Below are positions 1 to 47,043 of a DNA stretch of 47,043 bases, in pieces. Position 1 is the first letter of the stretch. Every line of letters starts with the position of its first letter. This stretch comes from Acidimicrobiales bacterium (GTDB lineage: Bacteria; Actinomycetota; Acidimicrobiia; Acidimicrobiales; UBA8190). The notes under the pieces were generated by a model, which saw nothing but the letters and a program-made list of their open reading frames with translations, was not told the origin of the DNA and searched no databases. A program made the position numbers and the translations under genes. Location: NCBI GenBank assembly GCA_031292675.1, contig JARLGQ010000115.1, positions 1 to 47,043 on the forward strand. The letters are read 5' to 3'.

Positions 1-336
1 AGTCGTCCGGGGTGGGCAGAAGATCCGGGTGACGGAAGACAGCGATCAGCACCTCATCGAGGTAGGCCTGAAGCGCGAGGGCCGGTGTCGGGCGGACGGG
101 GACGATGCTGTCGTCTTGGTCCGAGATCGCCGTCCGGCGGCGGCTACGAGCAAGGAAGAGCCCCACGCGCGGCGCAGCACGCAACACGCCCCTCACCCGC
201 GGATCAATCATGGGTCACCCCACAGGAGGGCGGGTCGGACACCTCTCCACCTCCCGTGGTCGGGGCTCTGCCTATGGGCCCCATCCCGATGGCGTGATCC
301 CACGTCACAGCGTGGACCTCGGGGTGGGGCCCCTGC

Positions 337-612
337 TCACCGGCCAAGGACATCGAGAGGAGGGGATTCCGCCGTCGCCGTCGCCGTCGCCGTCGCCTCG
401 TCAACCGCCGGCGCGAAGAGGTGCCAGGCACATTTCGGGCAACCCCGTGGCGCGAACGCGCTACGGCAGGCGTAGAACCGGGAGTGCAGGGCGATCACAG
501 CCTCGGCCGATGTCGTGACAGCGCAATCGGTGTTGGAACACGTGAACGTGCGATCGTCGTGGACGATCACTATTCCGTCGCAGGCTCCCACGCTCTCCGG
601 TGCCCTGAGCAT
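337..612 (-). CDS. possible small zinc-ribbon-like Cys-rich protein (internal start of the 337..1851 ORF)
   Basis: Translation MLRAPESVGACDGIVIVHDDRTFTCSNTDCAV...YACRSAFAPRGCPKCAWHLFAP has several Cys pairs (CSNTDC, CPKC); C-terminal (AT)n tail comes from a hexamer repeat. Confidence 0.35.
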   Translation of the reverse strand: MLRAPESVGACDGIVIVHDDRTFTCSNTDCAVTTSAEAVIALHSRFYACRSAFAPRGCPKCAWHLFAPAVDEATATATATAESPPLDVLGR

Positions 613-822
613 GCACTCATGCTCGCGCCTGCCGAGCCGGCTCGGGCAGAGCCGATCGGCCCCTTTTGCCCGCCTTGGGAACCTTCCGGACCGTCGATCC
701 AGTTGCCCTCCGCCGGCCGACGAAACGGCTGTCTCGGCCCGGTAGAGGCTTTCGGCTCTACCCGTCCTCCCCTCGTTGACGTACGCCAAGAGGTGCAGGT
801 TACGACGGGGAAGGGGGCCACG

Positions 823-1023
823 ATGCAGCAGACAGCCGTTCGTCCTGACACATCGGACCAGGACGAAGACACCGAGTTCGACGACCTCGAGTGGGAGTTG
901 TGCTGCTCGGCTCGGGAGGCTTCGCTGGGATTCGTCCCCTTCGCCAATCTGGACTTCGCCACACTGGCGACGGAGATGCGCCCGCCATGGGCTGAACCGG
1001 CCGAGGCGGGAGGAGACGCGTAG
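823..1023 (+). CDS. possible small acidic hypothetical protein (66 aa)
   Basis: ATG at 823 preceded by GGGGAAGGGGG; MQQTAVRPDTSDQDEDTEFDDLEWELCCSAREASLGFVPFANLDFATLATEM...; internal start of ORF 421..1023. Confidence 0.35.
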   Translation: MQQTAVRPDTSDQDEDTEFDDLEWELCCSAREASLGFVPFANLDFATLATEMRPPWAEPAEAGGDA

Positions 1024-1164
1024 CCACCCCCCCCACTCACGAGGCGGCGCCGCCGGGCTCGACCTTCGTCGGGTCGAAAGTGCGGGGTGCAACGCATGCC
1101 GATCGTCGTGGGCGGAAAGTGCGGCGGCACGGCGCGGATCGGTGGGGATCGGTAGGCTCGCCCC

Positions 1165-1569
1165 GTGATGGCCGACAACCACAAGAGCCTCCTCTTGATC
1201 CTGGCCCGAGAGCTTGCCAGCAACGTGGCCACGCCCATGTTCGTGGTGGACGTGCATGGCGTGCTGGTGTTCTACAACGAGGCCGCCGAAACGCTGTTGG
1301 GGCAGAGCTTCGCGGTGACCGGGCCCATCGGCCCCGACCAATGGGGTGGGACGATGTTTCAGCCCGAGGATCTCGATGGGAGGCCCATCACGGTGAACGA
1401 TCTTCCCTTGGTCGACACCATGAGGGAACGGAGACCCGAACACGCCCGGTTTCGCATCACCGGTCTTGACGGCGTAAAGCGCACCATCGAAGCGACCTCG
1501 TTCCCTCTGTTCGCTCACGTGGACGACCTGGCGGGGGCGGTCTCGGTCTTCTGGGAGGAGGACCAGTGA
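1165..1569 (+). CDS. PAS-domain protein (single domain)
   Basis: NVATPMFVVDVHGVLVFYNEAAETLLGQSF... ITGLDGVKRTIEATSFPLFAHVDDLAGAVSVFWE is PAS-like. Confidence 0.8.
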   Translation: MMADNHKSLLLILARELASNVATPMFVVDVHGVLVFYNEAAETLLGQSFAVTGPIGPDQWGGTMFQPEDLDGRPITVNDLPLVDTMRERRPEHARFRITGLDGVKRTIEATSFPLFAHVDDLAGAVSVFWEEDQ

Positions 1570-2474
1570 GGGCCCGGGTGTGGGGATGTCGGGGCTCGCT
1601 GCCGGCCCCTGCGTCAGACACCGTGCGCTACGGCGGCAACACTTCGTGTGTCGAGCTGGGCGTCGACAAGGACATCGTGCTCGTCTTCGATGCCGGGTCG
1701 GGGATTCGCCTGCTCGGTCGCGACCTCGCGGCGCGCGGATCTCTGGAGATCCATGTCCTGTTGACTCATCTCCATCTCGACCACCTCCAGGGTCTGGCGT
1801 TCTTCCAGCCCTTCTGGTCAGACGACGTGGAGCTGCACATCTGGGGCCCACCCTCGCCCACCTTCTCCCTGGCCGAGCGCGTAGCGGCCTATGTATCCCC
1901 GCCGCTGTTCCCCGTACACCTGTCGGACGTGCCGTCGCGCCCGGTGTTCCACGACGTGCCTGACGAGCCGTGGATGATCGGTTCCGCCCTTGTGGCGGGC
2001 TACCCGGTCGTCCATCAGGGGCCCACCATGGGCTACCGAGTGACCGCCCACCAGCGGACGCTCGCCTATATCCCCGATCACGAGCCCTCCCTCGGTGTCG
2101 ACCTGGGCCAACTCGAGCCGGATTGGATCTCGGGCTACCGGGTGGCGGAAGGAGCGGACGTGCTGCTCCATGACGCCCAGTACTCGAGTGAGGAGTACCG
2201 CACCCACGTGGGCTGGGGTCATTCCAGCATCGACCATGCGGTGACCTTTGCCGTCGCCGCTCAGGTAGACCGCCTCGTCATGTTCCATCACGACCCGGCC
2301 CACACCGATACCGAGCTCGAGTCCCTGCGCGACGAGGCACAGGCCCTGTGGGTGGGAAGGCACCCCCCGGTGTTGGCGGCCGAGGGAATGGAGCTCCGTT
2401 TGGGGCCGGAGGGAGTTGCCATCGATTCCCCTTCGTCTGCAGAGCCGTCTCAACCCGTTCCGCTGTCGGACTGA
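1566..2474 (+). CDS. MBL-fold metallo-hydrolase
   Basis: LLTHLHLDHLQG (HxHxDH) motif, GCRGSLPAP..T.RYGGNTSCVEL N-terminus; 4-bp overlap with upstream PAS gene. Confidence 0.88.
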   Translation: MRARVWGCRGSLPAPASDTVRYGGNTSCVELGVDKDIVLVFDAGSGIRLLGRDLAARGSLEIHVLLTHLHLDHLQGLAFFQPFWSDDVELHIWGPPSPTFSLAERVAAYVSPPLFPVHLSDVPSRPVFHDVPDEPWMIGSALVAGYPVVHQGPTMGYRVTAHQRTLAYIPDHEPSLGVDLGQLEPDWISGYRVAEGADVLLHDAQYSSEEYRTHVGWGHSSIDHAVTFAVAAQVDRLVMFHHDPAHTDTELESLRDEAQALWVGRHPPVLAAEGMELRLGPEGVAIDSPSSAEPSQPVPLSD

Positions 2475-2553
2475 CGTCCCCACCGGAAGGCGTCGCGCGC
2501 GGGCTGACCATCGGACGGTCGTGGGGCCCCAGCACTGCCCTTTGGGAATCAGC

Positions 2554-3639
2554 TCAGATGACCTCGGCAGCGTCGAGGTCGAGGGCGTGGCGGGAATGAC
2601 GGTCCGCCATCGTCAGGAACATCTGGTCACCCCGGGTGGTGCGCTCGACGAGCATCGAGGCGGCGACGGCCATGATGAGTCCGGACCAGGTGCCTCTCCG
2701 GTACTCCTGCCAGCACTGGTCCCAGGCGTAGTCGGTGACGCCAGCGGAGGCGAGCGCAGTGTGGTAGCCGTGCACGAGATCGGCCTCAGCGGATCGCCGT
2801 TGATCGACTCCAAGTCCGGCGCCGATGAAGTAGGCCACGTCGTTCATGCCAGGGCCGTCCGTGCACAGCTGCCAGTCGACGACGGCCACGGGGACACCGC
2901 CGGGGGTTGGATCGAAGAGCAGGTTGTCGAGCCGGTAGTCGCCGTGGACGACTGTCGAGGGTCCGGGATCGGCCAGCAGGTAGGCCTCGATGTCGGAGAA
3001 GAGGACCGACCCGGCTTGGGTGACGGCGACACTGAGATCCGTTGCATAGCGATCACGGAAGCCTTCCCACAGCCCCGGCAGCAGGCTCGCCAGGAACTGC
3101 TGGTTGGCGGCTTTGTCGCCGTGGAGCCACTCGATATCGGCAAGGGTCGGGTCGCCCCAGCGCGATGCGTGCAGCTTGACCAGCTCCTGGAGCGCTATCT
3201 GCGCCTGACCGGGTGAGCAGCCGAGGAGCTGGTCGCCTTGTTGGGCGGGGGCGAGGTCCTCGAGCAACAGGACGAAGCTGGCCGACTCCACTTCGATGTC
3301 GGCGTAGTACGCCTGTGGCGTACGGATCGGGAGCTCGGGAGCGAGTTGCTGGTAGAAGCGCACCTCGTTTTCGTAGCTGCGAAGCGCCTTGGCGGTGGCA
3401 CGGCTCGTCTCGTCGGCGGCGGGAAGCTTCGCCACGATCGTCTTCGGCGCGTCGGTCGCTCGGTCGTAGTGGAGGTCGAGCCGGACGCAGTCACACATCT
3501 GGCCCGTGCCGATGGGCTGGCACTCCGCGTCGACGACCCGGGCGCCGTCGAGAACTCGCGAGGCGCTCAGGGCGGCGGTGAGCCAGCTCGGGGTGAGATC
3601 CTCGGCCGAGTCGGCGATGGGGATGGTGGGACCGGTCAT
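2554..3639 (-). CDS. APH/choline-kinase-like phosphotransferase
   Basis: VVHGDYRLDNLLFDP...VAVVDWQLCTDGPGMNDVAYF kinase motifs; start chosen at MTGPTIPIADSAEDLTP (ORF track extends further upstream). Confidence 0.85.
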   Translation of the reverse strand: MTGPTIPIADSAEDLTPSWLTAALSASRVLDGARVVDAECQPIGTGQMCDCVRLDLHYDRATDAPKTIVAKLPAADETSRATAKALRSYENEVRFYQQLAPELPIRTPQAYYADIEVESASFVLLLEDLAPAQQGDQLLGCSPGQAQIALQELVKLHASRWGDPTLADIEWLHGDKAANQQFLASLLPGLWEGFRDRYATDLSVAVTQAGSVLFSDIEAYLLADPGPSTVVHGDYRLDNLLFDPTPGGVPVAVVDWQLCTDGPGMNDVAYFIGAGLGVDQRRSAEADLVHGYHTALASAGVTDYAWDQCWQEYRRGTWSGLIMAVAASMLVERTTRGDQMFLTMADRHSRHALDLDAAEVI

Positions 3640-4640
3640 GACGGGAGCAACCCCTCCACCACGGTGTCGGGGAAGTAGCGGTGATGGTGAGAGCCGGTGA
3701 CCTCGTAGATGGCCGTGCCGTGGCGTCCGTCGTCGGTACGCACGTGCATCTGGTTGAGGCCGCCGCGGTGGAAGGGCTCGTAGGGACGGTCGAACGTGCC
3801 CTCGGCGTCGACCACGATCCGTCGTCCGCCCTCCAGGGTGAACACGCACTGGCCGCGAAGCCCGGTGACCGACTCGCCGTGCTCACCGAATTCGATCGGC
3901 GCGCCGTCGGCCCCCACCCACTGCATGGCGTGGTCGAAATCGACGAGCGGCACCGGCTCCGAGCCGTCGGTCCCGGCCCAGCAGCCGTCGGTGAAGACCC
4001 GGGCGCCGTCGGCCAGCTCCCAATGCCATACGCCGAGGAACCCGTCGGGCAGTTGGATCTGGAACCACAGCCACAGCGGGCAGCGCCCGTGGTCACGGAT
4101 GCCCCACGAGTGGTCGCGTTGGCCCCACCATTCATCGACGTGGCGAGTGACCCCGCCCGCGGTGTAGGTGCCTTGGTAGGTGCCCGACTGGAGCATGTGG
4201 CTCTGATCCCAGATGATCTCGTCGCCGGCACGCATCGTGCCGCGACGCAGACCGTAGGGCTTGGTCCGGGCTCGGAAGGTGAGATCCATCCCGATCTCGC
4301 AGCGCTCCGGATCAGCCCACAGGTGCAACTCCTCGAAGGGACGCACCACTCGAACGCGTGCCGCGCCCACGTCGGTGGTGTGCGGGTCCCCGTCGTAAGG
4401 GCGGGCGTGGTGGCCGATGAGCCGGACGCCCGCTATGCGGCCCATCTGGAGGGAGTCCATCGACGCCCGCTGTGGGTAATGCGCCAGCGTGAGGAACAGG
4501 ATGTCGCCGAGGGCGTCCGGCCGGTGCACGCCGAAGAAATAGCTCTCGCGCCAGTGGGGGTGGTGGAGCAGGACGTTCGGCAGAGGCTCGGGAATCTGGT
4601 GAACGAAGTGCTCGTCCATGGCGGTCAGCGGTTGGGCCAT
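3636..4640 (-). CDS. DUF7064/CrtC (hydroxyneurosporene synthase)-like protein
   Basis: WWGQRDHSWGIRDHGRCPLWLWFQIQLPDG and overall beta-rich pattern; overlaps downstream phosphotransferase start by 4 bp. Confidence 0.65.
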   Translation of the reverse strand: MAQPLTAMDEHFVHQIPEPLPNVLLHHPHWRESYFFGVHRPDALGDILFLTLAHYPQRASMDSLQMGRIAGVRLIGHHARPYDGDPHTTDVGAARVRVVRPFEELHLWADPERCEIGMDLTFRARTKPYGLRRGTMRAGDEIIWDQSHMLQSGTYQGTYTAGGVTRHVDEWWGQRDHSWGIRDHGRCPLWLWFQIQLPDGFLGVWHWELADGARVFTDGCWAGTDGSEPVPLVDFDHAMQWVGADGAPIEFGEHGESVTGLRGQCVFTLEGGRRIVVDAEGTFDRPYEPFHRGGLNQMHVRTDDGRHGTAIYEVTGSHHHRYFPDTVVEGLLPS

Positions 4641-4948
4641 GTCAACGGACTCCTCACGGACAGCAGACGGGTGGCTCGGACCCGATCCCGGTATCCCACG
4701 ACATCCCCGGAATGTTCGAGCGCTCCGGGCACGGGCAACGCTTGTGCTCTGGATTCAGCGTCAGCCGATCAAAGCGCGCCCTTCTGGCGACGGCGGGCCG
4801 CCCCGTGTTCGACGATCTGCCCGTCTCGGTTTCCTTCGGCCCACTTCATTGGGTCCATCTTCGCGCCAAGGCCTCGCCCAAGCACGCACGTCGGCCCGGA
4901 GGCGCGCTGCTCCGCCCTGCGGGGCCTGAGCCGGGTAGGCCGCTTCCT

Positions 4949-5617
4949 TCAGGTTCGCTCTTGCCTGGTCGGACCCGCGCTCTGCTGCCAGAGCCCGGAA
5001 GGGACCGTTCCGTGCCAAAGCTGTGATGGTGTTTGGGCTGTCTCTTGGTACCACAGCGTTGTGGCCTGGTGGCCTTTCGAGCGCCGTTGGCTCGGGTACC
5101 CGTGAAATACCAACAGCCGACGGGGACCGTCGACGAGGACGAACATCGCCATCCCGAGAATGATCAGCGCCACGCCGACAAGGAAGAGCCAGGTCATGCT
5201 CGTCCCCACGCCCGTGAACGCCAGGGAGCCAGAGGCCGCCGTCACCGGTGTGGTGGGAGACAACGAACTGCCCGCAGTCAACGGGGCCAGGGCCTTCGGC
5301 GTCGTCGAGGTCGTCGTCGTCGACGCCGTTGTTGACGTCGTCGACGGCGTCGTAGACGTCGTAGGGGTCGTGGAAGTCGTAGACGCCGTCGTGGTAGAGG
5401 ACGGAGTCGGGTAGGTCGTCGTAGTGGTCGCGCCGTAGGAGCTTCCGTCGTGGGGTGAGGCGCCGGTCACCGCGAGGACCGGAGCCGCCCCGCTGGCCGT
5501 AGCCATAGTGATCCCCAGGACAGCTGAACCGCTGAATCCAAGGACCAGTGACAAACCCAACCCGGCGCCGCGCAGCCGGGAACTCGTGGCGGACATGTAC
5601 CTCGGGCTTCGACTCAT
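4949..5617 (-). CDS. secreted Ser/Thr-rich protein with LAFTG-like sorting motif and C-terminal TM
   Basis: N-terminal signal-like segment, long Thr/Ser tract, then LAFTGVGTSMTWLFLVGVALIILGMAMFVLVDGPRR. Confidence 0.65.
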   Translation of the reverse strand: MSRSPRYMSATSSRLRGAGLGLSLVLGFSGSAVLGITMATASGAAPVLAVTGASPHDGSSYGATTTTTYPTPSSTTTASTTSTTPTTSTTPSTTSTTASTTTTSTTPKALAPLTAGSSLSPTTPVTAASGSLAFTGVGTSMTWLFLVGVALIILGMAMFVLVDGPRRLLVFHGYPSQRRSKGHQATTLWYQETAQTPSQLWHGTVPSGLWQQSAGPTRQERT

Positions 5618-6268
5618 CGATCAACTCCCGCCTTGGTCGTTTGGCCTCAACTCGCCTGCTTCGGACGTCGATGACGGCTTCCGGAGGGTGCTCCACACCT
5701 TTCTCCCTTTGCGTTCCCGTGCCATCCCCACATTTGAGGAACCGCGAACCGTGACCCGAGGCGTACCCTTCGTGAGACCGACCAGCATGCCTCAGCCATG
5801 CACCGAGTTCACGGTGGGCGCACTCATCGACCACGTCGATGGGCGTCCCAGGGGGCGAACGCGCTCGCGCACCACTGGCGCGAGGCGCCAGGCACCGACA
5901 CGGGCCCAGGCTGCAACCCTCCACCCCGGCTGGCGGGACACATCGCCGGGCACGTGCGGGAACTCGGCAACGATGCGAGCTTGCCTTGACCACGTGGCCA
6001 CGCTCGTACCGAGCGCTTCGATCCCCGCCCGGTGGGGACTTCGGTGGACGTTGCACCCGACGCAAAGACTCCTCGACCGGATCGTGGCGATCACCGGCCG
6101 TGCCCGTAGCGCGACATCGCCCGTCGAACCTGCCGTCGAGCTTTCGGAGCGTCGATAGTCAAGACTGTCCGAGGCCCGCCCGTGGCATGGGATGTGGCGT
6201 CACGGTATCGTCTTGATCAATAGAGATGGCGATGACGAGGGCTCGGGCAACGGCAACATGGACTCCTG

Positions 6269-6748
6269 ATGAGCGGACCTGACCTTCCCCACCCTGGTTC
6301 CCATTTCCGAAAAGGCACCCTCGAGCGACTCCGTCGTGCGAAGGGCCAGAGGGCGCGAGTCGCCTCTCTCGCTGGTGTTCTGTTGCTCGTCGCCGCTGGG
6401 ATCTCCTTGGCTGTGGTCCTATCCCCCTCGAACGGCGGCGGCTTTCACGGGCCGCTTGGATCCAACCCCAAGGGCCCCGGGTTTACGTCGGGCACCGGGA
6501 ACACCGGAACAGGGAACACGGGCACCGGGAACACAGAAGCAGGGAGCACCGGAACAGGGAACACCGGAACAGGGAACACCGGCACGGCGAACTCGAGCAC
6601 GGCGGTCGCGGGCAACGGGAACACCGGAACCGGGAACACCGGCACGGCGAACCCGAGCACGGGGATCACGAGCAGCGGGAACACCGGCACTGCGTCAGGG
6701 AGCTCTGCAAGCGGTAGCGGTGTGAACGCCACGATACCCGGGAACTGA
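6269..6748 (+). CDS. single-TM protein with extracytoplasmic Gly/Asn/Thr pentapeptide repeats
   Basis: VASLAGVLLLVAAGISLAVVLS TM followed by (GTGNT)n; 15-bp periodic DNA. Confidence 0.65.
   Translation: MSGPDLPHPGSHFRKGTLERLRRAKGQRARVASLAGVLLLVAAGISLAVVLSPSNGGGFHGPLGSNPKGPGFTSGTGNTGTGNTGTGNTEAGSTGTGNTGTGNTGTANSSTAVAGNGNTGTGNTGTANPSTGITSSGNTGTASGSSASGSGVNATIPGN
6490..6700 (+). repeat. 15-bp-period coding repeat (GTGNT pentapeptide)
   Basis: Recurring gggaacaccggaaca / ggcaccgggaacacc units. Confidence 0.8.
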
Positions 6749-6791
6749 AGGCTCGGGCCGTGGGCCGGCCGGCGGCGGGTCAGCCGGAGTC

Positions 6792-7976
6792 CTACCCCAG
6801 ACGAAGCGTCTCAAGGGGCTCGAGTCGTGCCGCCTTGATGGACGGATAAAGCCCTGCTGCCACGGAGACGAACAGGGCAAGACCCATCCAGATCGGGATG
6901 TCCCCGTACGCGATCACGACAACCCAGCCTGCGAACGCCGACACGACATAGACGACTCCCACTCCTAGCACCGCTCCGATCACTCCGCCGAGCACACCGA
7001 CGAACAGCGATTCCAACAAGAACTGTCCACCGATCTTGGAACGGCTGTGACCCACGGCGCGGCGAATTCCTATCTCTGCCGAGCGCTGGATGACGGAGAT
7101 CGACATGACGTTCGCAATTCCGATGCCACCAACCGTCAACGCCAGCAGACCAGCGAGCAATGCGACCTCCTGCAGGGTCCTGTTGGCCTGCGCCGCTGCC
7201 TGGAGCACGTCGCTGGGGATCTTCGTCGACACCTGATCGGGCCCACCAAGGTTGATCGCCGTCGGGATCACGTTGGCAGTCCCTTGCGTGGTACCGGGAA
7301 CGGCGCGGATGTACAGCTGATTGGGCAACCCGTTGGTTCCCAGGACGTGCTTGGCCGCCCACTGGGTGACGAAGGCGGCGTTGTCGAGGTCCGGATCGAG
7401 TGCGACTGGACCGAGCACACCGACCACCCCGAAATTGGTGCCGTTGAGCAGAATCGTCCGAACCTCACCAGGCAGGTAACCGTACTGCCGGGCGATTCCC
7501 GAGCCCAGGACCACCGACCGCAGGTGGAGCTGGCTGTCGCTGGTATCCAACCAGCGCCCGTCGAGCAGCGGCACATCGAGGACGGAGGGAAGGTTGTCGT
7601 CGGCGGCTCGCACCGGCACCGGGAAGGCCTGGTAATAGCTGCTGGCCCCTTGGATGGGCAGGGAGATGACACCGGAGAGATTCGTGGTGGCAGCGGCACT
7701 GGTGACGGTCGAGACATTCTCCACTCGTTGCACGGCGTTGCTCGGAAAGGTCGGATTCTGCGAACCGAAGGTGCCACCCGCTTGGGCGATGATGAGGTTC
7801 GTCCCGAGTTGCGACAGTTGCGCTTGCAGGGCACCTTTGGCGCTCTCGGTCAACCCGACCGCGCTGACCATCGCGGCCACTCCGATGACCGGACCAAGCA
7901 GGATCAGCAACGTGCGGACCTTCCGGGCCTTGAGGCCGGCCCAAGCCACACCGACGAGGTCGCGCACCTCGTTCAT
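6792..7976 (-). CDS. ABC transporter permease, MacB/FtsX-like
   Basis: VRTLLILLGPVIGVAAMVSAVGLTESAKGAL; GGIGIANVMSISVIQRSAEIGIRRAVGHSRSKIGGQFLLESLFVGVLGG. Confidence 0.92.
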   Translation of the reverse strand: MNEVRDLVGVAWAGLKARKVRTLLILLGPVIGVAAMVSAVGLTESAKGALQAQLSQLGTNLIIAQAGGTFGSQNPTFPSNAVQRVENVSTVTSAAATTNLSGVISLPIQGASSYYQAFPVPVRAADDNLPSVLDVPLLDGRWLDTSDSQLHLRSVVLGSGIARQYGYLPGEVRTILLNGTNFGVVGVLGPVALDPDLDNAAFVTQWAAKHVLGTNGLPNQLYIRAVPGTTQGTANVIPTAINLGGPDQVSTKIPSDVLQAAAQANRTLQEVALLAGLLALTVGGIGIANVMSISVIQRSAEIGIRRAVGHSRSKIGGQFLLESLFVGVLGGVIGAVLGVGVVYVVSAFAGWVVVIAYGDIPIWMGLALFVSVAAGLYPSIKAARLEPLETLRLG

Positions 7977-8719
7977 CGAGGTGCTTCCAACCGCCGTTCA
8001 TCGGCGACGATACGACCGTCTCTCATCGACACCTTGCGGCGCGCCGTCCCGGCCACGGCTTGATCGTGCGTCACCATGACAACAGCGCGCTCCGGTGATT
8101 CGAGGCCCTTGAAGATCTCGAGCACATTGGCGGCGTTCACAGAGTCCAGAGCACCGGTGGGCTCGTCGGCAAGGATGACGAGGGGATCGGTCACGATGGC
8201 CCGGGCCAGGGCGACTCGTTGTTGCTCACCCCCCGACATCTGGACCGGTCGATGGTCGGCGCGCTCGGCGAGTCCGAAGCGATCCAAGGCTTGATAGGCC
8301 CGCTCACGACGGTCTCTCGGCCGCAGCTCCCGGTAGAGCAGGGCGGTCTCGACATTGCCAAGAGCGGTCAGATGCGGGATGAGGTGGAATTGCTGGAAGA
8401 CGAACCCGATGGAGTTGCCACGCAGCTTCGAGCGGGTCGGGTCGTCGAGCGTGCTCACGTCCTGGCCGGCGATGCGGATGGTGCCCGATGTCGGGAGATC
8501 GAGGACACCGAGCAAGCCCAGCATGGTGGACTTGCCCGAGCCCGACGGCCCCACGATCGACATGTAGTCACCTGGGAAGATCCGCAGGGAGACGTCGCGC
8601 AGCGCATAGACCTCCACCTCTTCGCCGTAGACACGGGAGACCTGATCCAGCTCGAGAAGGGGATGATCGCTGGTCCGAGGCGCGCCATAGGGCAGTGTGT
8701 CCGATGACGTGGCGCTCAC
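7973..8719 (-). CDS. ABC transporter ATP-binding protein, MacB/LolD-like
   Basis: Walker [10 protein letters not shown], signature [15 protein letters not shown], Walker [13 protein letters not shown]. Confidence 0.96.
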
Positions 8720-11175
8720 TGGGACTGATCGGCTCCGGCGATCACGAGCTCGCCGAGCCGGAGGCCACTCGTGATCTGAACATAGGAGCCTTCGGTGAGG
8801 CCGGTCGTCACCGGCACCTCCGTGACCGTTCCGGCTCCACCGATGTTGATCACACGGACGACGTCGACGCCTGATCCATTCTGCTTCACCGCCGCAATCG
8901 GCACGGTCAAGGCGTCGTTCACCTGCTTGTCGACGACAGTGATCGACACCTGCGATCCGTCGGCGCCGGTGAGGTTCGAGACCTCGATCCGACCTTCGTA
9001 GACCTGCTCCGATTGCCCACCGGTGCCCGAGCTGATGACTGTCGGGGTCGAATCAAGCTCGGTGATGGTCCCGGTGCCCTGGGTGGTCTCGCCTGCGATC
9101 TGCACCGTGCAACTCTGGCCCACCGCAAGTTTGCTCCGATCCGCGGCCGAGGCCTGCAGGGTGACGGTCAGATTTGACTCCGTGAGCGAAAGGATCGCTT
9201 CTCCCGGTGCCACCGGTGCTCCCGCCTTGACGAATACCTGGCCGACCCGGATGGGCCATTGGTCCACGATCATGTCGGTGGGATCGAAGACGACGTTGTT
9301 CTCGAGTGACTGCAAGACCACTGTGACCTTCGTCTGCCCTGCTTTCAGAAGCGCGGTCCCGGCGAGTGGCACATAGTTCTGGCCCGGCACCGCCGTGCCC
9401 TGGATGGCGAAATTCACCGAAGTGTCCTTGACCGGAGCCTGGTCGGCGGTGATCGTGAAGGTGGCCGCGCCCCCTTGGGCCACGGTGGACATGTTGGCCG
9501 AGATGTTGAGCGTCGGGACGACTGAGGACGTGATCGTCACCGAAACGCTGCTCGCGCTCCCCACGTTGTATGCCGAGCTCGAGGCCAACGTCACTGTGAG
9601 GATTCGATCTGGTTCGACGACGTTGTTCGTCACGGTTGGGATCGCCACCGGCATCGACGATTGGCCGGCCGGGACGACGACACTTCCGCCCGGAACCGTG
9701 TAGTCGGTCCCGGGTGATGCACTCCCGCTGTAGGCCAAGCCGACCGTGAGGGGTGTGCTTACCGCCTCGCTCAGGCTGATCGTGACGTCGTAGGGTTGAC
9801 CCTTCTGGAGATACGTCGTCGGAGAGCTCAGCGTCACGCTCGGAAGCGAGTTACCGCCGCTGATCGTGATGACCGCGGAGCCGTCGGAACCTACGCTGTA
9901 CGACGTCGGTGAGGGCGTGATGGACACGTCGATGTACTTGTTGGGCTGGATCACGTTCGTCTCGAGCGTGTTGAACGTGACGGTGGTCGAGGTGCTCCCC
10001 GCGCTCAGCGTCAAGACGGGGTGGACCGGGTTGTAGTCGCTTCCCGAGGCCGCACTCCCCGTGATCGTCAGTCCGACTTGGGTGTCCTGCAGCGGCGCTT
10101 GGTCGGAGGTCACCGTGAGGGTGGCCGAACCCCCCGGTGAGATCGTGGTGCCTCCGGTGATCTGCAAGGTAGGCACGTTGGTGTTCTTGATCGTGGTTTG
10201 CGCCGAGCCGGGACTGCCGACCGAGTAGTTCGATCCGTCGGCGATGGAAAGGACAATGGTCGGATCTTGCTCCACCACGGTGTTGAGGCGCGTCTGCACC
10301 GTCACGGTCGTGGAAGTCGCCCCCGCGGGGAGGGTCACCGACGATGGCGGCGTGACGATGTCCTCGCTCCCTGCGGTTCCCCCCGAGGTCAAGTTCACGG
10401 TGAGGTCGCTTGTCGAGGTCGCCGTTGCGCTGATCACGAACGTCGCCGCTGTGCCCTGCGGAACGTCGTCGCCCACGGATTGGATTGTGAGCGCGGGGAT
10501 GGTCGTTCGAGGAGCAATGTGGGATTGAAAGGCGGTCAGCACGCCGCCGAGAGGACCGGCGGACGTCGACCGCGACGTCTGCGCCGGCGGGGGCCCGATC
10601 GTCAGTCCCGCTGAGTCTCCCGGGCCCAACTTGTATCCCGAGCCCTGGGTGAGTGCCACGGTCACCGACTGGGGGGTTGCCGGCGTCGAATTGGGATAGT
10701 GGTGTTGGGCTTGCCACTGCGCCAGGGCGAACTGTGTCTGCTCGGTGTAGAGGTCGTTGATGGGGCCGGGATAGTCACCGGCAGCGGCGAGGATCTGTTT
10801 CAGCTGCAGCACGTCGTCCCCCTGGTCACCCAGGACGAGCGATCGAAAGAAGGGCACGGTCCCCTGCTCTGCGACCGCATCACGCCCATTGAGTGCGAAC
10901 ATGGCGTCCCCGGCGTTCGTCGTGCTGCCATCGGTGGAGTCCACGGCGCTGACCAGTCCCTGGGTCGCGGCGGTGACGTTCCTGATCTGCTTGCGGGCCA
11001 GCGTGCCGTTCAGCGCCACCGTGTCCTGCAACGAGCGAGTCTCGACCTTGCTGAAGATGATCACCGGGCCCTTGGTGCCAGAGGTGCTCTGCCCATTTGT
11101 CGCATAGGCGATCCCCCCCGCGGCGACAAGAACGATCAACACGACGCCGGCGATGATCTTCGGATTGCGCCACAC
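8716..11175 (-). CDS. periplasmic-adaptor (MacA/HlyD-like) protein with PG-binding-like segment and inserted Calx-beta-like repeats
   Basis: N-terminal TM; LQDTVALNGTLARKQIRNVTAATQGLVSAV; LGDQGDDVLQLKQILAAAGDYPGPINDLYTEQTQFALAQWQ (PG_binding_1-like); four Calx-beta-like units; C-terminal adaptor half VFVKAGAPVAPGEAILSLTESNLTVTLQASAADRSKLAVGQ. Confidence 0.85.
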   Translation of the reverse strand: MWRNPKIIAGVVLIVLVAAGGIAYATNGQSTSGTKGPVIIFSKVETRSLQDTVALNGTLARKQIRNVTAATQGLVSAVDSTDGSTTNAGDAMFALNGRDAVAEQGTVPFFRSLVLGDQGDDVLQLKQILAAAGDYPGPINDLYTEQTQFALAQWQAQHHYPNSTPATPQSVTVALTQGSGYKLGPGDSAGLTIGPPPAQTSRSTSAGPLGGVLTAFQSHIAPRTTIPALTIQSVGDDVPQGTAATFVISATATSTSDLTVNLTSGGTAGSEDIVTPPSSVTLPAGATSTTVTVQTRLNTVVEQDPTIVLSIADGSNYSVGSPGSAQTTIKNTNVPTLQITGGTTISPGGSATLTVTSDQAPLQDTQVGLTITGSAASGSDYNPVHPVLTLSAGSTSTTVTFNTLETNVIQPNKYIDVSITPSPTSYSVGSDGSAVITISGGNSLPSVTLSSPTTYLQKGQPYDVTISLSEAVSTPLTVGLAYSGSASPGTDYTVPGGSVVVPAGQSSMPVAIPTVTNNVVEPDRILTVTLASSSAYNVGSASSVSVTITSSVVPTLNISANMSTVAQGGAATFTITADQAPVKDTSVNFAIQGTAVPGQNYVPLAGTALLKAGQTKVTVVLQSLENNVVFDPTDMIVDQWPIRVGQVFVKAGAPVAPGEAILSLTESNLTVTLQASAADRSKLAVGQSCTVQIAGETTQGTGTITELDSTPTVISSGTGGQSEQVYEGRIEVSNLTGADGSQVSITVVDKQVNDALTVPIAAVKQNGSGVDVVRVINIGGAGTVTEVPVTTGLTEGSYVQITSGLRLGELVIAGADQSQ

Positions 11176-11196
11176 CTTTGAACCCCCCGGGTCGCG

Positions 11197-11829
11197 CTAG
11201 GAACTTCCGCTCTGAGCTTTGGCCGCGCAAGCCTCGAGGTCGGAGCTCGACAGGATGCTCTGTCCGGGCGGTGGCGTGAACTGGGACGCATCGCCGCCCG
11301 TCGCGCCGAACGAGAAGAGAAGGCCTTGCGCATTGGGCTTCGGCGTGGGTATTCCCCAGCCCCGAGCAATCATGCATTTGCGGAATACGAGGTACTCCTG
11401 GTTTTCCTTCTTGATCTGCGCCTGGGTCAGGTTGTCCTGCGCACTCTGTTCGGCTTTGAGGGCCTGGACAATGCCACTCTGGGCGGCGCACGTGGTCAGG
11501 CTCTTGATATAGGCAGGGCTGTTCGTTGGCGAGCTCGGGTTACTCGGGTCAGGTGCACCGATGAATTTCACTCCGAGGCCGGTCAAACAGGACTGGAACG
11601 AGCTGATTGCGGTGAAGAGTGTCGTGATCGGATTTTGCTTGGCAAGGGGCACCGTGGCACTCGACTTGACCCCGCCGCCCGATCCCGTGGGAATCTGGCC
11701 CCCCGCCAGTTGACCGGCCGCCACCGTGCCTGCAGTCGATGACGGGCTTGAACCACCGCAACCGGCTGCCATCGTCGCCAGGAAGACCGCACCGAGCACC
11801 AACCATCGCCCATGCTTGCTGCTGGCCAC
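11197..11829 (-). CDS. lipoprotein of unknown function
   Basis: GTG start at 11829 with GGGGGAGG upstream; VASSKHGRWLVLGAVFLATMAAGCGGSS lipobox; the longer ORF starts at 11970. Confidence 0.75.
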   Translation of the reverse strand: MASSKHGRWLVLGAVFLATMAAGCGGSSPSSTAGTVAAGQLAGGQIPTGSGGGVKSSATVPLAKQNPITTLFTAISSFQSCLTGLGVKFIGAPDPSNPSSPTNSPAYIKSLTTCAAQSGIVQALKAEQSAQDNLTQAQIKKENQEYLVFRKCMIARGWGIPTPKPNAQGLLFSFGATGGDASQFTPPPGQSILSSSDLEACAAKAQSGSS

Positions 11830-11994
11830 GCGACCTCCCCCGCACTTGGGCGCATGCAGAGGGCGCCACTCCCCCGCAGCTCCCGCAATCCCCCGTTCAA
11901 ACAAGTGTCTAGAAGATAGTCCGACAGCATGCCGCGTCGCAATGCCCCGCAGCTCGAGCGAGTACGGCACGATGGTGGTTTGGTGGCTGTATTC

Positions 11995-14900
11995 CTACGG
12001 TGCCGACGGCTTCGTCGAAGAGACCGTCACGTTCTGCAACATGACACCCGATCCGATCCCCTGGGCGTGCGAGGTGATGGCGAGGCCGGCCAAAAGCGTT
12101 CCGGGCATGGACAGCGGGATCGACGAGGCGGGGATCTCGGTCCAGGTCGTGCCGTTGGTGGAGGTGTACGCCGTGTAGTACGTGGGCTGGTTGACACCCT
12201 TGGGCGTGTAGCGGGCCACCTTCAGGTAGAGAGGGACACCCATGGCCTGCGCCGGGGACAGCGAGTTGCTCGAGCCTCCCTGCGCACTTCGCCATTGGAC
12301 CTGCACTCCATTGCCGGGGGTGACGAACACCGCGTAGTAGGGAGAGCCGGGATTGGTGGTGGCTCGCACCATCACCCCTGCCTTGGCCCACGGGCTGGTG
12401 TCGGACTGTGCCGTGATACCCGCCGATACCGACCCCTGGGCGGTGAGGGACCGGGATGCGAGGTGGAAGGAGTCGGTGGTTCCCCAGATGTCGCTGCCGC
12501 CGGCGACCACGGTCCAGATGCCGGAGGTCAGGTCGTCCTGACTCGAAGGCAGGGGACCGCCGATGTCGGTGCACGTCCACAAGCTCGGACATCCTCCGAA
12601 GGGCGCCGTGGGACGGGTGGAGGAAACGGTGACGTTCTGCAACGTGACACCCGAGCCGATCCCCTGGGCGTGGGAGGTGATGGCGAAGCCGGCCAGGATC
12701 TTTCCGGGCATGGACAGGCTGACCGACGAGGCGAGGACCTCGGTCCAGGTGGTGCCGTTGGTCGAGGTGTACGCCGTGTAGTACGTGGGCTGATTGACAC
12801 CCTTGGGCGTATAGCGGGTCACCCGCAAATAGCGCGGGACTCCTGACGCCCCGGGTGCCGACAGGGCGTTGCTCGAGCCTCCCTGGGTGCTTCGCCACTG
12901 GACCTGCACTCCGTTGCCCGGCGTGACGAACACCGCGTAGTACGGAGAACCCGGATCGGTGGTGGCCCGCACCATCACCCCCGCCTTGGCCGACGGGCTG
13001 GTGTCGGTCTGGGCGGTGACCTCTGCCGACACCGACCCCTGGGCGGTGAGGGGCTGGGACACGAGGTGGAAAGAGTCGGTGGTCCCCCAGATGTCGGTGC
13101 CGCCGGCGACCTCCGTCCAGGTCCCGGAAGACAACGTGTCCTGGCTGGGGGGCAGGGGGCCGCCGATGTCGGAGCACGACCACGTGCTCGGGCAGCCCCC
13201 GAACGGCGGCGCAGGTTGGGTCGACGAGATGGTGACGTTCTGCAACGTGACATCCGAACCGAGCCCCTGGGCGTGGGAGGTGATGGCGAAGCCGGCCAGG
13301 AGCGGTCCGGGCATGGACAGGCTCGTCGCCGAGCCGGGGACCTCGGTCCAGGTCGTGCCGTTGGTGGAGGAATAGGCCGTGTAGTACGTGGACGGGCTGG
13401 CACCGCCGAAGGTGTAGCGGGTGACCTTCAGATAGAGCGGGACTCCCGACACCCCGGGTGCGGTCAGGGCATTGCTCGATCCTCCCTGGGTGCTTCGCCA
13501 CTGGACCTGCACTCCGTTGCCCGGCGTGACGAACACCGCGTAGTACGGAGAGCCGGGATCGGTGCTGGCCCGCAGCATCACCCCCGCCTTGGCCCACGGG
13601 CTGGTGTCGGACTGGGCGGTGACCTGCGCCGACACCGACCCCTGGGCGGCGAGGGACTGGGACACGAGGTGGAAGGAGTCGGCGGTCCCCCAGATGTCAC
13701 CCCCGCCGGCGATCTCGCTCCAGGTGCCCGAGGTGAGGGTGTCTTGACCCGGGGGCAAGGGGCCGCCGATGTCGTTGCACGACCACGAGCTCGGACAGGC
13801 CCCCGGTGGAATCGATGACCCGGGGAGCTGGGCCAGGCTGCCGACAGTGGCCACCGAATACCCGGCACTGTTGTGGGAATCGGTGGCAATGCCCGCCGTG
13901 AGGGGGCCCGTGAGGTTGAGAGGCACCGTCGAACCGGGGATCCACGTCCACGTTGTGCCGTTCGTCGAGGTGAATCCCGCGTAGTAGGCGATGTTGGTGA
14001 TCGGATCGACATAGCGTTCGGCGAGCACGTACACGGGGGTCACCGGTGGCAGCGTGGAGTTCCCGGCCCCCGCCGACAGTGCGATCTGGTTGGTGAGAGC
14101 AGCCTCTGCCGGCCGCCATTGGACGATGACCCCGTTGCCGGAGGTGGCGAAGACCCCGTAATACGGAGCTTGGGGATCGTCTCCGTTCTGGCCGCGGATC
14201 ATGACCCCAGTCTTGATCCACCCGTCGGCGAGCGGATTGGTCTGGGAGACGACCTGGGCGCTGATGGTCCCATCCCCGTTCGGCGAATTGGCCGTGTCGT
14301 CGGGGAAGCTCTGGGACATGTAGCGGAAGTTGTCGAACGTGGACCAGATGTCGGAGCCCGTGGCCCGGATCGTCCAGACATCGCTCGTCGGCGAATAGAC
14401 CTGGTTACCGGTCAGGAAGTTGCTGCCGAGGTCCGTGCACGTGAACGAGTCCGGACAGGTGCCGGGGGGCGCCGCAGTGGTGGCGGCGATCTGCACATCG
14501 TTGTAGACGACGGGTGGGGCGCTCTGCCCGCCCCCCGCGTCCGCCGCCACTCCGGCCAGATAGCTGCCGCCCATGGGGATGGCCTGGGTGGAGCCCAGGA
14601 CCGGCGACCAACTGATGCCGTCGGACGAGGTCTCGGTCGAGAAGAAGATGTTGGGTCCGTTGATGGTCGTGTCCTGGTAGCGGTTGATCTCCACGTATGT
14701 CGGTGATGTGACCGTGGGCAGCGCCAGTGAGCCGGTCCGGTCCGAGACACCGTCGTAGTAACGCCACGTGATCGTTGCCGACCCGCCGGGCTGGAAGAGC
14801 ACGGCGTAGTAGGGAGAGGTGGGGGTCGGTGCCGAGCGCATCATGATGCCCTGCTGGGCGGAGGCCGGGTCCGACGGCTGTGGAACCACCTGGGCCGAGA

Positions 14901-17148
14901 TGGACTCGTTCCCCGACACCGTCTGGTACACGAAGTGAAATGAATCCGACGCACTTCCGATGCCCGCGCCCGGACCGTCGAGGGTGAGGCTCGTCGGTGA
15001 CGAACTGGTGGTGTCCCCCGACGGGCTCGGATTCCCGATGTCCAGGCATGTCCAGGGTGTCGGGCACGGGTCCGTGGGCGATACCGCCGCCAGCGGCGTG
15101 GTGAGTGGCGAACCGACTGCCAGGTTGCCGAAAGACGCTGTCCCCGACACCTGCGACGAGCCGGAGTTCACGACGAGCCCGTGGAGGACGGTGGCGGGCA
15201 GTTCGAGATCCGCAGTCGACCCGGCTAGCACCGTGTAGTTCACTCCATCGGTCGAGACACCCGTGCTCAACAGGTTTCCGGACCGCTCGATCATGACGTA
15301 GAGGGGCGTGGCGGTGGAGGGGACGGTGGCCAGCTGCGTCGGGTTGGCCCCCCACGCATTCCGGTCCATGACAACGAGGCTCGATGCCCCATTGGCCCCC
15401 GGAGAGACGACCACCGAGTAGAACGGCGAGGTCGGGTCGGTGGTTTGCCGCACCATGAGCCCAGCCTGGGGCGCGACGGTGCTCGGGCTGCTCTGACCGA
15501 CGATCAGCGCGCTCGACTGGGAGTCACCGGTCACCGGCGTGGAGATGAAGCGGAATTGGTCCGAGGCCCCGCTCAGCGGCGCTCCCGACCCGGTTACGGT
15601 CAACACACCGGAAGATGTCGACTCGGACCCGGCGACACTCGGGTTGCCGATGTCCTGGCACACCGGGGCGGCACCAGAACCCGCCGGATTCAGCGCCGTC
15701 GGGCAGTTGGGGTCGGTCGGAGGTGGAGGCGGTGGCGTCGCCGGGAGGCCGAAGGCATAGACACTGCCATCGATGTCCCCGACGTAGAACTGGCTCCGCG
15801 CCACCGAGACCGCACTGAACACAGGGCCCGGGAGCTCGGAGGAGTACAGCAACTGGCCGTTCGATGCGTTGACGACCTGGAAGCTGTTCCCCGCCCCGTA
15901 GGCGACCATGCCGTTGACATAGGCAGGGCTCCCGATGATGGCGCCCTCGGTCTGATGGGTCCACAGGATCGCCCCCGTACCCGGGTTCAGGGCACTGATG
16001 GACCCGCCCGATCCGTGCCCGTTCAGCTCGAGATTGCCTCCGGCGTAGTACAGCACCCCGTTGGCGAAGTCCCCGGATGCGATGGATCCATCGCCGCACT
16101 GCGGGCAATTGCCACCGATCGCGATCGGCTCCTCCCATAGCGGCGGGCTCGTGTCCGGTGCGCCTTGCTCGAGGTCGGACCGCTTCCACGTGTAGAGGAT
16201 GCCGTTCTTGTTGGCGGCGCTCACGAGCGGAGTGCCGTCGGCGGCGGTGGTGAGCGTGGGGGTCGTTCCCCAGTCCGAGTCGTTCACGGCCGCGGTCAGC
16301 GGCAGCTGCCACGAACCCATGTAGGACAGGCTCGTGGCGTTCAGTGCCACGATCGCCTGTGACTGGGTCTGCGTATAGTCATTGAGGGTTCCGGTGGTCA
16401 CGAAGATCGTGTTGGTGGAGGGGTCAAGCGTCGGCGTGGTCCACACGCCGCCGCCGACCTCGCCGTTGGGGACGAAGTCGTAGTCGTTTACGACTTGGTG
16501 CGTGGTGAGGCTGACCTGCATGAGGTGCCCTTGGACGAGGGGGTTGTCACAGTTGCTGGCCACGCCGATATAGGCGAATCCGTTGTAGATCAGGGGGCTC
16601 GACCAGTTGTAGTGGGCGCCCTGCTGGGAGTTGTCGCCGGTGTACACGTCCCAGAGAATCGCCCCCGTCGTGGCGTCGAGTGCGTACCAGTACGGTCCCC
16701 CGCCGCCCACGTAGACGACTCCGTTCTCGACATCCGCGCTCGAGGTGATGCCCAGATTGACAGGACTGCAACCCGGATCGGTGGTGATTCCGAGATTCGG
16801 GCTCTTCCAGATCACAGTTCCAGTCGTTGTGTCGATGGCGTACTCGGAACCGTCCCATGAGCCCACGTACGCTGTGGTGCCCGCCACTTCCACCGACGTC
16901 GCCACCGGCCCGCCGGTCTTGACCGCCCAGTTCATCTGCAGACCAGGCACGTTGGCGACCGTCAGGTTGGGATCGGTCGTCGCGCCGGTACGACCAGAAT
17001 TTTGCAGGTACGAAGGCCAATCGACAAAGGTCACCGCTGCGCCGCCGGGTCTGGAGCTCGAGATCACGAACGACGAGACCAGGATCACGAGCATGCCCAC
17101 CGCGATGCGATCGGCGAGCCGCCATCTCCGGCGCTCGGGGCCGGTCAT
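11995..17148 (-). CDS. secreted PQQ-like beta-propeller protein with six C-terminal ConA-like lectin/LamG-type modules (~1717 aa)
   Basis: Start at MTGPERRRWRLADRIAVGMLVILVSSFVISS; propeller repeats (AGTTAYVGSWDGSEYAIDTTTGTVIWKS, VENGVVYVGGGGPYWYALDATTGAILWD); six Cys-x-D-[IL]-G modules. Confidence 0.85.
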   Translation of the reverse strand: MTGPERRRWRLADRIAVGMLVILVSSFVISSSRPGGAAVTFVDWPSYLQNSGRTGATTDPNLTVANVPGLQMNWAVKTGGPVATSVEVAGTTAYVGSWDGSEYAIDTTTGTVIWKSPNLGITTDPGCSPVNLGITSSADVENGVVYVGGGGPYWYALDATTGAILWDVYTGDNSQQGAHYNWSSPLIYNGFAYIGVASNCDNPLVQGHLMQVSLTTHQVVNDYDFVPNGEVGGGVWTTPTLDPSTNTIFVTTGTLNDYTQTQSQAIVALNATSLSYMGSWQLPLTAAVNDSDWGTTPTLTTAADGTPLVSAANKNGILYTWKRSDLEQGAPDTSPPLWEEPIAIGGNCPQCGDGSIASGDFANGVLYYAGGNLELNGHGSGGSISALNPGTGAILWTHQTEGAIIGSPAYVNGMVAYGAGNSFQVVNASNGQLLYSSELPGPVFSAVSVARSQFYVGDIDGSVYAFGLPATPPPPPPTDPNCPTALNPAGSGAAPVCQDIGNPSVAGSESTSSGVLTVTGSGAPLSGASDQFRFISTPVTGDSQSSALIVGQSSPSTVAPQAGLMVRQTTDPTSPFYSVVVSPGANGASSLVVMDRNAWGANPTQLATVPSTATPLYVMIERSGNLLSTGVSTDGVNYTVLAGSTADLELPATVLHGLVVNSGSSQVSGTASFGNLAVGSPLTTPLAAVSPTDPCPTPWTCLDIGNPSPSGDTTSSSPTSLTLDGPGAGIGSASDSFHFVYQTVSGNESISAQVVPQPSDPASAQQGIMMRSAPTPTSPYYAVLFQPGGSATITWRYYDGVSDRTGSLALPTVTSPTYVEINRYQDTTINGPNIFFSTETSSDGISWSPVLGSTQAIPMGGSYLAGVAADAGGGQSAPPVVYNDVQIAATTAAPPGTCPDSFTCTDLGSNFLTGNQVYSPTSDVWTIRATGSDIWSTFDNFRYMSQSFPDDTANSPNGDGTISAQVVSQTNPLADGWIKTGVMIRGQNGDDPQAPYYGVFATSGNGVIVQWRPAEAALTNQIALSAGAGNSTLPPVTPVYVLAERYVDPITNIAYYAGFTSTNGTTWTWIPGSTVPLNLTGPLTAGIATDSHNSAGYSVATVGSLAQLPGSSIPPGACPSSWSCNDIGGPLPPGQDTLTSGTWSEIAGGGDIWGTADSFHLVSQSLAAQGSVSAQVTAQSDTSPWAKAGVMLRASTDPGSPYYAVFVTPGNGVQVQWRSTQGGSSNALTAPGVSGVPLYLKVTRYTFGGASPSTYYTAYSSTNGTTWTEVPGSATSLSMPGPLLAGFAITSHAQGLGSDVTLQNVTISSTQPAPPFGGCPSTWSCSDIGGPLPPSQDTLSSGTWTEVAGGTDIWGTTDSFHLVSQPLTAQGSVSAEVTAQTDTSPSAKAGVMVRATTDPGSPYYAVFVTPGNGVQVQWRSTQGGSSNALSAPGASGVPRYLRVTRYTPKGVNQPTYYTAYTSTNGTTWTEVLASSVSLSMPGKILAGFAITSHAQGIGSGVTLQNVTVSSTRPTAPFGGCPSLWTCTDIGGPLPSSQDDLTSGIWTVVAGGSDIWGTTDSFHLASRSLTAQGSVSAGITAQSDTSPWAKAGVMVRATTNPGSPYYAVFVTPGNGVQVQWRSAQGGSSNSLSPAQAMGVPLYLKVARYTPKGVNQPTYYTAYTSTNGTTWTEIPASSIPLSMPGTLLAGLAITSHAQGIGSGVMLQNVTVSSTKPSAP
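12000..13810 (-). repeat. three tandem copies of a 603-bp (201-codon) coding repeat
   Basis: GTTCTGCAAC anchor at 12031, 12634 and 13237 (spacing exactly 603, 603) with long near-identical flanks. Confidence 0.9.
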
Positions 17149-18770
17149 GCCGAGCTCTCTTGCATCGACGCGATCGTGGACGCTTCGCCCTTGGATCCGT
17201 TGCCGTTCTCGGGGACAGCCCCGACGAAGAGCGTTTCCTCGGTATCTCGGGTCAGGTCCGTTGGCACAGCGACAGACCGTGGTTTGGCGTCGGGTTTGCG
17301 CGACGTGCCATCGACTCCGACCAGCCCGTGCTCGGTCAGCTCCCAGAAATGTCGACGGCTGGGACGGATCAACTGGATCAGGCCCTTGTAGGCGGCCACG
17401 CTCATGAGCGCCCAATAGGCGGGAACCAACACCATGACCTTGACGGCCGGAAGCAGGCCGCGCTCCATGCACCCCGACATGAGGCAGTAGATCATGAGGA
17501 CATTTCCCGCCAGCATGGCGGCAACAGCGGGGTAGAAGATGTAGGCGGGAAACAGGACGGCGATGTGAGACGGCCCGTTGACGAGGTACACGACGAACAA
17601 CGCCCAGAACACCGGATTCACGAGAGTGGTGAAGATCGCACACCCGAGCACCAGCTGGAAGGCGATGAAGTCTCGGGTGCCGAGATCACGCCACAATCGC
17701 AACGGAGAGCGCATGTGGACCAACCAGGTCTGCATGTACCCCTTCAACCAACGGCTCCGTTGTCGGAGCCAGCTCCGGAGGTTGCTGTTCGCCTCTTCCT
17801 CGGTCACCGACGCCATGCGGCGAACGCGCCACCCACGGCGGGCGATCCGGATCCCGATGTCCGCATCCTCCGCCACGTTGTGCGGGTCCCATCCCCCCAA
17901 CTGGCGCAAGGCATCGGTGCGGAAATGGTTCGATGTGCCTCCCAGGGGTGTCGGAAGGCCGAAACGGTCGAGACCCCGTAACACGAGGCTGAAGTTGGCT
18001 GCGTACTCCGCTGCGAAGTTTCGCGTCAACCAGTTGGTCCACGGGTTCCAGTACTGCAGCTCGCTTTGGACACACACGACCCACCGTGGAGCGTCGGCAA
18101 AGGCGGCCACAGCCCTTCGGAGCTGGTCCGGATCCGGGCGGTCCTCGGCGTCGTAGATGACACACAAGTCACCGGTGGCGAGGGCAAGGCCCACGTTGCA
18201 CGCTCGCGGTTTGGTCTGCGGCCCGTTCGGTGGCACCACAACGGTTTGGAACGGCTCGTCGAGCTCCAGCGCGGCAAGAACATCTCGTGTCTCGCTATCC
18301 CCCCGTTCGACCAGGAAGAGGATCTGGAGCAGCTCCTGCGGATACTCGAGGGCCGAGAGCCGGCCGATGAGCTCGGGGAGCACCCTTGCCTCCCGATGCA
18401 GCGGGACGAGAATGGTGTAGCGCGGCAAGGCGGCCTCGGCCAGGGCCGCCGCCACCAGGCGGGCCTCGTCCCACCCACCCTTATCCGGAGCGGCGACGAC
18501 GAGAAGCAACTTGAAGCTGATCACCACGACATACACCACGGTCACGAACAGGACGACCGCCCTACCCCACGAGGCAAAGGACGGACCGAGCCCTGTGGTG
18601 CCGTAAACCACCAAGAGCGCGGCCGCGATGGCCGTCCCCACCGCCAGCGAGTACGACTGCCCCCGGCTCAGCAACCGCCGGGCGCTCAGCTCCTCCGGAA
18701 GCCCCAATGTGGCGTTCTCCGTCGGCTCGGCGACAGGCACGTGTGCCGGAGGAGCCTCAAGCTCGGTCAT
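17145..18770 (-). CDS. GT2 family glycosyltransferase, cellulose-synthase/exopolysaccharide-synthase-like membrane enzyme
   Basis: YTILVPLHREARVLPELIGRLSAL..., VIYDAEDRPDP, EDADIGIRIARRGW, QRSRWLKGYMQTW (Q-x-x-R-W), multiple C-terminal TMs; start chosen at MTELEAPPAH. Confidence 0.9.
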   Translation of the reverse strand: MTELEAPPAHVPVAEPTENATLGLPEELSARRLLSRGQSYSLAVGTAIAAALLVVYGTTGLGPSFASWGRAVVLFVTVVYVVVISFKLLLVVAAPDKGGWDEARLVAAALAEAALPRYTILVPLHREARVLPELIGRLSALEYPQELLQILFLVERGDSETRDVLAALELDEPFQTVVVPPNGPQTKPRACNVGLALATGDLCVIYDAEDRPDPDQLRRAVAAFADAPRWVVCVQSELQYWNPWTNWLTRNFAAEYAANFSLVLRGLDRFGLPTPLGGTSNHFRTDALRQLGGWDPHNVAEDADIGIRIARRGWRVRRMASVTEEEANSNLRSWLRQRSRWLKGYMQTWLVHMRSPLRLWRDLGTRDFIAFQLVLGCAIFTTLVNPVFWALFVVYLVNGPSHIAVLFPAYIFYPAVAAMLAGNVLMIYCLMSGCMERGLLPAVKVMVLVPAYWALMSVAAYKGLIQLIRPSRRHFWELTEHGLVGVDGTSRKPDAKPRSVAVPTDLTRDTEETLFVGAVPENGNGSKGEASTIASMQESSA

Positions 18771-21580
18771 TATGCGTTGACCTCCTCGGGCGATGTGATC
18801 GCCGAGACGTGGGGACCGGGTGGTGATTGAACTTGAGTGAGTCGCGGGTGCCGGACGCCCATCCGCTTGTAGATCAGGCAATTCGGGTCCGAGTAGACGA
18901 GCTTGTAATCGGCACGGAGCACCGGGCTGGCGTGAAGGTGCGCCCAGACGATGTCGCGGTTGCCCGGGCTCTGGCGCATGTAGATCCACCTGATGTGGTG
19001 ACCGACGGGATCATCCAGCGCGGCATTCCACTTTCGGTAGCTGCCTTCGTAGATGATGGCATCGGTCGGAATGTGCGATTGAAAGGTGACGACGTCGTTG
19101 CCGAACGATTCCATGAGCATCAATCCGCCGTCGTAATTCTGCTGGAGCCAGGTGCTCTCCAGCTCGGCGGAAAGGGTCCGAGCAGAGAGCGCCTCCTTCA
19201 GCGTCACGATTCCGCCCACACCTCCAGCGGCGGGGACAATCAATGCCGTACCGATTGCCCCGACCACACACGCCTGGACCGCGCCACGAGCGATCCTGGC
19301 ACCTCGCCGCTGGACCGCGGGCAAAGCGCCCACGAGGTAGCCGCCGAAGAGCGCAACGGGCAGGATCATGATCAATCCGAACCGCACGTTGTACAGGTCT
19401 GAGTCGATCTGGGTGACGTGAAGGGGACGTTGGCCGAAGTAGAGCGACGCCACGTAGAAGGGAAGGGGTGCGAGCAGCGCGAGAGGTGCGAGGCTAGGCG
19501 AACGAAGACGAGTCCGGATCACATACCAGGCGATGCCCACTGCGCCGAGTCCCAAGGCCACGATGCCGAGGTTGTCCTCCATCGCATACAGGTAGGTCTT
19601 GACGGCGACGCCCCAATGCCCGATTGCCTTCTCGCTCGTCGCCACCCACAGGGATGGTTTGGCGAACTGCCCCGTCTGGAAATACAGGGCGTTGTGAAAG
19701 ATGGCAAGGTTCCAAAGGGCCCACCCGACGATACCCATCAAGGCGATGAATGCCAGGTACACGACGTCGGCCTCGGCGCGGTGCAAGCGCTCCCGGACGG
19801 CGCCGGTTGAGACGGCAGCGGGCTTGAGCTTCCACCGCACCGACCGCGCGCCCGTGCCGTTGTGCCCGTTTTCGGTCGGGGCTCCGTTGGAGGAACTTGT
19901 GGTCGCCGGTGATCCGTTGTGCGCACCGTTGCCCGTAGCGCCGTTGCCCGCGGAGCCGTTGCCCGCGGAGCCGTTGCCCGCGGAGCCGTTGCCCGTAGCC
20001 CCGTTGCCGTTGGCCGTACCGTTCCCGAGCGCCGCGGTCAGTCTGTATTCGCCACCGGACATGTCAAGCGTGAGGAGTTCCGGACCGACGAATGCCGGCC
20101 GGTCAGGAGCGCGGCGGTTCCAGGCGACCAACGCCACGACGGGCACCACCGCAAAACACATCCACCAGCCCTCGTAACGCGTGATGCTGGCGAGGAAGAG
20201 CGCAAAGGCGGCGGCGGCAAGCTGCCGATAACCGCCCGTTCGGCACCACCGAAGCAGGTGGTAGGTGGCGGCGGCCATGCAGGCGAGCAAGAGTGTCTCG
20301 GTCATGGCCGTGCTCTGCAGATAGAGGACATTGGCGTTGGCCGCAAACAGGAGGGCGGCCGAGGTGGCCGCCAGTCGGTTCCCGACTGGCCCGCCGGCCA
20401 AGAGGCTCGACCCCTGCCCCGCGTTGGCTGGAGCGGTCATCAACATGGCGGCCTTATAGACGTACCGAGTGGCGAGCACGTAGGCGACCATCGAAACCAA
20501 GCTGCCTGAGAATCCCGAGTAGTACCACGAGTCGATCCAGATCGTGGGAAGCATCAACAGGTGAGGAAGGGGAAGCCACACTCCCCCCAGCTGGCCGAGC
20601 CCAGGTGTCGACGATTCGATTACCCGTCGGCCTATGAGAAGGTGGGACATCGTGTCGGGATAAGCCACCGTCAGGTGCCGACCGGCAAAGTACGCGTAGG
20701 TGGCGACCGATGAGGCCGTGGCAGCGACCGTCAACAATGCGAGGACTCCGTCTCGGGGACGGACCAGCCGCACCCCGAGGCGGCCCAAACGGCCGGAGAT
20801 AGCCATCCGGCGGGTCAGACCGAGGAGTTCAAGAACCGAACGCCAGATCACCGCCAGCTCTGCTCCCGTCGGCTTGCCATGCTGCCGAGCGAGATGCTTG
20901 ACCGGCCGCTCGATGACACGCGCTCCGTTTCGTCGAAGCTTGGTAATCAGCTCGGGTGAGATGACTGCCGCGTTTCCCACCAGCCCCAACCCGTTCATCG
21001 AACGGCGGTCGACGAGCTTGTACGCACAATCAACATCGCGGCTTCCATGACGAAGAATCAACCGCGTGATGAGCGTCCAGCACCACGAGAACACCTTTCG
21101 AGTCCGCGAGTCACATCGTGGATCTCGATAGCCGATCACTGCGTCCGCTCGTTCTTCACGGGCGTCCGCCAGGAACCGGATGAGCCCATCCGATCGGAAT
21201 TGCCCGTCGGAGTCCGTGAGGAAGAGCCAGGGCTCGCAAGTACGCTCGAGCGCGCTTTGAATCCCGGTCCGGACCGCAGCTCCATATCCTTGGTTCTGGG
21301 CGTGGTGGAGGGCCAGGACGCGTCCGTCTGATCTCGCCGCCAGGCTTTCCGCGACTGCGCCCGTCGCGTCAGTGCTTCCGTCATTCACGATGACTACGCG
21401 ATGAGGCTCGCCCGCAGTCTCCAATGTGGCGAGAAAGTCCTCGACCGTGGCAGCGAGATTCGCCTCCTCGTTGTACGCAGGCATGACCACGGTGACACCG
21501 CGATCCGCCGCTACATAGCTGGTCGGTGCCCAGTCCGTTTGGTCGCGACGGGGCGCGCCGTCACCGTTGAGGCCCAACAT
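18770..21580 (-). CDS. fusion of GT2 (polyprenyl-phosphate-mannose-synthase-like) to a multi-TM GT-C-like transferase
   Basis: VTVVMPAYNEEANLAATVEDFL...VNDGSTDATG...LTDSDGQF, then polytopic membrane region with a Gly/Asn-rich insert. Confidence 0.82.
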   Translation of the reverse strand: MLGLNGDGAPRRDQTDWAPTSYVAADRGVTVVMPAYNEEANLAATVEDFLATLETAGEPHRVVIVNDGSTDATGAVAESLAARSDGRVLALHHAQNQGYGAAVRTGIQSALERTCEPWLFLTDSDGQFRSDGLIRFLADAREERADAVIGYRDPRCDSRTRKVFSWCWTLITRLILRHGSRDVDCAYKLVDRRSMNGLGLVGNAAVISPELITKLRRNGARVIERPVKHLARQHGKPTGAELAVIWRSVLELLGLTRRMAISGRLGRLGVRLVRPRDGVLALLTVAATASSVATYAYFAGRHLTVAYPDTMSHLLIGRRVIESSTPGLGQLGGVWLPLPHLLMLPTIWIDSWYYSGFSGSLVSMVAYVLATRYVYKAAMLMTAPANAGQGSSLLAGGPVGNRLAATSAALLFAANANVLYLQSTAMTETLLLACMAAATYHLLRWCRTGGYRQLAAAAFALFLASITRYEGWWMCFAVVPVVALVAWNRRAPDRPAFVGPELLTLDMSGGEYRLTAALGNGTANGNGATGNGSAGNGSAGNGSAGNGATGNGAHNGSPATTSSSNGAPTENGHNGTGARSVRWKLKPAAVSTGAVRERLHRAEADVVYLAFIALMGIVGWALWNLAIFHNALYFQTGQFAKPSLWVATSEKAIGHWGVAVKTYLYAMEDNLGIVALGLGAVGIAWYVIRTRLRSPSLAPLALLAPLPFYVASLYFGQRPLHVTQIDSDLYNVRFGLIMILPVALFGGYLVGALPAVQRRGARIARGAVQACVVGAIGTALIVPAAGGVGGIVTLKEALSARTLSAELESTWLQQNYDGGLMLMESFGNDVVTFQSHIPTDAIIYEGSYRKWNAALDDPVGHHIRWIYMRQSPGNRDIVWAHLHASPVLRADYKLVYSDPNCLIYKRMGVRHPRLTQVQSPPGPHVSAITSPEEVNA
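19926..20010 (-). repeat. 15-bp coding repeat (GNGSA/GNGAT linker)
   Basis: ccgttgcccgcggag repeated in tandem with variants. Confidence 0.85.
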
Positions 21581-22247
21581 CAGAGCTCCCGTGACGTGTC
21601 GTTGTCGGAATCAGGCACAGACCCCGATGAACGGGTTTCATGGGAGCTTTCACCAGCCCGGTCCGCACCTCGCGGGCCGTGGCGCCGGCGAACCTGTCAC
21701 GAGCTGTCGCCCACCTCATGTCTTCCCCGCCGACGGGCCCCGCCCGACGAGCATTGGCACGCTCCAAACGCCGGAATGCCGCGTTGAGGGGCCGCGATGA
21801 GCTCATGCCCAGAACAGAGTCCCCAGTGCCTGACGTGATGCAAAAGGTCTTCCGTGTCCAGGGATTACGTCTCGTTATCCGGGATTCTTCGCCGGTGCAA
21901 TTCACGCTTCGTAGCAAGAGAGATGCGGAACGAGAGATAACGAGGCACCCGGCCGCTTCGCCGGGCGCCGGTGGCCCAGGCGGCGAGCACCCCACAGCGA
22001 GTGCGGCACCTCAAGAGCCCGCCGAGATGGCGACCTGTTACAACCTCGACGTCCTCGACGAGAAGGAGTGAACCGGAGACCGTGGGGGAGGGTCCGGTGA
22101 CCTGGCGATCCCTCGCCGGGCCTTCATCGGTCGCACGCCTGGTGGACGGCGATGACGGCGCGAGCTCCTTGAACTGGTGCCGATGAGTTGGCATTGTCTC
22201 GGTCGTCTCACCGGAGAGAAGACCGATGCGGTCGCGATGGGGGTGCC

Positions 22248-22664
22248 ATGGACTGGAAGCTGGAACTCGTCGTCGTCCCGGTGACTGATCAGGACCGCGC
22301 CAAGGCCTTCTACACCGAGGAAGCCGGATTCGACTTGGTGGTGGACCACCGAGCCGGCGAATTCCGTGTCGTGCAAGTGACACCGCCTGGCTCGGCCTGC
22401 TCGATTGCGTTGATGAGGAATTCGGAGGCGGCGGGCTCGGTCCAGGGCCTCCATCTCGTCGTCCCCGACATCGACGCCGCCCGCGCCACCCTGGTCGAAC
22501 GGGGGGTTGCGGTCAGCGACCTGTTCCACTTCGAAGACGGCAACCAGGTCCCCGGGGCCGATCCGCAGCGCGGCGACTACAACACGTTCTGCTCCTTCGC
22601 CGACCCCGACGGCACCGGCTGGATGGTCCAGGAGGTCGGGCGGGTCAAATCGGCGCACCGATGA
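22248..22664 (+). CDS. glyoxalase/bleomycin-resistance (VOC) family protein
   Basis: LELVVVPVTDQDRAKAFYTEEAGFDLVVDHRAG...VQGLHLVVPDIDAARATLVERGVAVSD...FADPDGTGWMVQEV. Confidence 0.9.
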   Translation: MDWKLELVVVPVTDQDRAKAFYTEEAGFDLVVDHRAGEFRVVQVTPPGSACSIALMRNSEAAGSVQGLHLVVPDIDAARATLVERGVAVSDLFHFEDGNQVPGADPQRGDYNTFCSFADPDGTGWMVQEVGRVKSAHR

Positions 22665-22710
22665 ATTCACCTCGAGCGAACTGGCCTCGAGGCCGGCCCG
22701 ACCCGGGCGG

Positions 22711-23349
22711 CTATGCCGTCTGACCTGGGCCACTGCGCCCAAGGGGCGAGCCTTCGACCCTCCCCACTCCGACCTTCCGACCGCACATCATGAGCACCAG
22801 GTCTTCGGCTGCGCCACGCAGGGCGGGGCCCGAGCCATACGACCAGTCGAGGTCGCGGGCATGGAGGCTGCGGCCCTGAATGTCGATACCGAAGTGGGCG
22901 TGGCCTCCACCCTGGGTGAGGTCGTCGAGAACGACTCGCATCGTCCCGTCCGTGGAGCAGCGCGGGACCCCCAGCGGCACAGTGACGTCGAGGCCGTGGA
23001 TGGCTACATGGTTGAGGGCGCCGTGGTAGCCGCCGCCCGGCGGTATCCAGTGGTGCATCGTGTCGGCCCTCAGGTTGGCGACAAGCTCGGCCACGGGCAG
23101 CTCGGCGTCCCGGTGGGCGATCTCGTTGGACAGACGGGTGAAGTCGAAGTCGCAGCGCTTGAGCTCAGCCATGAACTGCTCTTCGGAGTAGCGCGCTGCC
23201 ATGGTCAAATGCGCGATCACATCACGCACCCGCCAACCCTCACACAGCGACGGGCTCTCCCATTCCGATTCGGAGGCAGATGCGAGCCGGTCGGCGAGGG
23301 CCAGGAATTCGGCGGCTACCACGGGCTGCAGGTCGGCGTCATCTGTCAT
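22711..23349 (-). CDS. maleylpyruvate-isomerase/TIGR03083-like (DinB-superfamily) protein
   Basis: LASASESEWESPSLCEGWRVRDVIAHLTMAARYSEEQF...LNHVAIHGLDVTVPLG. Confidence 0.8.
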   Translation of the reverse strand: MTDDADLQPVVAAEFLALADRLASASESEWESPSLCEGWRVRDVIAHLTMAARYSEEQFMAELKRCDFDFTRLSNEIAHRDAELPVAELVANLRADTMHHWIPPGGGYHGALNHVAIHGLDVTVPLGVPRCSTDGTMRVVLDDLTQGGGHAHFGIDIQGRSLHARDLDWSYGSGPALRGAAEDLVLMMCGRKVGVGRVEGSPLGRSGPGQTA

Positions 23350-23514
23350 GGGTCAACTCCGGTTCGCTCCCTAGGCTCCATGGTCGTCGAAGGATCAGAC
23401 GAGCGTGCTGCGCCAGATTCATGGGTGGAGGCCGCGAATGGCACGAGGCTCGGGCGCCCTGCCCCGGCCGCGACGGGTGGTTCCTACCGTTGCCGCTGCT
23501 CCTTCGTTGAACAG

Positions 23515-24594
23515 CTACGGATTCGCGATGGTACGGATCAAAGCCCCGGAGTCGGTGTCCATCTCGGTGAGGGAATTGCCGCCCTCGTTGACAACCCAGA
23601 GGTTCGTCCCGGCCACTACCAACGCCTGCGGATCGTTGAAGAGGTACGGCCCGTTTGTGTTGCACATCATCCAAGTGACGGTTGCCGGCGACGGGGTGAT
23701 CTGACTCACCATGGGAGATGCGCCCGGAGGGCTGACGGTGAACACGTAGCCGTCACCGTAGGCAATCGGCCCGACCATGGGCAGGTTCCCACTCATGAGG
23801 ACGTTCAACTCATCCAGCGTGGCCGGGGAGAATTCGGTCACCGACTCGTCAGCTTGGTTGGTCACCCACACGTTGGTACCGTCGAACGCGACGCCGATCG
23901 GCGTGTTGAACTCCAACGGCGAGCCCGACAGGGATGCAATGAACGCCCGGTTTGCGGCATTGAGCACCGTCACGGTGTTGTCCGCACTGTTGGCCACGAA
24001 GACCTTCCCGTCGGCGACGGCGAAGCCGGTCGGGTCGTCAAACCCGAACACCGGGCCAGAAGCAGTTCCGATCAAGCCGCCTGATGCGACCGCGACCTCC
24101 GTGATCGATCCAGCGCCATTGAGGACGAAGAGATCTTGACCGGACGACGCCAGGGCGATGGGGTCACCAAAACCGTAGCTTGCACCTCGGATGGTGCGGA
24201 TGTGCCTGCGACCCGAAGCCCTGAACTCAGTCACCGAATTGTTGGCGCGGTTGGCGACGAAAAGGTCATTGCGAACCGCCACGATGGCCGCCGGCGAGTC
24301 GAAACCAAAGCGCTTCCCGGAGATCGTGGCCACGTATGTCCCGTCGGAGGCCTTGATCTCGGTGACCGAGTTGTTGGCACCGTTGGTGACGAAAAGATCG
24401 GCGCCGACTAGGGCCACAGACGTGGGAGCGTCGAAGTCGTAGGTGTGGATTCGGACCTTGTGGGAATTGGTGGAGACCCCCCAGGCTGCAGCCGGCCCGC
24501 CGGCTATCACGGCCATGGCCGTTACCAGAGTGCCGACGAGTGATACCGCGAGAAGGTGGTGCGAACGCCGGAGCGAGCTACCGGTGGTATTCAT
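23515..24594 (-). CDS. secreted NHL/YVTN-type beta-propeller protein
   Basis: Signal-like N-terminus from MNTTGSSLRRSHHLLAVSLVG; ~42-aa repeats such as LFVTNGANNSVTEIKASDGTYVATISG. Confidence 0.78.
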   Translation of the reverse strand: MNTTGSSLRRSHHLLAVSLVGTLVTAMAVIAGGPAAAWGVSTNSHKVRIHTYDFDAPTSVALVGADLFVTNGANNSVTEIKASDGTYVATISGKRFGFDSPAAIVAVRNDLFVANRANNSVTEFRASGRRHIRTIRGASYGFGDPIALASSGQDLFVLNGAGSITEVAVASGGLIGTASGPVFGFDDPTGFAVADGKVFVANSADNTVTVLNAANRAFIASLSGSPLEFNTPIGVAFDGTNVWVTNQADESVTEFSPATLDELNVLMSGNLPMVGPIAYGDGYVFTVSPPGASPMVSQITPSPATVTWMMCNTNGPYLFNDPQALVVAGTNLWVVNEGGNSLTEMDTDSGALIRTIANP

Positions 24595-24729
24595 CTGTGA
24601 CTCCCCGCTCTTTGTCACCCACCCAGGTGGGCTCCCCCCGGGTGGCCCCCAACGAAGCCACCGGTACGGTAGCACCTGGTCCCCGAGACGGGCCCCCTGA
24701 CTCGTCGCAAGGAACTCCCGGCTGTCACG

Positions 24730-25104
24730 TTCTTTTGGAAGGTCCGGGTCCTGCCGATCGCTCGGAACCCGATCCGCATATAGAGGTTCTTCGGCCAGTC
24801 ATCGTCGTCGGCGATGATGAAGGGCAAGTCGTGACCCGCCGATCTCGCCAGTGCCGTGGCGTGTGTGTGACAAGTGTGCGAGCGTGGCCACGACCGCGTG
24901 CCTCGGGCACCGTGAAGACGTCCTCAACCCACGCCGGGGTGTCTTCCGTGCGCAGTTGGTGACGGCCGTCGGAGCACCCGCTTCGTCGACGACGCCAAAT
25001 CGTCGTTCGTTCCACAACAGGCCCTGACGCTTGCTGTACTCGGCCAGTTGATTTACACCATCATCCGCGATGTCGGGGTGGTCCTCGATGATCCAGCGCC
25101 TCAT
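24730..25104 (-). pseudogene. GNAT acetyltransferase pseudogene (two frameshifts)
   Basis: MRRWIIEDHPDIADDGVNQLAEYSKRQ...VVDEAGAP (frame 1) -> TPAWVEDVFTVPEARGRGHARTLVTH (frame 2) -> LARSAGHDLPFIIADDDDWPKNLYMRIGFRAIGRTRTFQK (frame 3). Confidence 0.78.
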
Positions 25105-25161
25105 GAGCCGGCCGCCCCTCGTGAACGCGGCCGTGCGACAGGTCGAGTCATCGAGTCATGG

Positions 25162-26151
25162 TTAGCCGGAAGTGGCGATTGCGTCGGTCACCTCGTGGAG
25201 CAACGGACGACCGTCGAGATAACGATCCAGGTTCTCCTTGAAGAGCTCGGCCTGTCGAGCGAGCCGACCCACGCCGCCCGCTGCGTTGTGTGGAGTGACG
25301 CGGATCGAAGGATGCGCCCAGAACGGGTGGTCCTCGGGAAGCGGCTCGGTCAGGAAGACGTCCAAGATGGCAGCCGACAGGTGTCCTGAGTCGAGGCTTT
25401 GGATCAAAGCTTCATCGTCGACCAACGCCCCTCGGGCCACATTGACGAGCAGGCTCCCAGGCTTCATCCGGGCGAGGAAGTCGGCGTCCACGAGGTTGAC
25501 CGTCTCGGGCGTGGCCGGAGCGGATAGGACGATCACGTCTGCGAGTCCGATCACCTGGTCGAGCTGGTCAGGCGTGACGGTCCGCTCGGTCGGATCGGTT
25601 GACGACGGGTGCCGTCGGCACCCGATTACCTGTGCCCCGAAGGCTCGGGCCCGACGAGCGACTTCAGTCCCGATCCCGCCCATCCCGATGATCACCCATG
25701 TCGATCCCGAGACCTCGCGCCAGTCGTGGATCCTCCAGCGCCTCCCCAGCGCCTGGTCTCGCCACTGCGCGGCGTGCTGGAACTCGTCGAGGACTGAGCG
25801 CATCACGAACTCGGCGATGGGCAGACTATTGACGTGAGCGTTGGTGATCCGAACCCCGTTGGCCACCATCGCTGCGAATACCGGATCTTCGTAGCCGGCC
25901 GCCGGGGACTGGAACCAGCGGAGTTCGCGACTCTCGAGCATGAATGCGAAGAAGGCGACGAGCGGAGCTCCCTCTCTGAATAGATCCGAGGTGCCCCAAG
26001 CGATGTCCGGATGCGCGTCCTCCTGGGCGATCGGCGTGCCCCGTCCGTCGAGCAGGCTCCCATCCTCGTCCATCAGCAGCCAGTCGACCTCTGGTCGATC
26101 GAGCTGCACATTGAAGGATTGGTGCGCCACAGCGGTGAGGAATACGAGCAC
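25162..26151 (-). CDS. D-2-hydroxyacid dehydrogenase (NAD-dependent)
   Basis: VIIGMGGIGTEVARRARAFGAQVIGCRR; LADVIVLSAPATPETVNLVDADFLARMKPGSLLVNVARGALVDDEALIQSL. Confidence 0.92.
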   Translation of the reverse strand: MLVFLTAVAHQSFNVQLDRPEVDWLLMDEDGSLLDGRGTPIAQEDAHPDIAWGTSDLFREGAPLVAFFAFMLESRELRWFQSPAAGYEDPVFAAMVANGVRITNAHVNSLPIAEFVMRSVLDEFQHAAQWRDQALGRRWRIHDWREVSGSTWVIIGMGGIGTEVARRARAFGAQVIGCRRHPSSTDPTERTVTPDQLDQVIGLADVIVLSAPATPETVNLVDADFLARMKPGSLLVNVARGALVDDEALIQSLDSGHLSAAILDVFLTEPLPEDHPFWAHPSIRVTPHNAAGGVGRLARQAELFKENLDRYLDGRPLLHEVTDAIATSG

Positions 26152-26268
26152 CGGCCCAAGCTAATGGCCGACGCCTAATGGCAAGCGGTGGCGCCCCGTC
26201 GGCACCGCGGTGAACAGAACGTGGTCCCGTACGTATACGAGGAGGGCCGAACACTTTAGGAGGTAACC

Positions 26269-26994
26269 ATGGCCGGAGTCTCTACCCCCTATCGCTTGGC
26301 GACTCGGGTGCTTGCGGCAGCCTGCGCCGGCGCGTTGGCGATGGCCTGTGGCTCTTCGACTCCGGCACGAGGGTCAATTCGCCACACCTCGTCTTCCACC
26401 TCCTCTGCCGGTGCTGGCTCTACATCGACCGCTCTTGTAACAACTCCCTCAACGACATCCCCTGCAACCCGGGCTGCAACGGGGACTTCGGTTCCAAGTA
26501 CCTCGTCCGCGGGCAGCTCGGCTTCGAGGACTTCGGCAACGAACCGTCCGAGCGCCCCCGTGGGCACGACGGCGCCAAAGACCTCAACCCCGACGGCTCC
26601 CCCGCCCACCACGATGGCGCCCGCGATCACGACGACGGCCCCCCCGACCGGCACCGTGGTCTCCTCGCTCACTACCTCCAGCTACGGGACCATCGTGACC
26701 GACGGTGCGGGGAGGACGCTCTATCTCTATACGCCGGACGATGGGAAGAGCTCGCCTCAGTGCACGAGCGCGGGCGGGTGCGCAGCCACATGGCCCCCGC
26801 TGCACGCGAACGGGATGCCGCAAGCCGAGGGCGGGGCCCAACAAGGGCTGCTCGGTACCGAGGGCGGCCAGGTGACCTATAACGGGCATCCCCTCTACGA
26901 CTTCTCGGGAGACTCGGGGCCGGGTCAGACCAACGGCGAGGGGGCGGGCGGGATCTGGTACGTCATCAGCACCGCAGGGACCCCGGTCCTCTGA
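26269..26994 (+). CDS. lipoprotein with COG4315 'secreted repeat' domain
   Basis: AGGAGG SD before ATG; lipobox LAMACGSS; SYGTIVTDGAGRTLYLYTPDD...CTSAGGCAATWPPLHANG...YNGHPLYDFSGDSGPGQTNGEG. Confidence 0.88.
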   Translation: MAGVSTPYRLATRVLAAACAGALAMACGSSTPARGSIRHTSSSTSSAGAGSTSTALVTTPSTTSPATRAATGTSVPSTSSAGSSASRTSATNRPSAPVGTTAPKTSTPTAPPPTTMAPAITTTAPPTGTVVSSLTTSSYGTIVTDGAGRTLYLYTPDDGKSSPQCTSAGGCAATWPPLHANGMPQAEGGAQQGLLGTEGGQVTYNGHPLYDFSGDSGPGQTNGEGAGGIWYVISTAGTPVL

Positions 26995-27167
26995 ACGACA
27001 GCGCCCACAGGTCGCAATCCGCCCGGCTGACTGGAGCTGGATCCGCGAAAGTCCAGGTCTGTCGGTAAGAAAGAGAATCCCTTCAGTTTGGTGGGTGTCT
27101 GAGCCGATACGCCGGGGGGCTTCTCGGCTCGGAAGACGCGACCCGCCCCGTTGTCGCCAGTGGGCTA

Positions 27168-30100
27168 ATGGCAGGGGCGGCCCGTGCCGATGTTCTTACG
27201 ATGTCGCGGCGCCGTCAGACGGACACGTCCCCAACCGATACGCCAGGTATAGACGACACTTTCTTCGCGAGCGCGGCCCCGATCGAGAGCGACACGTTCT
27301 TCGTGACCGAGGCATCCGAGGCGAAAGGCAAGTCCAAGAGCTTCAGCAGGTTCCGGGGCCAGTCCAAGACCACCGAGACCCCGGAAGCCACCAGTGCGCC
27401 TCAGGTGACCGAGGACCCGGGCCCGATCGACCCGCCCGGGGCAATCGACACCACCACGACCGCGTTCGAACCCCCGTCCTTCCTGACCGCCGCCGAAGTG
27501 ATCGATTCCGCCGAGGCGCCGGAGACAAAGGACAAGCCCAAGAGCTTCAGCAGGTTCCGGGGCCGGTCCAAGGCCACCGAGACCCCGGAAGCCACCAGCG
27601 CGACCCCGATCGAGGGCCCCACCTTCTTGGTGATGGACACGCCCGCGCTGACCGACGCCCCCGAGGCTCCCGAGGCTCCCGAGGTCACCAGCAGCTCCCA
27701 GGGGCTCGAGGAACCGGGCCCGACCGACCCCGTTGCGGGCGGTGCGCCGGGTGCTATCGACACCGCCACGACCCCGATCGAGGGCCCCACCTTCTTGGTG
27801 ATGGACACGCCCGCGCCGACCGACGCCCCCGAGGCTCCCGAGGCCCTCGAGGCAAAGGACAAGTCCAAGACCTTCAGCAGGTTCCGGGGCCGGTCCAAGG
27901 TCACCGAGGCCCCGGAAGCCACCAGCGAGCCACAGGTGCCCGAGGACCCGGGCCCGACCGACCCCGTTGCGGGCGCTGACGCGGTGACCAGTCACCGGAC
28001 AAAGGGTCAAAGGAAAGCGAGCGCCCCTCGCCGTCACCGGCGTGGTTTGGAGCGGACCCTGCTTGCATCGTTCGCGACCCTCGGTCTGGCCACCGCGATC
28101 GGCGCCGGTTGGCAGTGGGGACGCACGACGGACCGACAGAACCGCCAGGCATTCGACCAGCACGCATCGGGTGTAGCCGCCAGGATCACAAGTACATTGC
28201 AGCGCGACGTTGATTTCACCACTGACGGTCGAGCGGTGATCGAGCAGAACTCGAACGTGTCCAACGCGCAATTCTCTTCCTGGTTCTCTGGCTTGACATC
28301 CTCAGGCCCGGCCAACGTCAGTGGCGTCACTTACATCGAGAAGGTGTCGTCAGCCCAGTTCTACTACTTCCGCATTGCGATCGGGGCCGACCCCACGAGC
28401 GCGCTATCAAAGGGCGAACCGTTCACGATTACGCCGAGCTCCGCACAATTCCCATATTGCCTGACGAGGCTCCTTGCGTTGCGCACCTCCCTCCAGAGTC
28501 AGGGCGATGCCGCCCTCCCACCCGGCCTCGACTGGTGTTCGACGTCGGTGAACGACGCCCTCAGCACATCGCGCGACACGGGCCAGCTCGAGGTCGCGAA
28601 GCTGCTCGGGCCCAACGAAGGCCGCGTGCTCGGCTTGGGGTCTCAGGACGCAACGGCGATCGGAACGTCTGAGAGCCTCAAGTCTCTGAACCAGACCTTC
28701 GGCTCTACGGTCGTCGTCCTCGCACCGGTCTACGAAGGGCCCGCGCCGACAACGGTGACCGCACGGCGCTCCGCGCTCGAGGGATGGGTTGGGGGCATCG
28801 TCGACACCGGGAAGATCCTGACCCGAGCTGGGGGTACCCACAGCGGCCTTCAAGTGACGCTGACCCGCGAGAGCACCGGGTCCACCCAGCAGTTCACCGC
28901 CCTCGGCGTCACCGCGAACCCAGCCGGAGGGCTCGTCGACACCATTCCGACGAATGCCGCTGGGCCCTGGATCGTCACGGTCCGCCAACCGATCGCGTGG
29001 TTGGACTCCGGGCGAACGCGGGGACTCCTAGTTGGGGGCGCCATTGCTGTCGTCACGCTGATCTTGTTTCTCCTCCTGCGCTCCCTGGTCGTCTCGCGCC
29101 GGCGCGCTCTCGACGACAACGCGGAGCGGGGGCGCCAGTTGGAGCACTTGGCGCTGCACGACTCGATCACCGGGCTCGCCAACCGAACGCTCGTGGTCGA
29201 CCGCGCCCAACAGATGCTGATCCGGAGTCGCCGCAGCCAGTTGCCCACGGCCGCATTCCTGCTGGGAATCGACCATTTCAAAGAGTTCAACGACGTCCAC
29301 GGACATCAGGCGGGGGACGCGGTGTTGAAGGCGGTTACCGAGCGCATGCGCGAGGGGCTACGCGAAGCTGACACCATCGGGCGCGGACGCGGGGACGAAT
29401 TCATCGTGCTGACCGACGGCGCCACGCTCGCAGCCGGCCCCGAGCTCATCGCCGAGCGGATCCGAGAGATCCTGCGTGAACCCATCTATCTCGGAGACGG
29501 CTCGCTCGAGCCCCATAGCGTCACGGTATCGATCGGCATCGCGCTCGGGCCACGGATTGAAGCAGAGGAGCTGTTGCTGGACGCCGACACCGCTCTCTCT
29601 CAGGCCAAAGAGAATGGCCGAGGCGGCTATGCCATGTTCGGCCCAGACATGCCGAAGGCGATCGAGAGTCGGGTGGCGGTCGAGGACGAGTTGCGCAGCG
29701 CGGTGGCCACGGACCAGTTCTTCCTTCGTTACCAGCCCACCTTCGACATCGAATCCCGGACCACCACGGGCGTCGAGGCACTGCTGCGCTGGCAGCACCC
29801 CACCCGCGGCGTCATGCCGCCCGATCACTTCCTCCCGCTGCTCGAGGAAACCGGACTGATCGTGCCCCTCGGTCGCTGGGTATTGGAAGAGGCGTGCCGC
29901 CAGGGGGCCATCCTGCACAACAAGGGTCATGTGATCACGGTGTCGGTCAACATCTCGGCCCGCCAGCTCGAGTCCGACACCCTCGTCGCCGATGTCGGTC
30001 GTGCGCTTTTCACCTCGGGGTTCCACCCCCATTCGCTGGTGCTCGAGATCACCGAGACGACGATCATGAGCGACACCTCCCTGATGGTCGACCGGCTCGT

Positions 30101-30482
30101 CGCCCTGAAGGGCCTTGGGGTCCGGATCGCCATCGACGACTTCGGCACCGGCTATTCGTCGCTGACGTATCTACGCCAGTTCCCGGTGGACATCCTCAAG
30201 ATCGACCGCTCGTTCATCAGCTCCCTGGCCACGACTCGTGACTCGTCCATGCTGATCCACACCCTCGTCCAGTTCGGCAAGACCCTCGGCCTCGAGACCA
30301 TCGCCGAGGGGATCGAAGAGGAGGGCCAGATGGACCCCCTCCTGGCCGAGCAGTGCGACACCGGGCAGGGCTTCCTCTACGGGCGTCCCTTGTCGCCCAC
30401 CCAGCTCGACATCTTCCTGAGCACCCACCTGACCCAGGACACGAAGACGCGAGCTTCAGGGGGCGGACACCTGGTGTCGTGA
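27168..30482 (+). CDS. CHASE-like sensor GGDEF-EAL protein with long repetitive N-terminal region
   Basis: TM near residues 285-305; CHASE-like FDQHASGVAARITSTLQRDVDF; IDHFKEFNDVHGHQAGD...GRGRGDEF; VEALLRWQHP, DDFGTGYSSLTYLRQFPVDILKID. Start could be MSRRRQTD at 27201. Confidence 0.93.
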   Translation: MAGAARADVLTMSRRRQTDTSPTDTPGIDDTFFASAAPIESDTFFVTEASEAKGKSKSFSRFRGQSKTTETPEATSAPQVTEDPGPIDPPGAIDTTTTAFEPPSFLTAAEVIDSAEAPETKDKPKSFSRFRGRSKATETPEATSATPIEGPTFLVMDTPALTDAPEAPEAPEVTSSSQGLEEPGPTDPVAGGAPGAIDTATTPIEGPTFLVMDTPAPTDAPEAPEALEAKDKSKTFSRFRGRSKVTEAPEATSEPQVPEDPGPTDPVAGADAVTSHRTKGQRKASAPRRHRRGLERTLLASFATLGLATAIGAGWQWGRTTDRQNRQAFDQHASGVAARITSTLQRDVDFTTDGRAVIEQNSNVSNAQFSSWFSGLTSSGPANVSGVTYIEKVSSAQFYYFRIAIGADPTSALSKGEPFTITPSSAQFPYCLTRLLALRTSLQSQGDAALPPGLDWCSTSVNDALSTSRDTGQLEVAKLLGPNEGRVLGLGSQDATAIGTSESLKSLNQTFGSTVVVLAPVYEGPAPTTVTARRSALEGWVGGIVDTGKILTRAGGTHSGLQVTLTRESTGSTQQFTALGVTANPAGGLVDTIPTNAAGPWIVTVRQPIAWLDSGRTRGLLVGGAIAVVTLILFLLLRSLVVSRRRALDDNAERGRQLEHLALHDSITGLANRTLVVDRAQQMLIRSRRSQLPTAAFLLGIDHFKEFNDVHGHQAGDAVLKAVTERMREGLREADTIGRGRGDEFIVLTDGATLAAGPELIAERIREILREPIYLGDGSLEPHSVTVSIGIALGPRIEAEELLLDADTALSQAKENGRGGYAMFGPDMPKAIESRVAVEDELRSAVATDQFFLRYQPTFDIESRTTTGVEALLRWQHPTRGVMPPDHFLPLLEETGLIVPLGRWVLEEACRQGAILHNKGHVITVSVNISARQLESDTLVADVGRALFTSGFHPHSLVLEITETTIMSDTSLMVDRLVALKGLGVRIAIDDFGTGYSSLTYLRQFPVDILKIDRSFISSLATTRDSSMLIHTLVQFGKTLGLETIAEGIEEEGQMDPLLAEQCDTGQGFLYGRPLSPTQLDIFLSTHLTQDTKTRASGGGHLVS
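27336..27930 (+). repeat. interspersed near-identical coding repeats in the N-terminal region
   Basis: aagAgcttcagcaggttccggggcc starts at 27336, 27540, 27867; accccgatcgagggccccaccttcttggtgatggacacgcccgc at 27603 and 27771. Confidence 0.88.
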
Positions 30483-30528
30483 GCGACCGGCCGGCTCGCC
30501 GTGGTCACCACGACAAGGCGTCGTGCAT

Positions 30529-31632
30529 CTATCCCACAAGCTTCTTGACACGGCCCAGGACACGGCCCATCGCTTGACGAGCGCCGTACGGGAGGAGCTG
30601 TGCTGGCGTGTGGAACGGTCGGAGCCCGCGACGAACGAGGAGGGAGTTCTGAAAGACCGGCTCGTCGTCGGTGAAACGTCGCTTGTACGAATAGGAGCCG
30701 GAACCAAGGTCGAAGGTCGTGTCCCCGACCCGTGCCGCGTCTTCAATGGACAAGACCATGCACACGAAGTTCGGTGACAGGTGCGCCCAGGACTCGTCGA
30801 AGCCGGTCAACCAGCCGCTCGCGTGACCCCCGGCGCTCACCACCAGATCCGCGGCGATCACCTCCCCGGGCCTTTCGATCGTGGCCAGTCGGAGCCGTCC
30901 CGTACCCGAGAGCTCGACTGCGGCCTCGGCGACAATGGCCCTGAAACTGTCGTCGAAAGGGTGCCCGGTGCCGCCCCGTCCCACCCGCCGGGCCTCGTAA
31001 CACCGGCGAAGGGCGGGCAGCCGCTCGGCGATGTCCGGGGCGTCAACCGAGACCAAGTGCTTGAACCCTTCTGCACTCAGCTTCCGGCTTTGTGACCGGA
31101 ATCGCTGTCGAAACCTCCCTGAGCGTTCCGCGAACCAGCCGTCGAAACCCCCGTCCCCCAGGTAGATGTGAGACCACGGAAACGAGTGCGGCGAGGCCAG
31201 AGCCGGATGGGGGCGGGGCCAACCCCTACCGATCAGTGTGGGCCACAGCGACCCCTGGGGCAGCGAATCGAGGAACACGATGTCGGGCGCGGGATCAGCA
31301 TGAGCCAAGGCATGGCCCACAGCTCCCGCGATCTCCTCCTCGCGGCCGGGAGCAAACAGTGGCTCGACTCCGAAGAGCACGGGCACGGCCATGTTGTACT
31401 GATAGAAGCCGAATCCCGTCCGCTCCACATAGAAGGGGGCGATCCCGACGACATCATCGCCATCGGTCACGACCACGGTCCGGATCTGTCCGCGAGATGG
31501 CAGAGCGTGGCGGTACCATGCCAAAGCAAATACGGGAGCCGAACGCGGGCGCCGGCACTCGACTGCGAGCGCGTCCCATCCGGGGACGAACGGCAACAAA
31601 GAATCAACGTCGGTCAGAACCCGGGCGAACAC
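30529..31632 (-). CDS. GNAT-fold acetyltransferase of CelD/BcsL type
   Basis: PAWDAL..PVFALAWYRH pattern, FRQRFRSQSRKLSAEG, RLATIERPGEVIAADLVVSAGGHASGWLTGFDESWAHLSPNFVC, FDLGSGSYSYKRRFTDDE. Confidence 0.82.
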   Translation of the reverse strand: MFARVLTDVDSLLPFVPGWDALAVECRRPRSAPVFALAWYRHALPSRGQIRTVVVTDGDDVVGIAPFYVERTGFGFYQYNMAVPVLFGVEPLFAPGREEEIAGAVGHALAHADPAPDIVFLDSLPQGSLWPTLIGRGWPRPHPALASPHSFPWSHIYLGDGGFDGWFAERSGRFRQRFRSQSRKLSAEGFKHLVSVDAPDIAERLPALRRCYEARRVGRGGTGHPFDDSFRAIVAEAAVELSGTGRLRLATIERPGEVIAADLVVSAGGHASGWLTGFDESWAHLSPNFVCMVLSIEDAARVGDTTFDLGSGSYSYKRRFTDDEPVFQNSLLVRRGLRPFHTPAQLLPYGARQAMGRVLGRVKKLVG

Positions 31633-31879
31633 GTGTCCCGCGCTCCTTAGGTGGCTACGGGGCCGGACTCGGATGAGCGGTCCGGTGCGAGCGTATCCCT
31701 ACAGCGTCAGGGTGACCGAGGAAACTTCGCGCCGTTGCGCCGCACGTCCCTCGACAGTCTCACTCGGCTCGTTCGCCACTCGGCAACACCATGGAGGCAA
31801 CGCAAACACCAGAACGAGGACACACAACCACAACACCAACCACAACCGGCAAGGCAACCACTTGCATGCCTGAGGCTTA

Positions 31880-32533
31880 CTAGGACGCGATCTGACGTCG
31901 CGGAGGAGCTTCTACGGCAGGAGAACGACCGATCTCGGTCACCACCGTGGAGGTCGATATCGGCAACGCACCGCCGGTATGGAGCGAGACTGACTTCAAG
32001 AGTCCGCCCGCGATCGTCATCGACAGCGATACGTCACGAACGCCCCGGAATCGGGGAAGGCCAGTGGTCACCAACAGGCGAGCCGCTTCGGCCGGCGGGA
32101 TGTCGTAGGTATCTCCGTTCCTTGTCGCTGCAGTCGCCCTCCGCAATATGTCGATGTAGATGCACATGTCATTCGTGAAGCTCGTGGCTTCCCCGGCATG
32201 ACGGACGGTCGACCACCATCCAGATGGGGCCTTGAAGTAGCCCGTCGATCCGATGGCGATCACGTTCGACCCGCCGGTGATCGAAATCCTGCCGGGCTTC
32301 TGGATGTCCACCTTGTAGACCACAGGTGTCCCGCCCGGACCGCCACGGCTGTCGGTCACCGTGAGACTGTACCGGGACTCTGCTCGTAACGCCTTCACGG
32401 CATCGTGCAGCACCATGACGGGAGATCGAGGTGGAGCTCCAGATCTGCTCGACCCCGCGCATCCGGAAAGGAAGACAGCCACGAGGGCTGCGAAGGATCC
32501 CGGGATGTGCCCCTTTCGGCGGCTCGACCCCAC
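31880..32533 (-). CDS. lipoprotein of unknown function
   Basis: Lipobox LVAVFLSGCAG; GTG start; beta-rich VVYKVDIQKPGRISITGGSNVIAIGSTGYFKAPSGWW. Confidence 0.7.
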   Translation of the reverse strand: MGSSRRKGHIPGSFAALVAVFLSGCAGSSRSGAPPRSPVMVLHDAVKALRAESRYSLTVTDSRGGPGGTPVVYKVDIQKPGRISITGGSNVIAIGSTGYFKAPSGWWSTVRHAGEATSFTNDMCIYIDILRRATAATRNGDTYDIPPAEAARLLVTTGLPRFRGVRDVSLSMTIAGGLLKSVSLHTGGALPISTSTVVTEIGRSPAVEAPPRRQIAS

Positions 32534-32646
32534 GCCGAAATGGTACTTCGCAGTTCCTCGAGGGGCACTGAAGGTGGCGAGTCGGGCCCACGGCTAGCGT
32601 GGTTGCACCGACCCAGCGACGAAGCTCACGGAGGGCAGCTGCCACC

Positions 32647-33495
32647 ATGGAGCACGACACGCGACTCGGGGGAGACGCGCCCCAGGCCGATCACATCTGT
32701 TTTCTGTTCGATCCACAGGCCACCTTGGCCATGTTGGCCGGACAGCGGCGGCGCTTCGCGTCCACAGTGGCCACGCTTGGCGCCGACGAACTGACATCGC
32801 CGTCGCGCTGCGAAGGATGGACAGTGGCCGACCTCCTCCGCCATCTCGTCTGGGTCGATGCCACGATGCGGCGGCTTTGGTCCGGTGACGAAACCCCAGC
32901 GGCAGGCTTCGATCCCCGCACCACTCCCAACGAAGCGGTTCTGTCCGACCGGGCTGTACCCGACGAGGAGGTCCGACGGCGCTACCTGTCGTCCACCGAG
33001 ACGATGGTGGTCGAGCTGGAGTCCGCTGACCGGAAGCGATTTGGCCACCCCACCCTGTCGCCCGCGGGCCGAGTGCCTTGGTGGATGAGTGCGATGCACA
33101 TGGGGTGGGATTCGATCGTTCACGAACGCGACGCACTGGCACCGTTGGGCCGCGCTGTCGAGGTGGTGCCCGGTGAAACGATACCGAGCCTCGCCTACTC
33201 GCTCGTGCTGGCCTCCTTGTTCGACCGGCGCGATCGATTGCATGTGCGGATGGGTCCGGTCCACCTCCGCCGTGGTGGCGGGCCCGTGACTGCATGGGCG
33301 GTGGCGGGAGGCCCTGACGAAGACTCTGCCGGTCACCCCCCCTTCGATGACCAGAGCGCGGTGTTGACCGGTGATCCTGTGGCAACGATCGATGCAATGT
33401 GTGGGCGGGGCTCGCTCACCCAGACGCTCAACGGCGACGCGGCTGTCATCGACCGACTGGGTGGGCTGGCAAGGTACTTCGCCTCGAGCGCCTAG
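32647..33495 (+). CDS. maleylpyruvate-isomerase/TIGR03083-like protein
   Basis: MLAGQRRRFASTVATLGADELTSPSRCEGWTVADLLRHLVWVDATMRRL. Confidence 0.8.
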   Translation: MEHDTRLGGDAPQADHICFLFDPQATLAMLAGQRRRFASTVATLGADELTSPSRCEGWTVADLLRHLVWVDATMRRLWSGDETPAAGFDPRTTPNEAVLSDRAVPDEEVRRRYLSSTETMVVELESADRKRFGHPTLSPAGRVPWWMSAMHMGWDSIVHERDALAPLGRAVEVVPGETIPSLAYSLVLASLFDRRDRLHVRMGPVHLRRGGGPVTAWAVAGGPDEDSAGHPPFDDQSAVLTGDPVATIDAMCGRGSLTQTLNGDAAVIDRLGGLARYFASSA

Positions 33496-33585
33496 CGACC
33501 GGGACCAGGAGATCGGACGGGGAAGGCCGCGGGGATCTCGGGCACCCGACCCGACGCGAATGGGCCTCGGTATCGTGGCTACCTC

Positions 33586-34434
33586 ATGCCGGGACACGCT
33601 CCCTATGACCCGACGCTCTACAAAGGCAGCGCCCCCTACTACCTCCGGGGACGGCCGCCCTACTCCTTTGCGCTGCGAGAGACACTGGCGGTGGAGTGCG
33701 GGTTGGACGGGACGGGCCGGCTTCTCGACGTCGGGTGCGGACCGGGAGTCCTGGCCGTCGCACTCGCCCCCCTTTTCGACGAGGCCATCGGCTTGGACCC
33801 TGACACCGACATGCTCACCGAGGCCGCGCGGCATTCGGGCAGGCAACGGATCACGAACATCCGCTGGGTGCAGGGTCTTGCCGAGCAGATCCCGGACCTG
33901 GGCCTCGGCAGTTTCCGTTTGGTGACCTTCGGCCAGTCGTTCCACCGCACCGACCGGGAGCGGGTGGCCGAGGCCGTCTACGACCTCCTCGAACCCGGCG
34001 GCAGCATCGCGCTCGTGGCCCACACCGTCGACGACCGACCGGTGCCCGCCGGACCGGGCTACCCGACGATCCCCCACGAGGCCATCGGGTCCCTCATCGA
34101 CAAGTACCTCGGTCCCGGGTTGCGGGCCGGCCAGGGGTTCGTTTCGATGCCCGCCGACCGCTGGCAGGACGCCCTTGGCCGGACCCGCTTCGGCCGAGGG
34201 CGCCAGCTCTTCGCCCCGGGACGCGCCGACATCGTCAAGGGCATCGACGGGGTCCTTGCCAACTACCTGTCGATGTCGTTTGCGGCACCCCACCTCTTCG
34301 GTGACCGGCTCGAACTCTTCGAGGCCGAGGTCCGCCGGACCCTGGTCGAGCGGTCCCCCTCGGGGCTCTTCTGGGACTGGCCCGGCGACACCGACATCGT
34401 CATCGCCGGCAAGCCGAATGGAGTGCTCGCTTGA
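33586..34434 (+). CDS. class I SAM-dependent methyltransferase
   Basis: GRLLDVGCGPGVLAVALAPLFDEAIGLDPDTDML; FRLVTFGQSFHRTDRERVAEAVYDLLEPGGSIALV. Confidence 0.92.
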   Translation: MPGHAPYDPTLYKGSAPYYLRGRPPYSFALRETLAVECGLDGTGRLLDVGCGPGVLAVALAPLFDEAIGLDPDTDMLTEAARHSGRQRITNIRWVQGLAEQIPDLGLGSFRLVTFGQSFHRTDRERVAEAVYDLLEPGGSIALVAHTVDDRPVPAGPGYPTIPHEAIGSLIDKYLGPGLRAGQGFVSMPADRWQDALGRTRFGRGRQLFAPGRADIVKGIDGVLANYLSMSFAAPHLFGDRLELFEAEVRRTLVERSPSGLFWDWPGDTDIVIAGKPNGVLA

Positions 34435-34444
34435 GGCAGCTGTC

Positions 34445-35296
34445 CTAGGCGAAGACGACGGTCCGGTTTCCGTTCAGGAGCACCCGGTCCTCGAGGTGCC
34501 AGCGGAGCCCGCGGGCCAGCACGGAACGCTCGATGTCCCGGCCGATGCGCAGCAGATCCTCGACCGTGTCGCCGTGGTCGATCCGGCTCGTGTCCTGCTC
34601 GATGATGGGCCCGGCATCGAGCTCGGCGGTCACGTAGTGACAGGTGGCGCCTATGAGCTTCACACCCCGCTCGAACGCCTGGTGGTAGGGCCGGGCGCCG
34701 GCGAACGACGGCAAGAAGCTGTGGTGGATGTTGATGATGCGTCCGGGGTAGCGGCTACAGACATCGGGCGGCAGGATCTGCATGTAGCGGGCCAGGACCA
34801 TCACGTCGGCCCGAGTGGCGTCGAACCGTGACACCACCTCGGCGAAGGCTTCGTCCCGGTGTCCGGGGGGGACCGGCACGTGGAGGAACTCGATCCCGTG
34901 CCACTCGACGAGCGGACGGAGGTCCGGGTGGTTCGAGACCACGAGGGGGATGTCACAGGCGAGGTCACCGCTGCGCCAGCGATGGAGGAGGTCCGCCAGG
35001 CAGTGGTCCTCTCGACTGACCAGCACCACGACCCGCTTGGGCATGTCGGTGTCGTTCAGGCGCCAGTCGAGGTCAAACTCCCGGGCCACGTCGCCGAAGC
35101 GGTGACCGAACTCCTCGGGGCCGAAGGGAAGGCTCTCGGCCAGTATCTCGATCCGCTGGAAGAACCGCCCGGTCGCCAAGTCGCCGTGCTGGGCCGCCTC
35201 CACCACCCAACCGCCGTGGGAGGCGATGAAGCCGGTGACGGCGGCCACGATGCCGGTCCGGTCCGGGCAGGTGACGGTGAGCACGTAGCGGCGCAC
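34445..35296 (-). CDS. purU: formyltetrahydrofolate deformylase
   Basis: YVLTVTCPDRTGIVAAVTGFIASHGGWVVEAAQH (ACT) plus LARYMQILPPDVCSRYPGRIINIHHSFLPSFAGARPYHQAFERGVKLIGATCHYVT; GTG start inferred. Confidence 0.95.
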   Translation of the reverse strand: MRRYVLTVTCPDRTGIVAAVTGFIASHGGWVVEAAQHGDLATGRFFQRIEILAESLPFGPEEFGHRFGDVAREFDLDWRLNDTDMPKRVVVLVSREDHCLADLLHRWRSGDLACDIPLVVSNHPDLRPLVEWHGIEFLHVPVPPGHRDEAFAEVVSRFDATRADVMVLARYMQILPPDVCSRYPGRIINIHHSFLPSFAGARPYHQAFERGVKLIGATCHYVTAELDAGPIIEQDTSRIDHGDTVEDLLRIGRDIERSVLARGLRWHLEDRVLLNGNRTVVFA

Positions 35297-35418
35297 GCAC
35301 CCATCATGGCCGGTCCTCGCACCGCCCACGGCCGGCCCCGGTCAGCGCCGGGCCGATCGCCAGAGGCACCCCGATCCGAACCACGTGAGGACACGCTCCC
35401 CCACTCGGTACGGTGACC

Positions 35419-36075
35419 TCAGCCGTCCTGGACCCGAGCCCACTCCTGGCGTTCCGTTTGCGGCGTCAATCTCGCCAGGCCGGCCATGGCAAGCCTGAGT
35501 GCCATCGAGGGGGCAATAGGCTTCACTCTTGGTTGGTGGCCCTCGTCCCGGGCGTGGGCGGCTGCGGCTGCGACGACTTCGACCAAGCGCGCGGCAGGCA
35601 CCGGCTTGCGCAGGCAGTCGAAGACCAACGGACCGAACGCCTTCCGAATTTCAGGTTCTTCGAAGAACCCAAAGGCCGAGAAGATCACCACCGTCGACGA
35701 CGCCTCCAAGGATTCCAGCACAGCGGGGCCATCCAGTAGCCGCAACTGCAGATCAAGGAGAAGCATGTCGATGTTCTGGCTCGCCAACATCCATGTCGCC
35801 ATCGCTCCATCCCCGGCTTCGAGGACATCGAAGCCGGCGTAACGCAGGATGGCGGCCGTCGATTCACGCACCGATTCCTCGTCGTCGACGACGAGGACGG
35901 TGGCGGCGCCCTTGGGCCCCGCTGCCGGGTCGACCCAAGATGCGGTCGTGCGAGGTGCTATCGCGTCGGGAGGCTGCAATCTCCTGGTCGCGTCCATGGG
36001 GTTCTCTCGGTCGATGAAAACGGCACGGGCTTCGTCTCTGTGTATCGGCACGGCGCCGAGAAATCCTGAGGGCAA
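35419..36075 (-). CDS. stand-alone response-regulator receiver protein
   Basis: TVLVVDDEESVRESTAAILRYAGFDVLEAGDGAMATWMLASQNIDMLLLDLQLRLLDGPAVL; no C-terminal DNA-binding domain recognised. Confidence 0.88.
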   Translation of the reverse strand: MPSGFLGAVPIHRDEARAVFIDRENPMDATRRLQPPDAIAPRTTASWVDPAAGPKGAATVLVVDDEESVRESTAAILRYAGFDVLEAGDGAMATWMLASQNIDMLLLDLQLRLLDGPAVLESLEASSTVVIFSAFGFFEEPEIRKAFGPLVFDCLRKPVPAARLVEVVAAAAAHARDEGHQPRVKPIAPSMALRLAMAGLARLTPQTERQEWARVQDG

Positions 36076-36194
36076 AAACCCCCAAAATGGCCGGCGGCCG
36101 GCAGTGCCGACGCGTCCAGCACCCTGGAACGAAGTCCCTGGCTACGAGGGTGATCTCGAACGCAGCATGTGCGGACGCAAGGGGGTTTTTGGGA

Positions 36195-37028
36195 TCAGCG
36201 CAACGCATGCACGGCCACGGCCAGGGAGTCCTCTTGGACCCAGTTGGTCTGGAAATGGAGGTTGGGCACGATCATCTGGTCGTAGTACCACCAGAAGAGG
36301 TAGATGCCCAACGAGAAGACCGTGGCGACGATGCGGCCGACATAGTTGTTCTGTCCCTTGACACGGGCCTGGTCCGGTGCCGACACGGTTTGGCCGAAGC
36401 GCCCGAACATCACCGCCAACTCGTACTCGACCCCGACCTCTGAGCGGTCGTGCTTGACCAGGTCCTGGTCCAAGAGGATGAAGGCGATGAACTCGACGAT
36501 GCCACGTGCCACGACGGCCAGCACCACAAAGATGACGGGGTCTCGAAAGTCCCTGGTCATACGGCGCAGCACGTCCATGTGCGCGCTGGCCCGCTGGAAT
36601 GACGGCGTCAGCTCGGCCTGCAGCCCTCGCCGACCGGCCTCTTCCCATGCAAATGCCAGAGCGGCGTCGAAGAGCTCGACCCGCCGCTCGTTGTGATCGC
36701 GCAGGCGGCGCACCAACTGGTAGAAGACATAGAAGCTGTAGATCCCTAGGGTCAGGACCGTCCAGCCCAGGGCCGTCCAGTAGTCGAAGATGTAATCGGT
36801 TTCGACTCGGCGCTGCCAGGCGGCATGCACCCGGTCGGCAGCCGGCATCGGAGGCGGGCCGGGCATCGGGCTGGCCCAGGGTGGTCCCGCGATGGATTGG
36901 GGAGGGTATTGCGGGGGGAGTGGCGGCTCACCCTGTGCCGGTCCACCAGCCGGGGTGGGTTCCCCTTCCTGCTCGTCGTCGGCCATCTCGCCTCCGAGGT
37001 CCGTGCTCTGGTCCGATCCTACGGGCAC
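36195..37028 (-). CDS. DUF4234-like multi-TM membrane protein
   Basis: Pro-rich N-terminus; FDYWTALGWTVLTLGIYSFYVFYQLVRRLRDHNERR; IVATVFSLGIYLFWWYYDQM. Confidence 0.65.
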   Translation of the reverse strand: MPVGSDQSTDLGGEMADDEQEGEPTPAGGPAQGEPPLPPQYPPQSIAGPPWASPMPGPPPMPAADRVHAAWQRRVETDYIFDYWTALGWTVLTLGIYSFYVFYQLVRRLRDHNERRVELFDAALAFAWEEAGRRGLQAELTPSFQRASAHMDVLRRMTRDFRDPVIFVVLAVVARGIVEFIAFILLDQDLVKHDRSEVGVEYELAVMFGRFGQTVSAPDQARVKGQNNYVGRIVATVFSLGIYLFWWYYDQMIVPNLHFQTNWVQEDSLAVAVHALR

Positions 37029-37032
37029 GCTT

Positions 37033-38067
37033 TCACACGGTGATGACGACCTTGCCGCGAGCGTGACCCTCCTGGAAGTACCGGATGGCGGCGGCGGCCT
37101 CGCCGAGCGGGTACGTGCGGTCGACGGCCGGCCTGACGGTCCCCGCTTCGAGGAGTTCCCGGAGAACCGACAGGTCGGCGGAGTTCTCCGACGCGGCGAG
37201 CATGCCGAGCTTCTGGCTCACCAGCGGCGACAGCAGGGTCGCCCGGAGCTGGCGGTCGAATCCACCGAGCCACCGTCCGCCGGTCTCGCCTCCGACGATG
37301 ACGAGCCTCCCACCTGGCGTGAGAGCCCGACGGAGGCGTGCCAACCGGCTGTTGCCGCCGGTGTCGATGATGGCGTCGTAGCGGTGGCCCCCGGCCGCGA
37401 AGTCGTCGCAGGCGTAGTCCAGGACGTGGTCGGCCCCCAGAGCCCTGACCAGCTCCACTTTGCGGGCGCTGCACACCCCGGTCACCTCGGCTCCGAAGCC
37501 CTTGGCGATCTGCACGGCGAAGCTGCCCACTCCCCCGGAGGCCCCGATGACCAGCACCCTCTGCCCGGCTTGGACGCGGGCGCCGTCACGCACGGCCTGC
37601 AAGGCGGTCATTCCCGAGATGGGGACCGCCGCCGCTTGTTCGAAGGAGAGATCCGCCGGCTTGCGGGCGATCCGTCCCGCCCGGGCCCGGGCGAACTGGG
37701 CGAAAGAGCCCTCGCCCGCGCCGTACACCTCGTCGCCGGGCTCGAACCCCGTCACGTCGGTGCCGACTGCCTCCACGATGCCGGCCACACTCCGGCCCGG
37801 GTTGGGTGCCTTGGGCCGGCGGAACCCGAAGCCCATGATCCGCATGAGGTTGGGCAGACCGGTCATCAGGTGCCACGTGCCCCGATCCACACTGGCGGCG
37901 CGCACCCGTAGCAGGACCTCGCCGGGGCCGATCGTGGGCCGGTCGATCTCGGCCAGGCGGAGGACGTCCTCGGGTGCGGCGCCGTATTCGCCCTGGACGA
38001 TGGCCTTCATCGTCTCCGCGCCTGCCGGCGAGGTCTGCGTCGTCGCGTTGAGCGTTGCTTTCTTCAT
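37033..38067 (-). CDS. NAD(P)-dependent alcohol dehydrogenase/quinone oxidoreductase (MDR family)
   Basis: PTIGPGEVLLRVRAASVDRGTWHLMTGLP; RVLVIGASGGVGSFAVQIAKGFGAEVTGVCSARKVELVRALGADHVLDY. Confidence 0.93.
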   Translation of the reverse strand: MKKATLNATTQTSPAGAETMKAIVQGEYGAAPEDVLRLAEIDRPTIGPGEVLLRVRAASVDRGTWHLMTGLPNLMRIMGFGFRRPKAPNPGRSVAGIVEAVGTDVTGFEPGDEVYGAGEGSFAQFARARAGRIARKPADLSFEQAAAVPISGMTALQAVRDGARVQAGQRVLVIGASGGVGSFAVQIAKGFGAEVTGVCSARKVELVRALGADHVLDYACDDFAAGGHRYDAIIDTGGNSRLARLRRALTPGGRLVIVGGETGGRWLGGFDRQLRATLLSPLVSQKLGMLAASENSADLSVLRELLEAGTVRPAVDRTYPLGEAAAAIRYFQEGHARGKVVITV

Positions 38068-38151
38068 GGGGTCTCCGATGGTTGTGTGCTGCGGTGTTCC
38101 GAGAAACGAGGGCATGGCAATCGCCCGGGGCGTGTGGCGCCGGCCGTCACC

Positions 38152-38748
38152 TCAAGCCGCCAGGCTGAAGGGCGGGTATTGGTCGGTGAGGAACCCGACG
38201 TAGGCCTCCACGCGGAGGGCGTAGCGGTAGGCGCTGACGAGGAAGTTCCTGATGCCCTCGGGGTACTCCCCGGTGAAGAGCACGGCGAAGAAGCCGGCGA
38301 GGACGCCCAGACACGACACGATGCACAGCCCGGCCACGACGAAGTACTGGGGAATGGCCAGGAACCACTTGTACAGGGGCTTCCACCGCTCGAGGTTCTC
38401 GGGATAAGTCAGGGCGAGCGACGTGTGGGGCTCCACCCCGTCGTCCTCGGAGGCGAGGTCGAAGTCGAAGGGGGGATAGTCCTCGTGCATGAAGCAGGCG
38501 TAGCTCGTGGCCCGCCACTCGTAGCGGTAGGTCATGACGACGACGTTGAAGAGCGGTCGCGGGATGCGCGCGGTGAAGAGCACGGTGAAGAGGCTGATCA
38601 GGGTCACGACCTGCCGGAGGCTGCGCAGGGCCCAGGCGATCATCAGGTGCGGGATGGCCAGGGCCCACTGCACGACGGGGCGCCACTGGGTGATGTGGCG
38701 GTCGGCGTGGAACTCCAGCTGGAGCGGATAGGGGGCGGACACGGACAC
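38152..38748 (-). CDS. DUF4389-family membrane protein
   Basis: QLEFHADRHITQWRPVVQWALAIPHLMIAW...LFNVVVMTYRYEWRATSYACFMHEDYPPFDF...FAVLFTGEYPEGIRNFLVSAYRYALRVEAYVGFLTDQYPPFSL. Confidence 0.85.
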   Translation of the reverse strand: MSVSAPYPLQLEFHADRHITQWRPVVQWALAIPHLMIAWALRSLRQVVTLISLFTVLFTARIPRPLFNVVVMTYRYEWRATSYACFMHEDYPPFDFDLASEDDGVEPHTSLALTYPENLERWKPLYKWFLAIPQYFVVAGLCIVSCLGVLAGFFAVLFTGEYPEGIRNFLVSAYRYALRVEAYVGFLTDQYPPFSLAA

Positions 38749-38773
38749 GACGGCTCCTTCGGGTTGTGATGGT

Positions 38774-38809
38774 ACTTACGTCGTAAGTAGAGTATGCTTA
38801 CGACGTAAG
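38774..38809. promoter_or_regulatory. two palindromic operator-like sites in the divergent promoter
   Basis: ACTTACGTCGTAAGT (38774-38788) and CTTACGACGTAAG (38797-38809), centres 22 bp apart; minus-strand TTGACA at 38812-38817. Confidence 0.8.
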
Positions 38810-38849
38810 GTTGTCAAGCCCCCGGCAGGAGAGGAGAGGAGAAACGGAA

Positions 38850-39527
38850 ATGGCGCCTCCCCCCAAGACCGCCACGAAGCCCCGGAAGCCTCTGAGCAGA
38901 GACCGGGTGCTGCATGCCGGCGTCGCCTTCGCCGACGAGAGCGGGATCGCCTCGCTCAGCATGCGCCGGCTCGGCGAGGCCCTCGGCGTCGAGGCCATGT
39001 CGCTCTACAACCACGTGGCCAACAAAGACGAGCTCCTCGACGGCATGGTGGACCTGGTGTTCGGCGAGATCGACCTGCCTGCGGGCGGAACCGACTGGAA
39101 GACGGCCATGGGTGAGCGGGCCCGGTCCGCCCGCCAGGCGCTGGGACGCCATCCCTGGGCGATCGCGCTCATGTCGACGCGGACCTCGCCCGGCCCCGCC
39201 ACGCTGCGACACCACGACGCCGTCATCGGAGCCCTCCGGCAGGCGGGGTTCTCGCTGCCGATGGCCGCCCATGCGTTCTCCCTCCTCGACAGCTACATCT
39301 ACGGCTTCGCCCTGCAAGAGGCCACCCTCCCCTTGGGCGAGACCGCGGAGGAGACGGCCGAGGTGGCGAAGATGATGTTGGCGCAGCTGCCCACCGATGC
39401 GTACCCCCACCTCACCGAGTTCAGCGTCGGGCACGTCCTCCAGCCGGGCTACAACTTCGGCGACGAGTTCGCATTCGGGCTCGACCTGATCCTCGACGGC
39501 CTCGAGCGGGCCCGCGACGGGACCTGA
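38850..39527 (+). CDS. TetR/AcrR-family regulator
   Basis: [54 protein letters not shown]; strong SD upstream of ATG 38850. Confidence 0.95.
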
Positions 39528-39583
39528 CCGTCGCACCGGGCGGACTCACGCCGGGGAGGGCATCGGCCTTCCCTGATCAAGGG

Positions 39584-41644
39584 TCAGCTGCCGTCTCCGG
39601 TCAGCTCCACCGCAGCCATGTTCCACCGTCCGCTCCGGGGTGCCGGGGCCTTGACCATGACCACCGTTCCGGCTTCGCCCGTCGGCTGGTTGGTGTACTG
39701 GCCCCAGTCGGTCGAGTGGCTGCCCCGGTCGATCCACTGGCCCAGGCGGACCCACCCGGGCGGCACGGTGCGCGCCGTCGTGCCGCCTCCCTCGCCCACC
39801 GCGAACACCAGCGACGTCTCGCTCGTCGTCCTGAGGATGAGGCTGGGCGCCCCGCCGACGCCCGAGGCAGCCGAGGACGCACCGGCGCCGTCGATGCCCT
39901 CCATGGCGATGACCGTGAGCTGTTGGTCGGCGCCCGGTCTCGCCAGGGTGGAAGTGACGGTCGCCCCGGTGAGGACACTCCGGGCCGTGGCGGCCCAGAT
40001 CTCCGCGTCGCCCTGCCCCCTGTCAGCCCGCTTCAGCAACTTCCAGGTGAGTCCGGAACCGGACACGGCCGCGGTCTCCTTGCTGGCTCCCCGAGGTCCG
40101 GCGCTGGCCACGAAGGCGAGCACGGTCTCCCCCGCGGCGGCGGTATGGAACGAGGGGGACGTCACGGTCCCCCGTCCACGGGCTCCCACCTGGACCTGGA
40201 GGACGAAGCACGTCATGGGAGGAGCAGGGTTCGCCACCGTCACGGGCACGTCGGTGGTCGCGCCCTTCGCTCCGCTCGCATTCGTGGCCCGAGCCGACAA
40301 CGTGTGCGGTCCGTCGGGGACTGCTTTGGTGTCCCACTGGACCGCATAGGGCGCGACGGTGACCGGAGCACCGAGGGGCCGCCCGTCCACCATGAACTGG
40401 ACCGATTTCACGGCCACGTTGTCATGGGCGATGGCGGCCACCGGGATCGTGCCCGAGACCGTCTGTTGGGAAGCCGGATTGATCAGCGTCACGTCGGGTG
40501 CGGGATCGCTCGAGCTCAGAAGACGGGCCGGAGCCGAGCTCACCACGTCCACGGTCTTCACGGCCGCGGTTGCCACATGTCCCTCGGAGTCCGTGGCGCG
40601 GGCACTGAGCGTGTGGCTCCCCGGCGACGTGCTCCCGACCGTCCACGAGTACGCGTAGGGCGGGGACTTCGTCGGCGGTCCCAGGGGCTGGCCGTCGAGG
40701 AGGAACTGCACGGAGGCGATCGTGGCCGGTGAGACGGCCTTGGCGGGCGCCCGCAGGTCCACCGAGCCCGAGACCTTCGCCCCACGGTCCGGGCTCGAGA
40801 GCATCACCGCGGGGGCTGCGGTGAAGGGAGTCGTCTGGTCGACCACAGCCACGTCGCCTCCGCTGATCTGGAGCTCTGTGTCCACGACGTTGTTGTGGCG
40901 GTCGCTCTCGGCGAACAGGTGATCCGGGTCCACCGTGGCTTGCAAGACGTAGGTGCCATCGGGCACCCCGGTCAGGTCGATGGGCTGGCCGTTGTCGGTT
41001 TGGTCGTACTCGTCACCCCATCCGACGCTGAGGCCGAGTGGTTTGTTCGGTTTGGTGCAGTTTGATTGGGGTGGCGACGTGTTGTTGGGCGCATTGGGCA
41101 CCCCTCCCACGAAGGCGTCAGCCGTGATGCAGTAATCGGTCTTCGGGCTGGTGGCCACCACCGCGCCGGGCGAACCGTCGCCGTTCATGAGGTTCAGGGT
41201 GAAGCGGGTCAACGGGTATCGGTAATCGCTGGGCGGGTCGAACACGCCCGTCGCGGCCAAATGCACCGTGTAGTCGGGCCTCCACGTGCTGCCGGTGCGG
41301 CTCTTGTAGATCGTCTGGACGAAGGTGGCGGTACCGGTGCGATGGTCGTACCTCGGCTTGATCTGGAACGGACCGGTTCCTGCGTCCCATGTGATGTGGG
41401 TGAACTGGAGCTGTCGATCACCGGTGTCTGGGTTGTCGCCGATGGAGATGTCGCCTGTCGGCACCTGGATCTGCAGGTCGGGCAATGTCACGTGGTAGGC
41501 GCCACGCGACGCACCGGCGGACGTCGCCAGGATGATCGGTGCAGCCACCACCGCCACCGCCACGATCAGCAAGGCTGCGGGACGCGGCATAGGCGAGGAA
41601 CGTGAACGAACGTGCTCACCTGGTGCAGTGATCAACCGAACCAC
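39584..41644 (-). CDS. secreted protein: lysyl-oxidase-like N-terminal region plus bacterial Ig-like modules
   Basis: Signal MPRPAALLIVAVAVVAAPIILATSAGA; GWGDEYDQTDNGQPIDLTGVPDGTYVLQATVDPDHLFAESDRHNNV; VSPATIASVQFLLDGQPLG..PPYAYSWTVGSTSPGSHTLSARATDSEGH (Big_7-like) twice. Confidence 0.75.
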   Translation of the reverse strand: MVRLITAPGEHVRSRSSPMPRPAALLIVAVAVVAAPIILATSAGASRGAYHVTLPDLQIQVPTGDISIGDNPDTGDRQLQFTHITWDAGTGPFQIKPRYDHRTGTATFVQTIYKSRTGSTWRPDYTVHLAATGVFDPPSDYRYPLTRFTLNLMNGDGSPGAVVATSPKTDYCITADAFVGGVPNAPNNTSPPQSNCTKPNKPLGLSVGWGDEYDQTDNGQPIDLTGVPDGTYVLQATVDPDHLFAESDRHNNVVDTELQISGGDVAVVDQTTPFTAAPAVMLSSPDRGAKVSGSVDLRAPAKAVSPATIASVQFLLDGQPLGPPTKSPPYAYSWTVGSTSPGSHTLSARATDSEGHVATAAVKTVDVVSSAPARLLSSSDPAPDVTLINPASQQTVSGTIPVAAIAHDNVAVKSVQFMVDGRPLGAPVTVAPYAVQWDTKAVPDGPHTLSARATNASGAKGATTDVPVTVANPAPPMTCFVLQVQVGARGRGTVTSPSFHTAAAGETVLAFVASAGPRGASKETAAVSGSGLTWKLLKRADRGQGDAEIWAATARSVLTGATVTSTLARPGADQQLTVIAMEGIDGAGASSAASGVGGAPSLILRTTSETSLVFAVGEGGGTTARTVPPGWVRLGQWIDRGSHSTDWGQYTNQPTGEAGTVVMVKAPAPRSGRWNMAAVELTGDGS

Positions 41645-41835
41645 CTCCCTCCCCCCGGGGGGTGGGGGCAGCCTAGCGATCGGCTCCGGTGGCTGCTACC
41701 GAGGTGAGGCCCACCTTCGCCGTCGCCACCTTGGCCCTCATGCGGTCGCTCGCACTCTGCCCCGACGGCCAGTCGTGGGCCCGACTTGCCAGTGCGTCCG
41801 TAGCAGGTCCCGCCAACGGAAGGCGTCGCAAGGGA

Positions 41836-42864
41836 TCATCCACAGCTTTCTGCGTAGCCGGTGGTGCCCGGTTGGTAGGCCTGTCCCGAATTCGCGTTCA
41901 CCATCAGACACGACTCGTCGACGGCGACGAAGGCGTTGGCCGGAACCTGCTTCAGCTGGTCCACCTCGGTCTCCGTCCACCTGGTGTCGGCCGTGCCCTG
42001 GAAGAACCAGTTACTGCCGTTGTCGGCCAGAATCAATCCGTAGGTCTTCATGGTGGTGATCACGGTCTGGCACATGGCCGAGCACTGCGATGCGGGGAGA
42101 CCGAAGCCGGCTGCCAGCCTGAAGCGCGCCCCCATCGGAGGACAATTGGCGTCGTTCTGACCGGCCTCATGGCGCGCCGGCCAGAGGTAGGCCTGTTGCG
42201 TGCACTGGGCCGTGAAGCGGATGGCGTGATTCATCGACCCTGACGACACCTCGTCGTAGTTGACGAGACCGGGGAGGATCGGCAGGCCCGCGGCGTCGGC
42301 GGAAGTCCAGCCTGCCGGGCGAAGAGCGTCCGATCGCAGGGCCCAAATGGCGCCTGATCCGGCTCTCGAACCCTTCTTGCCGTGGTAGTGGGTGGCGAAG
42401 AGCTCGTAGAGCGTGCACGTCGAGGGGTTCACCATGATGGCGTGACGGTCAGAGCCCCCTTCGATCGGCGTCGACCTGGACAGCGGGTACGGGCCCGGGT
42501 CGCTCTCAGACGCATACGTGAACCGCACGGAGACACGAGACTGTGAGGGAGCGACGATCTGCCACGGCAGGCCGTATGGCTTCTTCACCTTCCCGGAGGG
42601 GCCGTAGTCGGGGTGAAGAAACGCCGTCGATGCACCCATCGATGCAAGCCACCTGGCGCTGTTGGCGTTCACGGGGAGGCCCGTGATCGGCGTGTTCCAC
42701 ACGTTGTCGGCGGGGAATGCCGGGCACTGCGTTCCGGGAAGCACGGTTGCCCCGGTTTGTGCGCCCGCCGGTGCCGGAGCGGCCGCAACCACCATCCCGA
42801 CCATGATCGCCATGCCGAGCGCGGCTCGCGCCATGGCTGAAGGCCGTCGCAGGAATTCACTCAT
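41836..42864 (-). CDS. secreted protein of unknown function
   Basis: Start at MSEFLRRPSAMARAALGMAIMVGMVVAAAPAPAGA; PADNVWNTPITGLPVNANSARWLASMGA...; several Cys residues. Confidence 0.7.
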   Translation of the reverse strand: MSEFLRRPSAMARAALGMAIMVGMVVAAAPAPAGAQTGATVLPGTQCPAFPADNVWNTPITGLPVNANSARWLASMGASTAFLHPDYGPSGKVKKPYGLPWQIVAPSQSRVSVRFTYASESDPGPYPLSRSTPIEGGSDRHAIMVNPSTCTLYELFATHYHGKKGSRAGSGAIWALRSDALRPAGWTSADAAGLPILPGLVNYDEVSSGSMNHAIRFTAQCTQQAYLWPARHEAGQNDANCPPMGARFRLAAGFGLPASQCSAMCQTVITTMKTYGLILADNGSNWFFQGTADTRWTETEVDQLKQVPANAFVAVDESCLMVNANSGQAYQPGTTGYAESCG

Positions 42865-42955
42865 CGCCGATCCCCTCGCCGCGCCGATCGTACATTGATC
42901 CGGGATCGTGGGGCTCAGGGACAGGGATTGCCGTCGCAAGGACGGTCCGCCGCCT

Positions 42956-43384
42956 TCAACAGCCGTCCAGGTCCTCCTCGATTCGGAGTCGCAGCCGGGC
43001 GAGGAGGTCGGAGGTCGACACGCCCGGGGAGTAGGGAACGGTCCGGAAGATCCCCATTTCCATTGGAACGCCGTAGAGCTTCGTCGCCATTTCGGCATCG
43101 AAATCGTCCCCGTGCACGACTAGGTCGATTCGGTGGGTCTTCAACCACGCCTCGTGGACCACGAGGGGAGCATCGGGGACCACCTCGTCGACGTAGCGAC
43201 ATCCAGCCACCACTGCCATCCGCTCGGCCATGGTCATGAGCGGACGACGCTTGTAGGACGCGACGGTGCCGTCGGAGTGGATGCCCACCACGAGCGCGTC
43301 CCCGAAGGCACTCGCCTTGCGCAGGAACTCAACGTGACCGGGGTGGAAGAGGTCCGCCACCATGTCCACATAGACCCGGATCAT
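42956..43384 (-). CDS. HxGH cytidylyltransferase (GCT/PCYT2-like)
   Basis: YVDMVADLFHPGHVEFLRKASAFGDALVVGIHSDGTVASYKRRPLMTMAERMAVVAGCRYVDEVVPDAP; PGVSTSDLL. Confidence 0.92.
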   Translation of the reverse strand: MIRVYVDMVADLFHPGHVEFLRKASAFGDALVVGIHSDGTVASYKRRPLMTMAERMAVVAGCRYVDEVVPDAPLVVHEAWLKTHRIDLVVHGDDFDAEMATKLYGVPMEMGIFRTVPYSPGVSTSDLLARLRLRIEEDLDGC

Positions 43385-44448
43385 GATGCGAGAATCGTGA
43401 ACAGATCCTCGATCACCTCCTCGTTCATGTCGGCCCCCATGTTTGCCACCCGGAAGATCTCGGAGCGGAGCTCGTTCTGGCCGTGGTAGATCACGTAGCC
43501 GTGCTCGAGCGCCCTGGAGAACAGGGCATCGGGGTCGCGTCCCGCCAGCCTGAACGACGTCAGGACCCAGGATCGGTGGGGTTCTTCGAGCAGCGGCTCG
43601 AAATGACGGGATCCCGCCGCCCAGACGGCGCCCGACAGCCGGCGATAGCGAGCTGGCCTGTCTTCGGATTCCAAGATGTCAAGGGCGATGTCGAGGGCGA
43701 CCATGGCCTGGACGTTCGGTGTGCTCGGTGTGCTCTCGGCGTACGCGGGCACATCGAGTACCGGGACCGTGGGATGGGAGGGAACGTCCCGCTTCCAGAG
43801 GACCGCAGCAACGCCCGGGAGTGACTCCAGGCACTTGCTGCTGTTGAAGCAGACGACATCGGCGACCCGGTCGACTTCGTGCACACCGAGCGAGCTCACC
43901 GCGTCGACGAACAGACGTGCACCGTGGCGCCGGCAGAGCTGTGCCACGGCGTGCAGTGGATTGAGGATCCCGGTAGTCGTTTCGTGATGGACCATGGCGA
44001 CCCATTCGGGTCCCTGAGCCTCGATTACGCCCTCGAGGGCCTCGAGGTCCAAGGGTGCTCCAATTGCAGAGGAGCACATTGCCACCTTGGTGCCGTCCAA
44101 GCCGGAGAGGGTCCGTTCCAAGCGCCGGCAATAAAGGCCGTTGTCCGCCACCACCACGTTGCCTCGCACGAACGACGTGAGGGCAGCGTCGACCGCGAGG
44201 GTGCCCGAACCATGCATCAGGCTGAGCGCGAACTGACCCGAATCGAATCCCAGGTGGGCCAGGATCCGTGCACGCACCCGCGCCTGGAGCTCTTCGAACT
44301 CGGGTTGGCGGTGGCAGAGCTCGACGTTGAACAGGTTCTCCTTGATGCGAGGGTCGAGATTGACGGGGCCCGGGTTGAAGAGGACCTGTCGGCGCGGCGT
44401 GAACGGCACAGAGTCCTCAGCGACCCACCGCAGCCCGGCCGCCGCCAC
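43381..44448 (-). CDS. class V aminotransferase, 2-aminoethylphosphonate:pyruvate transaminase-like
   Basis: LFNPGPVNLDPRIKENLF; LMHGSGTLAVDAALTSF; WVAMVHHETTTGILNPLHAVAQLCRRHGARLFVDAVSSLG; NSSKCLESLPGVAAVLWK. Confidence 0.87.
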   Translation of the reverse strand: MAAAGLRWVAEDSVPFTPRRQVLFNPGPVNLDPRIKENLFNVELCHRQPEFEELQARVRARILAHLGFDSGQFALSLMHGSGTLAVDAALTSFVRGNVVVADNGLYCRRLERTLSGLDGTKVAMCSSAIGAPLDLEALEGVIEAQGPEWVAMVHHETTTGILNPLHAVAQLCRRHGARLFVDAVSSLGVHEVDRVADVVCFNSSKCLESLPGVAAVLWKRDVPSHPTVPVLDVPAYAESTPSTPNVQAMVALDIALDILESEDRPARYRRLSGAVWAAGSRHFEPLLEEPHRSWVLTSFRLAGRDPDALFSRALEHGYVIYHGQNELRSEIFRVANMGADMNEEVIEDLFTILAS

Positions 44449-44914
44449 CGCTTCGGCTCAACGCATCCCTGATCCGTTGGCTGTTGGCCTGTGCGGTCAG
44501 ACCCACCCGGGGCGCCTTTCCGTCCCTCGAGATCTTGACGATCTCCGTCACGCCGGGATAGGAGCCCTCCAAGGCTGCGCAGGGTTGGCTGCCCACGGAC
44601 TCGTGACATCCGTTGTCAAGGACGTAGTGATAGAGATTTGAAGGTCCATGGTCTCGCAAGGTGTGGGTCGTCCCTAGGCTCATGAGCAGAGAGCCGTCGC
44701 CGTTGATCACGACGACATCACAGGTGGCGTTGAGTGCCATCCCCAAGCCGATGGCGGGAGCCAAGCCCATGCTGCCTTGCATGTAGAACACGTCGTAGTC
44801 GTCACCAGCCTCCGCGAACACCGCCCGGCTGATGTAGCCGGTGGATGCCACGTACACTGAACCTCGCCCGTGACGATCCAGGATCTCTCGGATCGCCTGA
44901 GCCCTGGTCTTCAC
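44417..44914 (-). CDS. phosphonopyruvate decarboxylase-like TPP-binding subunit (C-terminal half)
   Basis: YMQGSMGLAPAIGLGMALNATCDVVVINGDGSLLMSLGTTHTLRDHGPSNLYHYVLDNGCHESVGSQ; GTG start with GGGAGGAGG upstream. Confidence 0.87.
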   Translation of the reverse strand: MKTRAQAIREILDRHGRGSVYVASTGYISRAVFAEAGDDYDVFYMQGSMGLAPAIGLGMALNATCDVVVINGDGSLLMSLGTTHTLRDHGPSNLYHYVLDNGCHESVGSQPCAALEGSYPGVTEIVKISRDGKAPRVGLTAQANSQRIRDALSRSGGGGRAAVGR

Positions 44915-44974
44915 CTCGGCGCCTCCTCCCGAGGACCGCTGTTGGCGGCGGGCAGCAAGGTAGCACGGGCTGAT

Positions 44975-45388
44975 TCATCCCTCATTGTTCTCCCCGGCCA
45001 CGAGGATGAAGTCGTCCCAACCCAGCAACTCGAGCAGGGAGCGGTCGATCTCCCCCATGACGCGGTGTTGCGTGAGGGTATGGCGGTGGCCCACGACCAA
45101 GAGCACATCGATCCCGTACGGGATGCACAGCGACGCCAGGGGGTTGACGGCGTGGCCCAAACCCGCGTTCTGAAGGTAGACGCACGGTTTCGCCCCGGCC
45201 AACGAGGCCCCGGCGGCGATCCCTATCGCTTCGGCCTCCCAGGTCGCCGTCACGTGGCGGTCGGCGGGGAGACGAGACAGATCGGAGATGAACCCCTTGA
45301 GGCCGCTGTCGGGCACCCCGGTGAAGAAGTCATACCCCTGGCCCAGCAGGCTGTCGAGGAGCCCGCTATCGGACGTAACGAGCCTCAT
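44975..45388 (-). CDS. phosphonopyruvate decarboxylase-like subunit (N-terminal half)
   Basis: GYDFFTGVPDSGLKGFISDLSRLPADRHVTATWEAEAIGIAAGASLAGAKPCVYLQNAGLGHAVNPLASL. Confidence 0.88.
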   Translation of the reverse strand: MRLVTSDSGLLDSLLGQGYDFFTGVPDSGLKGFISDLSRLPADRHVTATWEAEAIGIAAGASLAGAKPCVYLQNAGLGHAVNPLASLCIPYGIDVLLVVGHRHTLTQHRVMGEIDRSLLELLGWDDFILVAGENNEG

Positions 45389-46244
45389 TTTCCTTCAGCT
45401 CGTCCACGTAGATGATCCGGAAGATCTCGTCCATGCTGACGACATGATCGTTGCCGTCGGACAGCCGCTTGTTCTTCATCAGCACGCCGAACGTCTCATG
45501 AAGAGCTTTGACGACGGCTCGGATCCCGTAATTGGCGAAGATGATCAACTTGAAGCCGGCACTGTCGAGTGTCTCGTAACTCGTGGTGTTGTATGTGGTC
45601 GGAACGCACACCAGGGGAACGGTCTCGGATCGGTGCCAGGTCTCGGCAAACTCGAGGACGGGCGCAGGATCCTTCTCCTTGTGATGGATCAGGATGCCTT
45701 CGGCTCCTTCTGCCGCATACTCTCTGGCTCTGTCCAATGCCACTTTCATGCCGAGGCCCTTGATCAGGGCCTCGGTACGTGCGATCACAGCGAAACCGGG
45801 GTCCGTTCGCTGTTCCAGCATGGCACTGATCTTCCCGCAGAACGTGCTTGATCTTTCGAGCTCCTCCTGCATGCCGGCGTAGAACGAGCATCGCTTGGGG
45901 AAGATGTTGTCTTCGATGCACATTGCACTCGCGCCCGCCTTTTCGAACTCCCTCACGAGGCGGATCGTGTTGATCGCGTTCCCACCGCCGGCATTGCCGT
46001 CGACGAGGACCGGGATCCTGACGCGGTCGACGATCTTGGAGATGACGTCGACATAGTCCTCGGTGCCGAGTATGTCCGCGTCCGGCAATCGTGCGGCCGC
46101 GTGGACCTCGAAGCTCGAGATCCAGAGCCCGTCCGCCCCCGCTTCCTCGGCGATCTTGGCCCCCATGGCGTTGTGCACGCCCATGAACACTGCGGCATGA
46201 TCTCCATGCAGGAGCTCGAGAACTGTCTTGTCAGGGAAGATCAT
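45366..46244 (-). CDS. PEP-mutase/isocitrate-lyase superfamily enzyme, PEP-phosphomutase-like
   Basis: Full-length PepM-like pattern GLWISSFEVHAAARL...IPVLVDGNAGGGNAINTIRLVREFEKAGASAMCIEDNIFPKRCSF...FAVIARTEALI...VPTTYNTT...VVSMDEIFRIIYVDELKENEARYV. Confidence 0.88.
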   Translation of the reverse strand: MIFPDKTVLELLHGDHAAVFMGVHNAMGAKIAEEAGADGLWISSFEVHAAARLPDADILGTEDYVDVISKIVDRVRIPVLVDGNAGGGNAINTIRLVREFEKAGASAMCIEDNIFPKRCSFYAGMQEELERSSTFCGKISAMLEQRTDPGFAVIARTEALIKGLGMKVALDRAREYAAEGAEGILIHHKEKDPAPVLEFAETWHRSETVPLVCVPTTYNTTSYETLDSAGFKLIIFANYGIRAVVKALHETFGVLMKNKRLSDGNDHVVSMDEIFRIIYVDELKENEARYVR

Positions 46245-46545
46245 GGGATCGAAAACTCCGCTGTCGCCAAGTGAATGTTGGGAGCCGGCCTCACCTGCAT
46301 TTGTCGGCGCGGGCGATCGCCGTCGCCCTAGCGATGCTCTGCATCAGCCTGATGCATCTCCAGCCGTCGAGTCCGTCAGAACTGCACCTCGCTCGACGAG
46401 TCCAGGCCGTCTCTTGCCTCCTCAGACCTCGGTCGAACCGGTGTCCTCATCCAGAGTCACGCTACGGATGCGCTGGGCGGCTGTCTACGCCACGGGCGTT
46501 GGTTTCTCTCAACGCCGGGCCCGTCAGGTCTTCTAGGATCGGGCG

Positions 46546-47043
46546 ATGTCGCCCTCGACGGTCCGCAGCTCGCTTGCCGCCGCCTTGGGCCTTGGGATCA
46601 CGATCGTGGTGGCCGCCGCTCCTTCCGCCGTGCTCGACCATCGCGCCCCGGTCCTTCGAGCCATCCTCGAGACGGCGGTGGCGCTTGTCGGGACCCTCGT
46701 CGCCCTCCTCGCGTTCGGCCGACTCCGCCGCTCCGGCAGTGTGGGGGACCTCGCGATCGTGTGCGCAGTCGCCTTGTTGGCCTGGGTGCACACGCTTTTC
46801 GGTGTGATGCCCGACCTGATCTCGCCCTATTCCGTCGGGAACGGAGTGAGCGAGAGGTTCGAGGTCTGGGGAACGATCGTCGTGAGGATCGTGGCCGGCG
46901 GGTTCCTGGTCGTCGCCGCCAACGCCTACAGACGAAGAACCACACCTGCCTCCCGGTCACGCATTCGGAAGAGCAGGCTGCTCGTGACGGCCGCCGTCAG
47001 TGTGGCGGCAATCCTGATGCTCGTCTGGTTGTCCCCCATCAAC
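46546..47043 (+). CDS. multi-TM membrane protein, truncated by window end
   Basis: Open from ATG 46546 to the end: MSPSTVRSSLAAALGLGITIVVAAAPSAVLDHRAPVLRAILETAVALVGTLVALLAFGRL... several TM segments. Confidence 0.6.
   Translation, partial: MSPSTVRSSLAAALGLGITIVVAAAPSAVLDHRAPVLRAILETAVALVGTLVALLAFGRLRRSGSVGDLAIVCAVALLAWVHTLFGVMPDLISPYSVGNGVSERFEVWGTIVVRIVAGGFLVVAANAYRRRTTPASRSRIRKSRLLVTAAVSVAAILMLVWLSPIN

Follow-up and report, generated by a model that had tools for sequence, protein, structure and literature searches.

A probable PEP mutase variant lineage with an EDN...KRCS loop in a predicted aminoethylphosphonate operon and in related cassettes of viral contigs

Introduction

Almost all natural C-P bonds are made by PEP mutase (PepM, also Ppm). 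In the M. edulis enzyme, Mg2+ is bound directly by D85 and through waters by D58, D87 and E114, and the phosphonyl oxygens are contacted by R159, H190 and, hypothetically, by N122 and S123 (PMC7916636). Published work also links N122 to the difference between mutase and hydrolase; a change of this residue to threonine has been proposed as the cause of hydrolysis in phosphonopyruvate hydrolase (PPH), a proposal that the same source doubts (PMC7916636). Three surveys have used the motif EDKX5NS as the defining filter for PepM (PMC6697681, PMC8931226, PMC12723261), and the logic by which ppm, ppd, aept and cytidylyltransferase genes provide aminoethylphosphonate (AEP) and its CMP-activated form is already known (PMC6697681).

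Several described families come close to the enzyme considered here, which is encoded in a 47,043-nucleotide stretch of an Acidimicrobiales contig (JARLGQ010000115.1) and referred to as the window. PEP mutases (e.g. 1m1b from M. edulis and 5unc from S. platensis; TIGR02320) share its fold, the residues D58, D85, E114, K120, S123, R159 and H190 (M. edulis numbering), and the operon partners Ppd, AEP transaminase and nucleotidyltransferase, whereas the window enzyme reads EDN...KRCS instead of EDK...NS, carries D87N, scores under the model cut-off and forms a separate clade with phage proteins. PPH (PalA, 2dua; TIGR02321) is on the same side of the tree and is substituted at the same loop position, but it keeps EDK, has TS in the loop and sits in a catabolic gene context, while the window enzyme has Cys at position 122. 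The CPEP mutase of the phosphinothricin/bialaphos pathway (TIGR02319; L091) is a C-P-forming enzyme with, like the window enzyme, a KRC loop and Cys at the N122 position; it differs in its EDQ and KRCGH residues, in its lyase-side phylogeny, in its substrate, and in acting second in its pathway, with a canonical PepM preceding it. Methylisocitrate lyase (PrpB; TIGR02317) has the KRC tripeptide in common with the window, but is a C-C lyase of a separate clade, with KRCGH and a Glu at the H190 position as opposed to KRCSF and His. Lastly, phosphonyl tailoring (Pnt) clusters that include PntC or PF01467 cytidylyltransferases have ppm, ppd, aept and cytidylyltransferase genes together, as in the window, which departs from them in its split Ppd and in a stand-alone variant mutase that fails the EDKX5NS filter of that survey (PMC6697681).

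The variant pepM gene

The pepM variant (45366..46244, minus strand) is an intact open reading frame coding for a 292-residue PEP-mutase-like enzyme with matches to TIGR02320 and PF13714 (149 bits), and its two motif stretches read VDGNAGGG and IEDNIFPKRCS. Alignment to PEP mutases of solved structure shows four changes relative to M. edulis, D87N, K116N, T121R and N122C. The metal and substrate residues D58, D85, E114, K120, S123, R159 and H190 are retained together with W44, S46 and D115, and of the residues in the M. edulis mechanism only D87 and N122 are missing. The active-site loop codons are at 45885..45914 (minus strand) and specify EDNIFPKRCS in place of the signature EDKX5NS, with N113 at the position of K116 and C119 at that of N122; the DGN codons are at 45993..46001 (minus strand), with D82 corresponding to D85 and N84 replacing D87. 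The loop DNA pattern occurs once in the window and in none of 100 shuffles.

The initial annotation had noted substituted signature residues in a PEP-mutase-like enzyme with a hybrid loop, and the alignment confirms both points: KRC is shared with methylisocitrate lyase and CPEP mutase and S123 with PEP mutase, and outside the loop the residues (H190, VPTTY) resemble those of PEP mutase and PPH. It had also joined the DGN change with those of the loop, and here the two come apart. K116N and N122C are clade-wide, but D87N is confined to the window (DGNAGG); all five phage relatives have Asp there (DADEGG), so this change does not belong to the signature of the clade.

TIGR02320 (PEP mutase) is the best curated model for the window enzyme, at 252.4 bits against a cut-off of 319.55, with lower scores for TIGR02321 (PPH; 196.6 bits, cut-off 374) and TIGR02317 (PrpB; 132.9 bits, cut-off 354). 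The enzyme of phage contig L027 likewise has TIGR02320 as its best model and falls under its cut-off (221.2 bits). The closest PDB entries by sequence are the PEP mutase 5unc (238 bits), the PPH 2dua (185 bits) and the M. edulis PEP mutase 1m1b (181 bits). An AlphaFold2 model of the window enzyme, built from nine window and locus sequences, has a mean pLDDT of 90.4, with lower values in the gating loop (74, residues 121-130), and Foldseek ranks the PEP mutases 5unc and 1pym (TM 0.88-0.90) above PPH (0.87-0.88) and the lyases (0.81-0.84).

Genome organization around pepM

The variant gene is the first in a compact minus-strand operon of five intact reading frames, in the order pepM, ppd alpha, ppd beta, AEP transaminase and CTP-transferase-like enzyme, with overlaps of 23, 32 and 4 nt and a single gap of 60 nt. 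Directly downstream of pepM are the two halves of a phosphonopyruvate decarboxylase, ppd alpha (44975..45388, overlapping pepM by 23 nt) with the N-terminal TPP domain (TIGR03297, 101 bits, positions 1-122 of 360) and ppd beta (44417..44914) with the C-terminal TPP domain (110 bits, positions 172-290 of 360). These are followed by a class V aminotransferase gene, AEP transaminase-like (43381..44448; TIGR03301 PhnW-AepZ, 184 bits), and by a cytidylyltransferase-like gene (42956..43384; PF01467, 68 bits) that overlaps it by 4 nt and whose product is likely a CTP:AEP cytidylyltransferase. Ppd, AEP transaminase and nucleotidyltransferase genes are thus all present beside the mutase, as in Pnt-type AEP/CMP-AEP operons.

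No acceptor transferase gene (LicD or CDP-alcohol phosphotransferase) adjoins the window operon, which is itself close to the contig end; elsewhere in the genome there are one LicD gene and three CDP-OH_P_transf genes. On contig C129 of the same genome a LicD gene is followed by a fused nucleotidyltransferase/class I aminotransferase (L090 3211-6211), and this is possibly a surface-tailoring locus able to use CMP-AEP. We also note two predicted secreted proteins encoded downstream of the operon (41836-43098 and 39584-41644, both minus strand), one without a family match and the other with lysyl-oxidase and Big_7 matches.

The assembled genome has no second PEP-mutase-like gene matching the window protein, and its other PF13714 genes belong to another type that is not PepM, which leaves no alternative enzyme in it to supply the operon. 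The genome is a bin, 86% complete and 7% contaminated, and GC is 0.66 in the window and 0.69-0.73 in five other stretches; the lower value makes misbinning or a foreign island possible, and the host assignment is not firm.

Phage relatives and their cassettes

The first relative came from a viral contig scan with alignment, as a protein of 53% identity encoded on an IMG/VR contig of 136 kb. Five IMG/VR contigs (L021/L026/L036, L025/L035, L027/L038, L037 and L039) encode EDNPSPKRCS enzymes with 53-54% protein identity to the window pepM product, and all five have pepM, ppd alpha, ppd beta, an aminotransferase gene and a PF01467 gene in an order identical to that of the window. The initial annotation had given the pepM gene, which stands, but both the operon and these phage relatives were missing from it. 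The pepM-ppd-aept-CyT cassettes are at L021 4998-9264, L025 7995-13192, L027 7998-11085, L037 3-2953 and L039 8001-14068. They are often accompanied by LicD genes and glycosyltransferases, with LicD-family genes close to the cassette in three of the five contigs. One cassette contig has a T4-type terminase domain and another a late sigma factor gene, which supports their phage nature; viral status is otherwise the IMG/VR assignment. From their gene content, these uncultured phages seem to encode their own CMP-aminoethylphosphonate synthesis.

Four of the window genes are closer to the phage cassettes than to other phosphonate loci, with identities of 53-54% versus 32-41% for pepM, 53-59% versus 38% for ppd alpha, 53-59% versus 36-43% for ppd beta, and 39-46% versus 32-39% for the PF01467 gene. 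The aminotransferase shows the opposite, with 34-37% identity to bacterial enzymes and 24-27% to those of the phage cassettes, and because it is nearer to the bacterial copies, this one gene seems to have been exchanged. Among INPHARED phages the best matches have 29-31% identity and no phage-borne pathway of this kind was found; there is no entry for the mutase that we could find in PHROGs, and no phage-encoded phosphonate pathway is reported in the open-licence papers searched.

Phylogeny and selection

A phylogeny, one of the checks proposed with the initial annotation, was rooted against nine to sixteen outgroup rows from the lyase side. It groups the enzymes of the window and the phages in a single clade, supported at 100/100 and, once the two motif stretches are taken out, at 100/99 to 100/100. 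This clade lands on the PEP mutase/PPH side, apart from the lyases (100/100; 95/100 without the motif columns). Within that side the AU test (p 0.22-0.46) is compatible with several placements of the clade: as the first branch, outside all other members (92/91 in one tree), or as sister of the EDN..NS phage fusions described below (69/64), of PPH (p 0.46) or of canonical PEP mutase. As drawn, the window enzyme is outside the PPH clade, which has 99-100% support. We do not claim the KRC loop as an ancestral trait, since the position outside PEP mutase and PPH comes from one tree and the AU values without motif columns are those given above.

Among phage pairs, pepM has pS of 0.69-0.92 (near saturation) and pN of 0.08-0.16. 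The motif codons vary (GAA/GAG, AAC/AAT, AAG/AAA, AGA/CGA, and a Cys codon that is TGT in the phages and TGC in the window) with the residues constant, and because the phage motif codons differ only synonymously, the loop is maintained by selection. Assembly error or decay as the source of the loop is ruled out by the presence of EDN..PKRCS in five phage contigs and by the strong purifying selection.

Loop variants and their distribution

Among the sequences compared, N122C on the PEP mutase/PPH side is confined to the window/phage clade. There are, however, other instances of K116N in which N122 is kept. One example is the fused cytidylyltransferase-PEP mutases with EDN..NS in phage contigs L005 (4557-5813) and L022 (4584-5849), where both loci, read directly, have split ppd genes adjoining the fusion; a further EDN..NS fusion is at L023 4587-5824. 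A second example is the actinobacterial gene L080, with EDNLFPKRNS. In L005, an HNH-endonuclease-like stretch lies ahead of ppd beta within a single reading frame (6164-7384). A PEP-mutase-like gene with CDNGFGG and EDNLFPKRNS, and no ppd alongside, is present in genome G832 of the same class (L089 6217-7143, minus strand).

The only CPEP mutase equivalog found in 394 genomes (TIGR02319, 672 bits; genome G1042, L092 5305-6192, minus strand) reads LEDQVNPKRCGH (loop EDQVNPKRCGH), with Cys at the N122 position. It is adjoined by an EDK PEP mutase, Ppd and an enolase-like gene, a neighbourhood that we take, from the model name and general knowledge, to be a phosphinothricin-type cluster. Since a CPEP mutase has Cys at this position, a loop of this kind does not conflict with C-P mutase chemistry.

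No other KRCS enzymes were found by profile searches of 17 family and 395 class genomes, or by single-protein searches of about 400 order and about 400 phylum genomes. The strict E-value limit of 1e-60 in one of these searches could mask ordinary PEP mutases, though a relative with 53% identity would have passed it. A single-protein scan of genome contigs gave no relative and an alignment scan gave a single one, in which a nucleotidyltransferase is fused to an ordinary EDK enzyme; the contig scans match short patterns (e.g. AMCIEDN), so rarity in bacteria is loosely bounded, with about 1,200 relatives searched. Plasmids yielded only PEP mutases and PPH-like enzymes with no more than 43% identity to the window enzyme.

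Discussion

C-P bond formation, as raised in the initial annotation, is the best reading of the variant, because pepM heads a ppd-aept-cytidylyltransferase operon. We are fairly confident that the window enzyme is a working PEP mutase variant that feeds AEP synthesis, with phosphonopyruvate formation pulled forward by Ppd, and the operon product probably continues to CMP-aminoethylphosphonate. From the sequence, operon, clade and selection on the loop we infer a pathway in which the variant mutase would convert phosphoenolpyruvate to phosphonopyruvate, the split Ppd would decarboxylate this to phosphonoacetaldehyde and so drive the unfavourable first step forward, the class V aminotransferase would yield 2-aminoethylphosphonate, and the PF01467 enzyme would turn it into the activated form CMP-AEP, to be passed on to a surface molecule. 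In the active site, Mg2+ and its waters would still be held by D85 with D58 and E114, and the migrating phosphoryl group by R159, H190, K120 and S123, with Cys119 standing in the gating loop where the M. edulis enzyme has Asn122.

The sub-threshold model score (252 of 319.55 bits), the absence of EDKX5NS and the loss of D87 in the window count against a PEP mutase, and the open-licence papers searched contain no EDNxFPKRCS subclade with demonstrated mutase activity. By signature and by model cut-off, two defining tests for PEP mutase in current use, the enzyme falls short, and we therefore do not class it with the canonical PepMs; the most fitting description is a new variant lineage of the PEP mutase/PPH group, PepM-like by every measure of its context. 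A bolder proposal, which we regard as rather unlikely, is that the EDN...KRCS enzymes are mechanistically distinct C-P mutases in which Cys takes part directly in phosphoryl transfer, in a lineage exchanged between bacteria and T4-like phages that decorate a surface glycan with AEP. Perhaps a transient S-phosphocysteine would form at the N122 position, in keeping with the known retention at phosphorus.

Other explanations fare less well. That D87N on top of N122C has left the window lineage with a catalytically weakened or decaying enzyme, the phage copies being active, is quite unlikely; D87N is peculiar to the window and D87 holds a metal-bound water in the M. edulis enzyme (PMC7916636), but all five reading frames are intact and compactly arranged, and the remaining catalytic residues are kept. 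We think it very unlikely that the N122 substitution makes the mutase a C-P-cleaving hydrolase, as is thought for N122T in PalA, and this option of the initial annotation is disfavoured. PPH does differ from PEP mutase by a T at the same loop position (PMC7916636), and the AU test leaves the clade as its sister, but PPH keeps EDK and has T rather than C, and the window enzyme is outside the PPH clade as drawn and has no catabolic context. The three plasmid PPH-like genes inspected adjoin transporters, regulators or unrelated catabolic genes, with no ppd or cytidylyltransferase, whereas the window gene heads a biosynthetic operon in which a hydrolase would destroy the substrate of the neighbouring Ppd. 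It is highly improbable that the operon is a C-C or C-S variant making some other 3-substituted pyruvate (e.g. sulfopyruvate) for decarboxylation by the split TPP enzyme; the split alpha/beta layout is in keeping with this and both Ppd halves match sulfopyruvate decarboxylase models (71 and 91 bits), but the phosphonopyruvate decarboxylase model scores higher for each (101 and 110 bits), the acceptor of a cytidylyltransferase has to offer a phosphate or phosphonate oxygen, and genes of the LicD family are near three of the five phage cassettes. Least probable of all is the lyase option of that annotation, a methylisocitrate/oxaloacetate-type enzyme with a retained KRC loop and Cys119 as catalytic acid/base, for although KRC is common to methylisocitrate lyases, these read KRCGH, with E in the place of H190, as against KRCSF, H190 and VPTTY in the window, the TIGR02317 score is low (133 of 354 bits), the tree separates the two (100/100, or 95/100 without motif columns), and a catabolic context is lacking.

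The window/phage lineage fails EDKX5NS yet sits in a complete aminoethylphosphonate operon, and phosphonate makers, phages included, may therefore be undercounted. The natural K116N and N122C variants could be used to probe what holds the metaphosphate-like intermediate and bear on what separates mutase from hydrolase, and the phage copies suggest that there are viruses building their own phosphonate pathway.
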